This document shows, piece by piece, positions 1 to 64,000 of a stretch of DNA of 64,000 bases. Origin of the DNA: Spirochaetota bacterium. Lineage in GTDB: Bacteria; Spirochaetota; UBA4802; UBA5550. Numbering within the stretch: position 1 is the stretch's first letter; the number at the start of each line of letters is the position of its first letter. The notes under the pieces were generated by a model. The model searched no databases. It saw only the letters and a program-made list of their open reading frames with translations, and had not been told where the DNA came from. Location: positions 62,001 through 126,000 of the forward strand of contig JAGNKX010000003.1 of the NCBI GenBank assembly GCA_017999915.1. The letters are read 5' to 3'. Both the position numbers and the translations under genes were made by a program.

Positions 1-731
1 GGGTGCCCCTTGCGGTTATGTCGATTTTTGAGGCTGACCAGGGAATTCGTGAGCGGTATCATTATGATGCCCTTATCATAGATGAAGCCCAGGATTTTCA
101 TACGTCTTGGTGTGAATGCCTCAAGTACCTGTTTCTGCAATATGGCGACCGCATCTGCTATATCTTTTACGATGACAACCAGACAATCTTCACCAATAAC
201 GAGGAGTTGCCGGTTACTGATCTTATAGCATCGGCGGGACTGGAAGATCACATCTTCAGATTGCGGGATAATCTGAGAAACACGGCATCAATCCACGATT
301 TTGCCGTGGCAAAGACCGGTAAGGGGGCTACGGCGCGTCCCTTCGAGATCCCTGGCTTAAAGCCGGAGGTGGCGACAGTTAAGGGTGATAACGCAGCCCG
401 GTCGTCTGTGGCTGCTATTCTGAAAGATCTTATTGAGATCCATGGCATCAGCAAGGACCGCATCGTTATACTTTCCAATAGGAACATGGATAAATCGATA
501 TTTTCAGAAATACCGGATGCAGGCGGTTATAACATAACTGAGGGTTCAGTAGCCAAGGGCGGAGTGCGATTTCGTACTATCCACAAGTTTAAAGGCCTTG
601 AGGCGGATGTTGTTATTCTTGTGGCTCATCACCGGGAGCAGGATAGAGAGGTGCGATATATATCAGATGAATTGTTTTACGTGGGATATACCAGAGCTAA
701 GCATTTGTTGTGGGTCGTGAATGTTATGTAA
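1..731 (+). CDS. UvrD/Rep-like superfamily I helicase, C-terminal part (5' end outside window)
   Basis: Only the C-terminal ~240 residues are inside the window; the reading frame is open to base 1, so the true start lies upstream. SF1A helicase motifs appear in order: IIDEAQDF (motif II, Walker B), FYDDNQTIF (motif III-like), LRDNLRN (motif IV), TIHKFKGLEADVVIL (motif V) and VGYTRAK (motif VI). The protein should be an ATP-dependent DNA translocase or helicase of the UvrD_C_2 type; family members are often NERD- or nuclease-linked, but the domain that would decide this is missing here. The gene is followed by an AT-rich gap and has no visible partner. Confidence 0.85.
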   Translation, partial: VPLAVMSIFEADQGIRERYHYDALIIDEAQDFHTSWCECLKYLFLQYGDRICYIFYDDNQTIFTNNEELPVTDLIASAGLEDHIFRLRDNLRNTASIHDFAVAKTGKGATARPFEIPGLKPEVATVKGDNAARSSVAAILKDLIEIHGISKDRIVILSNRNMDKSIFSEIPDAGGYNITEGSVAKGGVRFRTIHKFKGLEADVVILVAHHREQDREVRYISDELFYVGYTRAKHLLWVVNVM

Positions 732-1201
732 TAGATTGGTATTAAGAGATTTTTCCATAATCAAAGAAAGCTTGAAATAATGGATTGCTGCAGACTACTG
801 ATTGCAATATGTGTGATACTTTCATAAAAAAATCTATACTATTTCCCTTCCGAGTATAAGAAATATTAACATGTACATTCTATCTTAACAATAGTTTAAA
901 CCATTTTGTATTGTTGTACATTCTTGTTACCTCCATGATTTGTAAAAAACAAAAAAGTTTGTCCGCAAATATTTTTGTCTGAAAAATATTATATTTTTCT
1001 TACAAAATAGCTTGATAGTAAATAAATTCGTTGTGACGTTTTTGTGACGTGCCCCCTCTTTAAAGAGCAACAAGATGCAACAAGGAGCAATAATTGTGCT
1101 GATGGTGTAGTCTCTGAAGATGATTTTGTGGTTAATTAATTTTTTCTGTACAGCAATTTGATGCAATACAGAGCAACATGAAGCAATAAGAGAGAGAAAT
1201 G
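732..1201. other. AT-rich intergenic gap
   Basis: No supportable gene. It is clearly more AT-rich than the surroundings. It holds a short tandem TTGTGACGT (1031-1050) and a degenerate direct repeat of about 17 bp (1065-1081 and 1171-1187, GAGCAACA followed by a GCAA core). Nothing typical of an insertion sequence or att site was found, although one copy lies only 15 bases from the 3' end of the tRNA gene. Confidence 0.5.
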
Positions 1202-1274
1202 TGGGCGCTACTGGACTTGAACCAGTGACCCTCTGCTTGTAAGGCAGATGCTCTTCCAGCTGAGCTAAGCGCCC
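1202..1274 (-). tRNA. tRNA-Val (anticodon TAC)
   Basis: Reverse strand folds as a full cloverleaf of 73 nt: acceptor GGGCGCT/AGCGCCC with discriminator A, D-arm around AGCTCAG, anticodon stem TCTGC/GCAGA with loop CTTACAA (anticodon TAC, reads GUA) and T-arm with GTTCAAGT. The 3' CCA is not encoded. It lies just downstream of the HU gene on the same strand, possibly in the same transcript as rpsT and HU. Confidence 0.95.
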
Positions 1275-1279
1275 TATTA

Positions 1280-1552
1280 TTATTTTGCTGTTTTACCGTT
1301 CAATTTGCTTGCGCGAAAGGCGAGGGTTGTCCGGGCCGGTACTTCAATATCTTTGCCCGCTATGGGTGAAAACACCTTGCGGGCTTTTTTCTCTGACTTG
1401 TAGAATGTGCCGAATCCGCGGATTTCGATCTTATCGCCTTTGAGCGCGCACTCTTTGATCTTTTCAATGAAATTGTCAACGATATAGAGGACTTCCTTTT
1501 TCTTCAAACCGCTCTGCCTGGTAAGGCGGTCCACTATATCGGACTTTGTCAT
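1280..1552 (-). CDS. HU/IHF family DNA-binding protein
   Basis: 90 residues, the usual length of HU/IHF monomers. The N-terminal helix pair (MTKSDIVDRL, then the conserved GLKKKEV region) is followed by the IEIRGFGTF core and the beta-arm, whose usual GRNPxTG is here changed to KVFSPIAGK before IEVPA. HU-type proteins bind DNA as dimers and bend or compact it. The gene starts 10 bases after the S20 stop codon and reads in the same direction, so the two are probably cotranscribed. HU or an IHF-like subunit cannot be separated from sequence alone. Confidence 0.93.
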   Translation of the reverse strand: MTKSDIVDRLTRQSGLKKKEVLYIVDNFIEKIKECALKGDKIEIRGFGTFYKSEKKARKVFSPIAGKDIEVPARTTLAFRASKLNGKTAK

Positions 1553-1562
1553 GGAGCGGCTC

Positions 1563-1841
1563 CTATGACTGGGCTTTCGCCAACGCGTTCACTCGCTTCG
1601 CTATTCTCGATTTCTTCCGAGCCGCGGTCTTCTTGTGGACGACACCGACTCCGGCCGCCTTGTCTATGGTTGATGCGAACTTGACATACAGGTCCCTGAG
1701 CGCTTCCGGGCTCTGTTTTGCCTCCACCGCTTTCTCGACTTTCTTGGAGGCCGTGCGGATAGAGGATTTGACCTGGGCGTTACGGGCCCGCCGTTTTTCG
1801 TTCTGCTTGTTACGTTTTTCCTGGGATTTGATGTTTGCCAC
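1563..1841 (-). CDS. rpsT: 30S ribosomal protein S20
   Basis: 92 residues, strongly basic, starting MANIKSQEKRNKQNEKRR, the signature N-terminus of bacterial S20; the C-terminal GVVHKKTAARKKSRIAKR segment is also conserved. S20 binds 16S rRNA in the body of the small subunit. It is the first gene of a small minus-strand unit rpsT-HU-tRNA-Val, with a good promoter about 75 bases upstream. Confidence 0.97.
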   Translation of the reverse strand: MANIKSQEKRNKQNEKRRARNAQVKSSIRTASKKVEKAVEAKQSPEALRDLYVKFASTIDKAAGVGVVHKKTAARKKSRIAKRVNALAKAQS

Positions 1842-1913
1842 TGTTTTTCCCTTACAAATAGTATAGTAAGCCAGCGAATATGGCTGGTTTTCAAAATATA
1901 ATTTCGAAAGGCA

Positions 1914-1942
1914 AATATGTCGATACCATGGGAAACTGTCAA
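1914..1942 (-). promoter_or_regulatory. Likely sigma-70 promoter of rpsT
   Basis: On the minus strand TTGACA (1942-1937) and CATATT (1919-1914) are separated by 17 bases. The resulting leader of about 65 nt contains a small CCAGC/GCTGG hairpin, a possible site for S20 leader control. Confidence 0.55.
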
Positions 1943-2160
1943 GAATATTACAGAATTAATTGTTGTGAATCCTTATTTTATTCCCTCCGCACTCCGATGG
2001 AGACATGAAGGATTTACTCTCGATTTTTATTTAATATTGAATCCAGCCCATTCGTTACCCTTTTAAAGGATGATATTTTATGACGATTAAAGATATTACC
2101 AACAAGCCTACATCGGGTGACAGGAGGGGCGGATTGTGATCGGCGTAATGTCAAAATAAC

Positions 2161-2196
2161 TTGACTTATAGTACTATTAATAGTACTATATATAAT
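2161..2196 (+). promoter_or_regulatory. Promoter with palindromic operator of the toxin-antitoxin pair
   Basis: A perfect 24-bp palindrome (2167-2190; half-site TATAGTACTATT) directly follows TTGACT (2161-2166). With a 17-base spacer the -10 would be TACTAT (2184-2189), inside the right half of the palindrome; an exact TATAAT follows at 2191-2196. Binding of a Phd/YefM-type antitoxin here would cover the promoter, the standard autoregulation of such operons. Confidence 0.7.
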
Positions 2197-2218
2197 ATTA
2201 TTAATAAGGCGGTATGTC

Positions 2219-2476
2219 ATGGCGCAGATAATTACTGCAAATGAGCTGAAAACGAAAGGAGTCTCAATTCTGGATGAGGAATCTTCCGGTGATTCAGAGG
2301 TGATCATCACGGTCAGGGGTAAAAGCAAATATGTCGTGATGCCGATTGAAAAGTATAATTATTTAAGGGAATGCGAGCTGGATGCGGCATTATATGAGGT
2401 TAAAAAAGATCTGAAGGACGGAAAGTATAAAAAGGAATCAGTGGAAAAACATATAAAGAGAATAACCCGTGGCTGA
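2219..2476 (+). CDS. Phd/YefM-family antitoxin
   Basis: 85 residues. The N-terminal half has the Phd/YefM pattern (ITANELKTKGVSILDE, then VIITVRGKSKYVVMPIEKYNYL), which forms the DNA-binding dimer; the acidic and lysine-rich C-terminus would wrap the toxin. AAGGCGG stands about 6 bases ahead of the ATG. The gene overlaps the downstream toxin by 8 bases, which couples their translation. It should neutralise the toxin and repress the operon through the upstream palindrome. Confidence 0.88.
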   Translation: MAQIITANELKTKGVSILDEESSGDSEVIITVRGKSKYVVMPIEKYNYLRECELDAALYEVKKDLKDGKYKKESVEKHIKRITRG

Positions 2477-2741
2477 TATTATTTATACGGAGAGCTATAA
2501 TAAAAGGGCGTCAAGATTCTTAAAAAAGCACCCGGATATTATCAGCCAGTATGAAAAAACATTAAAACTACTTGAGGCTAATCCGCATCATCCCTCTCTG
2601 AGATTACATAAGCTACAGGGTAAATTATCTCAATTATACTCTGTTTCAATAAATATAACTTACAGGATATGCATTTATTTCATAATTGAGGATGACAAAA
2701 TCATACCTATCGATATCGGTACTCATGATGAAGTGTATTAA
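2469..2741 (+). CDS. RelE/ParE-family toxin
   Basis: 90 residues starting with GTG inside the end of the antitoxin gene. The C-terminal part LHKLQGKLSQLYSVSINITYRI followed by a final IDIGTHDEVY is the classic RelE/YafQ-type ending, so ribosome-dependent mRNA cleavage is the likely activity; a ParE-type gyrase poison cannot be excluded. The pair is self-contained and lies alone between gene-poor stretches, fitting a recently acquired stability module. Confidence 0.88.
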   Translation: MADIIYTESYNKRASRFLKKHPDIISQYEKTLKLLEANPHHPSLRLHKLQGKLSQLYSVSINITYRICIYFIIEDDKIIPIDIGTHDEVY

Positions 2742-2833
2742 AAGCCGCGGTCTGGATGCCACAGGGGGAAATCTTTTCATAAGTACGGTAAATTATAATT
2801 AAGATAATTCAATTAAAAAATTATGGTCTCAAA

Positions 2834-2859
2834 ACATCCGCCCGCAGGGCGGATACTGA
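2834..2859. repeat. Short dispersed hairpin, copy 1
   Basis: ATCCGCCC-GCA-GGGCGGAT hairpin with flanks ACATCC and GATACTGA. The same 26-bp unit recurs in inverted orientation at 63226-63251 with loop TTC. Confidence 0.75.
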
Positions 2860-2984
2860 AGGATATCGATGCCTGAGGCCGCTCAAGACCCGCGGCATGG
2901 AGGCCGCGGGAGGCGCGAGTCTGCACGAGGCTGCATACGAGCGCCGAGCAGTGAAAGGTAAATCTTAGGGTAAAGACCAGCCTC

Positions 2985-3053
2985 CGCCGGCGCCTGAGGC
3001 GGCGGGGAGAGAGGGAGCGCGAGGGTGAGAGGGCGAGCAGTCCTCTTGCCCTC
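2985..3053 (-). repeat. GC-rich dispersed repeat (GCGAGG family), copy 1
   Basis: Read on the minus strand: TGCGAGGG, a variable stretch, CCCTCGCGCTCCC, a C/T-rich run, then GCCGCCTCAGGCGCCGGCGG. The same order of blocks occurs at 51597-51707 and 63045-63160 on the plus strand. Confidence 0.6.
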
Positions 3054-3113
3054 GCAAAAAAACCATAACGGGTCCCGGTAAAAGCTATCCTGCTTCAGGA
3101 TAAAATATATTAA

Positions 3114-3653
3114 TCACTCCGTAATCAGCATCCTGAAGAGCTGCTTCGCATAATAATACACCTTGCATTTCGACGTGCCGTCGGTGGACTTCATTAGATA
3201 GCAGAGCACCTTGGTCTTGTCGGTGTTATATGAATAGATGAAGAAGTTCCTGTCCTGCTGCACCAGGGGCTGGCCGAACTGTCTGGTCAGGTTGGCCTGT
3301 ATCTCTTTTTCCGTTTTTGGGTCGACGTTTCCCCAGTTTTCCATGATAGTGTAGAGCTTGTCGTTGACGAAAAGATAATCTATCACGGGCTTCGACTGGA
3401 TGCGCAGGATTATGATCTTGTCGATGAGCTTGTTGTCGATGGCCGTGATGTAGCTCAGGATCTTGTTCTTGTACTTCGGTTTGTCCTTGGGCGTGAACTG
3501 GGTAGATTCCCTGTCCGACGGAAGGCTCTTCTTGACCTTCAGGAGCTGGGTGCCCCATTCATACTTCAGGGGCGCTCCCGCAAGGGAAGCGGAGGCGAAC
3601 ATCAGCGCTGTCATCAGTGTGATTGCGCAAAAGAGGGATCCTTGCTTTTTCAT
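3114..3653 (-). CDS. Secreted protein of unknown function
   Basis: 179 residues with a clear Sec signal peptide (MKKQGSLFCAITLMTALM, small-residue cleavage region ASASLAGA near residue 27). The mature part is lysine-rich and mixed alpha/beta, with no family I recognise; it contains a SSxxY-free C-terminal segment rich in tyrosine. It has its own promoter and no same-strand neighbours, so context gives no role. A periplasmic or surface location is the only supported statement. Confidence 0.75.
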   Translation of the reverse strand: MKKQGSLFCAITLMTALMFASASLAGAPLKYEWGTQLLKVKKSLPSDRESTQFTPKDKPKYKNKILSYITAIDNKLIDKIIILRIQSKPVIDYLFVNDKLYTIMENWGNVDPKTEKEIQANLTRQFGQPLVQQDRNFFIYSYNTDKTKVLCYLMKSTDGTSKCKVYYYAKQLFRMLITE

Positions 3654-3684
3654 TGTTTCCTTGGCACTATGGGATTGTACGGCA

Positions 3685-3713
3685 ACTCTATAGGGTCAAA
3701 GAATATTTGTCAA
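3685..3713 (-). promoter_or_regulatory. Likely promoter of the secreted protein at 3114-3653
   Basis: Minus strand TTGACA (3713-3708) and TAGAGT (3690-3685) with a 17-base spacer, about 40 bases upstream of the start codon. Confidence 0.5.
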
Positions 3714-3860
3714 TTAATTATATATAGAAGCCAGGCCGGGTTGGGGATGCTAACCCTGCGAGATTCTCTCCTGAAAAACTTCATTACTATCAAGATGAAT
3801 ACATTATAATCGGCAAAAAATGGATTGGTAAACTTCAGTAAAAATTGTTAATTCGGAAAC

Positions 3861-3951
3861 CCTCTCCATTTGATGGAGAGGCGCCAAACAGGATGTTTCA
3901 GTGCCGAACGCGGACAGGATGTCGAAAAAGCGTTCGGCGTGCGCGGAGCGC
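3861..3951 (+). repeat. GGA-loop hairpin element, copy 1
   Basis: In order: CCTCTCCAT/ATGGAGAGG hairpin (3861-3881); AAACA-GGA-TGTTT hairpin (3886-3898); linker CAGT; outer stem GCCGAACGC/GCGTTCGGC (3903-3911 with 3930-3938) enclosing GACA-GGA-TGTC (3913-3923) and an A-rich 3' bulge; then GCGC-GGA-GCGC (3941-3951). The same nested arrangement recurs at 40273-40326 and, on the minus strand, at 51873-51821. Confidence 0.65.
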
Positions 3952-4234
3952 GGGTGAGGCCTGACAATGGGGGCAGGGGGGTGTGGCTCTGCAGGAGGCG
4001 AGGAACGCAAGGGGGGTGACGTTTAGTATGCGGAGCAATGGGGACAGACGATATAAATTAATTATTTGAAATATTTATACGGGTATATTAGCTTTGTATA
4101 TGGATGGGGCGCCGGGGAACAATGTTTTTCCGGTGGAGTGTCAGAAGCCCTGCCATGGGCGGTATAGATGGTTATTATACACAATTGTGCGAATCCCGCC
4201 GCTTTCCGTGAAATCATGGAGGAGGTGCAATAAA
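3952..4234. other. Remainder of the 3654-4234 intergenic region
   Basis: No convincing gene. A frame open from 4094 runs into the next gene but lacks coding character before the GGAGGAGG ribosome-binding site at 4218-4225, so it is treated as leader. Confidence 0.5.
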
Positions 4235-4543
4235 ATGAAAAAGATTCTATGCGTCGCTCTGTTCCTGGTTATGGTCGGGTCGGTCGGTCTCTATTCCGAG
4301 ACGGGTTACCGCATAAAGGGATTGATCATCAATTCCTCCGATACATTCATCGAGGTGAAAAAAGGCCGAAAGGAAGTGGTACTCCACTGGACGGAAAATT
4401 CAAAGATTCTCAAGGACGGGCAGGCGGCTGAACGCGGGACCGTGAATATCTGCCAGAAGGTCGAGGCCACCTACGTCAAGAAGGACGGCAAAAAAGAGCT
4501 GGTCTCCCTGGACATTCTGAGCGAAGGCTATTGCACTAAATAA
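4235..4543 (+). CDS. Small secreted protein upstream of mpl
   Basis: 102 residues with a signal peptide (MKKILCVALFLVMVGSVGLYSE) and a compact beta-rich mature domain (YRIKGLIIN...IEVKKGRKEVVLHW...VEATYVKKDGKKELVSLDI) that looks like a small OB/beta-barrel type domain; no family assigned. The start is fixed by GGAGGAGG nine bases upstream. Its stop codon touches the ATG of mpl with no gap, so the two are translationally linked, hinting at an envelope role, but the function is unknown. Confidence 0.75.
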   Translation: MKKILCVALFLVMVGSVGLYSETGYRIKGLIINSSDTFIEVKKGRKEVVLHWTENSKILKDGQAAERGTVNICQKVEATYVKKDGKKELVSLDILSEGYCTK

Positions 4544-5968
4544 ATGGTTAAGCGCATTCATATGATCGGCATCTGCGGCGTCGCCATGGGGACCCTGGCG
4601 CAGATGCTCCATGACCGGGGATTCGAGGTTTCCGGGTCGGACCAGAACATCTATCCCCCCATGAGCGATATCCTCAACAGGAGCGGCATGAAGCTGTACG
4701 GCGGCTTCAGCGCGGCCAACGTGGGCAATCCGGACCTGGTCATCATCGGCAATGCCGTGAGCAGGGGGAACCCGGAGGCGGAGCGCGTGCTGAACGAGCG
4801 GATTCCCTACCTCTCCATGTCCCAGGCCCTGTTCCAGTTTTTCCTCCATGACCGAGAGGTAATCGCCGTGTCCGGCACCCACGGCAAAAGCACCACCACG
4901 GCCCTGCTGGCGCACCTCCTGGTGTCGGCCGGGGCGGACCCGTCCTTTTTCGTGGGCGGGGTCACGCGCAATTATGAGTCCAATTACCGCCTGGGCGCGG
5001 GTAAATTCTTCGTCATAGAGGGGGACGAGTACGATTCCGCCTTTTTCGAGAAGGTGCCGAAGTTCGTGTACTACCGGCCGCACCACCTGGTGCTCACCTC
5101 CCTGGAGTTCGATCACGCCGATATCTTCCGCGACCTGGGGGAGATCGAAACATGGTTCCGGCGCCTGGTGAACATGATTCCCGCCAACGGCAATATCGTG
5201 TATTCCTCGGCCTACGGCAACCTGAAAGAGATCGTTTCAAAATCCCTGTCGCAGCGTTTTTCCTACGGCAAGGCCGGGGCCGATTTCGCCTATGCCGTAA
5301 GGGGCTATAGGGGCGATTTCTCGGAGCTCGATATCACCGCTCCGGGAGAGAACTTTCCCCTTAAGACCAGGCTCTTCGGGGATTTCAACTTTGACAATTG
5401 CATGGCCGCCGTGGCCATGGCGCGTCTCCTCGGCATCGGCGTGGAGGCCATCCGCGCGGGCCTTGAGTCGTTCCAGGGAGTGAAGCGCCGCCAGGAGCTC
5501 ATCTACGACGGCAACCGCATCAAGGTGTATGATGATTTTGCCCACCATCCCACGGCGATAAAGTATGTTCTCGATACCATGCGGGAGCGCTACCCCGATG
5601 CCCGCCTCTGGGCCCTGTACGAGCCGCGGTCTGCCACGTCCCGGCGGAACGTGTTCCAGGAGGTGCTGCCGGCGTCCTTCAGGGCCGCGGACGACATTCT
5701 CATCAAGATGCCCTACGAGGGATCGGCCATAAAGGACGGGGACAAGCTCGATCCGGATATGCTTCTCCGCGACATCAGGGCCTTCAATGAAAACGCCCGT
5801 CTCTTCGGTGACGTGGATTCAATGCTGGAGCATATAGCCCTGACCATGGACACGGACATTGAGAACGTCATCGTCCTCATGTCCAACGGCGGCTTTGACG
5901 GCATTTACGGGAAAATTGCGCCGGCATTGGACACGGCGGCCGCTGCCGGGGCGGATGTGAAGAATTGA
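4544..5968 (+). CDS. mpl: UDP-N-acetylmuramate:L-alanyl-gamma-D-glutamyl-meso-diaminopimelate ligase
   Basis: 474 residues, the normal size of Mpl (Mur ligase superfamily). The N-terminal Rossmann domain begins KRIHMIGICGVAMG; the ATP-binding loop is GTHGKSTTT near residue 110; EGDEYDSAFF and the DDFAHHPTAI segment are characteristic of Mpl/MurC enzymes. Mpl reattaches the murein tripeptide released during wall turnover to UDP-MurNAc, so the gene implies peptidoglycan recycling and meso-DAP in the wall. It directly follows a small secreted protein and is separated from the NfeD gene by a dispersed repeat. Confidence 0.93.
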   Translation: MVKRIHMIGICGVAMGTLAQMLHDRGFEVSGSDQNIYPPMSDILNRSGMKLYGGFSAANVGNPDLVIIGNAVSRGNPEAERVLNERIPYLSMSQALFQFFLHDREVIAVSGTHGKSTTTALLAHLLVSAGADPSFFVGGVTRNYESNYRLGAGKFFVIEGDEYDSAFFEKVPKFVYYRPHHLVLTSLEFDHADIFRDLGEIETWFRRLVNMIPANGNIVYSSAYGNLKEIVSKSLSQRFSYGKAGADFAYAVRGYRGDFSELDITAPGENFPLKTRLFGDFNFDNCMAAVAMARLLGIGVEAIRAGLESFQGVKRRQELIYDGNRIKVYDDFAHHPTAIKYVLDTMRERYPDARLWALYEPRSATSRRNVFQEVLPASFRAADDILIKMPYEGSAIKDGDKLDPDMLLRDIRAFNENARLFGDVDSMLEHIALTMDTDIENVIVLMSNGGFDGIYGKIAPALDTAAAAGADVKN

Positions 5969-5989
5969 AAAATAATTACTATTGCGTAT

Positions 5990-6112
5990 CCCCCCTCCCT
6001 TGAGGGGAGGGGTAGGGGGAGGGTGAATATAATTGAGCATGATATAGAAAGTAAATATGTATCGTGTTTATTACCCCCACCTCAATCCTCCCCCATCAAG
6101 GGGGAGGAGGTG
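5990..6112. repeat. C-rich double-hairpin repeat, copy A
   Basis: Two hairpins with TTGA/ATCAA-type loops, CCCCTCCC-TTGA-GGGGAGGGG on the left and CCTCCCCC-ATCAA-GGGGGAGG on the right, joined by GGGTGAA...TTATTACCCC. Copies B (8323-8411) and C (55639-55740) share the same plan. Confidence 0.75.
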
Positions 6113-6168
6113 ATTCTGCAGAAAGAAATATTTTCTGGAATAAAAATTTACTTTATGATGGTACTGCC

Positions 6169-7470
6169 ATGAAACGTCTGATACTTCTCGCTATCGCCAT
6201 CGCGCTATTGTCCGGGCCCCTCATGGCCAAGGACCGCTACGCCCTCATCAAGCTCGAGGGTAGCGTGAACCCCATCATGGCCCAGCATATCGCGGAGTCC
6301 ATGAAAACGGCCCGGAAGGACGGGGTGAAGTTCATCGTTGTGCAGCTGGACACTCCCGGCGGCATGGTGGACTCCATGCGAGAGATCATCAAGGCCATCA
6401 TGGCCTCGGAAGTGCCGGTGGTGGTCTATACCTATCCCAAGGGAGCCCAGGCGGCCTCGGCCGGCGGCTACATCATGCTGGCGGCCCACGTAGCCGTGAT
6501 GGCGCCGGGCACGGAGATCGGCGCCATGCATCCGGTGAGCCCCATGCTCAATTTCATGCCCCGGGACGAAAAGGGTGACCCCTCCGGGGTAATGGAGAAG
6601 AAGGTGCTCAACGACATGGTGGCCTACGCGAAGAGCCTGGCGCAGAAGCGGAACCGCAACGTGGCCTGGGCCGAGCGCGCCGTGAGGCAGGCGGCATCCA
6701 GCACTTACCTTGAGGCCCAGCGCGAGAAAGTCATCGATTTTGTAGCGGAGGATATGGCCGATCTCTTGAAGAAGCTCGATGGCCGGACCGTATCGGTCAA
6801 TGAAAGGAACGTGGTGATCAGGACCGCGGGCTGCACGGCCGCGGAGTATTCCATGGACTGGCTGAAGAGATTCCTCAACTTTTTCGCAGATCCCCAGATC
6901 GTGCTTTTTCTCCTGATCATCGCCGTGGTCGGCATCGGCTTCGAGATCAAGAGCCCGGGCCTGATCGCGCCGGGCGTTATCGGCGCCATATCCCTCTTCC
7001 TCTTCTTCATGGCCCTGAGGATCCTTCCGGTCAACGTCGCCGGTATCATCCTGATCGTCCTGGCCATAGTCCTGTTCATCCTTGAATTGAAGATTACGAG
7101 CTATGGGCTCCTCACCATCGGTGGCATAGCCTCCTTCGTGTTCGGGGCCATGATACTGTTCGACTCTCCCCTTCCAGGAGGTTCCGTGCCCATGACAACG
7201 ATATTGGCGATGGTGGTGGTGCTGCTGGCTTTCATGTTCATCGTGGTGAGGGCGGTGATCAACGTGCACCGCGCCCAGGTGACCACGGGCCGCGAGGGGA
7301 TCATCGGCGAGACCGGCTCTGCGCTGGAGGATTTCGACGGCGAGGGCCGGGGCATGGTCAAGGTCCATGGGGAGCTATGGAAGGCTCTCGCGGACGAGTC
7401 GATCAGGAGCGGCGAGGGAATTGTCGTCACCGACGTGGACGGGATGACGCTGAAGGTGAAGAAGAAATGA
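6169..7470 (+). CDS. NfeD-family membrane serine protease (ClpP-like plus NfeD domain)
   Basis: 433 residues. After a signal peptide (MKRLILLAIAIALLSGPLMA) comes a ClpP/crotonase-fold protease domain with LDTPGGMVDS and nucleophile Ser97 in AASAGGY; Lys145 (KVLND) fits the Ser-Lys dyad known from the archaeal 1510-N protease. Residues ~225-345 form about four membrane helices, and the C-terminus (GREGIIGETG...MTLKVKKK) is the NfeD OB-fold domain. These proteases cleave near the C-terminus of stomatin-like partners, and a slipin gene follows 67 bases downstream. The start is chosen at the signal-peptide ATG, not at an upstream in-frame codon lying in repeat DNA. Confidence 0.92.
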   Translation: MKRLILLAIAIALLSGPLMAKDRYALIKLEGSVNPIMAQHIAESMKTARKDGVKFIVVQLDTPGGMVDSMREIIKAIMASEVPVVVYTYPKGAQAASAGGYIMLAAHVAVMAPGTEIGAMHPVSPMLNFMPRDEKGDPSGVMEKKVLNDMVAYAKSLAQKRNRNVAWAERAVRQAASSTYLEAQREKVIDFVAEDMADLLKKLDGRTVSVNERNVVIRTAGCTAAEYSMDWLKRFLNFFADPQIVLFLLIIAVVGIGFEIKSPGLIAPGVIGAISLFLFFMALRILPVNVAGIILIVLAIVLFILELKITSYGLLTIGGIASFVFGAMILFDSPLPGGSVPMTTILAMVVVLLAFMFIVVRAVINVHRAQVTTGREGIIGETGSALEDFDGEGRGMVKVHGELWKALADESIRSGEGIVVTDVDGMTLKVKKK

Positions 7471-7472
7471 AA

Positions 7473-7492
7473 GCGGGGTCACGTGACCCCGC
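7473..7492. repeat. Perfect 20-bp palindrome between nfeD and slipin genes
   Basis: GCGGGGTCAC/GTGACCCCGC with no T-run after it. It could be an mRNA-processing or attenuation hairpin or a protein site; it is not a standard intrinsic terminator. Confidence 0.6.
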
Positions 7493-7537
7493 CTGACTGA
7501 ATCGATACATATATCATCACAAATAAGGAGGACTCAC

Positions 7538-8293
7538 ATGCTAGAGGGAATAAGCTTCATAATGTTTCTCGTTATTTTCGGAGTATTTCTGCTTATCGCT
7601 TCCATTAAAATTGTCAAGGAATACGAGCGGGCCGTCGTGTTCAGGCTGGGCAGGCTCCTCAAGTCCGCAAAGGGCCCGGGCATCATCATCATCATCCCCG
7701 TTATCGACCGGTGGGTGCGGGTGAACCTGCGCCTTATCGCCATGGAGGTACCGCCCCAGGACATTATAACCAAGGACAACGTGTCCGTGAAGGTGAACGC
7801 CGTGGTCTATTTCAGGGTCATAGAGCCGAATCGCGCCATCACCGAGGTGGACGACTACATGTACGCCACGTCCCAGCTTTCCCAGACGACGCTGCGGAGC
7901 ATACTGGGACAGGTGGAGCTGGACGATCTCCTTTCCGCCCGCGACCGGATCAACGCCGAGCTCCAGAAGGTGCTGGACACCCATACAGAGCCGTGGGGCA
8001 TCAAGGTGGCCAACGTGGACGTCAAGAACGTGGACCTTCCCCAGGAGATGCAGCGGGCCCTGGCGAAGCAGGCCGAGGCGGAGCGGGAGCGCCGTTCCAA
8101 GGTCATCGGCGCGGAGGGCGAATTCCAGGCCGCGCAGAAGATGGTCGACGCCGCCGCCCTGATGGAGGCCCACCCCATGTCGCTGCAGCTGCGCTATCTG
8201 CAAACGCTGCGGGAAATATCTGCGGAGAAGAATTCCACAACGCTTTTCCCGATCCCGATAGATTTGATTGACTTGTTCTTGAAAAAGAAATAG
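7538..8293 (+). CDS. Slipin (stomatin/SPFH-family membrane protein)
   Basis: 251 residues: one N-terminal membrane helix ([17 protein letters not shown]), then the SPFH/band 7 domain starting [13 protein letters not shown], with [24 protein letters not shown] typical of slipins, and a coiled-coil [17 protein letters not shown] region. Slipins oligomerise in membranes and are thought to organise domains and protease access. A GGAGG ribosome-binding site precedes the ATG. The NfeD protease just upstream is the classic operon partner and presumed protease of this protein. A C-terminal hydrophobic patch ([15 protein letters not shown]) resembles the known NfeD cleavage zone of archaeal stomatins. 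Confidence 0.93.
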
Positions 8294-8322
8294 TTGTTAC
8301 GCTCCTCCACTTAACGGGGAAA

Positions 8323-8411
8323 ACCCTCCCCCTTGAGGGGGGAGGGCAGGGTGGGGGTGAAAAAGCATTTAGTATCACCCTCCCCTATCCCCTCCCATCA
8401 AGGGAGGGGGA
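8323..8411. repeat. C-rich double-hairpin repeat, copy B
   Basis: CCCTCCCCC-TTGA-GGGGGGAGGG hairpin, GGGTGGGGGTGAA, a short centre with AAGCATTT, TCACCCTCCCC and CCCCTCCC-ATCAA-GGGAGGGGG. The AAGCATTT centre and right half match copy C closely. Confidence 0.75.
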
Positions 8412-8441
8412 TATTATCGCGCATATAAACAGGAGTTTTTA

Positions 8442-9395
8442 ATGATCACGCGTGAACTTGTAAAAACATGGATAGTCCAGATCAGGAGCAACTTCCTCCT
8501 CCTGGCCGTCATTCTTTCCCTGCTAGGCCTCGCCCTGGCGGGCCTCTGGATGAAGAAGACCGGCGTCGGGTCCTTCAGCGTCATCGAGGCTATAGTACTT
8601 GTCCTGGGGGTCGTGCTGACCCACGTGTCCGTGAACCTCTTCAACGAGTACTCCGATTCCCAGACCGGTATTGACGATAACACCCGGCGGACACCCTTCA
8701 GCGGCGGCACCGGCATGATCCAGGCAGGAAAGACCACTCCCCTGGCGGTGAGCACCGCCGCCTGGCAGACCCTTTTCTGGGCCTTCATCATCGGCCTCTA
8801 CTTCACCATCATGTCCCACTGGATGGTGATGGTCATCATGTTCGTCGGGGCCCTGTCCATCGTCTTCTACACGACCCACTTTGCCAAGGTGCTCTTGGGT
8901 GAATTCATCGCGGGGCTGAGCCTGGGATCTCTGGTGGTCATCGGCGCTTTCGTCGCCATGACCGGCGGATCGGCGGCTACTATCTGTGATCTCTTTCCCG
9001 GCGAGGTGATCATCCTGTCAATCCCTCCGGGAATACTGACGTCCCTGCTCCTCTATCTGAACGAGTTCCCCGATGCCGACGTGGACAAGGAGGGAGGGCG
9101 TTTCCACCTGGTCATACTCCTTGGCAGGAAAAGGGCCTCGTACCTCTATGTGGCCGGCCTGGTCCTGACCTATGTGTTTATCATCGCCGCGCCCATCGCG
9201 GGACTTTCATCATGGTGGGTCCTCCTTGGGTGCGCCACCATTCCCCTGGCTGTAAAGGCCGGGATGATGGCCCTGAAGCACGCCGAGGACATACCGAAGC
9301 TTGTTCCCGCCCTGGGGATCAATGTCATGGTGGTCCTGATAACCGACCTTCTCCTGGCAGTGGCGGTCGTCCTTGAAATGATCTTTTGCGTTTAA
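8442..9395 (+). CDS. UbiA-family prenyltransferase (MenA-like)
   Basis: 317 residues with about eight or nine membrane helices. The two aspartate-rich loops are present: NEYSDSQTGID at ~68-78 and NEFPDADVDKEGGR at ~208, which bind Mg2+ and the polyprenyl diphosphate. The NxxxDxxxG/D form and the PFSGGTGMI segment are most like 1,4-dihydroxy-2-naphthoate prenyltransferases (menaquinone synthesis) and relatives. An AGGAG site precedes the ATG. No other quinone genes are nearby, so the aromatic acceptor is inferred, not shown. Confidence 0.85.
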   Translation: MITRELVKTWIVQIRSNFLLLAVILSLLGLALAGLWMKKTGVGSFSVIEAIVLVLGVVLTHVSVNLFNEYSDSQTGIDDNTRRTPFSGGTGMIQAGKTTPLAVSTAAWQTLFWAFIIGLYFTIMSHWMVMVIMFVGALSIVFYTTHFAKVLLGEFIAGLSLGSLVVIGAFVAMTGGSAATICDLFPGEVIILSIPPGILTSLLLYLNEFPDADVDKEGGRFHLVILLGRKRASYLYVAGLVLTYVFIIAAPIAGLSSWWVLLGCATIPLAVKAGMMALKHAEDIPKLVPALGINVMVVLITDLLLAVAVVLEMIFCV

Positions 9396-9438
9396 GGCTT
9401 GATGGGGAGCGCAGGCCTGTGGAATGAGAACTCAGGCG

Positions 9439-9681
9439 TTAACGGCCGTGGCCGGTGAAGCTTCCCCTGCAGTCGGTCATGAAGGCGTCACAGAAGAATT
9501 CCCTGCACCCCTGGGGCCTGTTCTCGTATATGGTGCAGAGGCCGCCGGGGCTCAGGTTGGGGCAAGCGGCCGCGGTGGCTCCCGAGGGCAGGCGCAGGGG
9601 CGCTCTCTCCCCGGACATAGGGAGCCTGCCGCAGCACTGCATCAGCTTTTCTTCAATACCGCACTCTTCACAGAATGACAT
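9439..9681 (-). CDS. Cysteine-rich YkgJ-type (zinc/iron-chelating) protein
   Basis: 80 residues with nine or so cysteines: CEEC, QCCGRLP, ACPNLSPGGLCTIYENRPQGCREFFCD. The CPxLxxxGxCxIYxxRPxxCRxFxC pattern is that of the YkgJ CxxCxxCC family (PF03692), thought to bind a metal ion. The protein is short for the family. It is followed on the same strand by the HAD-like gene's end region (that gene lies upstream), so the two may be cotranscribed. Confidence 0.8.
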   Translation of the reverse strand: MSFCEECGIEEKLMQCCGRLPMSGERAPLRLPSGATAAACPNLSPGGLCTIYENRPQGCREFFCDAFMTDCRGSFTGHGR

Positions 9682-9707
9682 AGGGACGCCTCGGGGCGGA
9701 AAAAGGG

Positions 9708-10859
9708 TCAGGGGACATGCTTGTGCGAGGTCCCGTTGGTGCAGAAGCTTTTATAACGGATCTTGGCCATGTCGTATATCTTCTTCACCAGCTCGCCGGG
9801 ATTTGACCGGTATTCTTCCATGCGGTGGGTGACCAGCTGCTTGACCTGGTTGATGTTGATGGAGGAGCCGGCGAAGACCACCTCTATCTCGCGCTCCACC
9901 GACTTATAGCTCACGCCGGAATGCTCAATGCGCTGGCCGATGATGTTGTTCTGGAGATTGCGGTGGTGTATCTCGATGTCGATGAGCTCCGGCGATTTTT
10001 CCCGAGCCGCGGAATAGACCACCAGGGAGGGCATGAACTCCTCGAACTCCTCGGACATGAGGAGGTCGTTGAGGATGCCGTTGAAGTTGAACAGGACCAG
10101 CAGCGATACCAGCGATGAACCGTAGATGGTTATCTTCGATTCAGGAATGATGTTGTCAAAGGGATTGAAGGCGATCGAGTTGACCTGCGAGAAGGTCTTG
10201 ACGCCGGCCTCGCCGCGCCCCATGTACACGACCTCGTCGTTTTTAAGATTGTTTTCGTGGAGAAACTTCTCTATGACCAGGCTCTTGCGGTCGCCGGATA
10301 TGAACCGGTTGACGTCCCCGGCGTAGATCTCCTTGTCGATCTTGTCCCGCTTTTTCTTGTAGTCCGTGGCAATGAGATTGCCGTCGCTCAGGCCGACGCG
10401 CTTGACGAACTCGATGGCGATCTCATAGGGCATTGCCGTCAGCACCAGGGGGTTGTACGGCCTGATGAGCCTGATGAAGGTCTCCGCGCCGGGAAAGAGC
10501 CGTGATTTTTCACCAATGACAGAGATGCACGAGGTGGGCACGTCTTTCAACAGGAAGTCGGGGAAGTAGACCGCGAGTTTGAAAAAGGAGAAGGGGACCT
10601 CGCCCTCGGAGGAAATCCGCCTGTTGTTGTTGTCCAGGATGTTCTCTATCTTGATCCCCTCGGTGTCGAAGAAGAGCTTGTCGATGAGGGTGCTGTAGTC
10701 GCCGATCTCGAGGAAATCGCCGAGACCGATGAAGACTTTTTTCGGCTCCTTCAGAAGGTACGATACTTCCTTGAGATAGTCTTTCTTGTCGAGACTGATT
10801 CTCTCGAATCCCTTTTCCCGGGAATGGTTGATGATTAGTTCGTATTTATCGTCTATCAT
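9708..10859 (-). CDS. HAD-fold-like protein, probably catalytically altered
   Basis: 383 residues, soluble. The centre reads like a haloacid dehalogenase core: VLTAMPYEIAIEFVKRVGL (motif II with Thr), a Lys/Arg-rich stretch, then VVYMGRGEAGVKTFSQV in place of the usual GDGxxD motif IV. The expected nucleophile DxD near the N-terminus is not obvious (FIGLGDFLEIGD is the nearest). It could be a non-phosphatase HAD relative. The C-terminal third (MPSLVVYSAAREKSPELIDIEIHHRN...) is unassigned. A good promoter precedes it. Function unknown. Confidence 0.65.
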   Translation of the reverse strand: MIDDKYELIINHSREKGFERISLDKKDYLKEVSYLLKEPKKVFIGLGDFLEIGDYSTLIDKLFFDTEGIKIENILDNNNRRISSEGEVPFSFFKLAVYFPDFLLKDVPTSCISVIGEKSRLFPGAETFIRLIRPYNPLVLTAMPYEIAIEFVKRVGLSDGNLIATDYKKKRDKIDKEIYAGDVNRFISGDRKSLVIEKFLHENNLKNDEVVYMGRGEAGVKTFSQVNSIAFNPFDNIIPESKITIYGSSLVSLLVLFNFNGILNDLLMSEEFEEFMPSLVVYSAAREKSPELIDIEIHHRNLQNNIIGQRIEHSGVSYKSVEREIEVVFAGSSININQVKQLVTHRMEEYRSNPGELVKKIYDMAKIRYKSFCTNGTSHKHVP

Positions 10860-10900
10860 ATGGCGTGGCGGCGCGCCGTTTCATTCCGGCATCTATCATA

Positions 10901-10928
10901 ATAATACTGCATCCATACGGGAAGTCAA
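10901..10928 (-). promoter_or_regulatory. Likely promoter of the HAD-like gene
   Basis: Minus strand TTGACT (10928-10923) and TATTAT (10906-10901) with a 16-base spacer, about 45 bases before the start codon. Confidence 0.55.
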
Positions 10929-11302
10929 GCGCTAATAGTCAATACATTTTTTGACATATTGTATGATATCCCCGGTTTGATCGGCCGGCGTTGCGCCAGC
11001 GCCGATACTTTGTGCGGGAAAAAAGGAGTCCACATCGGGCCCGATACTACCGATTATAAATATAGAGATCAATAATGTCCCCCGTGAGAGGATTTTTTTA
11101 ACTTGACAGTATGCGGGTCTTTGGATTATTAAATCATTTCTAGACCTGCAAAACATATAATGTATCAGAATCTATCCGCCGGGAATTCGCATTCGCAGGC
11201 ATCGGCGCCGGCATCGCGGATTGGGCGGCGGATACATCTGACAAAGAGAAAGAATTTACATTCTTTCATAGCGTAAAAACTTTTTACCTTTTGGATCGAT
11301 TC
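10929..11302. other. Intergenic region before the serine hydrolase pair
   Basis: No gene seen. It carries a plus-strand promoter candidate (11103-11132) and a long leader of about 165 bases with the inverted-looking GGCATCGGCGCCGGCATCG stretch near 11198. Confidence 0.45.
11103..11132 (+). promoter_or_regulatory. Candidate promoter of the first serine hydrolase
   Basis: TTGACA (11103-11108) followed after 17-18 bases by TTATTA/TATTAA (11126-11132). Confidence 0.5.
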
Positions 11303-12670
11303 ATGAAGAGAAAGCTATACCTGTTTTCAGGCGCCGTGGCCCTGTTATCCGTTGTAATATTCATAAGCCTTGCCGGCATGTCCAGAGCCACGACCCTGTT
11401 CAAGATCAAGGACTCCGATATCGACGGGGTGACCGACAAGGTTTCCGATGCGCGGATACAGCAATACGGGAAGCAGTTCGCGGGCTGGCTGAACGGCAAT
11501 GTCCCCGGCGGCATGGTGCCATCGGCGGCGGTCGGCGTCATCCAGGGCGACCGCCTGGTGTTCCACCACGGCGTAAGGGCCGACAGCACCACGCGCTTCG
11601 GCATCGCATCCCTCTCGAAGACCTTCACCGCAGTACTTGCCCTACGTCTCCAGGAAAAAAAGATACTCATCCTCGATGATCCTGTCAGCAAGTACCTTCC
11701 TGGCGTAGTGATCGAGCGCGCCTCGCTGCATTCACAGCCGGTCTCCGTGAGGCACCTGCTGGCCCATACGTCGGGCGTCCCGTCGTTCAGCGGCAAGCAT
11801 GTCCTTTACGAAATCAAGGGCAAGAAGCTGGCGGTGCCTGAACAGGTGCACCCGGCCGGCTTCAGCTATTCCTATTCGAACGAGGGTTATGAGCTGATGC
11901 TGCACGTAATCGAAGCGGCATCGGGAAAGTCCTATGCCCGGTGCATGAAGGATGAGGTTCTCGATCCCCTGGGGATGTCCTCCAGCACGGCCGAGTTCTC
12001 CAACGGGACTGGCGGCATCGTAACCACCATACAGGACCTGGCCAAGTACACCGCCATGCTCATTAATTGCGGCACCTACCGCGGCGTGCAGCTGCTTAAT
12101 GAAAAGTCTTTCGACGAGCTCATGGCCAAGCCGGTGGAGCTTCCGAATACAAGGGTGGACTATTACTACTCCCTCGGGTGGGAAATGATCACCGTGGGCG
12201 GCGCCATCGACAGCTACTACAAGGCGGGCCGCTGGTTCAACCAGGCGTCGGGCCTGCAGGTCTTTCCGAAGAGGAAGATAGCCTTCATATACCTGTGCAA
12301 TCCCCCCGAACACCTGGGCGATTCCTTCATGTCGTGGCGCCAGGGCCTTACGGGCATGCTCCGCTCCCTGGTGAGAAATATTTCCGGAGATACGACCCTC
12401 TGCACGGAATGGCCGTCCCTCACGCCGGTCGAGCTCCGCTGGTATGAAGGCCAGTACCGCAACGTTATCACCGGCGAAAAGGTCAACGTATCCCTCAAGG
12501 GCGGGACCCTTTTCAGTAACGGCTTCGGCGGGTACATGCCCCTCAGGACCTTCACCTCCAACCGCTTTCTCATCGACAGCGGCCGCATGCTTCACAACTT
12601 TGTCTGGAAGGACCACCGCGTCGTGGGACTGGCTCTCAGGCACGGCTATTATGAGGCTGTTCACCAGTAG
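11303..12670 (+). CDS. Exported serine hydrolase, beta-lactamase class C/DD-peptidase fold
   Basis: 455 residues. A basic start MKRKLYLFSG and hydrophobic helix form a signal peptide or anchor. The beta-lactamase-related domain (PF00144) has the SxxK nucleophile motif Ser103-LeuSerLys106 (IASLSKTFTA), the HTSGVPSF loop and the YSN motif (SYSYSNEGYE). The last ~100 residues form the extra beta domain usual in these hydrolases. Substrates in the family range from D-amino-acid peptides to esters, so the activity is open. An in-frame TTG 12 bases earlier is possible, but the ATG gives the better signal peptide. A paralog follows. Confidence 0.85.
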   Translation: MKRKLYLFSGAVALLSVVIFISLAGMSRATTLFKIKDSDIDGVTDKVSDARIQQYGKQFAGWLNGNVPGGMVPSAAVGVIQGDRLVFHHGVRADSTTRFGIASLSKTFTAVLALRLQEKKILILDDPVSKYLPGVVIERASLHSQPVSVRHLLAHTSGVPSFSGKHVLYEIKGKKLAVPEQVHPAGFSYSYSNEGYELMLHVIEAASGKSYARCMKDEVLDPLGMSSSTAEFSNGTGGIVTTIQDLAKYTAMLINCGTYRGVQLLNEKSFDELMAKPVELPNTRVDYYYSLGWEMITVGGAIDSYYKAGRWFNQASGLQVFPKRKIAFIYLCNPPEHLGDSFMSWRQGLTGMLRSLVRNISGDTTLCTEWPSLTPVELRWYEGQYRNVITGEKVNVSLKGGTLFSNGFGGYMPLRTFTSNRFLIDSGRMLHNFVWKDHRVVGLALRHGYYEAVHQ

Positions 12671-12852
12671 AGAGCGAGGGGAAATCCGTGCAAATCATTC
12701 AACCGCCTCTTGAACACTGATCTCATATCCCAGTGCCAAATCAATGAAGAGACATAAGCCAACCTGATGCCGCGGTAGAAAAATCCACCGGAATCAAAAA
12801 TAAAAATTCTTTTTATTTGACAAGCGGCGCGGAATCCTTTTTAATCAGAACC

Positions 12853-14265
12853 ATGGTTGTCCGTCGCTTTCATATTCTCCGGCCATTTTCATTCTATATC
12901 CACCTGTGTATCGTTATAATGATATCATCCGCCTGCTTTGTCGAGGAGAAGCAGAAAAAGGAACTGGTCACACCGAAGCAGGACCCGGTAAAAGTCGAGC
13001 AGGACAATGCAATCAGGGAGCAGAAAATCAAGGCGGAAAAGCAATCCCTATCCCAGTGGATGTGGGCAAATACCTGGTATCCCATCGTGCCTTCAGCCGC
13101 GGCCGCGGTGGTCGATGGGAACGACATAACATACATGGTAACGGTGAGATGCGATCCCTCCACGCCCTTTCTCGCCGCTTCCCTGACCAAGACCTTCACG
13201 GCCCTGGCTATCCTGCAGCTGGTCGACCGGGGCCTGGTGTCCTTCAATGACCCCATCAGCAAATACCTGCAGGTGAAATTCGAAAACAGCGAGCTCAATT
13301 CAAAACCGATAACTATCTGGCATCTTCTCACACATACGTCCGGCCTGATAGAAGACCCGAGCCCGAAGCATGCGCTGAACAGCTATCCCTTTATGGTGCC
13401 GGAGCAGAAGTATCCCACCGGGTTCCGGTTCAACTACTGCAACCAGGGGTATAATCTCCTCGGCTTCATCGTATTCGAGGCGTCGGGGCAGTCGCTGGGT
13501 GAATACGTAACGCGGAACATCCTTGTTCCAATGGAGATGAACGATTCAAAGGCGCCTGAAAGCACCAGGGGCGCCGCCGGTATTGAATGCTCCATCAGGG
13601 ATCTTGCCAGGTACATGATCATGCTCATGCATGGCGGCGTGTACAAGGGAAAAAGAATCATATCGAAGCGCATGTACCGAAAGATCATCAGCGAGACCAT
13701 TGAAGGCCCGAAATCCCAAAAGAAGGAATACCGGGGGCTCTGCTTCCGTATTTGGTCCATCGACGGCATTGTCTACTCCATGCACCACGCGGCCCACATG
13801 CCCAGCGCCGGCGGATTTATGCAGTTCTTTCCGCAGCATAACTGCGGATATGTTTTTATCAGCAATCCGCCCGTGTATGATCGGGAGGAGTATTACGGCT
13901 ATTATTACGGCCTGAAGAGCAGGTTGGTGCGTTTTTGCAAGGCCCTCATGAATGACGACTTCGATCCCGTAACCTTCGATGCTGACAAGCCGTCGAAGGC
14001 GCAGCTCCAGCTGTTCGTGGGCCGGTATCGGCAGTACAGCAATCCCGTCAACGGCTACTATGTCGATGTCGAGCTCCATCCGGGGGGGTACCTGATTGCG
14101 ACCAAGTCTTACAACGGCTCCCGGGTCGGCCTAATACCTACATCGCTCCATACATTCGTATACATATTCCCCGACCAGAACGAGAAGGGCGAGATCTATG
14201 ATTTCGTCATGAAAAGCGGAAAGGTCATAGGCCTCGGCGTCAAAGAGGGGTATTATGTTAAGTAG
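12853..14265 (+). CDS. Exported serine hydrolase lipoprotein, paralog of the preceding gene
   Basis: About 470 residues from the chosen ATG. The leader MVVRRFHILRPF then a hydrophobic run ends ISSAC, giving a lipoprotein cysteine near residue 28. The hydrolase core repeats the neighbour's layout: AASLTKTFTA (SxxK), LLTHTSGLIED, NYCNQGYNLLG (YxN) and RDLARYMIMLMHGG. Similar order of motifs and the tandem position point to duplication, with considerable divergence. It overlaps the next, opposite-strand gene by 8 bases at the stop. Confidence 0.83.
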   Translation: MVVRRFHILRPFSFYIHLCIVIMISSACFVEEKQKKELVTPKQDPVKVEQDNAIREQKIKAEKQSLSQWMWANTWYPIVPSAAAAVVDGNDITYMVTVRCDPSTPFLAASLTKTFTALAILQLVDRGLVSFNDPISKYLQVKFENSELNSKPITIWHLLTHTSGLIEDPSPKHALNSYPFMVPEQKYPTGFRFNYCNQGYNLLGFIVFEASGQSLGEYVTRNILVPMEMNDSKAPESTRGAAGIECSIRDLARYMIMLMHGGVYKGKRIISKRMYRKIISETIEGPKSQKKEYRGLCFRIWSIDGIVYSMHHAAHMPSAGGFMQFFPQHNCGYVFISNPPVYDREEYYGYYYGLKSRLVRFCKALMNDDFDPVTFDADKPSKAQLQLFVGRYRQYSNPVNGYYVDVELHPGGYLIATKSYNGSRVGLIPTSLHTFVYIFPDQNEKGEIYDFVMKSGKVIGLGVKEGYYVK

Positions 14266-14746
14266 GATGGGATGTTCGATATGATTCTCCGGTTGTTTTT
14301 GAACGGCGAGGGGGGAGTAGGTGTTCGATGGTGCGGGGGTAGCCCCAGTAGATTCGCCAGGATATGATGTTGTCGACAACTTCTCTGATAACAACATAAT
14401 TTTTAAACTGATAGTTATCGGTATTTAAATTTTTTGTTATTTTATTCAGGTATTTTTTCACAGCATATGCAACAATTAGAGAAACAGACATCTTAAAGAA
14501 CTTCCTCAGATCCAGCAAATACTCGTATTCGTCCATCCTGACCTGGAGATGGACCCTGCGCCAGCTTTCCGGTCCGCTTCGTTCCTGATACCGGATCAGG
14601 TTCCCCATCTGCTCGGTGTCCGGTATGCTGTTCATCATTTCCTTGACCAGCTTCATGATCAATTCTGATCTTTTAATACCCCATGATTCGGATACCATGG
14701 CTATCATGTTGAATATTTCTCTATGCATATTAATTGTAGTTTCCAT
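14258..14746 (-). CDS. Possible double ribbon-helix-helix protein
   Basis: 162 residues. Two segments have the pattern of a short beta strand followed by two helices: METTINMHREIFNMIAMVSESWGIKRSELIMKLVKEMM at the start and VHLQVRMDEYEYLLDLRKFFKMSVSLIVAYAVKKYL in the middle. That is how MetJ/Arc-type DNA-binding domains look, here two in one chain. The start at 14746 is chosen for GGAG five bases upstream. The C-terminal half has WRIYWGYPRTIEHLL and is unassigned. A regulator of the adjacent hydrolases is possible but unproven. Confidence 0.6.
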   Translation of the reverse strand: METTINMHREIFNMIAMVSESWGIKRSELIMKLVKEMMNSIPDTEQMGNLIRYQERSGPESWRRVHLQVRMDEYEYLLDLRKFFKMSVSLIVAYAVKKYLNKITKNLNTDNYQFKNYVVIREVVDNIISWRIYWGYPRTIEHLLPPRRSKTTGESYRTSHPT

Positions 14747-14909
14747 TGCGTACTCCATTATCAAGCCGGCTGACTACAAGGGTAACGAACGGCGTGGTGA
14801 AAATATTAAATCTTTTACCTGATATTTTAGCAATGAACTTTATTTTTTGCTTGTAACCACCGGGTGGTGCGTACAGATTCTATCCATATTCATATCTGTG
14901 AGGAAGGCC

Positions 14910-15626
14910 ATGGAAAAAACGGTATTATATAAAAAGGAAAACGGAATAGCCTTTATTACCCTGAACAGGCCTGAGCGGCGCAACGCCCTCAATCAGGATT
15001 TGCTCGCAAACCTTTATAATAGCATTGACGATGTTACCGCGGATATCAATGTCAAGGCGGCGATAATTACCGGTGCCGGGACCGCCTTTTGCTCCGGCCT
15101 CGACCTGAAGGCCATAGCCACTGACAACCTCATGGATCCCCGGGGCGACGGAAAGGACCTTGTCGATGTATTTAACGCATGCGCGAAGCCGATTATCGGC
15201 GCGGTAAACGGACCGGCGATGACCGGCGGCTTCGAGCTGGCTCTTAATTGCGATTTCCTCATCGCCTCCGAGCAGGCCTCGTTCGCGGACACGCACATCA
15301 AGATGGGAATACATCCGGGGTGGGGCATGAGCCAGCTCCTCCAGGAGGCGGTGGGTCAGCGGATGGCAAAGCAGATGTCTCTCACCTGTCAGTTCGTATC
15401 CGCCCAGGAGGCGCTCCGTTCAGGCCTCGTGAACGAGGTTGTCGCGGCTGACCGTCTTCTCCCGCGGGCGAAAGAAATCGCCGGTTTCATAGCGCAGCTT
15501 AACCCGGATATGCTCCAGACCATGAAGAGCCTGATCGAGTACCGGGATGAATCCACGCTCCACGATGCCCTGGCTCATGAGCGGCGCGGATTCATGAATT
15601 TTCTCAAAAAGAACTGGAAGAAGTAA
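14910..15626 (+). CDS. Enoyl-CoA hydratase/isomerase family protein
   Basis: 238 residues, crotonase fold: FITLNRPERRNALNQDLL, oxyanion-hole segments AFCSGLDLKAIA and GPAMTGGFELALNCDFLIAS. The first catalytic Glu (GGFELA) is kept, but the second, normally in a PEI-type segment, is replaced in FADTHIKMGIHPGWGMSQ, as in several mycobacterial-type EchA proteins. So acyl-CoA binding is secure while straightforward hydratase activity is not. AGGAAGG precedes the ATG. It stands alone between opposite-strand genes. Confidence 0.88.
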   Translation: MEKTVLYKKENGIAFITLNRPERRNALNQDLLANLYNSIDDVTADINVKAAIITGAGTAFCSGLDLKAIATDNLMDPRGDGKDLVDVFNACAKPIIGAVNGPAMTGGFELALNCDFLIASEQASFADTHIKMGIHPGWGMSQLLQEAVGQRMAKQMSLTCQFVSAQEALRSGLVNEVVAADRLLPRAKEIAGFIAQLNPDMLQTMKSLIEYRDESTLHDALAHERRGFMNFLKKNWKK

Positions 15627-15652
15627 AAAAGTGATATTGCTTGAATGACGGT

Positions 15653-16612
15653 TCAATATCCCTTCATCTGGGCTTCCCGTATCCTCCGGTAGAGGTTTTC
15701 GTCGCTGGTGCCGAACACGATGGCGTTGCTTTTCCACTTTTCGTAATCACGGTGATACTCCGTGATCAGGCCGACGACTTCATAGGAGCGTAACAATCGT
15801 ATCCTTCCGTCCGGTTCCTGTTGTTCCTTGTATCCGGAATGTATGCAGAACATGACTGCATTATCCACAAGACGAGTGAGGATTCCGATGAAATCGAGGT
15901 CCATGAGCTGAACGTCCCGGAAAAACCTGAAGAAGCGCCTGGAAAAGAATTTGACCGGCGCCATGCCTGGCCTTGAGAAGTACACGATGCGGTTCGGCTG
16001 GTCAAAGGAATGGAACTTGAATCCGCGGAAGGCAAAGAGCTCGCCGCTGTTTATATAGATTCTGCCCACCATGATGATGAACGTCATCATAAAATAACTC
16101 TCGTAATATTTTTCATAGAGCCGCAGGTTTCTCTGTTCCTTCTCCCGTTCCTCTTCCGTCGCGGGAACCGGCCATGGCCTGGTATGGCCTTCAAGAAGCT
16201 CATCCAGCGTGAGACCTTTCGGATCGGGCGGCTGGCGAAATCCATATCCCGAGGCGGGTATGCCGGTAAGATCTTCCTTCGTAGCCGCGACCCTGTACCA
16301 GTATTTTATCCCTGCTTCAGCAGTGGAATCGACGAATCTTTTCGCGCCGGTCTCGCCGATTGTTTCATAGGGACCGTGCGGAAAAGGGGAGCGCGAGATC
16401 GAGAAGGTGCTGCCCGGGGTGGTGCTAGACCAGGTCAGGGAGACCGAGTCTTTTGACGTCCCCCTGGATATCGACAGTGATGACACGGCGGCATTGCCCT
16501 TTTCTTCGGGCACGGCATAGGGATGCAGGAAAATCAGTATGATGAGAAAAAACGGTATTCTTTTAGAGAAACCTGTTAAAAAGCGTTTGGACCGCATCCT
16601 TCGTTTCCACAT
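15653..16612 (-). CDS. FN3-containing exported protein of unknown function
   Basis: Up to 319 residues with a basic leader and hydrophobic helix (FFLIILIFLHPYA). Residues ~40-115 look like one fibronectin type III domain (SLSISRGTSKDSVSLTWSS...KYWYRVAAT). The rest, with an aromatic helix YYESYFMMTFIIMVG and a C-terminal conserved-looking block, is unassigned. Its start overlaps the end of the upstream GT39-like gene by 50 bases; a second Met 15 bases in is also possible. Last gene of the glycan locus on this strand. Confidence 0.7.
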   Translation of the reverse strand: MWKRRMRSKRFLTGFSKRIPFFLIILIFLHPYAVPEEKGNAAVSSLSISRGTSKDSVSLTWSSTTPGSTFSISRSPFPHGPYETIGETGAKRFVDSTAEAGIKYWYRVAATKEDLTGIPASGYGFRQPPDPKGLTLDELLEGHTRPWPVPATEEEREKEQRNLRLYEKYYESYFMMTFIIMVGRIYINSGELFAFRGFKFHSFDQPNRIVYFSRPGMAPVKFFSRRFFRFFRDVQLMDLDFIGILTRLVDNAVMFCIHSGYKEQQEPDGRIRLLRSYEVVGLITEYHRDYEKWKSNAIVFGTSDENLYRRIREAQMKGY

Positions 16613-18506
16613 GGTACTTGTTTAACTTGAATATCTCCACTTTAAAGTAACCAAAATGTACGGTCTTAATCAAGTTTTCCGGGAGAAGGTGTTTCTGGAA
16701 TACTTCGACAATCGCCTTTTCAAAGATAACGTTTCTGCAAACGGCGAAATAAAGGGGTATCCCGTTTTCACGGGTCGTGACCTTGTTCCCGTTTTTCAGG
16801 CTATTGACAGATATATCGATATCATACTGGATTTTATTTATCAGCTTGTAATTATAGGGAATCAGGGACTGGATAATGACGGCCCTCAAGTTGTTTTCAA
16901 CGACAAGGCCGGCGGACCAGCTTCCGGCGATGATGGCGTTGGCTGGCAATTCGCGGCCCAGCTCCTTTGAGGCGTTATAGAGCCTGTGCTCGTGGAAGAA
17001 GAACCATTTGCCGTACTGGAAGATCTGCAAGGCCAGGATGAGGCTGAGAAGGATCGCGGGAAATTTCGGATTATTAAAGAAGTTAATAAACCGTTTCCTC
17101 ATCAGTATCGTCACGATGATGGAGGCCAGGCAGAGGACGGCAGCGCCGGCGATGATGACGGTGAGACTGGAAAAATCGCCCTTGATGATGGCAGGATAAT
17201 ATTGATCGACCAGGCGGTTCTTCAGGGACTGGGGAATCGTGTGAATCAGCAGCACGATCCCCGTATAGAGCAGGGTAAAGGCAATAAAAATGTAAAAAAA
17301 CAGGTTGTGGGGAAACCGCTTCTTCCCTGTGAAGAATGCCGCAATGCCATGATCGGGGAAATCCGCGATGACCCGCGCGGCCAGGGCTATAAGTGGAATG
17401 GCCATCAGCAGGTAATAGCGCGACGGGCTGTAATACATGACCGTGGTGAAGAGCAGTCCGAACAAGAGCCAGCTGGCGAGAAACAGGTCCGCCGTGTTGC
17501 GTCGTCCGCCGAAGATATATTGATGGATGGAGAACAGGGAGAACAGGATGCCGAAGAAGAAGGTGAAGGGATGGAGGAATATGAATTCCATGTAGATGCC
17601 CTTCGCCAGGACGTTCTGGAGCGGATCGAAGGCGGTGAATGGCAAAAAGGTGGCGACGGACTGGCCGAATATCTTATACGACATAAGCAAATAGGCCAGG
17701 TTGACTTTAAGCTGGTTCAGGTGCGCGAAGGGAAGATAGATGAGGCAGAAGGCCGCTATAAAGATGACGAACACGCCATTCATGGTTCTCTCTGACGCCT
17801 TGTACCGGTTGCAGATATAGAGCAGCGCCGCCGGGGCCATGGCGGGAATGAGAAGAAGGAGGTTCCGTTTCACGAAGAAGCCCCCGGCAAAACCGAGAAA
17901 CCCTATCAGGAAGAAAATCGTGCGGAAAAATGCCTTTTTCGCGGTATAGGTCCCTTCGCTTTCGGCTTCCCGCCGCTCCCTGAAGGGCCTGAAGAATTCG
18001 GAGAAACCCAGGACCGACGCCATGATGTAGAATATCAGGTGGGATTCGTACATGCCGAGCCTGTTGAACATCGCCGTGAAGTAGTTGGTGCCAAAGATGA
18101 TCAGGCCGGTCAGTGCCGTCAGGCGGTCGTAGTTGCGCGTCAGAAAAATGAACAGGATAACCATGGTTGCCGCGGCATAGAGTACCGATAGGAACCTGAT
18201 CGAGGCATAGCTCGTTCCGAAATGCCTGAAGATCCATGTATGGGGAAGCACTGTCAGGGGGCTCTTCGTGTTCCATCCCTCGTATTCGTCCTCGGGCGTC
18301 CATTTCCAGTCGCCGAACAGGACCATGTTGCGGGAGTCATAGGTCTTGAAGCCCTCGTCGGTATAGGTCGCGGCGGACATGGTCAGGTCCTGCGGGGCGT
18401 CGGCATTGATATGGACGAACCGCATCAGCGTGAAGAGAACGACAAGAATGGCGGCCACGGCATAGAATTGCCGGCCGGCCGATATCCGTTTCAATACCTG
18501 CAGCAT
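16563..18506 (-). CDS. GT39/ArnT-like membrane glycosyltransferase
   Basis: About 647 residues. Some twelve membrane helices follow a first extracytoplasmic loop with an acidic DE pair (TYTDEGFKTYDSRN), the catalytic position in PMT/ArnT-type (GT-C) enzymes, and the C-terminal ~150 residues form a soluble domain. Such enzymes transfer sugars from polyprenyl phosphate carriers on the outer face of the inner membrane. The start is placed at the second Met because GGGGGGA lies five bases upstream. It follows the GT4 gene by 20 bases and belongs to the same minus-strand cluster. The acceptor is unknown. Confidence 0.78.
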   Translation of the reverse strand: MLQVLKRISAGRQFYAVAAILVVLFTLMRFVHINADAPQDLTMSAATYTDEGFKTYDSRNMVLFGDWKWTPEDEYEGWNTKSPLTVLPHTWIFRHFGTSYASIRFLSVLYAAATMVILFIFLTRNYDRLTALTGLIIFGTNYFTAMFNRLGMYESHLIFYIMASVLGFSEFFRPFRERREAESEGTYTAKKAFFRTIFFLIGFLGFAGGFFVKRNLLLLIPAMAPAALLYICNRYKASERTMNGVFVIFIAAFCLIYLPFAHLNQLKVNLAYLLMSYKIFGQSVATFLPFTAFDPLQNVLAKGIYMEFIFLHPFTFFFGILFSLFSIHQYIFGGRRNTADLFLASWLLFGLLFTTVMYYSPSRYYLLMAIPLIALAARVIADFPDHGIAAFFTGKKRFPHNLFFYIFIAFTLLYTGIVLLIHTIPQSLKNRLVDQYYPAIIKGDFSSLTVIIAGAAVLCLASIIVTILMRKRFINFFNNPKFPAILLSLILALQIFQYGKWFFFHEHRLYNASKELGRELPANAIIAGSWSAGLVVENNLRAVIIQSLIPYNYKLINKIQYDIDISVNSLKNGNKVTTRENGIPLYFAVCRNVIFEKAIVEVFQKHLLPENLIKTVHFGYFKVEIFKLNKYHVETKDAVQTLFNRFL

Positions 18507-18526
18507 AGGGTCCCCCCGCATGTTCT

Positions 18527-19780
18527 TTAGTAATTGTCAAGGACCATAGGCCCCGACAGGTCAGGTTTGTAATCGCTGTCCGCCGAGGTCTTGTTCTCTT
18601 TCTGGTGCATCCCCTGGAAGTTGTATTTTTTAAATACCGTCAGATAGCCATCCACCATCTTTTTCCAGGCGAAGTTCGTGATGGTGAACTGCTTGGCCTG
18701 CTCGCCGAATTCTTTCAGGTGGCTCGTATCGGAGAGGATGGCATGTATTTTATCGATCCATGCGGCCTCGTTTTCGGGCGGCACCAGGAAACCGTTCTTG
18801 CCGTCGATGACGGCGCATGTTATTCCCTCGAGAGAGGAGGCGATCACCGGCGTGCCGTTCACCGAAGCCTCAAGGGCAACCAGGCCGAAGCCTTCTGCAT
18901 CGCCCATCACCTTGATATTGGGCATTACGAACATGTCGGAGTGCTTGAGTATCTGGACCATGTCCTCGAAGGGCTGCTTGCCGAGATAGAAGGCCCGGCC
19001 CTTGATCTCCTCGCGCTCGAGGGCCTCGCTCACGTCGATCTCGTCCAGGCCGAGTCCCAGGGCCAGCACGAGGAGGTGTGAGATGCGCTTCGGCAGAAGG
19101 TTGAGAAAGAAAAGGATCCTCCGGATGTTGGGGTCTGTCGGTCCCACGATGAGGTAGATGATGTTTTTGTCGAGCTGGGGCAGCACCCTGGTCATGAACC
19201 AGGAAAAGCCCTTGCGCCGCACGCTCCGGCCGATCGATACGAGTATCTTCTTGTCCTGGAGCGGTATGCCCAGCTTGGCTTCAAGGGTTTTCCTGAAGCC
19301 CGGTTTCTTGTTGATGAGGGACATTTCCGTGTCAACGCCGTTGCGCACCACGTAGACCCTGTCCCGATCGAATCCGCGCTTGATGCATTCCTGGGCCGTG
19401 GCGTGGCTCACGGCTATGACGCCGTCCAGCTTCTTGAACCTGTTTACCACGTAGCTCTGGTAGATCTTGCTGGGCAGGACGATGTCAAGGCCGTGAAGGG
19501 TCATCAGCACCGGGATGGACGTGAATCGTTTCAGGAAGGTGCCGCAGAAGCCCATGAGGCCGTCATTGAGATGAATGATTGAAATATTGGGGTTTTCCTT
19601 CAATATCTTTTTCACCTTCATCGGCGCGGTGAGAAGGAACTTCGCCCTGCTTGACTGGTTGTCGTATATCAGCGTATGCACCTTGTGCGTTTTAGCGGCG
19701 CCGTTGATGAGCTCATAACTCTGCTTTTCCATCCCTCCGACTGAAGGGGGATACTTATGAGTTATAAACAGGATTTCCAT
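18527..19780 (-). CDS. GT4-family glycosyltransferase
   Basis: 417 residues with GT-B organisation: N-terminal MEILFITHKYPPSVGGMEKQ (glycine-rich acceptor loop), middle VIAVSHATAQECIKRGFD and RNGVDTEM, the donor-site stretch ILVSIGRSVRRKGFSW, and the E-x7-E region PNIKVMGDAEGFGLVALEAS. These features define retaining GT4 enzymes that use nucleotide sugars in the cytoplasm. The start lies inside the end of the upstream flippase-like gene (26-base overlap) with AGGA close by, so translation is coupled. Confidence 0.88.
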   Translation of the reverse strand: MEILFITHKYPPSVGGMEKQSYELINGAAKTHKVHTLIYDNQSSRAKFLLTAPMKVKKILKENPNISIIHLNDGLMGFCGTFLKRFTSIPVLMTLHGLDIVLPSKIYQSYVVNRFKKLDGVIAVSHATAQECIKRGFDRDRVYVVRNGVDTEMSLINKKPGFRKTLEAKLGIPLQDKKILVSIGRSVRRKGFSWFMTRVLPQLDKNIIYLIVGPTDPNIRRILFFLNLLPKRISHLLVLALGLGLDEIDVSEALEREEIKGRAFYLGKQPFEDMVQILKHSDMFVMPNIKVMGDAEGFGLVALEASVNGTPVIASSLEGITCAVIDGKNGFLVPPENEAAWIDKIHAILSDTSHLKEFGEQAKQFTITNFAWKKMVDGYLTVFKKYNFQGMHQKENKTSADSDYKPDLSGPMVLDNY

Positions 19781-20828
19781 CTTCCAATCCTCCGCTTTTA
19801 CGAATGATAATGAGGAATGCGATAAAGCCCACGCAGATCCAGAAGAGCTGGCGCGCGCGCCGCAGTATCGAGACCGTGACCCATACGCCGGATCCGGGCA
19901 CCTGCACGAGCTCAAGCATCAGCTTGCTGGCGTATTCCTCGATGCCGATCTGTCCCGGGACGAAGGCGCCGATTCCCTTGAATACCATGACCCCCACCTC
20001 GATGGCGATACATGAGAGGAACGAAGCCTGCAGTCCCAGCAGGTGAAGGATCACGTAGAATTCCGAGGCTCCCATGAGCCAGCTCGCGAACGACAACAGA
20101 TATGCTATTATGAAATTCGCTTTTTTCGTCTTGTAAAAATCGATCAGCTCCGCGTCTGCTTCGTTCATTTTTCCGACCGTTCCGGGGATTCCTTTCAATT
20201 TCGGAAATCTGCGGTTCAGGGCGCCGAGGGCCGCTGCCGGCATGGAAAGGATCCCCTTGCCGCTGCTGAGCCGGTAGAGGAGGTATATCACCAGCGCGAA
20301 CATCAGGGCGATCATGACAATAAGGGGAATCGTGCCGGCCATAAACTTGAGCTGATCGAAAAAAAGATAGACCCCTATCATTATAAGGGTGAGCGCGGAG
20401 AAGAGGACCAGGAACCGCGATATGGTAAGGGACACGATGCTGTCCTTGTAGGGAATGTTCTTTCTCTTTAACAGCAGGGCCTTGAGGGCCTCGCCGGCGA
20501 TCACGTTGGTTGGATTGATCTGGGCGAGGCTTTCGCCGATCTGGCGTATGATGAAGAGCAGCCCTGTAGAGATGTGACCGGGGAATTTGTAGAACGATAG
20601 CTGCCACGCGACGGTGACCATGAGATAGGCGATGAAGGTCACTGCGACGAGAAGGAAGAAGCGTATATTGATGAGCTTCAGCTGATCCCATATGCCGGTC
20701 AGGTTTGATTTGGATGCGAACCAGTATATAAGGAAAACTCCGAGAAGGAGGCCGGCGGCCCGTATGGCAATATGGGTCTTGCTTTTCTTCTGCGCCGGTT
20801 TCTCCGCCAGGTCAGACGGCAGCTTCAT
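19755..20828 (-). CDS. Flippase-like membrane protein (UPF0104/LPG synthase TM family)
   Basis: 357 residues, about eight membrane helices. The family hallmarks are GESLAQINPTNVIAGEALKALLL and, near the end, GAFVPGQIGIEEYA (PGxxGxxE). Members are the membrane half of MprF and the AglD-type proteins, linked to lipid flipping or to GT partners. Overlaps at both ends (17 bases upstream, 26 downstream) tie it to two GT4 genes, suggesting movement or use of the glycolipid they make. Confidence 0.87.
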   Translation of the reverse strand: MKLPSDLAEKPAQKKSKTHIAIRAAGLLLGVFLIYWFASKSNLTGIWDQLKLINIRFFLLVAVTFIAYLMVTVAWQLSFYKFPGHISTGLLFIIRQIGESLAQINPTNVIAGEALKALLLKRKNIPYKDSIVSLTISRFLVLFSALTLIMIGVYLFFDQLKFMAGTIPLIVMIALMFALVIYLLYRLSSGKGILSMPAAALGALNRRFPKLKGIPGTVGKMNEADAELIDFYKTKKANFIIAYLLSFASWLMGASEFYVILHLLGLQASFLSCIAIEVGVMVFKGIGAFVPGQIGIEEYASKLMLELVQVPGSGVWVTVSILRRARQLFWICVGFIAFLIIIRKSGGLEDGNPVYNS

Positions 20829-22011
20829 TCAATCCCTCGAGTTGCTTTTTTTTCTCGGCGATGACCGTCTCGTATGACTTGAACAGGTCCCTGCACAGGG
20901 TGTCCCACCTCTGTTCCTTTGCGTAGCCCACCGCGTTCCTGCTCATGCGCTTCAGTTCGGCCGGGTTGTTGATGAGATAATCAAGCTTTTCACAGAAAGC
21001 ATTTACGTTCTTCGGCTCGACCAGGAACCCGGTTTCACCTTCCCTGACGATGCCGCACTGGCCGCCCTTGGCGGCAGCCACGATGGGAAGGCCCGACGCC
21101 AGCGCCTCCAGGTTCACGTTGCCGAAGGTTTCGGTGATAGAGGGGAACAGGAAAATGTCGCAGGACGCGTATATCCTGTGGAGGTCGCTGTTGAGGAGCT
21201 TCCCCGTGAACACCGCCCCGGGCATGCGCTTCTTCATGTAGCCGCTCTGCGGTCCGTCGCCGGTAATGACCATTTTCACGTTGGGATGGGTTTTACAGAG
21301 CTTTTTATAAATGCCGATGATGGTCGTTATTTCCTTTATCCAGAAAAGCCTGCTCACAAAAAGCACCCGGATCGTTCCTTTCCCGCACAGGTCGTCGATA
21401 TACCTGGTATCGCGCTTCTTCGGATTGAACATGGTCATGTCGATTCCCCGGGCCCATATCATCATGCGGCTGCGCTCGATGCCGAAATCGACCAGGTCTT
21501 CCAGCACCGGTTTCACGGGCACGTAGACTATGTCGCAACGGTTATAATAAAACCTGAGTATCGGAGGTACGATGTGTTTTAAAAACCTCAGGAAGGGAAG
21601 GTACTTGAAATAATAATCCACGTAAATGGGAAAGTGGGTATGATACATGCTCACCAGCGGCAGATCGTTTTTTTTCGCATAACTTCTCGCATAACGTCCC
21701 AGGAATGACGGCGAAGTGAAGTGGATCAGGTCCGGCTTGAATTGTTCGAGGGCGTTTTCAAGGTTTTTATCCAGGTAGGGGAAAGCGAGGGGATACTCCC
21801 CGTAGAGGGGCACCTTGATGTAACGGCACAGGACGACCGGGTAGGGAAATTTTGCGAGGTCCGTCGGGGGATAGGGCGTGATAAAGAGAAATTCGAACTT
21901 GTCCTTGGGAACCCGCTCGATTATATTGTAAAGCGTGTAGGTCACGCCGTCCAGGTTCTCTTTCAGCACATCCGCGAAGAGGGCAACCCGTATTTTCTTC
22001 GTTTTTTTCAT
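20812..22011 (-). CDS. GT4-family glycosyltransferase (mannosyltransferase-like)
   Basis: About 399 residues; the alternative first Met adds four. It begins IRVALFADVLKENLDGVTYTLYN, followed by HFTSPSFLGRYA, YHTHFPIYVDYY, WARGIDMTMFNP, RVLFVSRLFWIKE and PSITETFGNVNLEALASGLPIVAA, i.e. the GT-B fold with the GT4 E-x7-E donor site. The YHTHFP and RGID features are common in diacylglycerol/phosphatidylinositol mannosyl- or glucosyltransferases. Probably the first gene of the four-gene overlapping run down to 16563. Confidence 0.88.
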   Translation of the reverse strand: MKKTKKIRVALFADVLKENLDGVTYTLYNIIERVPKDKFEFLFITPYPPTDLAKFPYPVVLCRYIKVPLYGEYPLAFPYLDKNLENALEQFKPDLIHFTSPSFLGRYARSYAKKNDLPLVSMYHTHFPIYVDYYFKYLPFLRFLKHIVPPILRFYYNRCDIVYVPVKPVLEDLVDFGIERSRMMIWARGIDMTMFNPKKRDTRYIDDLCGKGTIRVLFVSRLFWIKEITTIIGIYKKLCKTHPNVKMVITGDGPQSGYMKKRMPGAVFTGKLLNSDLHRIYASCDIFLFPSITETFGNVNLEALASGLPIVAAAKGGQCGIVREGETGFLVEPKNVNAFCEKLDYLINNPAELKRMSRNAVGYAKEQRWDTLCRDLFKSYETVIAEKKKQLEGLNEAAV

Positions 22012-22267
22012 AACTGGCGGCATCCGTTGTCGTTTTACAGGCGCTGTGTGATCGCTCTGCTGCGATGCGTTCTCTCGGTGTCGATGCGTGATGCGCGATC
22101 GATGGCTCTTTGAAGCCGGAAAAAATCAGCGAGAAGTCTCGCACAGGCCGTCAAAGTAAATTGATAATTTTTCTCTGTCAAGGAATAAGTATTTTATTTT
22201 TATGGAGCGATTCTGTCGCCTATCGCGAAAAGAATACACTTGTATCATTAATACAACAGGACAAAAA

Positions 22268-23452
22268 TTATTCGTACCGAAGCGCGTCAATCGGGTTAAG
22301 GCTCGACGCTTTTTTCGCGGGGTAGTATCCGAACAGCACGCCAACGACGGCGGAAAATATGAAAGATCCTGCTATGGACAGCAGTGAGAGGACGAAGGGC
22401 TGGTTGGCTATGACGGTGTACAATACATAAATTGTAATTCCCAGGGCAATGCCGGTGACGCCGCCGAGGGAGCTTATGATAAGCGCCTCGATGAGAAACT
22501 GCATGAGGATGTCGCGGTTCTTGGCGCCGATGGCCATCCGTATGCCGATCTCGTGGGTCCGCTCGCTCACCGAGGCGAGCATGATGTTCATGATCCCGAT
22601 CCCTCCCACGACAAGGGAAATACAGGCGATCGCGATCGAACCTAATGAAATGTAGTTGGTTATTTCTTCGGTTTTTTGTATGACTTCCTTGCTCGACGAG
22701 ATTTTATAGTCCTGAAGCTGCTCCGGGGAAAGGTTATATTTCCTCTGCAGCATCGCCATGAGCTCCTCCTTGACCTCGTCGACCTGCGACTCGGAATAGG
22801 TGGCCATGTTGATGACGACGAAGCTTTTCACGCCGAAAAGCTTGTTTGCGAGGGTGGAGTAGGGGCCGACGATAAAGTCATCGAAGTCCCTTCCTCCGAT
22901 CGACATGCCTTTCTCCTTTAAGCAGCCGGTGATCCTGAAGGGTATCCTGTTTATCAGTATGACCTTGCCGATGGGATCTTCGCCTTCGAAGAAAGCCTTT
23001 TTAATGCTGTGGCCGATAATGACGATCTTCTTGAACGACCGTATCTCTTCCTCGGTAAAAAAGCTGCCGCTTTCCAGCTCCCAGCTGCCCATGATGAAAT
23101 AATCGTTGTTGATGCCGTATATCTGGCGGTTTAAATTCTTATTCTTGTATTTAACAGGAAACTCCCAGTTGTTCATCGGCGTCAGGTACTGGACCTGGGG
23201 AATGTTTTTCCTGATGTCGTCAAGGTCGCTGTCGTTGAATGGCTTTTTGAATGAAACCATCATGATGGCGTTGCTGCCGAAGCTCTGTATTTTCTCGCGT
23301 ACGGCTATGCGCATGCTATTGCTGACCCCGAAAAGCACTATGACCGCAAAAACACCGATAATAATGCCCAGGCAGGTGAGAAGGGTTCTCATCTTGTTTC
23401 TCTGCAGCGCCCGTATCGCCACGATCGAAAGGTTTTGATAGCTCATGCTCAT
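22268..23452 (-). CDS. MacB/LolC-type ABC transporter permease
   Basis: About 394 residues from the chosen Met. N-terminal ALQRNKMRTLLTCLGIIIGVFAVIVLFGVS helix, a large periplasmic MacB_PCD domain, then three helices with SERTHEIGIRMAIGA, the signature of FtsX/MacB permeases. These export or extract lipoproteins, peptides or drugs with an ABC ATPase. No ATPase or membrane-fusion gene is adjacent, so the partner must be encoded elsewhere. The start is uncertain (23452 or 23446; no strong ribosome-binding site). Confidence 0.87.
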   Translation of the reverse strand: MSMSYQNLSIVAIRALQRNKMRTLLTCLGIIIGVFAVIVLFGVSNSMRIAVREKIQSFGSNAIMMVSFKKPFNDSDLDDIRKNIPQVQYLTPMNNWEFPVKYKNKNLNRQIYGINNDYFIMGSWELESGSFFTEEEIRSFKKIVIIGHSIKKAFFEGEDPIGKVILINRIPFRITGCLKEKGMSIGGRDFDDFIVGPYSTLANKLFGVKSFVVINMATYSESQVDEVKEELMAMLQRKYNLSPEQLQDYKISSSKEVIQKTEEITNYISLGSIAIACISLVVGGIGIMNIMLASVSERTHEIGIRMAIGAKNRDILMQFLIEALIISSLGGVTGIALGITIYVLYTVIANQPFVLSLLSIAGSFIFSAVVGVLFGYYPAKKASSLNPIDALRYE

Positions 23453-23569
23453 GTCGGTGTTTTTCCCCGTCCAGTGTCTTGTGGTGTACGGTGCCGCACC
23501 GGGGAAGCTTCCGTCAAGGAAAAAATGCGGCTTCCCCGGCATTGCCGGCGCGGGCCCCTGTCCCGCCGG

Positions 23570-25273
23570 TTACGGGATGAACCTGTACAGGTAGCTTGTT
23601 ATCCCGCCCCTGGTGTGGAATGTCTTCACCAGCTTGAAATGGCCCGTGGATTCGCCCCTGTCCCTGATCTCCTTGAAGACAAAGGCCTTCCTGTCTATGG
23701 CGTTGGGGTCCTTGTAGGGGAGCCGCCGGATGTAGAAATCGTCGACAAACACATAGGTGGCTTTCAGCCCGGCCAGCTCCGGCACCAGTTCCGTGACCGT
23801 CGTGCCCTTGATAAAATACGACAGGATAAATTTTTCATCGCCGAAACCGGAATAGTATTTCGGCACGTTGGTTTCCGATATCAGCATCCTGTCGGAATCG
23901 ACGGCGTTCTCCTTGTACCAGAGGGCCACCTGCTTGAATTCGACGCGGGACATGCCGTGGTGGTCCATGGCGCGCACGCCGTAGTAGACCATCAGGTTGA
24001 TGAGGATCCCGCAGGCAAGGATGAGGGCGGCGTTGTTGAGAGTGATCTTCTTCCCGGCGCCGATAAGAATAACCACCGCCATCAGGATCGTGAAAAGGGC
24101 GGCGAAGGCGCAGTGGGCAGCCGAGTCGTCGCGGCAGATGGCCCCGAAGGAAACGGCACATAGAGCCAGTGCCGCCGCCGCTAAGACGGCCCCGATCGCC
24201 GGCTGGGTCTTCGCGGTGAGCCTGGAAAATCTCTCTTTGAGCCATGGCGCGATGCCCTCGGAGATGCCGTAAAACAGGAAGAGCGTCAGTATCCAGAGTA
24301 TCGGCATGACGTAGCGGTCCTTGGTGTTCTGGTAGACCATGTGGATGAGAAGGAATCCCGCGAAGAAAACGAAAATGTGCGCGAAGTCTTTTCTATTTTG
24401 CCTCCACATGAGAATGACGCCCCAGATCAAGCCTGCAATGGTAACAAGGGCCGGGATGACGATGAGAGCAAGGAGACAGATTCGAACCGCCGGGCTTTCG
24501 TGAAACCATGCGTGGGTCGCGGTCCACTGGGTGAAGCCGCCGGTCACCAGGAAGCAGTCGACGATGAAGCGGTAGATGTTCGGCCCCCGGTGGGCGATCT
24601 CGCTCACGTAGGGATGGCCCTTCGCGCCCAGGACGCTGAGGAGGAGCCAGGCCGCGACGCCGGCCGTTGCGCATGTCCCGAGGATGATGGAGAGAATCCA
24701 TCTTTTACGGTAAAAGAAGTCCCTGAACATGACGGCCGGGATGATGAACACCGCGTCCCATTTGGTCAGGGCCGCGAAGAACGCCGTGACGTAGGATATC
24801 TTCGAATCGCGCAGCGAAAGATACAGTGAGAGGACGATGAGAAGGGAGAGGGTCATTTCCAGCTCCGAGTTTATCGCCATGTACAAAGTGTATATATTGA
24901 CCCCCAGAAAGAGAAGCGCCGCCAGGGCCGCTTTATCCGAAAGGAACCGCCGGTACACCAGGAATACCAGGATGAGATACGGCGCCAGCAGGAACATGTT
25001 GAGGAGAATGGCGGTATGGTAGACCGGGTCTCCGGACGCGACAGGATTGAGGGGGGTCAGCAGGGACAGAAGAAGGGGATACAGGGGAAGGAACTTGAAA
25101 TTGGTGCCCGGGAAGTTCCCCTTCATGTATTCCAGCACCGGTTCCCTGATATTGCTGATGTAATCTCCCGTGGGAGTTTCAAAGTAGTTGAAATAGAAGA
25201 TACCATAGGCCACGGACACAAGGATGATCCCCGCGGTGATGATCTTTTTTATCGCCAATTCCGGTGATTTCAT
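23570..25273 (-). CDS. Multi-pass membrane glycosyltransferase-like protein (GT-C type)
   Basis: 567 residues with about twelve helices and a C-terminal extracytoplasmic domain of ~130 residues (WYKENAVDSDRMLISETNVPKYYSGF onward). The first large loop (TPTGDYISNIREPVLEYMKG) and overall topology resemble PMT/GT39-like enzymes; sequence motifs are weak, so the family is tentative. Located upstream of the MacB-like permease on the same strand, it closes the glycan region. The start is chosen after GGGTG; an in-frame Met 30 bases earlier lacks support. Confidence 0.65.
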   Translation of the reverse strand: MKSPELAIKKIITAGIILVSVAYGIFYFNYFETPTGDYISNIREPVLEYMKGNFPGTNFKFLPLYPLLLSLLTPLNPVASGDPVYHTAILLNMFLLAPYLILVFLVYRRFLSDKAALAALLFLGVNIYTLYMAINSELEMTLSLLIVLSLYLSLRDSKISYVTAFFAALTKWDAVFIIPAVMFRDFFYRKRWILSIILGTCATAGVAAWLLLSVLGAKGHPYVSEIAHRGPNIYRFIVDCFLVTGGFTQWTATHAWFHESPAVRICLLALIVIPALVTIAGLIWGVILMWRQNRKDFAHIFVFFAGFLLIHMVYQNTKDRYVMPILWILTLFLFYGISEGIAPWLKERFSRLTAKTQPAIGAVLAAAALALCAVSFGAICRDDSAAHCAFAALFTILMAVVILIGAGKKITLNNAALILACGILINLMVYYGVRAMDHHGMSRVEFKQVALWYKENAVDSDRMLISETNVPKYYSGFGDEKFILSYFIKGTTVTELVPELAGLKATYVFVDDFYIRRLPYKDPNAIDRKAFVFKEIRDRGESTGHFKLVKTFHTRGGITSYLYRFIP

Positions 25274-25481
25274 TGGTCCGCACCCTCTGCAATTATTTGT
25301 CACGGCATAAAAAATGCCGGAAAATCCTACATATCCCCGTCAATGGAAATGTCAAGATACTTCTTTGAAGTCGCTTTGAACGGCTGAAAAAAGGATCCGA
25401 TCATAATATGCCGGTAAGCCGGCATCTTCCCGTGTTGATCTATCTATTGACAAAGCCCGGGGTAGTGGATATATTACTATT

Positions 25482-25928
25482 ATGGATAATGGTTTTTCCG
25501 GTCAACTTTCCGGCGTTGATGCGCGGTTCGATATACCGCTCGTGGCGTTGCAGCGGTTCGATGATCGTAATATGATAAATACGGAAATTTCCGACGAAAC
25601 CGGCCGTGAATCAAAGGAAAGCAAGAAGAATATACTCTGCAAAGCATGCGGGAAAATGATCACCTCTGACGATGAGGGCATAGTCATAAACGGCTCCCAT
25701 GACCATGCCTTCATGAACCCCCGCGGCCTGGTCTTTCATATCGGCTGCTTTTCCGGCGCGGACAATTGTCATATCATGGGCGCGCCCACCGGCGAATACA
25801 CCTGGTTTCCCGGCTTTGTCTGGTGCTATGTGGTCTGCACCGGCTGTCTGTCGCACCTGGGGTGGCATTACCAGTCCGGGGGCGGCGGATTTTATGGACT
25901 GATCCTGGACCAGTTGGTGCGGGAGTGA
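25482..25928 (+). CDS. Bacterial CULT-domain (cereblon-like) protein
   Basis: 148 residues: a ~50-residue polar N-terminus, then a CULT domain. Zinc ligands C53-x2-C56 and C119-x2-C122 and the aromatic cage W108, W114, W128 plus Y130 are present. Spacing within 108-130 equals that of human cereblon W380, W386, C391, C394, W400, F402, and N79 sits like N351; H378 of cereblon is Y106 here. Bacterial single-domain CULT proteins (such as one from Magnetospirillum) bind uridine- and thalidomide-type imides; the natural ligand is unknown. The gene converges on the anti-sigma gene with one base between the stops. Confidence 0.88.
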   Translation: MDNGFSGQLSGVDARFDIPLVALQRFDDRNMINTEISDETGRESKESKKNILCKACGKMITSDDEGIVINGSHDHAFMNPRGLVFHIGCFSGADNCHIMGAPTGEYTWFPGFVWCYVVCTGCLSHLGWHYQSGGGGFYGLILDQLVRE

Positions 25929-25929
25929 A

Positions 25930-26961
25930 TCACCTTTCCAGGTTAATGTTGAATTGCACTTTTCCGGCCCGTTCCGACGGGGCTGACGGATATTGTTTCT
26001 GCACGCTCCACTTGCCGCGGAGGCCCTTCATGAACCGGCTGTAATTCTTGCGAGGGATTTCCACGATGATCTGGCTCTCGCTCCCTGTCTTTTCATCCAT
26101 TGATTTTCTGATGATACGTCCCTCCAGGGACTGCGCAAGGCCGGCGATGCTATCCGCCTCGTCTTTGACGCGGCCTGCCGGAGCGGTCTGCTGTGTCGCT
26201 CCGGCCGAGGCGGCCCTGTCCTTTCTCGCGTTGCCGGGACTTCTTTTCGAGAGGGCCTTCTCGGTTGCGGCATAGTCCGCCTTCCGATCCGTGACGGAAT
26301 CGTCGAACTCCTGCTCCGCCCGCGCGACCGTGACCTGTTTCAGGTAGAGCGTGATCTCGGCCTGCCCGCCTGCGGATGATTTCATTTCTTCCTTCGCGGG
26401 ATGCTCCGATACCCTGATATCGGCGGCTACCATGGTCTCGTCGGTGGCGGCGACTTTTTTATCACGCGCTGCATCCTTTTCTTTTTCCCTTGCCTTCACG
26501 GCATTGGACGCAACCATGGGCGGTCTTTCGCGGTGCGAAATATGCTTGTCCTCGTGAAGGGCTTTTTCCTCTTCCATGGCCTGGTGTGACGCCGGTTCCT
26601 CAGCCTTGTACTGCGCCACCTCTGGCCTGAAGGGCTTGAAGATGATCATCCCGGTCACGGCAATGGCCAGCAGGGCCGCGGCCTCAAGGGGCACCTTGAT
26701 CTTCAGCGGGTAAAAGAGCTTTTTCACCAGGGATCCCCGGCCCGTCTCGCCGATCCTTGCATGGAGCTGTTCGAGAAAATCGTCCGGCGCCTTCACTGAG
26801 GGGAACGCTTCGATTTTCTTCATGTATTTTTTCAGAAACTGCAGCTCTTCCCGGCAATCGGCGCAATTCTTAAGGTGTTCCTTAACAAGGGCGGTGTCGG
26901 AAGCTGAAAGGTTTCCCTCAAGGTAATCGGCGAGAAGCAGTTTGATATTATCACACTTCAT
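25930..26961 (-). CDS. Zinc-finger anti-sigma factor, membrane-spanning
   Basis: 343 residues. The N-terminal zf-HC2 (ZAS) motif is H29-x3-C33-x2-C36 (HLKNCADC), followed by one membrane helix at ~95-110 (LEAAALLAIAVTGMIIF) and a long low-complexity, charged periplasmic part ending in a small folded domain (SQIIVEIPRKNYSRFM...). This is the usual design of membrane anti-sigma factors that hold an ECF sigma until an envelope signal releases it. The start codon overlaps the sigma stop codon by one base (TAATG). Confidence 0.88.
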   Translation of the reverse strand: MKCDNIKLLLADYLEGNLSASDTALVKEHLKNCADCREELQFLKKYMKKIEAFPSVKAPDDFLEQLHARIGETGRGSLVKKLFYPLKIKVPLEAAALLAIAVTGMIIFKPFRPEVAQYKAEEPASHQAMEEEKALHEDKHISHRERPPMVASNAVKAREKEKDAARDKKVAATDETMVAADIRVSEHPAKEEMKSSAGGQAEITLYLKQVTVARAEQEFDDSVTDRKADYAATEKALSKRSPGNARKDRAASAGATQQTAPAGRVKDEADSIAGLAQSLEGRIIRKSMDEKTGSESQIIVEIPRKNYSRFMKGLRGKWSVQKQYPSAPSERAGKVQFNINLER

Positions 26962-27563
26962 TAAATGACCTCCCGCAAAGATTCTCTCAGAAGGTGCCTC
27001 GCCCGCGCGAGCCTCGATTTGACCGTTCCCAGGTTCACCCCGGTTATATCCGAGACCTCCTCGTAGGAGTTGCCTTCCAGGTCGCGCAGCACGACCAGGA
27101 CCTTCAGCTCCTCCGGAAGGGCGTCGATGGCCTGGTGGATGAGCCGGGCCTGTTCATTCTTCTCAAAAACGCTGTCAGGATCAAAGGAGCAGTCATGGAT
27201 GTCCACGGAATCGCTCCCCGCTTCCCCGGGGCTGTCGATGCGGAGCATCTTTTTCCTGATGCGGTTGCCGGCTGACGCGATCCTGTTCCTGCAGGTATTT
27301 ATGGCGATACGGTACAGCCAGGTGGAAAAGCTTGACTGGAACCGGAAATTTTTCAGATTGTTATACACTTTGATGAACGTCTCCTGAGCGCAATCATTGG
27401 CATCGTCATAATCGCTGACGATCCGGAAACAGAGATTGAATATCATGTCCCTGTATTTGTTAACGAGGCGGTCGAAGGCATGGACGTCGTCAGACAGGAA
27501 CCTCTTGATCAAAACGTCGTCTTCATGTTCCGGCCGATTCGTTGTATTCTCGTTCCTATTCAT
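26961..27563 (-). CDS. ECF sigma factor (RpoE-like)
   Basis: 200 residues. Region 2 (DRLVNKYRDMIFNLCFRIVSDYDDANDCAQETFIKVYNNL, with the -10-recognising segment) and region 4 (IHQAIDALPEELKVLVVLRDLEGNSYEEVSDITGVNLGTVKSRLARARHLLRE) are complete. The adjoining zinc-finger gene is its anti-sigma factor, so the pair probably answers envelope stress. No clear GAAC-type autoregulated promoter was found by eye upstream. Confidence 0.93.
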   Translation of the reverse strand: MNRNENTTNRPEHEDDVLIKRFLSDDVHAFDRLVNKYRDMIFNLCFRIVSDYDDANDCAQETFIKVYNNLKNFRFQSSFSTWLYRIAINTCRNRIASAGNRIRKKMLRIDSPGEAGSDSVDIHDCSFDPDSVFEKNEQARLIHQAIDALPEELKVLVVLRDLEGNSYEEVSDITGVNLGTVKSRLARARHLLRESLREVI

Positions 27564-28041
27564 TAGACACTGTCACATAAAAAAAGATCGTTGAATTTAA
27601 TTGATTCGGGCAATTATCGTATAATCAATTATGAATTATATGGAGTCAATATAATTTTTCGGATTAACCTGTGGTGCAATGCGGACACCGATAGTTATCG
27701 GTGGATCCTTGCTCTGACCCCATCGGGCACCGGCAGGTATCGATCCCGATTTTTGTATTATTGCTTTGACCCCTCTATGATTTCAGGGTCTAAATCTTGC
27801 CTGGATAAAATCGAACGGTGCTCCGATCCCCCATCGATCATAATAGTCAAAATAATATATAACTATAAATAATTATGAATATATAAAAATAAAATTGAAA
27901 AAAATAGTTTTGAAACCCATCCAGTCGGGATTTCTTGTTGACATTCTAAATACTGTATTGTATTTTATTTAAAGAATGATTGTATACAAGATTCTCATGT
28001 AAGCATTCATCAAGTTTGTTGAAATTTATCCTTGAATTCAA
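27564..28041. other. AT-rich gene-free region
   Basis: About 480 bases without a supportable gene; base composition is much more AT-rich than the flanking genes. One open frame at 27591 has no coding character. Confidence 0.5.
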
Positions 28042-28070
28042 TTGTTAATACGACTTACTTAACTTATAAG
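28042..28070 (+). promoter_or_regulatory. Candidate promoter of a small RNA
   Basis: TTGTTA (28042-28047), 17-base spacer, TATAAG (28065-28070). Confidence 0.4.
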
Positions 28071-28076
28071 GAAGGG

Positions 28077-28218
28077 TATTATACGATTGAACGTAACTGC
28101 CGGGACTTCGAAAACAGCAGTTAACTAACTAAGCAGTTTAACGGTTGATAACCGATTTAAACCCTCCATATCCTTTTCCCCTCCCTGAAGGATTTAACCC
28201 TTCAGGGAGGAAATCTTT
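28077..28218 (+). ncRNA. Candidate small RNA, about 140 nt
   Basis: Downstream of the promoter candidate are a TAACTGC/GCAGTTA hairpin (near 28098-28124), a CGGTT-GAT-AACCG hairpin (near 28142-28154) and a strong 11-bp stem CCTCCCTGAAG/CTTCAGGGAGG (28180-28210) followed by AAATCTTTT, a plausible intrinsic terminator. There is no reading frame of note inside. It matches no RNA family I recognise. Confidence 0.35.
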
Positions 28219-28535
28219 TACTTTACCGAAAATTCATTATCATTAACATCATTAACTTAGAAAAAAATATTCTCTTTCTCTTGACTTTTTTAATATAACT
28301 GGTTTAGTATTACAATCAGTCAAAGAGTTTTGTTTTCTTCAACTTGCATCGGTCAGGGTATATAAATTTCGTCTTTCGAAATTGTATCATTACCCGCTCT
28401 TCCTCAGTGGGGGATGGGGAATACGTTAACCATTTAATATGGCCGAATAATTCGATTAGATTATGTATAGTGGAAGCGTGGCATGCGCGCTACTTTGTCG
28501 CGCTATGGATAATTACCATTTTTTCGGAGAGATAG

Positions 28536-28982
28536 GTGATAATAGTTCTTTTATTTCTCGCGCTGCTGCTGTCCCTTGCGGTTCATTTATCATATCTTGC
28601 CAGGTATATCCAGACTCGCAAACCGGAATTGCTTCAGAAATATATCCTTACGACCGTGCTCAACGTGTTCCTTTCCGCGGCGCTTATCTTTGTCGCCCTG
28701 TACAAGCCCGAGCAGATTCAAAAAATAAAATTTCCCCTCATGATGTGGATCCTCAACGGTTTCACCATGATGGTAATGGTCATGTCCCAGATCACCATTG
28801 CCCGGAGGATCTACGCCCGGTCAAAATTGCCGGAGAACTATCACTATAATTTTTTCGGGAAGAAGGTTTTACATCCCTCTGTGGTCAAACCGGCGGAGGT
28901 GGCTGCCTTTTTCGCCACCATACCCCTCTTTCTTTTCACCGGGGCATATTTTTTCGCTAAGCTGATACGGTTTTTTCTTTAA
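28536..28982 (+). CDS. Small integral membrane protein of unknown function
   Basis: 148 residues, GTG start preceded by GGAGAGATAG. Four membrane helices can be seen: at the N-terminus (VLLFLALLLSLAVHLSYLA), ~38-58, ~68-88 (WILNGFTMMVMVMSQIT) and the C-terminal FFATIPLFLFTGAYFFA. A basic cytoplasmic loop carries RRIYARSKLPENYHYN. No family recognised; a long AT-rich gap precedes it and a small cysteine protein follows. Confidence 0.72.
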   Translation: MIIVLLFLALLLSLAVHLSYLARYIQTRKPELLQKYILTTVLNVFLSAALIFVALYKPEQIQKIKFPLMMWILNGFTMMVMVMSQITIARRIYARSKLPENYHYNFFGKKVLHPSVVKPAEVAAFFATIPLFLFTGAYFFAKLIRFFL

Positions 28983-29148
28983 TGACATATTCGTCTGAAA
29001 TGTTCAGGTGGACGACCATTCTGAACATATATTTTTTTTGTAAAATTTTTTTGTGGAAATTTTTTAACAATAATAGTATTATGTATCAAAAATGGTTCCA
29101 GAGTAACCATAGTAGCAGAAACTACTTTGATCAGGGGAGGAGGCAACA

Positions 29149-29427
29149 ATGGCTTTAATTACCAAGAATGTCAGAGAACACGCGGAAAAATGCAAGGCCT
29201 GTGTTTTGCAGAAGATGAGGGAATATCTGGAAACCAGCATGCAAGGCGGCGGCAAGACCGCTGTCGATAAGGATACCGCCAAGCAGATGCTGAAGTTCAC
29301 CAATGTCCTGGAAAAAATCGGATGCAATCTCTGCCCGTACAAGGGTGATTTCGAAAAGATATACGGCGTAACCCCTGTCGAATACTTCGTTCAGAAAGAA
29401 GTCACAGAGATGAATATCAAATACTAG
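29149..29427 (+). CDS. Small protein with two CxxC pairs
   Basis: 92 residues with an excellent GGGGAGGAGG ribosome-binding site. CKAC (residues 15-18) and CNLC (near 59-62) could form one zinc or iron-sulfur site; the rest is helical and charged. No family recognised. It is a single-gene transcript by appearance: upstream a T/A-rich gap, downstream a strong intrinsic terminator, which together suggest high expression. Confidence 0.75.
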   Translation: MALITKNVREHAEKCKACVLQKMREYLETSMQGGGKTAVDKDTAKQMLKFTNVLEKIGCNLCPYKGDFEKIYGVTPVEYFVQKEVTEMNIKY

Positions 29428-29456
29428 TATTCATCGCACATCACGACGCAATTGCA

Positions 29457-29491
29457 GAACACCCGCTTATGGCGGGTGTTCTTATTTTTTT
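29457..29491 (+). terminator. Strong intrinsic terminator
   Basis: GAACACCCGC/GCGGGTGTTC stem (10 bp) with loop TTATG, then TTATTTTTTT. Confidence 0.93.
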
Positions 29492-29517
29492 GCGGTGAAG
29501 ATGAGGGAGCGGGGCGC

Positions 29518-30276
29518 TTACTCTATCAGTTTCATGTCCTCTTCGGAGTCCGTATCGTAGCGGCGCGGGATCATCATGATTATAATCAGGTTCGTGGTCG
29601 CCAGTATGACCGTCATGGTAATGATAATGAGCACCAGCATCTGGTTCTTGATCTTGTCGATGTTTGTCAGGTTAACGCCGATGATAAAGGTCCCCCACTG
29701 CTTGCCGTAGAGCCTCACCGGGGCCCCTATGTTCCAGAGGGTCTCGCCGGTGTCCCGCCGGTAGAGCTCCTTGATGGCGCTGTCTCCCTTGTAATTCAGT
29801 ATTTTTTTTATCCCCTCGTAGGCGGAAAAATTGCGCTGGGACCTGCTGTAAACAACATCCCTGGCGTAATTATTGGTGAGAGGATGGGAATACTTGGAAT
29901 TATGGATGGGAACGTACCCGTTCTTATCTACCAGTATGGCAAATTCAACTTCCGTATCGAGGAGAAACTGGTCCTCGACGCCCTGTATCCATTTTGAAAA
30001 AACATTGGTATAGCGGGTCGTGTATTTCTTCGGGTTTGTGCCGGGAATCTCTATGTAATTCTCGTCGAATATATCATCCTTGGTGAGCATGTTGTTTTTT
30101 ACCATGAAATACATGATCTCGCTCATGGCCCTGGAGCCGGTCATGGCCTCTATGCGGCACTTTTCGTAGAGCTGGTTTTCAAGGTTGCTGAAAATCTTGC
30201 TGATGATCAAATAGCACCCCAGACATGACATAAGGCTGAAGGCTATGGCGAGGATGATTTTTCTTCGTAAACTCAT
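29518..30276 (-). CDS. Output-less Cache-type membrane sensor 1
   Basis: 252 residues: membrane helix at 8-26, a periplasmic domain of ~180 residues, a second helix at ~213-235 and a short acidic tail. The domain carries DKNGYVPIHNSKYSHPL and RRDTGETLWNIGAPVRL...WGTFIIGVNL, a pattern known from Cache-type sensory domains of chemoreceptors. There is no HAMP, methyl-accepting or kinase domain, so signalling would need a partner. A paralog of similar length sits at 32500-33282, on the same strand. Confidence 0.75.
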   Translation of the reverse strand: MSLRRKIILAIAFSLMSCLGCYLIISKIFSNLENQLYEKCRIEAMTGSRAMSEIMYFMVKNNMLTKDDIFDENYIEIPGTNPKKYTTRYTNVFSKWIQGVEDQFLLDTEVEFAILVDKNGYVPIHNSKYSHPLTNNYARDVVYSRSQRNFSAYEGIKKILNYKGDSAIKELYRRDTGETLWNIGAPVRLYGKQWGTFIIGVNLTNIDKIKNQMLVLIIITMTVILATTNLIIIMMIPRRYDTDSEEDMKLIE

Positions 30277-30487
30277 AACGCACTCTGTATTATTAAAAAA
30301 TAAAGCCGCCCCATATGAATGTTCAACATCAGGCGCAAATATTACATATATTCCATATATTGTCTATTATAATTTTCCCCGGGTGGTATTTTACTGTCAC
30401 TGTTATACTGCTCACCGTTTCTAGTTAGTTTGGTATCCCGGAAAACAATGGTTTCACATCATTGGAATGTAATTTTTTTGATTAATA

Positions 30488-30515
30488 TTGACAATTCTTA
30501 TATAGGTGCTATTTT
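30488..30515 (+). promoter_or_regulatory. Candidate promoter of the HEAT-repeat gene
   Basis: TTGACA (30488-30493) and TATTTT (30510-30515), 16-base spacer. Confidence 0.4.
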
Positions 30516-30548
30516 GGGTATTATGATATCAAGGGCAAGGTAAAATAC

Positions 30549-31574
30549 ATGTCATTATTCAAACCCAATATTGAAAAGCTCATTAGTGAGAATAATATAC
30601 CTGGCCTTATCAAGTGCACCACAAAACGAGACCCTGAAATAAGGCTTAAAGCCTTCAATACCCTGATAAACCAGGAAAATAAAACCGACGACATCATTCA
30701 GGCGCTGCGGAAAATGAAAAATGACCGCGATGTCCGTGTCAGAAACACCGCCATACTCAAACTGGCCGAAGCGGGTGATGAAGGCATCCTTGACGACCTC
30801 CATTCCATCCTGGTCGAAGGCTCCCAAAATGATAAAATCGATGCCCTCCGGATCCTGGCCTACAGGGGCAAGGTCGACGCCCAGACCTCAAGCCTGATAG
30901 TCCTGGCCCTGAACGACAAGAAAGGAATGGTCCAGCTTGAGGCGATCCGCACCATGGGCGCCCTGAAGGACCATACGTCCATCGTGCACCTTGAAGAAAA
31001 GCTCCATGATACACGGCACCAGATACGCCTGGAAGCGGTCAAGGCCCTTGGCTCGATACAATCCGATGACGCGGTGGAGCTCCTCATCGGCTCCCTTACC
31101 GACAACAAGCTGGAGATACGGCGCGCGGCCCGCGAGGTCATGGAGAGCATCGGCTCCGACAGGGCCATCAAGGCCCTAAACGACGCGCCCCTGATGATGA
31201 TGGTCAAGAGAATGAACGAAGGCGTTTCCTCCAAGGTCGACGCCCTCGCGTATATCGGCAAGCACCGGTTCGGCGCCGCCCTGCCGCTGGTCCATAAGGC
31301 GACGAGCGACGAATACAAGAACGTGCGCTTCGAGGCGGTCAAGGCCCTTGCGCAGATACGGGACCGGGGCTCCATCAACACCCTGGCGCGCATGATCAAT
31401 GACCCGTATTTCGATATCCGCCTGGAGGCGGTGAAGGCCCTGGAACGGATCGTCGATCCGGCGTCGCTGAAACCCCTTGAAAAAGCCAAGGAAGACCTGA
31501 ACAAGAGCGTCAGGGACGAGGCCAAGAAAGCGTATTACACCATCCAGACCAGGCTTGAAGAGTCGAAAAAGTAA
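30549..31574 (+). CDS. HEAT-repeat protein
   Basis: 341 residues made of about ten HEAT/PBS-lyase-type repeats of ~31 residues, e.g. DPEIRLKAFNTLIN, DRDVRVRNTAILKLAEAGD, RHQIRLEAVKALGSIQSDD, YKNVRFEAVKALAQIRDRG and YFDIRLEAVKALERIVD. No signal peptide or extra domain. Such solenoids are protein-binding scaffolds; the partner is unknown. It sits between the two Cache-sensor genes but on the other strand, and ends at a terminator shared with the convergent SDR gene. Confidence 0.9.
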   Translation: MSLFKPNIEKLISENNIPGLIKCTTKRDPEIRLKAFNTLINQENKTDDIIQALRKMKNDRDVRVRNTAILKLAEAGDEGILDDLHSILVEGSQNDKIDALRILAYRGKVDAQTSSLIVLALNDKKGMVQLEAIRTMGALKDHTSIVHLEEKLHDTRHQIRLEAVKALGSIQSDDAVELLIGSLTDNKLEIRRAAREVMESIGSDRAIKALNDAPLMMMVKRMNEGVSSKVDALAYIGKHRFGAALPLVHKATSDEYKNVRFEAVKALAQIRDRGSINTLARMINDPYFDIRLEAVKALERIVDPASLKPLEKAKEDLNKSVRDEAKKAYYTIQTRLEESKK

Positions 31575-31598
31575 TAACGAATTTCCAATGAATGAAAT

Positions 31599-31628
31599 AA
31601 AACGGCCGGGAATACCGGCCGTTTTTTT
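31599..31628 (+). terminator. Intrinsic terminator between convergent genes
   Basis: AACGGCCGG/CCGGCCGTT stem with loop GAATA followed by a T-run; flanking A-run and T-run make it usable in both directions. Confidence 0.92.
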
Positions 31629-31640
31629 ATGGTGCGGGAA

Positions 31641-32405
31641 TCAGATCGCGGTGGATCCTCCATCGACTACTATGGTCTGCCCCGTGATGAAGCTCGATGC
31701 TTCTGAGGCGAGGAAGAGTGCCGGATGGACCACCTCCAGGGGCTCGGCGATCCTGCCCATGGGAATCCCTCTCACGACGTGGTCATGGATCTCCTTGTTG
31801 GACCAGAAGGGCTTGCTGAAATCGGTGCGCACCATGGCGGGCGCCACGGCGTTGACCTGTATATTGAACGATGCCAGCTCCGCGGCGAGGACCCTGGTCA
31901 TCATCTCCACGCCTGCCTTGGCGATGCCGTAAATGCCCATGCCGGGCGACGCCTTGCGGCCGGCGATGGAGGATATGCTGACGATTTTTCCTTTTTTCTG
32001 CGGCTTCATGATCGCCGCCGCCTTCCTGGAGCAGATGAAGGTCCCCGTAAGGTTTGTTTCGATGATCTTCTGCCACAGCGTCACATCGGTTTCAGCCGTG
32101 GACGACGTCATGAGGTTCATGCCGACGTTGTTGATCAGGATGTCGATGCGGGAATGCTTCTTCATCACCTCGTCGAAGAGCAGGTTCACGTCCTCTTCTT
32201 TCGCGATATGGGCCGCCACGGTCATGAGGCTGCCTCCTCCTCCCAGGGCGGCCGCGGCCGCATCGAGGTTTTCTTTCTTGCGGCCGCAAATCACGACCAT
32301 GGCCTTTTCCTCCAGGATTTTCCTGGCCAGCTCAAGGCCGATGCCTCGACTACCGCCGGTTACGACGACAACCTTTCCTTCCAGTCCGTAGGTGATGCCG
32401 CTCAT
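31641..32405 (-). CDS. SDR-family oxidoreductase (FabG-like)
   Basis: 254 residues, classical SDR. Cofactor loop VVTGGSRGIG, then NNVGMN (usual NNAG), catalytic Ser in VSISSIAG, and Tyr-x3-Lys in YGIAKAG; the C-terminus ends FITGQTIVVDGG. The Arg after the glycine motif (CGRKKEN) suggests NADP(H). Substrates could be a 3-oxoacyl thioester or another carbonyl. GGAG precedes the ATG. No lipid genes adjacent except the distant crotonase. Confidence 0.92.
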   Translation of the reverse strand: MSGITYGLEGKVVVVTGGSRGIGLELARKILEEKAMVVICGRKKENLDAAAAALGGGGSLMTVAAHIAKEEDVNLLFDEVMKKHSRIDILINNVGMNLMTSSTAETDVTLWQKIIETNLTGTFICSRKAAAIMKPQKKGKIVSISSIAGRKASPGMGIYGIAKAGVEMMTRVLAAELASFNIQVNAVAPAMVRTDFSKPFWSNKEIHDHVVRGIPMGRIAEPLEVVHPALFLASEASSFITGQTIVVDGGSTAI

Positions 32406-32499
32406 ATGGTTTCTCCTTGATTGCTATATGATACTATCCTTCCATCACGGAATAAAATAATGGATACAGCCTCTTACGCCGGGGATGGGGCCTGCCGGT

Positions 32500-33282
32500 T
32501 TATCTGGCGTCGGGAGGTCTGTCTAAATCGGCGAACTCGTCCGGATCCGAGGGCGGCACCAGGTATTTCTGGGGAATGATTGCCAGGATTACGAGAAGGG
32601 TAAAGCTCAGTATGATGATCATAATGGTCACGGTGATTATGACCATCTGATTTTTTATGATATCGATCCGGTGCAGGGATATCCCCACGAGGTAGGCCCC
32701 CCAGTGCTTGCCGCGCAGCCTTACGGGGGCGCCGATATTCCACATGTTTTCTCCCGTATCACGCTCGTAGAAAAAACGCACCGTTCCTTCGCCGCGGTAC
32801 TGCAGCACCTGCTTGATCTCCGGCTTGTCCGCGAAGTTCCTCTTCGTACGGCTGTAGAAAAGGTTTTTCTCGTGGTCCGGTCCGAGGGGGCGGGAATACT
32901 TGGAATTGTGCGTCGGCACATACCCGTTCTTATCGATTGCAATGGAGTATACGACATCCTCATCGTAAAGGAACTCATCCTGGAATTTCTGGATATATTG
33001 GTCGAATATGGCGTCGTACTTGGTGCGGTATTTTGTCGGATTGGTGCCTTCAATGGGGGTATAGGCGGTATCCATGATCTGTTCGTCCGTGAGCAGGTTG
33101 GTGTGGACCATGAGCTCCATGAAGGTGTTTATCACCTTGGCGCCGACCAGGGCCTCGATGCGGCATTTTTGTAGAAGTTGGTCTTCCGTCTTGTCGAAAA
33201 TCTTCGATATTATTATAATGGCGCCAACGGACATGACGAGGCATAAACCGATGATTACTATTAGTTTCTTTTTCAAGTCCAT
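32500..33282 (-). CDS. Output-less Cache-type membrane sensor 2
   Basis: 260 residues, paralogous over its full length to the protein at 29518-30276: helix at 7-27, periplasmic Cache-like domain with DKNGYVPTHNSKYSRPL and ERDTGENMWNIGAPVRL...WGAYLVGISL, second helix ~222-243 and a proline/aspartate-rich tail. The C-terminal tails of the two differ in sequence, and neither reaches a HAMP or output domain. Possible roles: subunits of a receptor completed by another protein, or ligand sinks. Confidence 0.75.
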   Translation of the reverse strand: MDLKKKLIVIIGLCLVMSVGAIIIISKIFDKTEDQLLQKCRIEALVGAKVINTFMELMVHTNLLTDEQIMDTAYTPIEGTNPTKYRTKYDAIFDQYIQKFQDEFLYDEDVVYSIAIDKNGYVPTHNSKYSRPLGPDHEKNLFYSRTKRNFADKPEIKQVLQYRGEGTVRFFYERDTGENMWNIGAPVRLRGKHWGAYLVGISLHRIDIIKNQMVIITVTIMIIILSFTLLVILAIIPQKYLVPPSDPDEFADLDRPPDAR

Positions 33283-33439
33283 AATGTACTCTGAACATTT
33301 TTTTTTAATATAAAGTAATACTTATCAAAGGCATTATAACTGGAGCAAGTTTAAAAGTAAATAAAATAATATAATGGCTTAATTAAAATAAGCATTTTCC
33401 GGAAAATGATAAACACTGTTTACAGATATGGAGGAGGGG

Positions 33440-34117
33440 TCAGAGCAACGGCTTAAGGGAGTTAAAAATTAACCGCGACCCTTCGGAATTGACATGGAGC
33501 TCGTCGATTGCCACCTTGTTGATATCTATCCCCGGCCTGAAGGGGTCGACAATGGTTACGTTGTCAAACAACAGGGCGGTTTCCCGGTAAATGGCATTAT
33601 ACCGCTCGACGTTTTTCGGGGCATGGGGGCTTTTCCGCATGTATTCGTCAGTCGGGGGGAGGAGCGGAATCAGAATGACCCGGGTGGATATCCTCTTCGC
33701 CCGCTCGAAAAATGCGGTAATGTTTTTCCGGAATTGCTCCGGATGCACCTCTGTTACATCGGGGCTCCTGACCCGGTTTTTCTTGACATAGGCTATATAG
33801 CGCTGCCTGAGCCGCGGCGGCATGTACCTGCTCACAATTTTGAATTCCAGGCCCATCTTGTTAAAAAGGCGCGGCGCCGCATCGGCCATGCCTATCTGCA
33901 TGATCACGATGTCGGGCATGTACGATTCCAGGAGGTCCGCTCCGCCGCCGCCCTCGGTGACCAGGCGCGTCGACGTGCTGCCACGGGCGGCTCTGTCCAT
34001 GATGTCATAGGCGGGAAATTCCCGCTTCAGCATGTGTATCCACGTTTCCTCATAGGATACGCCGTGGCGCGGCATGGACACCGAGTCGGCGACGATGATG
34101 ATTTTTTTGTGTTTCAT
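33440..34117 (-). CDS. SGNH/GDSL-family hydrolase-like protein
   Basis: About 225 residues. Block I IIIVADSVSMPRHGVSYEETW holds the nucleophile Ser in a DS context, block III is IGMADAAPRLF (Gly and Asn region, with Asp/Ala changes), and block V ELHVNSEG supplies the D/E-x-x-H pair (DELH). So the Ser-His-Asp arrangement is present with a modified oxyanion block. The leader lacks a signal peptide, suggesting a cytoplasmic esterase or acyltransferase. The start is uncertain (34117 or 34132). It is divergent from the membrane/FAD gene pair. Confidence 0.7.
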   Translation of the reverse strand: MKHKKIIIVADSVSMPRHGVSYEETWIHMLKREFPAYDIMDRAARGSTSTRLVTEGGGGADLLESYMPDIVIMQIGMADAAPRLFNKMGLEFKIVSRYMPPRLRQRYIAYVKKNRVRSPDVTEVHPEQFRKNITAFFERAKRISTRVILIPLLPPTDEYMRKSPHAPKNVERYNAIYRETALLFDNVTIVDPFRPGIDINKVAIDELHVNSEGSRLIFNSLKPLL

Positions 34118-34263
34118 GATGTTCCGGTACATCCGAATCTCTAATGCCCTTCTAGATGGCAGGCGGAATGATGTCAAATAGTTTGTTGACAAATGAATAT
34201 TTTATCTGTAATGCAATCAAGGTATTTCTGTTCCGGAACAAATTGGCTTTACGGGAGAGTCCG

Positions 34264-34713
34264 ATGGAATTGTCCAGAAATGAAACAATCATGAAGTATG
34301 CCGGTCTTGTCTACGCCATAATCTTCATCGGCGCGGTCCTGGTCTTTATACTTTTACCGGGCCCGATGCTCGCCGTCATAAATGCCGTATCCCTCACCTT
34401 TTTCCCATCGCTGCCCCTGGCCTCCGATTCCGGTAAGTTCTGGCTTTCCCTGGCAGTCTCCATGATGGCCACTATTACCGTATTGTCTTTTCTGATTTTT
34501 AAAGACGTCAGGAGGAATTACGCCATGGCCGTCCCCCTGGTAACGGCAAAGTTCACGTCATCGCTGTTCGGCCTCGGCTTTTTCATGGCCGGATTCGCCT
34601 GCGCGGAAACAGGGTGGAACACCCTGGCGAACTTGGTCATCTTCTGCTCAGATTTTCCCCTGGGAGCGCTGATGCTGGTCCTCTACCGCCTGGTACAGAA
34701 GGAGCGGGCCTGA
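34264..34713 (+). CDS. Small membrane protein coupled to an FAD oxidoreductase
   Basis: 149 residues with four membrane helices (YAGLVYAIIFIGAVLVFIL; WLSLAVSMMATITVLSFLI; SLFGLGFFMAGFACAE; NLVIFCSDFPLGALMLVLY). GGGAGAG precedes the ATG. Its TGA overlaps the ATG of the oxidoreductase by one base (TGATG), so the two are made together. No family recognised; it may anchor or deliver a lipid substrate to the partner. Confidence 0.75.
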   Translation: MELSRNETIMKYAGLVYAIIFIGAVLVFILLPGPMLAVINAVSLTFFPSLPLASDSGKFWLSLAVSMMATITVLSFLIFKDVRRNYAMAVPLVTAKFTSSLFGLGFFMAGFACAETGWNTLANLVIFCSDFPLGALMLVLYRLVQKERA

Positions 34714-36044
34714 TGGGCAGGACAATAATCGTCGGCGCCGGCATCAACGGCCTTCTCCTGGGCGCTCTCCTTGCCCATGACGGCGAAGAGGTGACGGTCT
34801 TCGAGAAAAACGGCCATCCCGGCGGCAGGGCCTTCCTGCACGAGAGCGGCGGCTTTATCATGGATTATGGTGTGCACCTCACGCGGTTCGGCCCGGAGAG
34901 CTCCCTGGCGAAGATCATGAAGCACGTAGGCGTTGAGGTCGCCTTCCGCAGGCTGGGGCCATCCTATGTAATTGACCAGAACGGGAAGAGGGTCCTTTTC
35001 CCGACCAGCCCCGACGGCATATTTAAAAGCGAAATGTTCACCTTCTTTGAAAAGGTGAAGCTCATCAAGCTGCTTCTCAAAATCAAAAAGGGAGCCTTTA
35101 ACGAAGGCTACATGGACGTGTCCCTCCGGGACTGGCTGAACCTGAACAGGATCACCGGGGGCGTCCGCCGCTACCTCGAGCTCATCAGCGCGTCGGTAAT
35201 GGTATGCCCCTTTCTCGAGAAGACCTCGGCCGGGGAGATGTTCCGGAACCTTCACAAGGTCTTCACCACGGGCCACTCCGCTGAATACCTCGCCGGGGGA
35301 TGGAAGCCGGTGTACCGGGCCCTGATCGATGAGATCGAAAAAAAGGGGTCCATCCATTACGGCGTGAAAGTCGATTCCGTGACCCTGGCAAGGGGCAGGG
35401 CCTCCGGCGTCACCGTCGGCCGCAGGAAATACGCGGCCGACCGCGTGGTGCTCAACCTGCCTGTGCAGGAACTATTCGGCATTTTGCCCGAAAGTTCCTT
35501 CGACGATGAGTATGTCAAGCTCTGCAAGAACCTGGTGCCCACGTCGGGCATATTCTTCGACCTTGCCCTGAAAAAAAGGGTGGGGGATTATGACGGCCTC
35601 CTGTACACGTACGATCCCATGACCTACGGCATGATAACGTCGAACCTGGCCGGGGGACTCGCGCCGGAGGGCTGCCAGGTCCTTACCATGTTCTACCCGA
35701 CGACGATGGAGGACGTGCGCGACACCAACCTGCGCATGCAGCGGAAAGAGGAGCTGTGGCAGGCAATCAAGAAATATTTTCCGGACATCGAGGACCATAT
35801 CCTCTGGAAACGGGAATCCTCCCTTAAAATGGTGGATGGCGCGCAGGTCAACACAACCCAGACGGAGCACAGGCGGCCCGGCGCCGCGGTGCCGGGCTTC
35901 GCGAACCTTTTTCTCGTGGGCGATTCAATCGCCGCGCCCGGCGCGGGGGGGGACATCGGCAATGAATCGGTCCCGATCACGTATTACGTCATCACCGGCA
36001 GAACATTGGGGCAGGGGGGATGGGAAGGCGCGTCACCGGCCTGA
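34713..36044 (+). CDS. NAD(P)/FAD-dependent oxidoreductase, phytoene-desaturase/amine-oxidase type
   Basis: 443 residues. N-terminal dinucleotide motif IIVGAGINGLLLGALLAHDG followed by VFEKNGHPGGRA, the CrtI/monoamine-oxidase FAD signature, and a C-terminal FAD-binding end LFLVGDSIAAPGAGGDIGNES. The middle includes YLAGGWKPVYRALIDEIEKKGSIHYG, again typical of the CrtI/retinol-saturase clan. The substrate is probably a lipid or isoprenoid. The start overlaps the upstream membrane protein's stop. Confidence 0.88.
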   Translation: MGRTIIVGAGINGLLLGALLAHDGEEVTVFEKNGHPGGRAFLHESGGFIMDYGVHLTRFGPESSLAKIMKHVGVEVAFRRLGPSYVIDQNGKRVLFPTSPDGIFKSEMFTFFEKVKLIKLLLKIKKGAFNEGYMDVSLRDWLNLNRITGGVRRYLELISASVMVCPFLEKTSAGEMFRNLHKVFTTGHSAEYLAGGWKPVYRALIDEIEKKGSIHYGVKVDSVTLARGRASGVTVGRRKYAADRVVLNLPVQELFGILPESSFDDEYVKLCKNLVPTSGIFFDLALKKRVGDYDGLLYTYDPMTYGMITSNLAGGLAPEGCQVLTMFYPTTMEDVRDTNLRMQRKEELWQAIKKYFPDIEDHILWKRESSLKMVDGAQVNTTQTEHRRPGAAVPGFANLFLVGDSIAAPGAGGDIGNESVPITYYVITGRTLGQGGWEGASPA

Positions 36045-36368
36045 AAGGACCCGTTCGACTTCATCGGCGTCATAGTGAAGGTTGAGCCTGCCTGCGAGGG
36101 TCTCAAGGATCAGGAGGGGCGGGACCGCGACCTTCGGCGACGAGTAGTTGACGGTCGTGATGGCTTCCGTCATGCGTGCCACGATGGCGCCGGCGCCCGG
36201 GTTCAGCACCTTGACGGTTATGAATGCCTCCCGCTTTTTTCCGTTGTAATTGATCTGTACCAGGTCCGTGCACATCGTTTCCTTGTAGCCGTAGTTCGCC
36301 TCGATGGACAGGTGCACCATCGAGTTGTCTTCGCCATGCCTGTATATCTTTACGAGTTTCAGTTCCAT
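36033..36368 (-). CDS. Unknown protein in the K+ channel operon
   Basis: 111 residues, beta-rich (MELKLVKIYRHGEDNSMVHLSIEANYG...KREAFITVKVLNPGAGAIVARMTEA), no signal peptide, no recognised family. It begins 7 bases after the stop of the cyclic-nucleotide-binding gene, so it is likely the third gene of that operon. Its end overlaps the convergent oxidoreductase gene by 12 bases. Confidence 0.65.
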   Translation of the reverse strand: MELKLVKIYRHGEDNSMVHLSIEANYGYKETMCTDLVQINYNGKKREAFITVKVLNPGAGAIVARMTEAITTVNYSSPKVAVPPLLILETLAGRLNLHYDADEVERVLSGR

Positions 36369-36375
36369 ACTGATC

Positions 36376-36912
36376 TTATTGCGTCGCCGATATCTCCTCC
36401 ACCAGGGCGGAGAAGAGGGTTATGATGTCGCTGTTCGATTTGCGCAGGTACGCGCAGAGCTGGCTGGCTATGGCCCTGGTAATGGCCAGGCCGGCCGCGG
36501 GATTCTCGTCGCCGAATTTGACGAAATCATCGCGATTGATAACGAGGCACTCGCAGTCGGTCTGGGCCACGACCGAGGCTGAGCGCCGGTCGTTGTCGAT
36601 GAGGGCGATCTCCCCCACGTTGATGCTTCCCTCGTCGGCGCAGAGGGTCGTTACGGTGTACCGCTCGTCTTGCAGGGTGTTTTTCACGATATCGATTTCG
36701 CCGTTCAGGATGATGAAGAGCTCGTCGCCGAACTCTCCCTCGCGGATGATGTATTTCCCTTTCCGGTAATGCCGGCGGCTGCAGATGTTGGCGATCTTTT
36801 CAAGCACATCCATGTCATTTTCAAACATGGAGAAGAAGGAAACCTCCCTCAGCTTGTTCAGGATGATGTCGCAGCTATCGGCCTGTCCTTTGGTGCGCTT
36901 AAACAACGGCAT
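36376..36912 (-). CDS. Stand-alone cyclic-nucleotide-binding protein
   Basis: 178 residues: a CRP-type effector domain from ~20 to ~150 and a helical end, with no DNA-binding helix-turn-helix. The phosphate-binding cassette GEIALIDNDRRSASV keeps the Glu and the Arg that hold the cyclic phosphate in CRP/PKA-type sites, so cAMP or cGMP binding is likely. The start lies 14 bases inside the end of the K+ channel gene; tight coupling suggests that it acts on the channel. Confidence 0.88.
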   Translation of the reverse strand: MPLFKRTKGQADSCDIILNKLREVSFFSMFENDMDVLEKIANICSRRHYRKGKYIIREGEFGDELFIILNGEIDIVKNTLQDERYTVTTLCADEGSINVGEIALIDNDRRSASVVAQTDCECLVINRDDFVKFGDENPAAGLAITRAIASQLCAYLRKSNSDIITLFSALVEEISATQ

Positions 36913-38281
36913 GTTCTTTACCTTTTTCCGGGAGTTTTAACGTATCATGTGTTCTTCCCTCGATGACAATGGCCCTGCTGTATCTGCCTATCTGATAACC
37001 GATCGCCGGGTTGATGACCGGCAGGTTAGCCATGAGCTGCTTTACCACTTTCAGGTTGTCCACGAGCTTTGATATGTCGGGTGTCTTCTGGGCGTCCCTG
37101 ATCGCCTCGGTCTTGCGGGTGAAGAAGTTGCCCGTGTTCTCGAGTATGCCTATAAGAATGGTCCTGTTCTTCGCCATGAAGAAATCGAAGAGCTCCCCGT
37201 AGGTCTTGCCGATGAATTTGCCGGGGATCTCCTGGGTGACGATGGAAACGTCGGCGTTCACGTTCAGGAGCTCGCTGATCACCTGGGATATGCCGCTGCC
37301 GGACGACGCGTTTGCGATGATGGAGCGGTTGAACTCCGACGAGAGGATTATCTCGTCGCAGTTGGAGAACCTGAGGTACCGCTCGAATTTTTCGTCAAGG
37401 ATCTCCGCGCAGGTGTACACGGTCTTTGATATGGATTTTATGGTGATGATGGTCATGACGGTGCGGGAATCCACCTCCTGGACCGAGCCCTGCACGAGGC
37501 GGTCGGCGAACACGATGACCCGCCTGGCCTGCTTGAGGTTCGCCCGGTGAAGCACCCGCTCGTCGATGTAGTCGCCGCGGATGAAATTGATATGGGCGAA
37601 CCTGCTGTCGGACTTGAGGTTCTGGACCTCTTCAGGATCGGCGGTGCTGATCAGCACGAATTCCGACGGCAGGAAATCCTTGTTCTTTTCCATGATGTTT
37701 GAAAGGATGTTGGCCATGTCGCGCTTCCACCCGCAGATGATAAAATGGTTTTTAAGATTTATTTCCTTCAATCCCCGACCCTCCTTTAACTGTTGCTCCA
37801 CCAGGGCCGACGCGATGTTACCGGTGATGACGCCGACCAGAGAAACCCCGAAGAACATCAGGAGAATGCCGGTGAAGCGTCCCGCGTTCGATTTCGGATA
37901 GAAATCGCCGTAACCGACCGTGGTGGAGGTCACAAAGGCCCACCACACGGCGTCTTTCAGCGATCGTATATTGCTCGATTTTGACGCATCCTCCACCATT
38001 GCGCCGTCGACTTTATTGTAGAATACGTATCTGCTCTCAAAATAGTAGACCGCCACGGAAAGCACGGAAAGAAATATGAAGGCCGCCAGGAACAGCTTGA
38101 AGAAGAAGTTGCGGGTCACCTTAAGGAAGAGATATCGTATGGTCTTATTCTGCCAGAAGGCTATGGCGGCTATGGCTTTTTTTATGGAATCGGCGGCGCC
38201 GGGCAGAATATATTTGGTTTTTTGCCTGATCGTGTTGTACAGGTTGATGATCGTTAGTTTCAGCATAGTGTGATTGTGCAT
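36899..38281 (-). CDS. Two-helix potassium channel with RCK/TrkA domains
   Basis: 460 residues. Helix 1 is at ~62-82, the pore loop has TTVGYGD at 120-126 (K+ selectivity filter), and helix 2 at ~134-156. The cytoplasmic part begins with the RCK Rossmann segment LKNHFIICGWKRDMAN and includes a second regulatory half. The fold is that of MthK/Kch-type channels gated by ligands on the RCK ring. Downstream, overlapping by 14 bases, is a cyclic-nucleotide-binding protein. Start codon not supported by a clear ribosome-binding site; a Met at 38266 is an alternative. Confidence 0.92.
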   Translation of the reverse strand: MHNHTMLKLTIINLYNTIRQKTKYILPGAADSIKKAIAAIAFWQNKTIRYLFLKVTRNFFFKLFLAAFIFLSVLSVAVYYFESRYVFYNKVDGAMVEDASKSSNIRSLKDAVWWAFVTSTTVGYGDFYPKSNAGRFTGILLMFFGVSLVGVITGNIASALVEQQLKEGRGLKEINLKNHFIICGWKRDMANILSNIMEKNKDFLPSEFVLISTADPEEVQNLKSDSRFAHINFIRGDYIDERVLHRANLKQARRVIVFADRLVQGSVQEVDSRTVMTIITIKSISKTVYTCAEILDEKFERYLRFSNCDEIILSSEFNRSIIANASSGSGISQVISELLNVNADVSIVTQEIPGKFIGKTYGELFDFFMAKNRTILIGILENTGNFFTRKTEAIRDAQKTPDISKLVDNLKVVKQLMANLPVINPAIGYQIGRYSRAIVIEGRTHDTLKLPEKGKEHAVV

Positions 38282-38371
38282 AAAATATAGATATTTTCAT
38301 TTCTATTGTCGATATAATTCCTCTAATTATTAATATGGTTTTGGCTGTTTTTAATTAAAATTCATAAATTC

Positions 38372-38411
38372 GCGCCGGCAGGCGTCCCAGCCCCTGGGGG
38401 CCTGCCGGCGT
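38372..38411. repeat. GC-rich hairpin
   Basis: CGCCGGCAGGC/GCCTGCCGGCG stem around a second small inverted repeat (CCCAG/CTGGG). It lies between divergent genes; no T-run. Confidence 0.6.
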
Positions 38412-38423
38412 GGGACTTTCGGC

Positions 38424-38453
38424 TTGACGTTGTTATGTTTTTTCCATTATATT
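38424..38453 (+). promoter_or_regulatory. Likely promoter of the zinc-finger gene
   Basis: TTGACG (38424-38429) and TTATAT/TATATT (38447-38453) with a 17-18-base spacer; the start codon follows a GGGAGG site. Confidence 0.55.
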
Positions 38454-38475
38454 AACAATGCGAAGGGAGGCTCCT

Positions 38476-38901
38476 ATGATATGTCCCCGTTGTAAAAAGA
38501 CCATGGTACAGGAGAAGGAGGAAGGCGAGGAAATTCTCGTCTGCAGACACTGTGACGGCATATGGCTCCACAAGCACCAGCTCAACAATCTCCTGCAGGA
38601 GAGCGGTGGGGATGTCGAGCTCTGCTCGTTCAACACCCTGCCGGATGATGACAGGCGTCCCATCATCAAGTGCCGCCAGTGCCCCGATTCGGTAATGCTG
38701 AAGATCCATTTCCTCGAGTATTCCGATATTGTCATCGACCGGTGCCCGACCTGCGGCTCCTACTGGCTTGATAAAAACGAGCTGGCCAACATGCACAAGT
38801 ATATCAGGCAGGTGGAGGAGGGGAGCAGCCAGGTGAAAGACGTGACCGCCTATGACCTGCTGGCGAAGATCAGCCGGATAGCCTATACGATCTTTCATTG
38901 A
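38476..38901 (+). CDS. Double TFIIB-type zinc-finger protein
   Basis: 141 residues with two zf-TFIIB units: CPRCKKTMVQ...CRHCDGIWLHKHQL (residues 2-35) and CRQCPDSVML...CPTCGSYWLDKNEL (~58-98). Each has a CxxC pair, a second CxxC pair and the GxWLdxxEL ending common to this family (PF13453). Such proteins are widespread, small and poorly understood. The start is placed at the Met after GGGAGG. The MFS gene follows on the same strand. Confidence 0.88.
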   Translation: MICPRCKKTMVQEKEEGEEILVCRHCDGIWLHKHQLNNLLQESGGDVELCSFNTLPDDDRRPIIKCRQCPDSVMLKIHFLEYSDIVIDRCPTCGSYWLDKNELANMHKYIRQVEEGSSQVKDVTAYDLLAKISRIAYTIFH

Positions 38902-38984
38902 CCGGGTGCGCCGAAAATTCCTTGACGAAATGATCCTTTTCCCGGTGATATCGGCAATCGTGATCACCAGGGGGACGATTGCCG

Positions 38985-40214
38985 ATGGGGAACCTGTACC
39001 GGAGAATAACCGGGCTGCCAAGGGATTTCATGCTGTTCATAATGGCGATCGCCCTGATCGGGTTCTCCCAGAGCGCCATCAACTCGGTATTCAACAACTA
39101 CCTGAACGAAGTATTCCGCATCACCAATAACCAGCGCGGCATGCTCGAGCTGCCACGGGAGCTACCCGGCTTCCTGGTGGTGTTTTTTTCCGCCATGTTC
39201 TTTTTCATGAGCACACGGCGCCTTGCCGCCTTCGCCAACGTGCTCGCCGCGCTCGGGATCGCCCTGATCGGACTGATGGCCCCCACCTATTCCATCATGC
39301 TGGTATGGCTCCTGGTTTACAGCATGGGGCAGCATATTTTTCTTCCCCTCAACCAGAGCCTGGGCATGGAATTTGCCAGGGAGGGGAACACGGGTAAGCG
39401 GCTGGGGCAGCTGACGGGGGCCATGAATATCGCCGCTATCGCGGGGAGTTTCCTCATTTTTATCGGGTTCAAACACCTGCATTTTAATTTCTTCATTTCG
39501 TTTATCATCGCTTCGGCCGGGTTTTTCTGCGCATCGGCACTGCTCTTCCTCATGAAGCCCGGAGTGTCCCACCCGGCAAAGACGAAATTCACCCTGAGAA
39601 GGGAATATCAACTCTTTTACTGGCTCAATATACTCTTCGGCACGCGGAAGCAGATATTCCTCACCTTCGCTCCCTGGGTGCTGATCAAGGTATTCAACCA
39701 GAAAACGGAGATGGTCGCCACGCTTCTCACCGTCGGCGGCGTTGCCGGCATTTTTTTCAACCCCCTCCTGGGCAAGGCCATAGACCGCCTCGGCGAGCGG
39801 CGCATCCTCATGGGCGAGGCCGTCCTCCTGGTCTTCGTGTGCGCCGGATACGGATTTTCGAAAGACCTGCTCGGCGAGACCCCGGCCCTCTTCATCGCCT
39901 TTGCATGCTTCGTGGCGGACCAGTTGCTTATGTCGGTTGGTATGGCCCGGGCGACATATTTAAAGAAGATAGCGGTGAGACCCGAGGACGTCCCCCAGAC
40001 CCTGACCATGGGAGTGAGCATCGATCATATATTTTCAATCTCGATAGCCCTGGTGGGCGGGGTGATCTGGGACGCGCTGGGATATCAGTATGTGTTTTTG
40101 ATCGGGGCAGTCATCGCGCTGGTGAATTTATTTGCCGCGTCCCGCGTCAGGATAGACGTCTCACGGCAGGCCGGGGAGAAAGAGGTCCCGCCGGCGCAGG
40201 TAACAGAGGACTGA
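38985..40214 (+). CDS. Major facilitator superfamily transporter
   Basis: 409 residues, about twelve membrane helices in two halves. The cytoplasmic loop between helices of the second half has GKAIDRLGERRILMGEA, the typical MFS A-like motif (GxxxDRxGxRR). The first half is unusual in NNQRGMLELPRELPGFLVVFF. No substrate can be given. AGGGGGA lies about ten bases before the chosen ATG; a TTG six bases earlier is less likely. Confidence 0.88.
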   Translation: MGNLYRRITGLPRDFMLFIMAIALIGFSQSAINSVFNNYLNEVFRITNNQRGMLELPRELPGFLVVFFSAMFFFMSTRRLAAFANVLAALGIALIGLMAPTYSIMLVWLLVYSMGQHIFLPLNQSLGMEFAREGNTGKRLGQLTGAMNIAAIAGSFLIFIGFKHLHFNFFISFIIASAGFFCASALLFLMKPGVSHPAKTKFTLRREYQLFYWLNILFGTRKQIFLTFAPWVLIKVFNQKTEMVATLLTVGGVAGIFFNPLLGKAIDRLGERRILMGEAVLLVFVCAGYGFSKDLLGETPALFIAFACFVADQLLMSVGMARATYLKKIAVRPEDVPQTLTMGVSIDHIFSISIALVGGVIWDALGYQYVFLIGAVIALVNLFAASRVRIDVSRQAGEKEVPPAQVTED

Positions 40215-40585
40215 GAGATGAAGCTTGTTGCAAATCTGATTCTTCTTTCCGGGGTTAAAGGGCGAAGCCCGAGCGAACAGGATGTTCGCCTGCCGGCATG
40301 AAACAGGATGTTTCAATAAAGCCGGCCTTACAAGCCCCCCGCAGGGGCTTCCCTGCGAGCGCGAGACGCAGTTTCGCTATAATTCTCTTTATATTATTCT
40401 TGACTTGTAGTTTAATCCATGTAACTTAAGGATGCATATATCATCAGACTAATAGAATAACGATATTTTTAGAATTAATATGACTTTTCCCGCAAAAAAG
40501 CTGTCTAACATTAATGGCAGGTTACATACAGAATTAATGCGTGATATTTTCGCGCATCACGAATAAACAGTGAGGGAGTATTACT
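40215..40585. other. Intergenic region with a GGA-hairpin element
   Basis: No gene. The left half holds structured repeat DNA (40259-40380); the right half is AT-rich leader of the lipoprotein gene with a GGGAG ribosome-binding site just before 40586. Confidence 0.55.
40261..40326 (+). repeat. GGA-loop hairpin element, copy 2
   Basis: GCGAACA-GGA-TGTTCGC (40273-40289), linker CT, outer stem GCCGGC/GCCGGC (40292-40297 with 40321-40326) enclosing TGAAACA-GGA-TGTTTCA (40299-40315) and an ATAAA 3' bulge. Same design as copies at 3886-3938 and 51873-51821 (minus), with different but paired stem bases. GGGC-GAA-GCCC lies just before it. Confidence 0.68.
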
Positions 40586-41251
40586 ATGAGATCATTCGTT
40601 ACACTGACAGCAGCGCTTCTATTGTCGCTGGCCGGATGCGTCACCATGCCCGACCCGGTGCCGGTCAATTACCTTGTGGAAAAGACCCCGGAGCAGGGAA
40701 AGATACTTGAAAAGCTGGAGAACGGTATCATCGCCAAGAACCACGAGGTGAAGGCGCTGAAGGACAAGAGCCAGGCCGCCGATCAGAAAGTGAACGTTGA
40801 AAAGGGAAGGCTGGGTATCCTGAAAGATGAGAGGAGCCTGCTGGATGAAAAGAAAAAGCAGTACCAGATGGAAAACGACGCGGCTAAAACTGAAGACAAC
40901 AACAAGCAGATAACCGCAAAGGACGGCGAAATCAAGGCTCAAGAATTGAAAGTTGAGAGCGCGACCGCCTCGTCCGGACTGGCCCGGGCCCAGAAAGAGG
41001 TGGGAGAAACGGAGTTGTCCGTCATGGTGGCGGAGCTGAACTATGAAAAGGCGAGGATTGCGCGGGAATACCTGGTGAAGCACCAGGCGGCAAATGCCGC
41101 CGACAAGAAGGATCAGCCGTCGCCCGACAAGTATGACGACAAGTACCGCCTCTACCTGGAGAAGCAGCGGGAAGCCCTGGTGGAAAAACGGAATACCAGG
41201 GACGAGGCCGCGCTGAAGCTGAAAATCGCTGAAGATAAACTGAAACAGTAA
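40586..41251 (+). CDS. Coiled-coil lipoprotein
   Basis: 221 residues. The signal peptide ends in lipobox LSLAGC (Cys near 19). The mature protein is almost entirely charged heptad-like sequence (KLENGIIAKNHEVKALKDK..., VEKGRLGILKDERSLLDEKKK...), a long coiled coil. It probably sits on a membrane and spans the periplasm or contacts the peptidoglycan-binding OmpA protein encoded 11 bases downstream. Confidence 0.82.
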   Translation: MRSFVTLTAALLLSLAGCVTMPDPVPVNYLVEKTPEQGKILEKLENGIIAKNHEVKALKDKSQAADQKVNVEKGRLGILKDERSLLDEKKKQYQMENDAAKTEDNNKQITAKDGEIKAQELKVESATASSGLARAQKEVGETELSVMVAELNYEKARIAREYLVKHQAANAADKKDQPSPDKYDDKYRLYLEKQREALVEKRNTRDEAALKLKIAEDKLKQ

Positions 41252-41262
41252 GGACCTGCACC

Positions 41263-42315
41263 ATGAAGACACGGCATATTAATGTTCGGATCATCGCGGC
41301 CCTGGCGGCGGCAGCCCTGCTCTGGCTGGCGGCGCCGTCAGGCGTACAGGGCGCCATCCTGTATACGGCTTCGCAGTATAACAAGCTGTATAATGAGAAT
41401 GTGGCGCTGCAGCTCGAGCTTGATTCGCTCAAGAGGCAATACGGCAATGACAAGGCGAACCTTGAATCGACCATAAGCGACCTGAACAGCAGGATCGCCG
41501 GTCTGAACAAGGAGCTGGAGAACCTGCGAAAACAGATGGAAGACGAGAGAAATGGCGCCGCCAACAGGATCAAGGAAATGGAGAAGATGACCGATCTCCT
41601 GAAGAAAAAGGGCGGCGACCGGGAAAAGCAGCTTGTCGAGGAGAACCAAAAACTCCAGAAACGCTGCGAAGACGACCTCGCGAAGCTCCGCGACGATCTC
41701 GTTAAGGAGCGGCAGAAACACCTCAAGGAGCTGTCGGACCTGAGGAGCGACTACGAGAAAAAGATAGCGGACCTGAAAAAGGAGATAGCCAATCTTAACA
41801 ACGAGCTTTCGAACCTGCAGAAGCTCACGCAAAAGCAGAAAGAAGAGCTGTCGCGCATGGAGGATCAGGCGAAGGAGCTGGAAAAGCAGCTGGCCGATGA
41901 AATCAAGAAGGGCGATATCAAGCTCAAGCGTTTTCACGATAAGCTCATCATCAATATCGACGACAAGATATCCTTTGATTCGGGGAAGGCCGATCTCAAG
42001 AAAGAGGTCATGCCCGCCCTGGGAAAGATATCCGCCATACTGAACGATTTTCCCGAGTACAAGATCGTGATCGAGGGACATACGGATAACGTCCCGATAA
42101 GCACCAGCAGGTTCAGGGACAACTGGCAGCTGTCAACCGAGCGCGCCCTGTCGGTCCTGAACTACATCCTCAGGGAAAAGCGGCTGAATGTTTCCCGCTT
42201 CAGCGCGGCCGGATACGGGGAATTCAATCCCATCGTACCCAACGATACGCCGGCAAACCGCGCCCTCAACCGCAGGGTCGACATTGTCGTGGTACCCCGC
42301 CTTTCCGGCAAATGA
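41263..42315 (+). CDS. OmpA-family peptidoglycan-binding protein with coiled coil
   Basis: 350 residues: signal peptide (IIAALAAAALLWLAAPSGVQGA), coiled coil from ~40 to ~220, then the OmpA-C/MotB-type domain with DKISFDSGKADLKKEVMPAL, VIEGHTDNVPIS and SAAGYGEFNPIVPNDT plus NRRVDIVV. The NDTPANRALNRRVDI end contains the Asp and Arg that hold diaminopimelate, agreeing with the Mpl gene at 4544. Operon with the coiled-coil lipoprotein. Confidence 0.9.
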   Translation: MKTRHINVRIIAALAAAALLWLAAPSGVQGAILYTASQYNKLYNENVALQLELDSLKRQYGNDKANLESTISDLNSRIAGLNKELENLRKQMEDERNGAANRIKEMEKMTDLLKKKGGDREKQLVEENQKLQKRCEDDLAKLRDDLVKERQKHLKELSDLRSDYEKKIADLKKEIANLNNELSNLQKLTQKQKEELSRMEDQAKELEKQLADEIKKGDIKLKRFHDKLIINIDDKISFDSGKADLKKEVMPALGKISAILNDFPEYKIVIEGHTDNVPISTSRFRDNWQLSTERALSVLNYILREKRLNVSRFSAAGYGEFNPIVPNDTPANRALNRRVDIVVVPRLSGK

Positions 42316-42430
42316 CGCTTTTTTCTTGACTGTGGAGCGGATGCCGGTATAGTTAACCCGGAGCCGGCTGAAGAAGCCCCTCCGGGCCTGCGTGACGCAG
42401 ACCGGCTCACTACCCCGCTCAGGTCAAGGC

Positions 42431-44371
42431 ATGGGCAATCAGGAAGAAATAAAGAAAATCGAGCGCCGCGCCCGCTCCCTGCTTACCACCAAGGACATCC
42501 CGCAGAACAAGCAGGATGTGGTGCGCACCCTCATGAATAACAGGCAGCTGAAGCCGCGGGAAAAATACCAGGCCATTATCGAGCTGGTCCAGTCCTGTCC
42601 CGACAAGAAATCGGTCCTTTACCAGGATGAGGCGGTCAAGCCCGAGCCGGCCAAAAAGAAAAAGGGATCGCCGTCAAAGGCCGTGGAAAGCAAGTCGGTT
42701 CCGGAGCTGTTCGCGCCGACTGAAACGTCATACTATGTTGATCATCTCTACCGCAAGTACGGCGAATCCAGGCTTTTTAAGAAGCGCATCCTGGTCCATC
42801 GCAACAACCGCATCGGCATCGGTTTTCGCAGGCGTCTTGTCCCGACAAAGCAGCTGCTGAAGGTCATGAATTACCTGGCGGGGGTCCAGAGCGGCATAAC
42901 GGGCAGGCTCGTCGTACTCACCATGGAAATCATCAAGGATCCGAGCGTGTCGGATCCCCTGGTGTTTAACCACCTCCGCCTCGTGCGGAAATGGCTAGTC
43001 GAAACGCCCCTGATAAACCTGAAGTATGATGTCATAAAATGGATGGAGCGCCCCCAGTTCGAGCGGGAGCTGAAATCATGGGTTTCCTGGTTTTTTTCGT
43101 TCCTGAGGCTGGATGGCGATCTGCGGGAGCGGATAATAACCGATGTGGAGACGCGTCTGCGGGCGCAGGACGATCTCCGCAAGGATGACCTGATCGACGG
43201 CGAACCGGACGCGTCCCGGCGGGAAAAGGAGAAGCGGAACCTCGAAAAAGAAAAGCAGGTGTTTGAATACATGATGCTTTTCAGGTCGTTCTTGCCGATC
43301 AACGCGAAACAGGATTCCCTTTTGTCGAGGCGGCTGAAAGAGGAATTCGGCTTCGGCGGTTTCACGGAGCTGGTACTCGCGATGGAGGAGGCGCTGGCGT
43401 TCCAGAGGCCTGTCAGCCAGGAGGAGATCGTCGCTTATTACAGGATCGAAGCGCCCTTCGTGAATGTCGTGGCCTGGGACTACAGCGAGGATTACCTGGT
43501 CACCGTCGGGAAGGACCCTGAATCCCTGCAGAAAAAAAAGAAGGATTCACTGCGGAAAGTCGCCGAGCCCTTTGAAACCCTGGCCAGGCTGCTTCGGCAC
43601 GACGACGGCGGACGGAACATTCTCATCAAGGCCGTGGAGGACCAGTGGCGGTACATCGATAAAAAGCATCATGATCCGAAGACGATGTACAATGATAATT
43701 TCATCGGCTTCCTTGACGCGCTGGTCCAGTATTTCAAGAACCTGTACCTGCCGCTCCTTGAAGGCACCACCATAGCCTTCCGTGACATGGGCAGGGTGGA
43801 ATTAGAGGGATCGCTTTTTTCATTCGATTATTTTCAGAAGCACCTGGCGCTTTTCAACAAAATCCTCGACCAGATGCATTTTTTCAGGACCAATAATCCC
43901 ACCCTGGCCCTGACCAGGGAAGAGGCCAGGCAGGTAATGAAAAGCCAGACCGGCAAGCAGGCGGAAACCGGCCGCTTCATCCGCTCCATCGGCGATTGCT
44001 TTTACCTGATCGGCAGGGAGCTGCAGACGGTGTTTGACCAGCACCGCCGGTGGGCCGCCGGCAGGAGCAGCCTGGCCGGCGTCGAGCCGGCCCGGGACCC
44101 CCTCAAGAACCGTATCGCGGATGACGCCGGCGAGCGGGGAAGGCCGATCCCGTTCCACGACTGCATGATCATGGAAGTGAAGAACGGCACCGCCCTGTCC
44201 AAGGAATTGACGGGTAAACGTGTAATGGAGGATTCCCTCTTCGACGGCATCTTCGTGCGCATGAACGCTTTTGCCTACCAGGCGGCCTATGAATGCATGA
44301 GCGAGCGCCTGGCCTCCGACCTTGACGAGAGAAAGGCACTTTTGAAAAAAATAGAAGACGCGCCTGCATAA
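42431..44371 (+). CDS. Large cytoplasmic protein of unknown function
   Basis: 646 residues, no signal peptide or clear membrane helix. It begins MGNQEEIKKIERRARSLL, has a lysine-rich linker at ~80-95, two arginine/lysine-rich blocks and many predicted helices; near the C-terminus HDCMIMEVKNG and LTGKRVMEDSLFDGIFVRM look conserved-like. I recognise no domain. It follows the OmpA gene by ~115 bases on the same strand and precedes a MATE transporter. Confidence 0.72.
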   Translation: MGNQEEIKKIERRARSLLTTKDIPQNKQDVVRTLMNNRQLKPREKYQAIIELVQSCPDKKSVLYQDEAVKPEPAKKKKGSPSKAVESKSVPELFAPTETSYYVDHLYRKYGESRLFKKRILVHRNNRIGIGFRRRLVPTKQLLKVMNYLAGVQSGITGRLVVLTMEIIKDPSVSDPLVFNHLRLVRKWLVETPLINLKYDVIKWMERPQFERELKSWVSWFFSFLRLDGDLRERIITDVETRLRAQDDLRKDDLIDGEPDASRREKEKRNLEKEKQVFEYMMLFRSFLPINAKQDSLLSRRLKEEFGFGGFTELVLAMEEALAFQRPVSQEEIVAYYRIEAPFVNVVAWDYSEDYLVTVGKDPESLQKKKKDSLRKVAEPFETLARLLRHDDGGRNILIKAVEDQWRYIDKKHHDPKTMYNDNFIGFLDALVQYFKNLYLPLLEGTTIAFRDMGRVELEGSLFSFDYFQKHLALFNKILDQMHFFRTNNPTLALTREEARQVMKSQTGKQAETGRFIRSIGDCFYLIGRELQTVFDQHRRWAAGRSSLAGVEPARDPLKNRIADDAGERGRPIPFHDCMIMEVKNGTALSKELTGKRVMEDSLFDGIFVRMNAFAYQAAYECMSERLASDLDERKALLKKIEDAPA

Positions 44372-44440
44372 AATGTTCTTGCCTAAAATCGCCGTATACT
44401 GTCCCTCGCATCTATTGTCAAACGACCGCCTGTAATAATT

Positions 44441-45910
44441 ATGCAGTTAATACCGAAAGCATTAGGCAGCCTGTGGAAGAGCTTCCTCCGCCGTGTTGGA
44501 AATGAAGGAGGATACAGGGATATCCTGGTGATCGCCATACCGCTCATTTTTACCACCGGCTCATGGGCCCTTCAGAACTTCATAGACCGGATGTTTCTCA
44601 ACTGGTATTCCACAGAGGCCATGGCCGCGTCAATGCCAGCGGGGATGCTGAATTTTACCCTGGTAAGCCTGTTCATGGGGACGGTGAGCTATGTAAGCAC
44701 CTTCGTGGCCCAGTATTACGGTTCGGAACAGAATAAAATGATGGGTAAGGTGCTCTGGCAGGCGCTGTATATTTCCATCATTTCAGGCGTCATATTCATG
44801 CTCTTCTATCCCATCGCGGACGATATATTCGCCCTGGTGGGGCACGCGGACGAAGTGCGAGAATATGAAACGGTGTATTTCCGGATTCTCTGCTTCGGGG
44901 CTGTGCCCCTGATCGCCTCATCGGCGATGTCCGGTTTTTTTTCCGGCATCGGCAAGACATGGATCATCATGATCGCCAATTTCGCGGCCACCGCGGAGAA
45001 CATCATCATGGATTACCTGCTGATATTCGGAAATTTCGGCTTTCCCCGGATGGGAATCGAGGGCGCCGCCGTGGCCACGGCGCTATCGTCCTGCATATCT
45101 TTAATTATATACGCGATTATCATGTTTCGACCATCGTATAATACATTATTCAACACGGTTGGCGGATGGCGGCCGGACCGGCTCCTTCTTAAACGCCTTT
45201 TGCGGTTCGGCCTGCCCAACGGGGTGCAGTTTTTTCTCGATATGACGGGGATTACGCTGTTTGTTTTGATCATCGGCCGGCTCGGGACGGACAGCCTTGC
45301 GGCCACCAATATAGCCTTCAATGTGAATACTATCGCCTTCATGCCCATGATCGGTCTCGGTATCACGGTGTCGGTACTGGTGGGCCAGTACCTGGGGATG
45401 AATAATCCGGGCCACGCGGAATACAGCGTCTATTCCGGTCTGCATATGGCGGTCGCCTACATGGGGACCATTGCCCTCCTGTACGTGTTTGCCCCGGACC
45501 TTTTTATCTGTTTTTACGCCGCCGGCACCGATCCGGAAAAATTCAAGGCAACCGCGGACCTGGCAAAGGTGCTGCTTCGTTTTGTGGCTCTCTATTGCAT
45601 ATTTGACGCCATGAATATCATATTTGCGTCGGCCATCAAGGGCGCGGGGGATACTCATTTCGTTATGAAAGCCATAATTATTCTCTCCCTGTGCGGATTG
45701 GTCGTTCCCACCGGCGCGGCCCTGTTTATTTTTAATCTCGGTATTTACACCGGATGGACAATTCTAACGGCATATGTTTTGCTTCTCGGCATTACATTTA
45801 TGTGCCGCTTCATGGGAGGGCGATGGAAGACAATGCGGGTTATAGAGGAAGTTCCCGTGACCCTGCCGCCTTCAATGCCGGAGGGACTGGCGGGCAAGAT
45901 AGAGGTATGA
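44441..45910 (+). CDS. MATE-family efflux transporter
   Basis: 489 residues, about twelve helices in two repeated halves. Typical MATE stretches are VIAIPLIFTTGSWALQNFIDRMFLNWYS at the start, GMEGAAVATALSS-like MGIEGAAVATALSSCISL, and in the second half NIAFNVNTIAFMPMIGLGITVSVLVGQYLG. MATE pumps export cationic compounds using H+ or Na+ gradients. The C-terminal tail is short and polar. Confidence 0.92.
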   Translation: MQLIPKALGSLWKSFLRRVGNEGGYRDILVIAIPLIFTTGSWALQNFIDRMFLNWYSTEAMAASMPAGMLNFTLVSLFMGTVSYVSTFVAQYYGSEQNKMMGKVLWQALYISIISGVIFMLFYPIADDIFALVGHADEVREYETVYFRILCFGAVPLIASSAMSGFFSGIGKTWIIMIANFAATAENIIMDYLLIFGNFGFPRMGIEGAAVATALSSCISLIIYAIIMFRPSYNTLFNTVGGWRPDRLLLKRLLRFGLPNGVQFFLDMTGITLFVLIIGRLGTDSLAATNIAFNVNTIAFMPMIGLGITVSVLVGQYLGMNNPGHAEYSVYSGLHMAVAYMGTIALLYVFAPDLFICFYAAGTDPEKFKATADLAKVLLRFVALYCIFDAMNIIFASAIKGAGDTHFVMKAIIILSLCGLVVPTGAALFIFNLGIYTGWTILTAYVLLLGITFMCRFMGGRWKTMRVIEEVPVTLPPSMPEGLAGKIEV

Positions 45911-45926
45911 GATTAAATCAATTGAA

Positions 45927-46259
45927 TCACTTTTCTTCGCCGGGCGTGACCGGGTCGGTTTTCGGAGGGGCTCCGTTTTTTTTATCTAAATCGGCTTCTT
46001 GTTGGGCCAAGCGTCTCTTCTCTTCCTTCTCGACACGCCACAGGTACATCCGTTCAGCCGTGCTGCCGGTCATTTGCTGCGCCAGTTCATCGATGATTTC
46101 GTTCACCTGGAGGAGTTTCATGCGGGTATCTTCATCGAAATATTGGATATAGTCCGTTTTCAGCTCGAAAACGAGCTGGCCGACCTGCATAATTTTAAAA
46201 GAAAGTTCTGCAGACAGCTTCATTTCCATCTTCTGTTTCTGAGATTGGAACAGTGACAT
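45927..46259 (-). CDS. Small helical protein of unknown function
   Basis: 110 residues with a GGAGGA ribosome-binding site. The first 90 residues form charged amphipathic helices (MKLSAELSFKIMQVGQLVFELKTDYIQYF..., MKLLQVNEIIDELAQQM), with a disordered proline/acid tail. No family recognised. It converges on the MATE gene. Confidence 0.68.
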   Translation of the reverse strand: MSLFQSQKQKMEMKLSAELSFKIMQVGQLVFELKTDYIQYFDEDTRMKLLQVNEIIDELAQQMTGSTAERMYLWRVEKEEKRRLAQQEADLDKKNGAPPKTDPVTPGEEK

Positions 46260-46699
46260 TAAAGATTATCCTCCACGGAATCAATAATAGACTTATTGCA
46301 AAACTTGAGTTTCGCTGCAAGTCTGACTGTTATTGTTGTTCTCTTGTCGAATATCGTCAACAAATTAATCATAAATCATAAGATATATATTTTAAGAGGT
46401 GGCGGCAACAAAATCGTCTTAAATAATATATCCCATTTTTTGCTATAGAACAAGGGAGCCTGGAAAAACAAAATTTATCCCATGCCTTTATTTTGTTTTC
46501 CAATGGAACGGGAAGTGAAGGCCCTTGTGATGTTGATATAGAGAAAATTATTATTAAAAAAAGTTACCGTATATTGATCAATTGCAATAGAACTGGATTA
46601 ATGATTGTTTTTTTATTATTATGGGTATAAAAGGTATTTAGTATGCGATAGGGGCAAAATCCCTCCATGAACAGTTGATCCTGTTATAAGGTGAAACCT
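46260..46699. other. AT-rich leader region of the Memo-radical SAM operon
   Basis: No gene. Strongly AT-rich, with several A/T runs; no promoter stands out, though TTGATC (near 46574) with ATTAAT 17 bases later is possible. AAGGTG at 46688-46693 is the ribosome-binding site of the next gene. Confidence 0.5.
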
Positions 46700-48244
46700 A
46701 TGAACAAGCGCAGGCCTGTACTATTCATCATGATGTTCCTTTTGTCGTGCGGCTTGGTTGATTCGGAAGCAAAGGTGAAAACATCGAACCTGGCCGGGTC
46801 ATGGTATCCGTCCGACGCGGGGCAGCTGAAGGAGCAGATCGATACCCTCCTGGCGGGGGCGCAGCCCCGCAGAATTGACAGGGAGCCCCTTGCGCTTATC
46901 ATGCCCCACGCCGGGTATGTGTATTCTGGCAAGACAGCTGCACAGGGTTATCGCATAATCGGCGCCGCGGGGAAGCCTGCCATTGCGTCAAGGCTCATAG
47001 TCATCCTGGGTCCGTCCCACTACAGCGCCTTCAGGGGCTGCTCCTTGCTGGAAGCGGAGTATTATGAAACGCCCCTGGGCAAGGTAAAATTGAACCGCGA
47101 GGCGGCCGAAATCCTTGCCGGAGACGGCCTGTTCAGGAAAAACACCACCGCCTTCGAGCGGGAACATTCCATAGAGATCCATCTTCCCTATCTGCAAAGG
47201 ATATTCGGCAACAGGCTGAGAAAGGACGTCCAGGTCCTTCCCGTGCTGGTGGGCGACCTCGATGACGCTGACGCGAAAAAGGCCGCGGCCAGGCTTGCCG
47301 AGGCAACGGCACGCTCTGACCCCTTTTTTATCATCAGTACCGATTTCACCCATTATGGACCCAATTTCGGTTACGAGCCCTTTAAGAATGCCGGGGGTCA
47401 GAGCACCTCTGCCAGGATCAAGGGCCTGGATGACGGAGCCATAGACCTTATTATAAAGAAGGATATCGCCGGTTTTACCGGCTACTGCGAAAAGACCGGG
47501 GCCACCATCTGCGGCAGGAACCCCATTCGCATAGCCCTGGCCCTGCCCATTGGCGGCTTCAGGGCGGAGAAGATCGCCTATGACACTTCGGGACGCGTCA
47601 CCGGCGATTACGCCAATTCCGTGAGCTACGCATCCATCCTTTTGTCCGGACGCCTCGAGGCGTCCCGGTTCGGCGACAGGGAGGAGGCCCTTCTTTCCGA
47701 CAAGGACCGGCAATTCCTCCTCAGGGCCGCCCGGGACAACATCGCTTCGTGGCTCAAAAAGAGAAGGGGCATACAGATCTTCCCCACGGACGCCCCTCCG
47801 GCCCTGCTTGAAAAGCGAGGCGTCTTCGTCACCCTGAAGAAGCATGGCCGGCTGCGGGGATGCATCGGCTACCTGACCGGGATCAAGCCCCTTATCCTGG
47901 CGGTACTGGATAATTCCTACAACGCCGCCTTCGAGGACCCGAGATTCGGGCCGGTCACGGAGGATGAGCTCCCGGCGATAACTATCGAAATATCGGTGCT
48001 CACCGAGCCTGTGCGGGTGAAGTCAGTGGATGAGATCAAGGTGGGAAGGGACGGCCTCATCATAGAGCGGGGGTTCTACCGAGGGCTCCTTCTGCCCCAG
48101 GTGCCGGTGGAGCAGGGATGGGACCGCAGGGCCTTCCTGGATGGAACATGCCAGAAGGCGGGGCTTCCCTCCAATGCGTGGAAGGACAAGGAGACGAAGA
48201 TATCTCGGTTCCAGGCCGTCGTTTTCGGCGAGGAGAAGCAATGA
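46700..48244 (+). CDS. amrB: Memo-AMMECR1 fusion (AmmeMemoRadiSam B plus A), predicted lipoprotein
   Basis: 514 residues. A Sec lipoprotein leader (MNKRRPVLFIMMFLLSC, Cys17) is followed by a Memo domain (~25-325) whose three metal ligands are all present: His70 (MPHAGYVYSG), His107 (ILGPSHY) and Cys271 (TICGRNP). Residues ~335-512 form an AMMECR1 domain with LKKHGRLRGCIGYL. A and B proteins are usually separate; here they are fused and apparently exported. AAGGTG fixes the start at 46700. The stop overlaps the next ATG (ATGA). Confidence 0.92.
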   Translation: MNKRRPVLFIMMFLLSCGLVDSEAKVKTSNLAGSWYPSDAGQLKEQIDTLLAGAQPRRIDREPLALIMPHAGYVYSGKTAAQGYRIIGAAGKPAIASRLIVILGPSHYSAFRGCSLLEAEYYETPLGKVKLNREAAEILAGDGLFRKNTTAFEREHSIEIHLPYLQRIFGNRLRKDVQVLPVLVGDLDDADAKKAAARLAEATARSDPFFIISTDFTHYGPNFGYEPFKNAGGQSTSARIKGLDDGAIDLIIKKDIAGFTGYCEKTGATICGRNPIRIALALPIGGFRAEKIAYDTSGRVTGDYANSVSYASILLSGRLEASRFGDREEALLSDKDRQFLLRAARDNIASWLKKRRGIQIFPTDAPPALLEKRGVFVTLKKHGRLRGCIGYLTGIKPLILAVLDNSYNAAFEDPRFGPVTEDELPAITIEISVLTEPVRVKSVDEIKVGRDGLIIERGFYRGLLLPQVPVEQGWDRRAFLDGTCQKAGLPSNAWKDKETKISRFQAVVFGEEKQ

Positions 48245-49389
48245 AAAAAGCGGCGCGTGGGCTGATGGGGCGGCGCGAGTTCCTGGGGCGCTCCGGCCGG
48301 GGGATGTGTCTCCTTGCCTTGGGCGCCATGGGCCTCGAAGGCTGCTCTGACACCTACTGCCAGTCAGCCGGGGATTATTATATCAAGCCCGCGAAGATGT
48401 GGACCAGGGCCGAGGACGGAGCGGTGCAGTGCCGCCTCTGTCCCAACGGCTGCCGCCTCGACGACGGCGAAAGGGGAATCTGCCGCGTGAGGAAGAATAT
48501 CAAGGGGAGCCTCTACACACTGGTCTATTCCCGCATAGCGGCTGCCCACATTGACCCCATAGAGAAGAAGCCCTTCTTTCATTTCCTGCCCGGATCCACG
48601 GCCTGTTCCGTGGCCACCGCCGGGTGCAACATCTCCTGCCGGTTCTGCCAGAACTGGCAGATCTCCCAGTCGAACCCGGAAGACCTGGACGCGGTGCGGA
48701 TAACGCCGGAGGACCTTTCGCAACGGGCGCGCACAGCCGGGTCACAGGTGGTGGCTTTTACCTACAACGAGCCCACGGTTCAGTTCGAGTATATCCTTGA
48801 CGCTTCTGCGGCGGCCCGGAGCAGCGGCCTCAAATCGGTCATCATCTCCAACGGATACATCATGCCCGAGGCGGGTAAGATGCTCGCCCGGGGCCTTGAC
48901 GCAATAAAGATCGACCTCAAGGCGTTCTCGGAGAACTTCTATGGAACCATCTGCGGCGGCAGGCTCAAGCCGGTGCTGGACAACCTGGTCGCCGTTCATT
49001 CGACGGGAAAGTGGATCGAGATAGTCGTGCTTGTCATCCCCACCCTGAACGATTCGGCGGCCGAGATAAGGCGGATGTCGGCGTGGGTGCGGAAGAACCT
49101 CTCGCAGGACGTGCCCATGCACTTCACCAGGTTCCGCGCCATGTACAGGATCCAGAACCTGCCCCCCACGCCGGTGTCCACACTGGAGATGTGCCGCGCC
49201 ATCGCGAAGGAAGAGGGGATCCGCTATCCCTATGTGGGAAACGTCAACGGCCATAAATGGGAGAACACCTACTGCCACCACTGCGGCAAGATGATCATCC
49301 AGAGGAGCGGCTTCTTCCACGTGGAGAACAAGGTCAGGGGAGGGGCCTGCCCTTTCTGCAAGACGAGGATACCGGGGGTTTGGGCGTGA
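48241..49389 (+). CDS. amrS: AmmeMemoRadiSam radical SAM enzyme with Tat/lipoprotein leader
   Basis: 382 residues. The N-terminus MGRREFLGRSGRGMCLLALG has a twin-arginine pair (Arg11-Arg12, RREFLG) and a hydrophobic stretch ending in LEGC (Cys35), i.e. a Tat signal with lipobox. Then cysteines C64, C67, C71 and C81 (CRLCPNGCRL...ICRVR) and the radical SAM cluster motif C129-x3-C133-x2-C136. The family is related to pyruvate-formate-lyase activating enzymes. Start overlaps the fusion gene (ATGA) and stop overlaps the next gene (GTGA). Confidence 0.93.
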   Translation: MKKAARGLMGRREFLGRSGRGMCLLALGAMGLEGCSDTYCQSAGDYYIKPAKMWTRAEDGAVQCRLCPNGCRLDDGERGICRVRKNIKGSLYTLVYSRIAAAHIDPIEKKPFFHFLPGSTACSVATAGCNISCRFCQNWQISQSNPEDLDAVRITPEDLSQRARTAGSQVVAFTYNEPTVQFEYILDASAAARSSGLKSVIISNGYIMPEAGKMLARGLDAIKIDLKAFSENFYGTICGGRLKPVLDNLVAVHSTGKWIEIVVLVIPTLNDSAAEIRRMSAWVRKNLSQDVPMHFTRFRAMYRIQNLPPTPVSTLEMCRAIAKEEGIRYPYVGNVNGHKWENTYCHHCGKMIIQRSGFFHVENKVRGGACPFCKTRIPGVWA

Positions 49390-51596
49390 TCCCGGCGGGG
49401 CGGCGCGCCGCCATGGCCATAGCCTTTTTGATGGGCCTGGCCGCCGCCATGGCCCAGGTTATCCTTATCCGCGAGCTCCTGGTTCTCTGCCGCGGCAACG
49501 AGCTCATCATCGGCATGATATTCTCCTCCTGGTTCCTCGGTATTTACCTGGGGGCCCGCTTCAATCCCGCGGGAGAGGGCCCGGCTCTGTGGCGGCGCGT
49601 GCTCCTCTCACTGGTCATGCTTCCCCTGGCGCTGGCGCTTTCAGTCTACGGCGCCCATGGCCTCGCCATCCTGCTGCCCCGCACCGTGGGAACCTTCTAC
49701 TCATTTTCAGCGGAGCTGGTCCTGGCCCTCCTTTTCACGGCGCCGGTGAGCTTTTTCGTCGGATTTTTCTTTCCGCCCCTGGTCTCATTGGCCTCCGTCG
49801 AGATGAAGGAGGTTTCCGGTGGGACCATGTTTTACGCGGAGTCCCTCGGCTCCTTTGCCGGGGCCATGGTCTTTTCTTTTATTTTGATCACCATCGCCAA
49901 TCCCCTGGCCATAGCCATGGGCTTGCTGTCAATATCATCGGCAGCGGCGCTCTGGCTGATAAAGGAGAAGAAGCTTATACCCCTGGTCCTGGTGCCCCTG
50001 GCCATAATGGTATTTTCAAGCACGATAGAAAAGGGAATCTTCACGGAGGTATGGAACAGGACCCATACTGGAAAGCTTGTCCATTACCAGCGGACCAGGT
50101 ACCAGACCGTGGCTGTTGAAAGGGCGGCCGAAACGGTGAGCGTGTACGGGGACGGCATCCTCCTCTATACCCTGCCGGACCGGTACGAGTCCCGGGGGCT
50201 CTTTCACCTGGTCAATGCCCTGCGGGAAGGCCGTGGGAATGTCCTACTCATGGGATCGGGGCCGGGATCGCTCCTCCACAACCTGCTCAACACCGGCATC
50301 GGCAGGCTCCGGTATGTAGAGCACGACCCTGAGCTCTGGGACGCTGTTCGCCCCTTTCTGAAAAAACTCTATCCGCCCGGGAACGGCAGCGTTCTCTCGG
50401 TGGTGCGCCGGGACCTGCGCCATTACCTGACCGGTACGCCGGAGCGCTTTGACATGATCATCAACCTCCCGCCGGCGCCGGAGAACATCATGGTGAATCG
50501 CTTCTACACCAGGGAGTTCTACGGCCTCTGCAAAAAGCGCCTGGCGACAAACGGCATTTTCATAACGGCCCTTCACGGGTTCAGCAATTACATGGCCCCT
50601 GACACGCGGAACTACATAGCTTCCATGTACCGGGCCTTCGCGGCTGAATTCCCCGATCATCTCCGGACGTCCGGCGAGACAATCTATCTTATAGGCGCCG
50701 CGGGGAAGGGGGTCCTGCCCGATGGTGGCGAGGCACTCATCGGCCGGTACGGGAAGAAGCTGCCTCTCGCCGGCGGGCCCTACGAGGAGGAGATCACCGG
50801 GAATTTTTCCCCTGAGGAGTTCCGGGCCTATTTCGAGAAGTCCCAGCTCGATTATTTCGGGAGGGTCATGGCGCCCCTTCTGAAAACCATCGATGAAAAC
50901 AGGGACCTGCAGCCCGGGGCATACTGGAAGAACATCATTCTCTCCGCCTTCAGGGAAGGGTCGGTCATGCGCGGCCTGATCGGGGCAGGGCCGGTCCTCC
51001 TGGTCTTCATGATAATACTCAGCGCCATCGCTCTCATGGACGTGAAGCGGCGCCACGGAATGGAGCGCCTCACCGAGGGATTCGTGATCTATTCCACCGG
51101 CCTTATCAGCATGTCCCTGATGCTCATCATGATCGTGCTCTACCAGAATGCCCATGGCATGGTCTATTTCCGCATATCCCTGATAAACACGGTGTTCATG
51201 GCGGGCCTCACGGCCGGGAGCTTCTCCTCCACCCGGAGGAGCGGCCTCGGGCTCCGCCTGCTGCTGCCAGGGATCGCCGTTGCGGCGGCCATGATCCTTG
51301 CCTCAACGTGGATATGGGCTGACCCGCTTTTCTGGTTCCTTCTCACGCTCTTTTCATTTATTTGCGGCGCGGTCTTTCCGGCGCTGTTCAGAACAGCTGG
51401 GCCGGGGTCGCCCCTGGCCACGGCGTCCGTGCTGGACTCGATGGATCATTTTGGCGCCATCGCCGGGTCGCTCCTCACGGTCATGGTGTTTCTCCCCATG
51501 GCCGGTATCCGGGGGACGCTGATTCTGGTCATGGTGATTGCCGTGCCTGCGATTATCTTATCATTTGTAATGCCCCGGACCAGGGCAAGGCTTTAA
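49386..51596 (+). CDS. Multi-pass membrane protein with spermidine-synthase-like domain
   Basis: 736 residues from the GTG that overlaps the amrS stop. About six or seven helices (AFLMGLAAAMAQVILIREL, ...) precede a soluble Rossmann domain at ~270-400 with NVLLMGSGPGSLLHNLL (SAM/dcSAM-binding loop) and YVEHDPELW (acidic end of strand 2), as in SpeE-type aminopropyltransferases and methyltransferases. Another five or more helices follow. Active-site acid residues for putrescine binding are not evident, so a membrane methyltransferase or transporter-linked enzyme is as likely. Last gene of the operon. Confidence 0.88.
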   Translation: MIPAGRRAAMAIAFLMGLAAAMAQVILIRELLVLCRGNELIIGMIFSSWFLGIYLGARFNPAGEGPALWRRVLLSLVMLPLALALSVYGAHGLAILLPRTVGTFYSFSAELVLALLFTAPVSFFVGFFFPPLVSLASVEMKEVSGGTMFYAESLGSFAGAMVFSFILITIANPLAIAMGLLSISSAAALWLIKEKKLIPLVLVPLAIMVFSSTIEKGIFTEVWNRTHTGKLVHYQRTRYQTVAVERAAETVSVYGDGILLYTLPDRYESRGLFHLVNALREGRGNVLLMGSGPGSLLHNLLNTGIGRLRYVEHDPELWDAVRPFLKKLYPPGNGSVLSVVRRDLRHYLTGTPERFDMIINLPPAPENIMVNRFYTREFYGLCKKRLATNGIFITALHGFSNYMAPDTRNYIASMYRAFAAEFPDHLRTSGETIYLIGAAGKGVLPDGGEALIGRYGKKLPLAGGPYEEEITGNFSPEEFRAYFEKSQLDYFGRVMAPLLKTIDENRDLQPGAYWKNIILSAFREGSVMRGLIGAGPVLLVFMIILSAIALMDVKRRHGMERLTEGFVIYSTGLISMSLMLIMIVLYQNAHGMVYFRISLINTVFMAGLTAGSFSSTRRSGLGLRLLLPGIAVAAAMILASTWIWADPLFWFLLTLFSFICGAVFPALFRTAGPGSPLATASVLDSMDHFGAIAGSLLTVMVFLPMAGIRGTLILVMVIAVPAIILSFVMPRTRARL

Positions 51597-51707
51597 CCGG
51601 GACCCGGGTGGGGTTGTGCGAGGAGGCCATAGCCCCGGGTTTAAACCCGGGGCTATGGCCTCCTCGCGCTTCTCTTTCCCCCACTCGCTCAATCGCCGCG
51701 ACGGGCT
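51597..51707 (+). repeat. GC-rich dispersed repeat (GCGAGG family), copy 2, with a perfect 50-bp palindrome
   Basis: CCGGGACCCGGG (51597-51608), then a perfect palindrome 51618-51667 with 25-bp arms beginning GCGAGGAGGCCATAGCC, then a C/T-rich stretch and CGCCGCGACGGGCT. It starts right after the operon stop codon. Same block order at 63045-63160, where the hairpin stem has another sequence. Confidence 0.8.
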
Positions 51708-51796
51708 AACTTTTGATGCTTGTTGTGGTTTCTAGTATTATCTGATTTTCACTGTTTGTGTTGTTTTTTCGCTTTAAGGCGTTGACTATATGAGTT

Positions 51797-51920
51797 TTCC
51801 CCCTTTCGCTCCGGAAGGGCGCCGGCTTCTTTTCGCCATCCGTGGCGAAGCCGGCATTGCAACATCCGTGTTGGGAACACCTGCGGCATCCTCGCGACGC
51901 CGTGCCTCCTGCACGGCGAC
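51797..51920 (-). repeat. GGA-loop hairpin element, copy 3
   Basis: Read on the minus strand: GCCGTGC-AGGAG-GCACGGC hairpin; GTCGCGAGGATG; CAACA-CGGA-TGTTG (51873-51860); linker CAAT; outer stem GCCGGC/GCCGGC (51855-51850 with 51826-51821) enclosing TTCGCCA-CGGA-TGGCGAA and an AAGAA bulge; then CTTCCGGAGCGAAAGG. The last block and the first hairpin with GTCGCGAGGATG recur at 63290-63356. Confidence 0.68.
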
Positions 51921-52381
51921 TCTATGTGGCTAATGATAAAAAAGGGTCTGATACATAAATGTGAAGCAGGTTGTGTGGAAGAGGGAAGAATATACCTGTT
52001 ATGTGAAATTAGCTTGACTGGATAGACCGCACGGAGTGGGATTTAAAGTGAGTCCTTCGGGGGGATTCCTGAATTAAAATTTTTACAATTTAAGCAAAAG
52101 ATATTAATTATATTTTTATAAGAGTTATATCCAACTTTCCGCAAATGATCGTTTGCTGTAGCATCCATGGACAGGTTGGTGCGGCAGGAAGGGTGAGAAT
52201 ATAATTTGTTCAGTAAAATATTTTATAGTTAATTATAAATAAAATTCGGATACGAATAATTATATGCTTTTAATTCCTAATTTTTCGAAGGGAATTATAA
52301 CGGCGACCTTTATATCACCGTAAAAAGTATATTGCACAAAATATTTACTATGGCATCATGAAGTTCCTGGAGGAACAGAAA
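51921..52381. other. AT-rich gap at the left edge of the low-GC patch
   Basis: No gene visible. Composition changes here from GC-rich repeats to strongly AT-rich DNA that continues to about 54.07 kb. Confidence 0.5.
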
Positions 52382-53155
52382 ATGAGCGATGAAGATCATA
52401 CTATACACGATTTTGATATTGCATTAATTTGCGAATATTTTTCCAGTATGGATCGTCAAGGCCCGGGAAGCAAGGAAGCGACAATAAAAGCATTGAGCTT
52501 TATTGATAATCTAAACGAAAAATCAAAAATTGTCGATCTCGGGTGTGGTACTGGTGATCAAACTATGGTTTTGGCTCAAAACACTCCAGGGAATATTACA
52601 GCCATTGATTTATTCCCTGGTTTTATCGACAAACTTAATGACAATGCACAAAAATTGAATCTTCAAGGCAGGGTTAAAGGCGTTATTGGTTCAATGGATA
52701 AACTTGATTTTCAATTAAATGAGTTAGACCTTATCTGGAGTGAAGGGGCAATATATAATATCGGTTTTGAAAAAGGGATGAAATATTGGAACAAATTTTT
52801 GAAAAAAGACGGCCATGTTGCTGTTACCGAAGCGTCATGGTTTACAGAAGAACGGCCAAAAGAAATATTTGATTTTTGGAATGATGCATATCCAGAAATA
52901 GACACCATTCCAAAAAAAATTGCTCAAATGCAAAAAGCAGGCTATGTTGTCATGGCATCATTCATATTGCCTGAAGTTTGCTGGACTGAAAATTTCTTTA
53001 AACCAGAAATATCAGCACAAAAAGCATTCTTAGATAAATACAAAGGCAACAAATCAGCCGAAGAATTTATAAAATATGAAAAACATCATGCATTGCTTTA
53101 TGATAAATACAAAGACTATTATGGGTATGTATTTTATATTGGGAAGAAAATATAG
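52382..53155 (+). CDS. Class I SAM-dependent methyltransferase
   Basis: 257 residues. SAM-binding motif [17 protein letters not shown] and post-motif [12 protein letters not shown] are followed by [34 protein letters not shown], the usual motif order for small-molecule methyltransferases. GGAGGAACAG precedes the ATG (an earlier in-frame ATG overlaps that site and is not chosen). Codon usage and GC content are much lower than in flanking genes, so recent acquisition together with the GNAT gene is likely. Confidence 0.9.
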
Positions 53156-53266
53156 AAGCCAAGCCTGCATCCGTGCTGACGGCTTATTCGGCCTCACCCA
53201 GTGTCGGATACGCAGGAAACGTCAGCTGAAATGGCGCGATTATATTAGTCTGGAATTATTTAATAA

Positions 53267-54064
53267 ATGATTTTTGAAAAGATAACATCAACTGATATTC
53301 AATTTATCAAAGAATTTCAACTTGAAGGATGGCCTGAAATAATCCCGGTATTTAAATTCTACATCAATAAATCTTTTTGTTATCCGATTAAAGTTATATC
53401 TGAAAATAGAATTGTTGGCATTGGATCTGGAATATCATTCGGCAATACGGCATGGTTGGCTCATATCATTGTTAAAGAGGAATTTCGCAATAATGGTATT
53501 GGAGCGGAAATTGTAAAATATCTATGCAATTTTCTAAAACAAAATGGCGTTGTTTCCATATCATTAATATCAACGGACCTTGGATTCCCCATATATAAAA
53601 AAGTTGGATTTGTTGAACAAACAGAATATGCTTTTTATAGAAATGACGGTGTTCTTGAAAATAAAATATCGAAAAATATCAGTTATTTTTCCAATCCGGA
53701 CATTGATGATATAATTTTATTAGATAAGAGAATAGCGGGCGAAGACAGGAGTGTTTTATTAAAAGAAAAATTATCTGATTCTTATGTATACAAGAAAAAC
53801 AATAAACTGTCAGGTTTTTTCTTACCTGAATTAGGTGAAGGTTTAATTGTAGCTGATGATGCGGAAGCAGGTATAGAATTAATGAAATTACGCTATACGA
53901 AAGTTAACAGGGGTGCATTGCCAATTAATAATTCAGATGGAATACAATATTTAAAGAATAATGGCTTTAAAGAAGTAATCAGGGCTAAGCGTATGATCTA
54001 TGGAGAAACATTCATCTGGGAATCAAGCAAAGTGTTTAATAGAATTGCCGGCAATTTTGGCTAA
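53267..54064 (+). CDS. GNAT-family N-acetyltransferase, two-domain
   Basis: 265 residues. The N-terminal GNAT domain has IIVKEEFRNNGIGAEIVKYL (acetyl-CoA-binding RxxGxG/A type) and FPIYKKVGFVEQ; the C-terminal half repeats a weaker GNAT-like fold (NSDGIQYLKNNGFKEVIRAKRM). Two-domain GNATs of this kind are common in antibiotic- or amino-acid-modifying enzymes, but the substrate is unknown. AT-rich like the preceding methyltransferase gene. Confidence 0.85.
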   Translation: MIFEKITSTDIQFIKEFQLEGWPEIIPVFKFYINKSFCYPIKVISENRIVGIGSGISFGNTAWLAHIIVKEEFRNNGIGAEIVKYLCNFLKQNGVVSISLISTDLGFPIYKKVGFVEQTEYAFYRNDGVLENKISKNISYFSNPDIDDIILLDKRIAGEDRSVLLKEKLSDSYVYKKNNKLSGFFLPELGEGLIVADDAEAGIELMKLRYTKVNRGALPINNSDGIQYLKNNGFKEVIRAKRMIYGETFIWESSKVFNRIAGNFG

Positions 54065-54111
54065 AAAAATCATCTTGATCAATCGATCGCCGACCCGATT
54101 CTCGGTCACAA

Positions 54112-54137
54112 GACCCATGCCCCCGGTACGGGGCAAT
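54112..54137. repeat. Short dispersed hairpin (GCCCC..GGGGCAATTAA), copy 1
   Basis: GCCCC/GGGGC stem followed by AATTAA, preceded by a GGTC/GACC stretch; a second copy occurs at 63563-63583. Both lie just beyond the 3' end of a minus-strand gene. Confidence 0.6.
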
Positions 54138-54140
54138 TAA

Positions 54141-54791
54141 TTATTCCGACCCTTTCTTAATTATCCGCGCCAACTCCACAGCCCTTTTCATCATGGCTGC
54201 AGCGGAATGCAGGCCCGCAAGGTCCTGCTCCACCCCGTGCCGAATTTCCTTGTCAAACAACCCCGTCCCGTTGGGGCTCGCTACGGCCGACGCTCCCAGG
54301 GGGCTTATGCAATGGTGGACGCTGACCGGGATCATCTCGAAGGTCAGGAAGGCGTACAGGTGTGTGAGGTGGGTGGTCTCCAGGCCGCCGTGGCGCGCCC
54401 AGGCCACCGCCGCGCTGACTCCGACCTTGTTCTTGAGCCTGCCGCCTGCGATGTTGCCGAAGACAAAGACGCGGAACCGGTCTATCAGTGCCGCCATCTT
54501 CGCGCTGGTGCGCATGAAGTACACCGGGCTGGAAAGGATGATGATGTCGGCCTTTTCCGCTTTCTGATAGATCTCCTGGAGGTCATCCTTGATGGAGCAA
54601 TACCGGTCAGGGGTCTGCTTGTTCAGGCAAAAATTGCAATGACTGCAGTCCTGGATGTCGATCCTGGAAAGATTGATGATCTCGGTTGATATATCATCGC
54701 CCTGGACCGAATCGGCCATCTTTTTCAAAAGAAGCTCCACGTTGCCTTCTTTAACCGGGCTGCCGGACAGAGCGAGGATGGATAGTTTCAT
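54141..54791 (-). CDS. Flavodoxin-like NAD(P)H-dependent oxidoreductase
   Basis: 216 residues. MKLSILALSGSPVKEGNVELLLKKM is the FMN-phosphate-binding start of the FMN_red/flavodoxin_2 family, followed by a CSHCNFC-like cysteine cluster (DCSHCNFCLNK) and SSPVYFMRTSAKMAALIDRF, the second flavin loop. The cysteine cluster after strand 2 is common in the iron-sulfur flavoprotein group. Cytoplasmic. GC content is back to the window average here. Confidence 0.87.
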   Translation of the reverse strand: MKLSILALSGSPVKEGNVELLLKKMADSVQGDDISTEIINLSRIDIQDCSHCNFCLNKQTPDRYCSIKDDLQEIYQKAEKADIIILSSPVYFMRTSAKMAALIDRFRVFVFGNIAGGRLKNKVGVSAAVAWARHGGLETTHLTHLYAFLTFEMIPVSVHHCISPLGASAVASPNGTGLFDKEIRHGVEQDLAGLHSAAAMMKRAVELARIIKKGSE

Positions 54792-55106
54792 GGGTTGTTT
54801 CCTTTGGTTATTTGTTAATAATGAAAATAAGGTAGTATTAAATGTAAATAAAAAAATAACTGATAATCAATATCGTGGGGTCAATGCATGCCTGTCCGAC
54901 CCAATGGAATAGGGATTCCTTGCAAAGGCAGGTTTAGTCATTAAACGTGTGGAAAATTATCATGCAAACAGTTCCGAATAAAATGCTTGAACTTTTTCTG
55001 TCTCCCTGTACTGTTACATTGCCTGGGATACCTGTCCCGCGCCGGTGCTGACGGCCGGGCATCGTTCGACCGGTGAGGCATAGCACATACTACGTGGAGG
55101 TAGCAG
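54792..55106. other. Intergenic region
   Basis: About 315 bases with no gene seen; a GGAGGT ribosome-binding site for the next gene lies at its right end. Confidence 0.5.
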
Positions 55107-55598
55107 ATGAAAAGAAAAATAATCAGATCCATAATCATGGCCGGTATCTTAATGGCCGCCATCGGCCTGACCTACGCGGCGGAGCCTTCTTTTACCTATA
55201 CCATGCCCGAGGGATGGAAAGTGGAATCGCCCAAGGGAACTGTCGCGACAGCCACCTCGCTGGATAATAACGTCCATATTAAGATATACGAATTCGCCAA
55301 CAAGGATAAACAGAATGCCCTGCAGCTCTGCGAGAAACAGCTCGCCAGGGGGAAGCACGTGAAGGTTCTCAATCCTCCGACGGACATGTCGAAAATGAAA
55401 GACCGCTTCGGAGCGGATTCGGTCGCGAAGATGCAGCTCGTCATGAAGCGCCCCGACGGCGCCGAGGTGTCCTACCGCGCCTTCGTGTTCGTGAAGGGAG
55501 GAACCTTCGTAGTAATAGAGGCCTATGCGACAAAAGAGGCCACGAAGGAAGTGTTCGATCAGGCCAACGCGGTCATAGAAAACTTCAAGTTCAAATAG
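55107..55598 (+). CDS. Small secreted protein, PsbP/DUF1795-like in appearance
   Basis: 163 residues with a signal peptide (MKRKIIRSIIMAGILMAAIGLTYAAEP). The mature part begins FTYTMPEGWKVESPKGTVATAT and ends with a helix EATKEVFDQANAVIENFKFK after two strands (SYRAFVFVKGGTFVVIEAYA), the layout of PsbP/Mog1/DUF1795 domains. Role unknown. Start supported by GGAGGT. Confidence 0.75.
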   Translation: MKRKIIRSIIMAGILMAAIGLTYAAEPSFTYTMPEGWKVESPKGTVATATSLDNNVHIKIYEFANKDKQNALQLCEKQLARGKHVKVLNPPTDMSKMKDRFGADSVAKMQLVMKRPDGAEVSYRAFVFVKGGTFVVIEAYATKEATKEVFDQANAVIENFKFK

Positions 55599-55638
55599 AG
55601 GCGTTACGTTCGGAAATATACCTGGTTTAGTACACAAC

Positions 55639-55740
55639 ACCTCCCCCTTGATGGGGGAGGCGGGGTGTGGGTGAACTAACAGCCGGAATGAAGCATTTGA
55701 TGTTCACCCTCCCCTGGCCCCTCCCATCGAGGGAGTGGGA
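55639..55740. repeat. C-rich double-hairpin repeat, copy C
   Basis: CCTCCCCC-TTGA-TGGGGGAGG left hairpin, GGGTGAACTAAC, AAGCATTTGATGTTCACCC, then CCCTCCC-ATCGA-GGGAGTGGG. Closest to copy B. Confidence 0.75.
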
Positions 55741-55777
55741 TTATGCTTCTGTAAATAATTTTGTCCCGAGATAGATA

Positions 55778-57568
55778 ATGGCCCGGTCCCGAGTAATAAT
55801 CATTTTTGTCGTTCTCATATCCCTGTTCATCGACCAGGGCCTCCTGTCAAAACCGGCAAAGAAGAAGTACCGGCCCCGGCATGCCCGGTCCCGGCCGGTC
55901 AGGATCGTCAAGGAGAGGCCGAAGCCCCCTGACCCGGCCCTTGAATGGAAGGATTGCGGCGAATACTGCCTCCGCAATTTGTTCGGCAGCGACATGGCCG
56001 GCGTCAGGATCAATCCCGTGACGGGGGAGATCCGCGACATCGCGATCCAGGGCGGGTATATCTACCTGCTGGTCAAGAATTTCAACCTCATCACGGACGC
56101 CATCTTCATCATCAGGAAGGACTCCGGCAGGATCGAGTCGATCTGGGGCATCGGCCGCCAGAGCGCCGAGGGGATCACCTGCGACGGACAGTTTATCTGG
56201 ATCATCAGCAGCTCCGAAAAATACTTTTTAAGAAAGCTGTCCCTTTCCGGCAGGGGCTCCGGCGATATAGCCATAAAGACGCTTCCGAAAGGGGATATCC
56301 GGGGCATCGCCTGCGCGGGGGACAACGTCTTTTTCACCGCCCGCGCCGACGAGGAGTCGGTCCTCTACCTGTTCAACCGGCAGAGCAGGGCCCTGAAGAA
56401 GATCGGGTCCTACCGCGGCGGGATCAGCGGCATCGCCTGCTTCCAGGGCAATATCATCGCCGGCGTCAACGAGTTCGACACCTATTCCGGCCGGTGGCTC
56501 CTGGTCATGGGCCCCGACGGAGGCCTGAAGAAAAAGCTCTCCTTCGTCAATAGCGACATCTCCTCCATGACCAGCGACGGCAAGCGGGTCTATTTCCTGG
56601 AAAAGCGCTTTCCCGGCGCCAGGGTCTCGCCGATCGTGGTCCTGATGGACGGCAACATGGTCCTCGCCGATCCCCGCATCCAGAGGGTCGAATTGACATT
56701 CCCGATAAAAGGCAATAATTCCAACCTCTTCAATGTCGACCTGTGGCTTCCCTATCCAATGAACCGGAAATTCCAGAACGTCAGGGCTGTGGCGATAGAG
56801 CCCCGTCCCCTGGAGGTCACCCTGGACCGCTTCGGGAACCGCTGGGCCCGGGTGAGATGGGAGCGCGTTTCCGGCAGCGTCAGGGCGGTAATGAAGTTCG
56901 ACATCATCACCGCCGCGGTCGCCTTTACCATAGAGCCGAAGCTGGCCTTTGAACCGGCCGCTATCCCGGCCGACGTGCGCAAGTCCTTTCTCGGCGAGAC
57001 GGGCGTCTTCGATCTTTCGAGCTACGTGATAAAGTCGCACTCTTCCCGCATCGAGACCGAAGGGCCGGGCCTCGCCCGGATCCTGGCGATACGAGATTAC
57101 GTGAACGGGGCCATACGCTTCAGCGGATACGGCGACCGGTGGGTGAAGGCGAGCGATTACCTGTTCCGGGGCAGGGGAGACGCCTACGGCCAGACCGTGG
57201 GATTCGCGGCGGTGTCGCGCTTCCTGGGCATTCCGGCCAGGGCCGCCGGAGGGATCCTCCTCGACGGGGCGCAGAGGGAGCGGGAGTCCGACTATTCACT
57301 GCCGTGGAACCAGGTCTATCTGCCGGGAAGCGGGTGGGTCGATATCGGTATCGGCAGGGACTACGACCACGGCCGCGAGCAGTTCGCCTGCCGTCCAGGC
57401 AGGGTCTTTATAACGATGGAAGGGGATTTCGACACCGTCGATTACGCCACGGTGTTCACCGAAAAAGAATGGACCAGGGCCTGCCGGTGGTCCAGCGTGG
57501 ACAAGAACAGGCCGGCCGATGTGTCGCCGGGGGCGGTACAGGTCAAAGCGCAGGAACTCAGGGAATGA
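55778..57568 (+). CDS. Exported beta-propeller-like protein with an inactive transglutaminase-like domain
   Basis: 596 residues. N-terminal helix (VIIIFVVLISLFIDQGLL) and basic linker, then ~250 residues of short repeated strands (ITCDGQFIWIISS, IACAGDNVFFTA, IACFQGNIIAGV) that look like propeller blades, then a C-terminal transglutaminase-like domain. In that domain the expected catalytic Cys is Ala469, the His position is Leu508 and the Asp position is Gly524, so the triad is lost while GIPARAAG and VYLPGSGWV remain. The next gene encodes an intact relative 46 bases downstream. Confidence 0.78.
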   Translation: MARSRVIIIFVVLISLFIDQGLLSKPAKKKYRPRHARSRPVRIVKERPKPPDPALEWKDCGEYCLRNLFGSDMAGVRINPVTGEIRDIAIQGGYIYLLVKNFNLITDAIFIIRKDSGRIESIWGIGRQSAEGITCDGQFIWIISSSEKYFLRKLSLSGRGSGDIAIKTLPKGDIRGIACAGDNVFFTARADEESVLYLFNRQSRALKKIGSYRGGISGIACFQGNIIAGVNEFDTYSGRWLLVMGPDGGLKKKLSFVNSDISSMTSDGKRVYFLEKRFPGARVSPIVVLMDGNMVLADPRIQRVELTFPIKGNNSNLFNVDLWLPYPMNRKFQNVRAVAIEPRPLEVTLDRFGNRWARVRWERVSGSVRAVMKFDIITAAVAFTIEPKLAFEPAAIPADVRKSFLGETGVFDLSSYVIKSHSSRIETEGPGLARILAIRDYVNGAIRFSGYGDRWVKASDYLFRGRGDAYGQTVGFAAVSRFLGIPARAAGGILLDGAQRERESDYSLPWNQVYLPGSGWVDIGIGRDYDHGREQFACRPGRVFITMEGDFDTVDYATVFTEKEWTRACRWSSVDKNRPADVSPGAVQVKAQELRE

Positions 57569-57614
57569 AAAAAAATTAATGACAGATCGGGCCCTTGTTT
57601 TAATCATTTCCTGA

Positions 57615-58820
57615 ATGAAAAGACCAATCGCATTAATCGTCCCGGCGGCGATCATCGCTGTAGCCCTTTTGTGCGGCGCGGGTTCACCCCTCCGCGCCTC
57701 CGATAAGCAGACCGTCCCCCTGGTGTTCCACCACGAGTCGTCGGAGGAGCCCCGGGTCGAGCAGCTCCTCAGGGAATTCGATTTCAGCTCCCAGGTCTCC
57801 GCTGGCCTGACGGAATTCCAGGAAATGGCCCTTCTGAAGAACTGGGTGTACAGCCACATCCCCTATGACCTGAACTACGCCGATTCGGAGCTGCGCGACT
57901 CCATCCGTATTCTCCGGAGGGCGGCCAAGGGCGAGGCTTTCATCTGCACCACCATATCCACGGTTTTTCTCCAGACCGCGGTCAGCATGGGCTGGACGCC
58001 CCGCCAGATCATACTCAGAAAGCCGACCGGGGACGAGCACGCGGGCAACGACATCTGGTCGAACCAGTACCGGAAGTGGGTGTATATCGATCCCACCTGG
58101 AACATTCATGTGGAGCGGCGCGGTGTGCCGCTTTCGATTTCCGAGATCAGGCGCGAGTGGCTGAAGAACAACGGCCATGACATCGTGTACGTGTTCGGGG
58201 CCGGGAAGAACGAAAAGCGCTACACCACTGCGGACCTTCCGGTCAGGCGCAAAGACAGCAAGATATGGAGCCTGATACCCCTTGACCGGAGCTGGCTCTC
58301 CTATTCCAATGAGATTGCCGTGCTGGGCAGGAACGACTTTTTCTCGTGCTGCAATCCCAATGGAGCGAACGCCTGGGACCCGATGTACGTGATGATAATG
58401 AAAAGGTCCTGGAAGGACAGGTTCAAGACCTTTTTCTCGAAAAGCTCGGGATATTCATCGACGGCTCTTTTTTACGATCTGAACAGGGTCGACATACGCA
58501 TTGAAGGGAAGGGTGACGGGAAGCAGGGCCCCGGGCGGAAGGCCGTGGAAGTGAGGCTCAACGCCTTCGGCGGCAATGCCTATACGCCCAATTTCATGGA
58601 ATACCTCATCACGCTGAACGGGTCCGACTGGAAGGTGACCGGGGACCGCTTCACCTGGAAGCTTGAGCCCGGCGAGAACGTGGTGCGTGCCAGGGTCATG
58701 AACAGGTTCGGCGTGGTCGGTCCCATTGCTGAAAAACGGCTTTCCATCGAGGGAAAGAAGAAAACCGAGAGTACCCGCAGAAAAGTCCGGCGCGGCGGTA
58801 AACGCCGCAGAACAAAGTAA
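57615..58820 (+). CDS. Exported transglutaminase-like protein with intact triad
   Basis: 401 residues; signal peptide (IALIVPAAIIAVALLCGAGSP). The domain keeps Cys111 (AFICTTISTVFLQTAVSMGWTP), His142 (DEHAGNDIWS) and Asp159 (KWVYIDPTWN) with family spacing. Residues ~290-380 form a beta domain that may bind substrate, and the C-terminus is very basic. In bacteria this superfamily includes peptidases and cell-wall-acting amidases as well as cross-linkers. Paired with the inactive homolog just upstream. Confidence 0.85.
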   Translation: MKRPIALIVPAAIIAVALLCGAGSPLRASDKQTVPLVFHHESSEEPRVEQLLREFDFSSQVSAGLTEFQEMALLKNWVYSHIPYDLNYADSELRDSIRILRRAAKGEAFICTTISTVFLQTAVSMGWTPRQIILRKPTGDEHAGNDIWSNQYRKWVYIDPTWNIHVERRGVPLSISEIRREWLKNNGHDIVYVFGAGKNEKRYTTADLPVRRKDSKIWSLIPLDRSWLSYSNEIAVLGRNDFFSCCNPNGANAWDPMYVMIMKRSWKDRFKTFFSKSSGYSSTALFYDLNRVDIRIEGKGDGKQGPGRKAVEVRLNAFGGNAYTPNFMEYLITLNGSDWKVTGDRFTWKLEPGENVVRARVMNRFGVVGPIAEKRLSIEGKKKTESTRRKVRRGGKRRRTK

Positions 58821-58884
58821 CCATGGTGAGACTGTATCAGTATCTGATCGGTAGCGGTACAAATACGGAGGTCGGGTAGGGAAC

Positions 58885-61815
58885 GTGTGGCTGTTTAATA
58901 TCGTATCGATCAACAACCTCCTGGTGACGATTCTCACGGGCATCATGTTCATCTATTTTTTCACCCGGGGGGAGAAAAACCGGGAACTCTTTTCCCTCCA
59001 GTTCTTCATTCTCATGATCCTGCTCTGGCAGCTCTGTCTCCTGGTGAATAACACCCTGTTCCATCCGATAGCGGCCTATCCGATCTATTATTTCCTCAAC
59101 TCGGGCTATTCAGTCAGCGGCTACCTGGGCCTCGCCATTTTCTCCTATTATTTCATCGAGCCGGTGTTCGAGCGTGAGAGAAAAATCGTCTTTATCCTGG
59201 GACTGGCCGTCTTTTTCGCCATCCTTATGTACTCCATCTTCATCGGTTTCTCTCAGCCGATCCAGATGGCCTTCAATCCGGGCCAGGACGTGTATTTCAT
59301 CCGGCCGTCCCGGCAGAGGAATTACATCATCATCGCGCAGATCTTTCTGTCGATCCTGACCTTTAAAAACCTGATATACAAGACCATCGTTCTCGATGGG
59401 GAGGAAAAAAAATTCGCCGCGAAGATCACGGCGACCAACATGACGGGGCTCCTGTCGGTGCCCATGACATATTACCTCGTAACGCTGTTCCACTATGACG
59501 AGATCATCATAAACACCCTGCTTACCTTCGTTGCCAGCGTGGTCATCATCTATTTTTTCTGGGCCTATATCGATCACGCAAAGTTACGGTTCTTTTATTC
59601 AGATAAGACGCGTCTGATCATTCTCTTCCTGGTCATCATCATCATCGGCGTCATCTCGACGCTCACCTTTACCGCGTACCGGCGGGCCTATTACGATAAC
59701 CTGGACGGCATCGCCCGGAGAATTGACATCGACGTGAACACTTTTACCAGGGACAGGGACTACTATTCCCGCCGCTACAAGGGTGTCATTGAATTCATAA
59801 CAGTCAGAGACACCGGAACGGATGAGGAGAGATATCTCCTCGGCAACCAGCCCCAGTTTCCCATGGTCGCGTCGGAGATTCCCGAGAAGGGGCTTCGCCA
59901 TGATTTCAAGCTCGTGGGGAAGAAGGTGTACCTATTTTTTTCCATGCGGCAGGACCCCTATATCGTCCAGGTGGGGTTTCCCTATATCGCCTATCGCAGG
60001 TACATCCATGGATTACTCTCAATAATTTTTTTCGGCACCCTGGCCACCGTTATCGCCCTCTTTTTCCTGCTCCGCTTCATGGTCAGGATAAGCCTCATCA
60101 AGCCTCTCCAGGGACTGATGGACGGCATCGAGGAGCTGCAGAAGGGTAACCTCGACTACCGTATCGACGTGGACTCCCTCGACGAGATAGGGTACATCTC
60201 GCACCAGTTCAACTACATGGTCTCGGACCTGAAGGACCGGAACGAGGAGCTCCGGCAGTCGGAGAAAAAGTACCGGGAGCTGACGGCCCTCCTGCCGGAC
60301 ATCATTTACGAAGCCGACAGGAACATGAACATCACCTACCTTAACGAGGCTGGTTTCGCCCTGACCGGGTATGCGCCGGAGGACCTGGCGCGGGGACTGC
60401 AGCTGAGTGCCCTGATGACCGGCGGCGATTACGAAGCCCTCAGGGGGTTCCTGGCGAAGCAGGACGACGGCGCCTCGGTCAGGATTTTTACCCACGGGGT
60501 CAGGCGCCGCGACGGCGCCTTTATCTCGGGGGAGAACAACGCGGCGGTCATCACCGCCGGCGGCGCGGTCGTCGGGATGCGCGGCATCATACGGGATGTC
60601 ACGGAGAAGCTCCGTCTGGAACAGCGGCTTATCCAGTCCCAGAAGATGGAGATCATCGGGAGCCTGGCCGGCGGCATCGCCCACGATTTCAACAACATCC
60701 TGGGCGGCATCATCGGCAGCGTCTCCCTCGTCGAATTCAAGATAAGGAGCGGGGAGATTAAGAACCCGGCCGAGCTCGCGGACGAGATCACCACCATCAA
60801 GATCTCCGCCGAGCGGGGCATGAAGATGGTGGAGCAGATCCTCGGCATATCGCGGCAGCAGCGCCTCAGCCTGGGCGTCACCGACATGAACAGGATACTG
60901 GAGCACGTGCTCGACATATGCAAGAACACGTTCGACAAGAAGATAGAGCTTGATTTCAGGTTCGACAGGAAGAGCGCCGCCCTGGTCATGGGCGATGCGA
61001 CGCAGCTCGAGCAGGTGGTCCTGAACCTCTGCATCAACGCCCACGACGCCATGACCGTCATGAGGCCGCCGGAGGAGGAGCACCGGGGCATACTGTCGGT
61101 GACCATGCACCGGGTGCCGTCGGGCCGCGAGCTGCTCGCGAAATATCCCGACGCGGCCGAGCGCGAGTACATGTGCCTCCAGGTGCGCGATACCGGGGTG
61201 GGCATAAGCGCCGATACGCGTGAGCGTGTCTTCGACCCGTTCTTCACGACCAAGGAAAAGCACCGGGGGACCGGCCTCGGGCTGGCCATGGTGTACAATA
61301 TCATAAAGCAGCATGAAGGCTTCATCGATCTGTATTCCGAGGTCGGATCGGGCACCACCTTTAACGTCTATATCCCCGCCTCGGACCAGGGCGTCCAGGG
61401 CCCCGAAGACGCCGCGGCGGCGCCTGAACACAGGATGGGGGAGGGCCTCATCCTCATGATCGAGGATGACGCGACGATCCAGAAAACGGCGCGGAAGATA
61501 TTGACCCTCCTGGGCTACGATGTCTTGATCGCCGAGAACGGCCTCCGCGGCATAGAGGTCTTCCGCGAGCACCACCGCGATATCGATGCCGTGATCCTGG
61601 ACATGGTGATGCCGAAGCGGTCGGGAAAGGAGACCTTTATCGAGCTGAAGAAGCTGGACCCCGGCGTCAGGGTGCTCGTCTCTTCGGGATTCCGAAGCGA
61701 CTCGCGCATAGACGAGGTGCTCAAGATGGGGGCTCGGGGCTTTCTGCAGAAGCCCTATACGATCGAAGAGCTTTCGGTGGAGCTTGCCAAGGTGATCAAG
61801 GGCGACGGGAACTGA
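58885..61815 (+). CDS. Hybrid sensor histidine kinase with 7TM-type input, HAMP, PAS and receiver
   Basis: 976 residues, GTG start. Seven or so helices at ~5-230, another helix ~245, an extracytoplasmic Cache-like stretch (~265-370), helix ~375-400, HAMP (~400-450), PAS (~465-590), HisKA with phospho-acceptor His600 (GIAHDFNNILGG), HATPase (~700-835; NLCINAHDAM, GVGISADTRERVFDPFFTTK, GTGLGL) and a receiver domain with Asp906 (VILDMVMPK). The HDFNN box places it in the HisKA_4/NtrB-like group. No separate response regulator or DNA-binding protein is adjacent. Confidence 0.92.
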   Translation: MWLFNIVSINNLLVTILTGIMFIYFFTRGEKNRELFSLQFFILMILLWQLCLLVNNTLFHPIAAYPIYYFLNSGYSVSGYLGLAIFSYYFIEPVFERERKIVFILGLAVFFAILMYSIFIGFSQPIQMAFNPGQDVYFIRPSRQRNYIIIAQIFLSILTFKNLIYKTIVLDGEEKKFAAKITATNMTGLLSVPMTYYLVTLFHYDEIIINTLLTFVASVVIIYFFWAYIDHAKLRFFYSDKTRLIILFLVIIIIGVISTLTFTAYRRAYYDNLDGIARRIDIDVNTFTRDRDYYSRRYKGVIEFITVRDTGTDEERYLLGNQPQFPMVASEIPEKGLRHDFKLVGKKVYLFFSMRQDPYIVQVGFPYIAYRRYIHGLLSIIFFGTLATVIALFFLLRFMVRISLIKPLQGLMDGIEELQKGNLDYRIDVDSLDEIGYISHQFNYMVSDLKDRNEELRQSEKKYRELTALLPDIIYEADRNMNITYLNEAGFALTGYAPEDLARGLQLSALMTGGDYEALRGFLAKQDDGASVRIFTHGVRRRDGAFISGENNAAVITAGGAVVGMRGIIRDVTEKLRLEQRLIQSQKMEIIGSLAGGIAHDFNNILGGIIGSVSLVEFKIRSGEIKNPAELADEITTIKISAERGMKMVEQILGISRQQRLSLGVTDMNRILEHVLDICKNTFDKKIELDFRFDRKSAALVMGDATQLEQVVLNLCINAHDAMTVMRPPEEEHRGILSVTMHRVPSGRELLAKYPDAAEREYMCLQVRDTGVGISADTRERVFDPFFTTKEKHRGTGLGLAMVYNIIKQHEGFIDLYSEVGSGTTFNVYIPASDQGVQGPEDAAAAPEHRMGEGLILMIEDDATIQKTARKILTLLGYDVLIAENGLRGIEVFREHHRDIDAVILDMVMPKRSGKETFIELKKLDPGVRVLVSSGFRSDSRIDEVLKMGARGFLQKPYTIEELSVELAKVIKGDGN

Positions 61816-61869
61816 ATGGAACCGGCCGCGTCCAGGCGCGGACCGGCATATCAATAACGAGGACAAGGT

Positions 61870-63021
61870 ATGAGCACAAGGATCAATTCGGCGATACTGG
61901 TTATGGTTGCGGGGGCGGCGATTCTCTTCGGGTCGTGCGCCGACACGAAGCGTCTCAGCGAATCACAGATTCGCACGCTCTACAAGAATTCGCGGAGCCT
62001 GAATGAAACGGCGGCCTTTCTCGCCGGGACCCCGTTGAAGAGCACGTCCCCGCTCTATCGACTGACTGAAAACGATCAGTACCGGGCGTACCGGCTGTAT
62101 ATCGACGGCATCTGGGGCAACTACAAAAAAAAGAACCTCAATAATATCGAGGCATGGAGAAGGAAGCATGTAAAGGATGACGGCTCGGGCCTGGTCATGT
62201 ATCCCTTCAGCGGTCCCGATATCCTGAACGCCCTGGCCTTCTTTCCCGGGGCGGACGAGTATGTCATGATCGGCCTTGAGCAGCCCGGCAACGTCCCTGA
62301 TCCGCTTCGCTATCAGGGGCCCAATATCTACCTGGAGCTCTGGAAGATCAAGAACGCCCTGCGCACCATCCTTCAGTTGAACCTGTTCCGCACCATAGAG
62401 ATGGCCGCGGACTTCAAGGCCGATTCCTTCAGCAATATCACCGGCATCATGATGTTCTTTCTCGCGCGCTACGAATACCAGATCCTGGACATCCGGAAGG
62501 TCTATATCGACATCGACGGCGCCGTCCGGCGCGGGGACCCGAAGCCCGGCATGAAGAACGCCGACGGCGTGGAGTTTGTTTTCAGGAAGCGGGCCGGGTC
62601 GCCGGTCCAAATTGCGCGTTTTTTCAGCGTCGATCTTTCCGACGGTTCTCTCACCAGGCTCAAGGGCGTCTCGGCCTTTTTAAGCAAACGGAAAGGGTTC
62701 ACCACCTTTGTCAAGTCCGCGTCGTACCTGCTGAGCTATGATAATTTCAGGATACTCCGGTCATATCTCCTTGCGGGGAGCAGGTATATCCTCCAGGAGG
62801 ACAGCGGCATACCCTACAAGTTTTTTGACGCCGGGGATTGGAGACTGTCGTTCTACGGGACCTACCGGGTCATCGCCATATTTGCCAACCGCTTCCAGAG
62901 GGACCTCGACGCGGCAGTGAAGCTGAACAACAGGGGGCCGCTTCCCTTTGATTTCGGGTATGGCTTTGAGCCGGAGAAGTCGAACGTTATGATTGCGGTC
63001 AGGAAACCTAAAAAAGGCTAG
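61870..63021 (+). CDS. Lipoprotein of unknown function
   Basis: 383 residues, lipobox LFGSC (Cys near 23), AGGACAAGG before the ATG. The mature domain is alpha/beta with YPFSGPDILNALAFFPGADEYVMIGLEQPG and several Tyr-rich strands; I recognise no enzyme motif. It follows the sensor kinase by 54 bases on the same strand and may be its periplasmic partner, but that is inference from position only. Confidence 0.78.
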   Translation: MSTRINSAILVMVAGAAILFGSCADTKRLSESQIRTLYKNSRSLNETAAFLAGTPLKSTSPLYRLTENDQYRAYRLYIDGIWGNYKKKNLNNIEAWRRKHVKDDGSGLVMYPFSGPDILNALAFFPGADEYVMIGLEQPGNVPDPLRYQGPNIYLELWKIKNALRTILQLNLFRTIEMAADFKADSFSNITGIMMFFLARYEYQILDIRKVYIDIDGAVRRGDPKPGMKNADGVEFVFRKRAGSPVQIARFFSVDLSDGSLTRLKGVSAFLSKRKGFTTFVKSASYLLSYDNFRILRSYLLAGSRYILQEDSGIPYKFFDAGDWRLSFYGTYRVIAIFANRFQRDLDAAVKLNNRGPLPFDFGYGFEPEKSNVMIAVRKPKKG

Positions 63022-63044
63022 GCCTTTATATTCTTGTGCCCGGG

Positions 63045-63160
63045 ACCCGGGCAGGGCTTTGACCGTGAGACGGTCGGCATTATGCGAGGGGGAAGGCCTT
63101 CCCGGCCTCCCCCCTCGCGCTCCCCCCTCCGGGTCGCTCAGGCGCCGCGACGGGCTGGGC
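63045..63160 (+). repeat. GC-rich dispersed repeat (GCGAGG family), copy 3
   Basis: CCCGGGACCCGGG, then hairpin GCGAGGGGG...CCCCTCGC (63084-63118, 15-bp arms with one mismatch), GCTCCCCCCTCCGGGTCGCTCA and CGCCGCGACGGGCT. Same layout as copy at 51597, different stem sequence. Confidence 0.78.
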
Positions 63161-63225
63161 GCTTAACTCGCCCTCATTCACTCCGCTTCGCTCCGTTCTG
63201 TGAGGACTCAGACAACAAGCGCCTA

Positions 63226-63256
63226 TCAGTATCCGCCCTTCGGGCGGATGTTTTTA
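63226..63256 (+). terminator. Short dispersed hairpin, copy 2, terminator-like
   Basis: ATCCGCCC-TTC-GGGCGGAT (63231-63249) followed by GTTTTT. The same hairpin in inverted orientation occurs at 2834-2859. Confidence 0.65.
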
Positions 63257-63289
63257 AGGCCGTTATGGCAATAATGATATGTATCCCGG

Positions 63290-63356
63290 CATCGCCGGGC
63301 ACGAGGCCCGGCGTCGCGAGGATGGCCCAGGATGGGCCTTCCGGAGCGAAAGGAGT
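63290..63356 (+). repeat. GGA-loop hairpin element, copy 4
   Basis: CGCCGGGC-ACGAG-GCCCGGCG hairpin, GTCGCGAGGATG, GGCCCA-GGA-TGGGCC (63324-63338), then CTTCCGGAGCGAAAGG. Flanks equal those of copy 3 while the inner part is shorter; the first stem differs by a compensated T-A to G-C change. Confidence 0.65.
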
Positions 63357-63601
63357 AGGGCTCTTGTACTCATCGCTTTAAAGCGAACATTCGACTAATA
63401 CTATCAAAAACATATCAGCCTGAAAATAACAAACAACATCAACCCATAGCCCCCGCCGGCATTGAGGCGGCGCGGGGGGAGGGTTCGAAAGGGAGAGGGT
63501 ATCCGCGGTGATACCCCCTCCCTTTCAATAATAATGCCGACCCGCCTCCGGGTCATTAGCCCGCCCCGGCCCGGGGCAATTAACAACAATACTGTTAAGT
63601 A
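63357..63601. other. Gene-free region with further palindromes
   Basis: Contains a partial GCGAGG-family copy near 63450-63485, a 16-bp-arm hairpin AAAGGGAGAGGGTATC...GATACCCCCTCCCTTT (63488-63525) and the GCCCC/GGGGCAATTAA hairpin (63563-63583). No gene. Confidence 0.55.
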
Positions 63602-64000
63602 TTATCGAAACGCCGGCCCGATGCTGTACTTGAAAACCTCGTTAAAGAGCTCCCTGGCCTCCTTCCCGTGAAGGAGCCGCGGCTGAGAATAGTCGTAGAT
63701 CAAATAAGGAATAAGCTCGGTTGAAACATGCCTTCCCCCATAGATGTGATGGCGCGCTATCATGCCCCGCCGGGTATTAAGGCTCTGCATCTGGTCAAAG
63801 AGAAAATTTCCCAGCCCGTAGGATATGAACCTTCCCTTGTAGAACTCGAGGCCCATGGGCCGGTGGGCCGATGACGAAACGATGATGGTCGCCCCCAGGT
63901 CGGCGGCGAGGTGGAAATAACGCTTCTGGATCTCCTGTGGTACCGGCTCGTTCTCGTTGCCCCACTGCACGGTGACGAAGACCAGGGAGGCCTTCGCAAC
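63602..64000 (-). CDS. CapA-family protein, C-terminal part (5' end outside window)
   Basis: About 132 residues inside the window; the frame is open to base 64000 (…VFVTVQWGNENEPVPQEIQ). The pattern VQWGNExxPxPxxxQ, SSSAHRPMGLEFYKGRFISYGLGNFLFDQ matches the C-terminal metal-site half of CapA/PgsA-type metallophosphatase-like proteins of poly-gamma-glutamate or capsule systems. The usual GHHPH is SSSAH here, so metal binding may be altered. Partner cap genes would lie to the right of the window. Confidence 0.85.
   Translation of the reverse strand, partial: VAKASLVFVTVQWGNENEPVPQEIQKRYFHLAADLGATIIVSSSAHRPMGLEFYKGRFISYGLGNFLFDQMQSLNTRRGMIARHHIYGGRHVSTELIPYLIYDYSQPRLLHGKEARELFNEVFKYSIGPAFR

Follow-up and report, generated by a model that had tools for sequence, protein, structure and literature searches.

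An AmmeMemoRadiSam gene set with predicted export leaders and a linked SpeE-like membrane protein of MFS fold in a Spirochaetota genome

Memo and AMMECR1 are conserved to humans, yet to our knowledge the molecular function of neither protein is known. Both belong, as proteins B (TIGR04336) and A (TIGR04335), to the AmmeMemoRadiSam system, whose further part is a radical SAM protein (TIGR04337). The main comparative study of this Memo-AMMECR1-radical SAM context is reportedly that of Burroughs in 2019; PMC7159879 cites Burroughs et al., 2019 for it. The gene set described here lies in a 64,000-nt stretch of a Spirochaetota genome (the window). It resembles the known system in that all three families score above their cut-offs in one neighbourhood, with metal ligands and radical SAM motifs kept. 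It differs in that proteins B and A are fused behind an export leader, the radical SAM protein carries a Tat leader, and a gene for an MFS-fold membrane protein with a SpeE-fold insert (MFS-SpeE) is linked to them. We take the set to be an extracytoplasmic AmmeMemoRadiSam variant and do not claim its first description. Searches of the open-access literature returned no exported radical SAM protein and no MFS-SpeE transporter, and Burroughs 2019 may already describe the MFS-SpeE link; searches on transmembrane spermidine synthases gave nothing relevant, and matches on periplasmic SAM looked unrelated. If a radical SAM protein is exported, one has to ask how it would get SAM outside the cytoplasm.

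The MFS-SpeE protein can itself be set against several described families. With PRK03612 and the spermidine synthase SpeE it shares the SpeE fold, an alignable N-terminal membrane half and the adenosyl-site residues, but it scores 83 against 472 bits, far below the equivalog cut-offs, its first catalytic Asp is mostly Asn among homologs, and its MFS fold is completed by seven additional helices at the C-terminus. Neither the catalytic Asp pair (DxxDP) nor the equivalog score of a polyamine aminopropyltransferase is found in it. NF037959 (fused MFS/spermidine synthase) likewise combines an MFS part with a SpeE-like domain and matches weakly in the SpeE-like region, but the score of 29.4 bits lies under the cut-off of 40 and the SpeE domain of our protein is inserted between helices 7 and 8. 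The whole membrane part superposes on MFS transporters, including 14-helix drug and lipid exporters (Z 23-29); unlike these, MFS-SpeE carries a SpeE-fold insert, predicted on the outer side.

The locus consists of three genes on the forward strand. The Memo-AMMECR1 fusion (positions 46700-48244, 514 aa) has AAGGTG ahead of its ATG at 46700, with GTG 46691 as an alternative in-frame start; the radical SAM protein occupies 48241-49389 (382 aa), and MFS-SpeE, with a GTG start, 49386-51596 (736 aa). The end of the fusion at 48244 overlaps the radical SAM ATG at 48241 as ATGA, and the end of the radical SAM gene at 49389 overlaps the MFS-SpeE GTG at 49386 as GTGA, so that gene calls and overlaps agree with the three overlapping genes of the first-pass annotation. 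The "fourth component" of that annotation counts domains; the genes are three. Directly after the last stop codon, on the same strand, a palindrome with a 20-bp stem (51619-51666), a single copy in the window, could be the transcription terminator of a three-gene operon. Elsewhere in the window, frames of 659 and 383 aa (42392-44371 and 61870-63021) have no Pfam match.

Both halves of the fusion score above the curated NCBIfam cut-offs (TIGR04336, 215.9 bits; TIGR04335, 187.2 bits). The Memo ligands H70, H107 and C271 are invariant in 36 relatives and align with H49, H81 and C244, the metal ligands of human MEMO1 (PMC11081632). The N-terminus, read directly as MNKRRPVLFIMMFLLSC-G, is a Sec leader with the lipobox LLSC. 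The fusion with a lipobox leader and three Memo metal ligands was thus correctly recognised at first pass. Sec or lipobox leaders are also found on the fusions of relatives, unlinked fusions included, apart from a few cases such as L155 and L090 that are exceptions or have uncertain starts, and are absent from the standalone Memo proteins L178 and L179 and from L001 of the window's own genome. An AF2 model of the fusion (mf337cf1190e0) reached a pLDDT of 90.4, with a pTM of 0.66 and a linker below 50, and a Memo-AMMECR1 interface taken from it was dropped on these last two figures.

The radical SAM protein scores 382.1 bits with TIGR04337 (NCBIfam, above the curated cut-off) and 66.4 bits with PF04055 (cut-off 29.5), and contains the cysteine motifs CxxCPxxC...C, CxxxCxxC and a C-terminal CxxC..CxxC. 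Its N-terminus, MKKAARGLMGRREFLGRSGRGMCLLALGAMGLEGC, holds a Tat motif (RREFL) and then a lipobox (GRREFLGRSG...LEGC). Judged by motif, it has the RRx[FL]-type leader and hydrophobic stretch of a Tat substrate, and TatC is encoded in the window's genome. Export signals had been mentioned at first pass in general terms, which understated this protein's own Tat-type leader and lipobox.

A scan of 84,980 species genomes provided 80 relatives of the radical SAM protein, from phyla that include Spirochaetota, Acidobacteriota, Aminicenantota, Zixibacteria, Krumholzibacteriota, Planctomycetota, Myxococcota, Chloroflexota and Armatimonadota. A strict hydrophobicity rule undercounted Tat leaders, so N-termini were instead read for motifs (RRx[FL]-type plus hydrophobic stretch); in the resulting list, L087 and L116 were spurious Tat matches and L107 was added by eye. 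A Tat motif is present in 70 relatives and a Sec-like leader in five (WOR-3/Hydrothermota, Elusimicrobia), while three Nitrospirota proteins (L087, L096, L108) have none and two (L064, L116) are unclear. Several close relatives of the window's protein also combine a Tat motif with a following lipobox, and across many phyla the Tat and Sec leaders stand at a similar distance ahead of the domain. The exported and leaderless groups can be placed on the radical SAM tree with two to three changes, against a shuffled mean of 16-19. The CxxxCxxC motif is intact in all exported-clade (88/88), leaderless (17/17) and Nitrospirota (3/3) sequences, and its conservation, like that of other invariant positions, is equal in the exported and leaderless clades, which argues for retained chemistry. 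With leaders recurring across phyla on both soluble proteins, the proposed move to the envelope is supported.

In the MFS-SpeE protein, the SpeE-like domain contains GSGPG and matches PF01564 with 37.9 bits (cut-off 22.9), and a Pfam search returned no MFS match. In an AlphaFold model built from 44 sequences (mean pLDDT 90.6, pTM 0.91), a SpeE-fold domain (approx. residues 230-533) sits between two sets of seven helices, giving 14 predicted membrane helices with N- and C-termini inside; helices 13 and 14, one long helix in the model, were divided on the basis of hydropathy and length. The domain is matched by Foldseek to spermidine synthases (1uir, E 1.6e-8). With VIA-align, the full length of the membrane part (residues 1-734) superposes on the MFS transporters SV2A (Z 28.6), FLVCR2 (Z 27.9) and MHAS2168 (Z 23.3), the last an Rv1410 homologue and 14-helix exporter; the match to SpeE has Z 24.7. 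The two six-helix bundles of the MFS fold are recognised in fold only, from the AF2 model and VIA-align. With the N-terminus set inside, the mean number of Lys+Arg residues is 15.1 for inner and 2.5 for outer loops, the inner count being the higher one in 44/44 homologs, and the loops flanking the SpeE-like domain on both sides fit the same topology; because of this charge bias, the domain is predicted to face outward.

The adenosyl-site residues E312, D314 and D343 are kept in 41-44 of the 44 homologs, and an NRFYTxEF motif is nearly invariant among them. At the first catalytic Asp position, 27 homologs have N and only 4 have D; at the second, 28 have an acidic residue (E or D). The window's protein carries L and A at these two sites. 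We judge from these residues that the domain probably binds an adenosyl compound and that an ordinary aminopropyltransferase role is unlikely. The "membrane SpeE-like enzyme" proposed earlier thus survives in its 736 residues, its GSGPG and its SpeE fold, but the description has to give way to a full MFS fold, a domain predicted to face outward and a first catalytic Asp that is mostly absent.

The MFS-SpeE gene is within reach at 54 of the 80 radical SAM loci (within 2.5 kb at 51) and present at 32 of the 37 loci having at least 4.5 kb on both sides. That the SpeE-like gene might be absent from the neighbourhood in relatives, which the first-pass annotation named as a ground for rejection, is true of some, but where it is missing or partial nearby it is encoded elsewhere in the genome in 20/27. 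Where no full fusion is nearby, 26/28 genomes hold full-length A+B (>500 bits), all of them fused except L155, in which the genes are adjacent. On the Spirochaetota side, a full MFS-SpeE gene is found in 20/59 genomes (at least 430 bits; the next match, 167, falls to ordinary SpeE proteins), and each of these 20 also has a radical SAM protein of the exported clade, adjacent in 18 and on separate contigs in G028 and G056. On the Nitrospirota side, MFS-SpeE occurs in 4/80 genomes, the same four that have an exported-clade radical SAM protein. These counts, with the two phyla taken as separate instances, are given without a significance figure, a Fisher test having been set aside because genomes within a phylum are related. 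The MFS-SpeE gene goes with the exported radical SAM clade and not with its leaderless, cytosolic counterpart, and the tie to the SpeE-like gene is genuine: it appears as linkage at loci, as co-occurrence in two phyla and in unlinked partners elsewhere in the genome.

Leader and SpeE-like gene do not always go together. In Nitrospirota L087 and L096, MFS-SpeE is linked and the fusion exported, yet the radical SAM protein, itself of the exported clade, is leaderless; a genome-wide search there found only a second radical SAM protein, also leaderless. On the Spirochaetota side, G056 likewise combines MFS-SpeE with an exported-clade radical SAM protein that has no leader. A third Nitrospirota genome (G078) has a Tat-bearing radical SAM protein beside MFS-SpeE plus a leaderless one (L146). 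Leaderless homologs with the same genes, which were expected to speak against an envelope system, therefore do exist in one Nitrospirota clade, but the leader is missing from the radical SAM protein alone; the fusion is exported there. MFS-SpeE follows the clade and the exported fusion more strictly than it follows the radical SAM leader, and in L087, L096 and G056 SAM supply to an exported enzyme is therefore not the whole story.

In the window's genome there are also separate Memo, AMMECR1 and radical SAM proteins without leaders (L001/L131, L005), a built-in cytosolic comparison. A PRK03612-like SpeE of the same genome (L128:1061-2596, C7) shares the N-terminal seven helices with MFS-SpeE and keeps a DFPDP motif. 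The same charge rule would put the SpeE domain of this protein outside as well, which is unexpected for a polyamine enzyme and serves as a warning on the topology reading. A third, unfused Memo-like protein of ~407 aa from this genome (L130:2241-3461, C10; PF01875, 69 bits) has a lipobox-like N-terminus and possibly represents another exported Memo family; Memo-like frames of about 420-460 aa are also found in Aminicenantes genomes.

A DUF362 gene is present at 35/81 loci, usually just upstream. A Tat-exported DUF362 protein was considered as a fourth component and rejected: since a Tat-like motif is found in just 6/38 and no such gene is near in the window, DUF362 is an accessory neighbour at most. 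An unlinked DUF362 protein of the window's genome (L121, C13) has the Tat-like motif RKDFL and scores best (117.6 bits) when compared with the DUF362 proteins encoded beside the exported system in other phyla. At L079:6070-7017 and 13 further loci, mostly of Aminicenantes, a DUF6599 (PF20244) protein with a leader-like N-terminus is encoded, often just upstream of the DUF362-radical SAM-MFS-SpeE genes.

Taken together, the computed leaders, motifs, fold, charge topology and co-occurrence make an envelope architecture of the gene set highly probable. As an explanation of the whole, we favour, with a probability of about 0.45, an extracytoplasmic AmmeMemoRadiSam variant in which MFS-SpeE supplies SAM or clears spent products. 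The fusion would leave through Sec, in the window as a lipoprotein; the radical SAM protein would leave through Tat in folded form, which would allow its iron-sulfur clusters to be put in place while it is still in the cytoplasm. The MFS part may carry S-adenosylmethionine, or a close adenosyl relative, outward, and the SpeE-like domain would hold SAM and hand it over to the exported enzyme; alternatively, the domain may clear the spent 5'-deoxyadenosine or methionine. The radical would then act on a substrate at the Memo metal site of the fusion or at the LRGCIG face of AMMECR1. That this substrate is a lipid, quinone or lipoprotein, as guessed at first pass, found no evidence in our analysis. 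SAM supply remains tentative because L087 and L096 weaken the view that MFS-SpeE just feeds an exported enzyme. Also counting against it, we know of no SAM pool or strong reductant in the periplasm, and the MFS fold is silent on cargo. Soil Acidobacteriota and Nitrospira are generally regarded as aerobic, and some loci lie in such lineages, where a radical SAM cluster outside the cytoplasm is hard to accommodate.

That MFS-SpeE stays with the exported fusion, also in genomes with a leaderless radical SAM protein, speaks for a possible, if less probable, version of the same envelope system, in which MFS-SpeE exports or processes a nucleoside-type product or substrate instead of SAM for the radical SAM enzyme. 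The domain may there take a group from an adenosyl donor and pass it to an envelope compound, with the radical SAM step on either side of the membrane. The kept adenosyl-site residues, the NRFYTxEF motif and the acidic second catalytic position suit such a role; the scarcity of Asp at the first position, the L and A of the window and the continued need for an adenosyl donor outside do not. If neither SAM nor a strong reductant is to be expected outside, the exported protein might no longer cleave SAM and might act as an electron-transfer protein, sensor or scaffold with kept clusters, the MFS-SpeE domain being a sensor or gate. Tat routinely exports folded iron-sulfur proteins, but the equal conservation of CxxxCxxC and other invariant positions in the exported and leaderless clades renders this improbable. 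Finally, the leader predictions rest on motif reading, and the leaders could be miscalled start regions of an ordinary cytosolic set beside an unrelated transporter gene. This we consider very improbable, given that similarly spaced leaders precede the domain in many phyla, that the leaderless paralogs, among them the one in the window's own genome, show none, and that the genes co-occur even where unlinked.

The broadest form of the favoured reading, that many bacterial phyla run radical SAM chemistry outside the cytoplasm with SAM from a dedicated MFS transporter whose outward SpeE-like domain holds it, is rather unlikely as it stands. If the radical SAM protein does work outside, this would overturn the common view that SAM-dependent radical chemistry takes place only in the cytoplasm, and would imply an unrecognised SAM route across the membrane. 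For Memo and AMMECR1, a compartment-shifted copy with its own transporter narrows the possible reaction, and the presence of exported and leaderless sets in the same cell offers a genetic handle on it.
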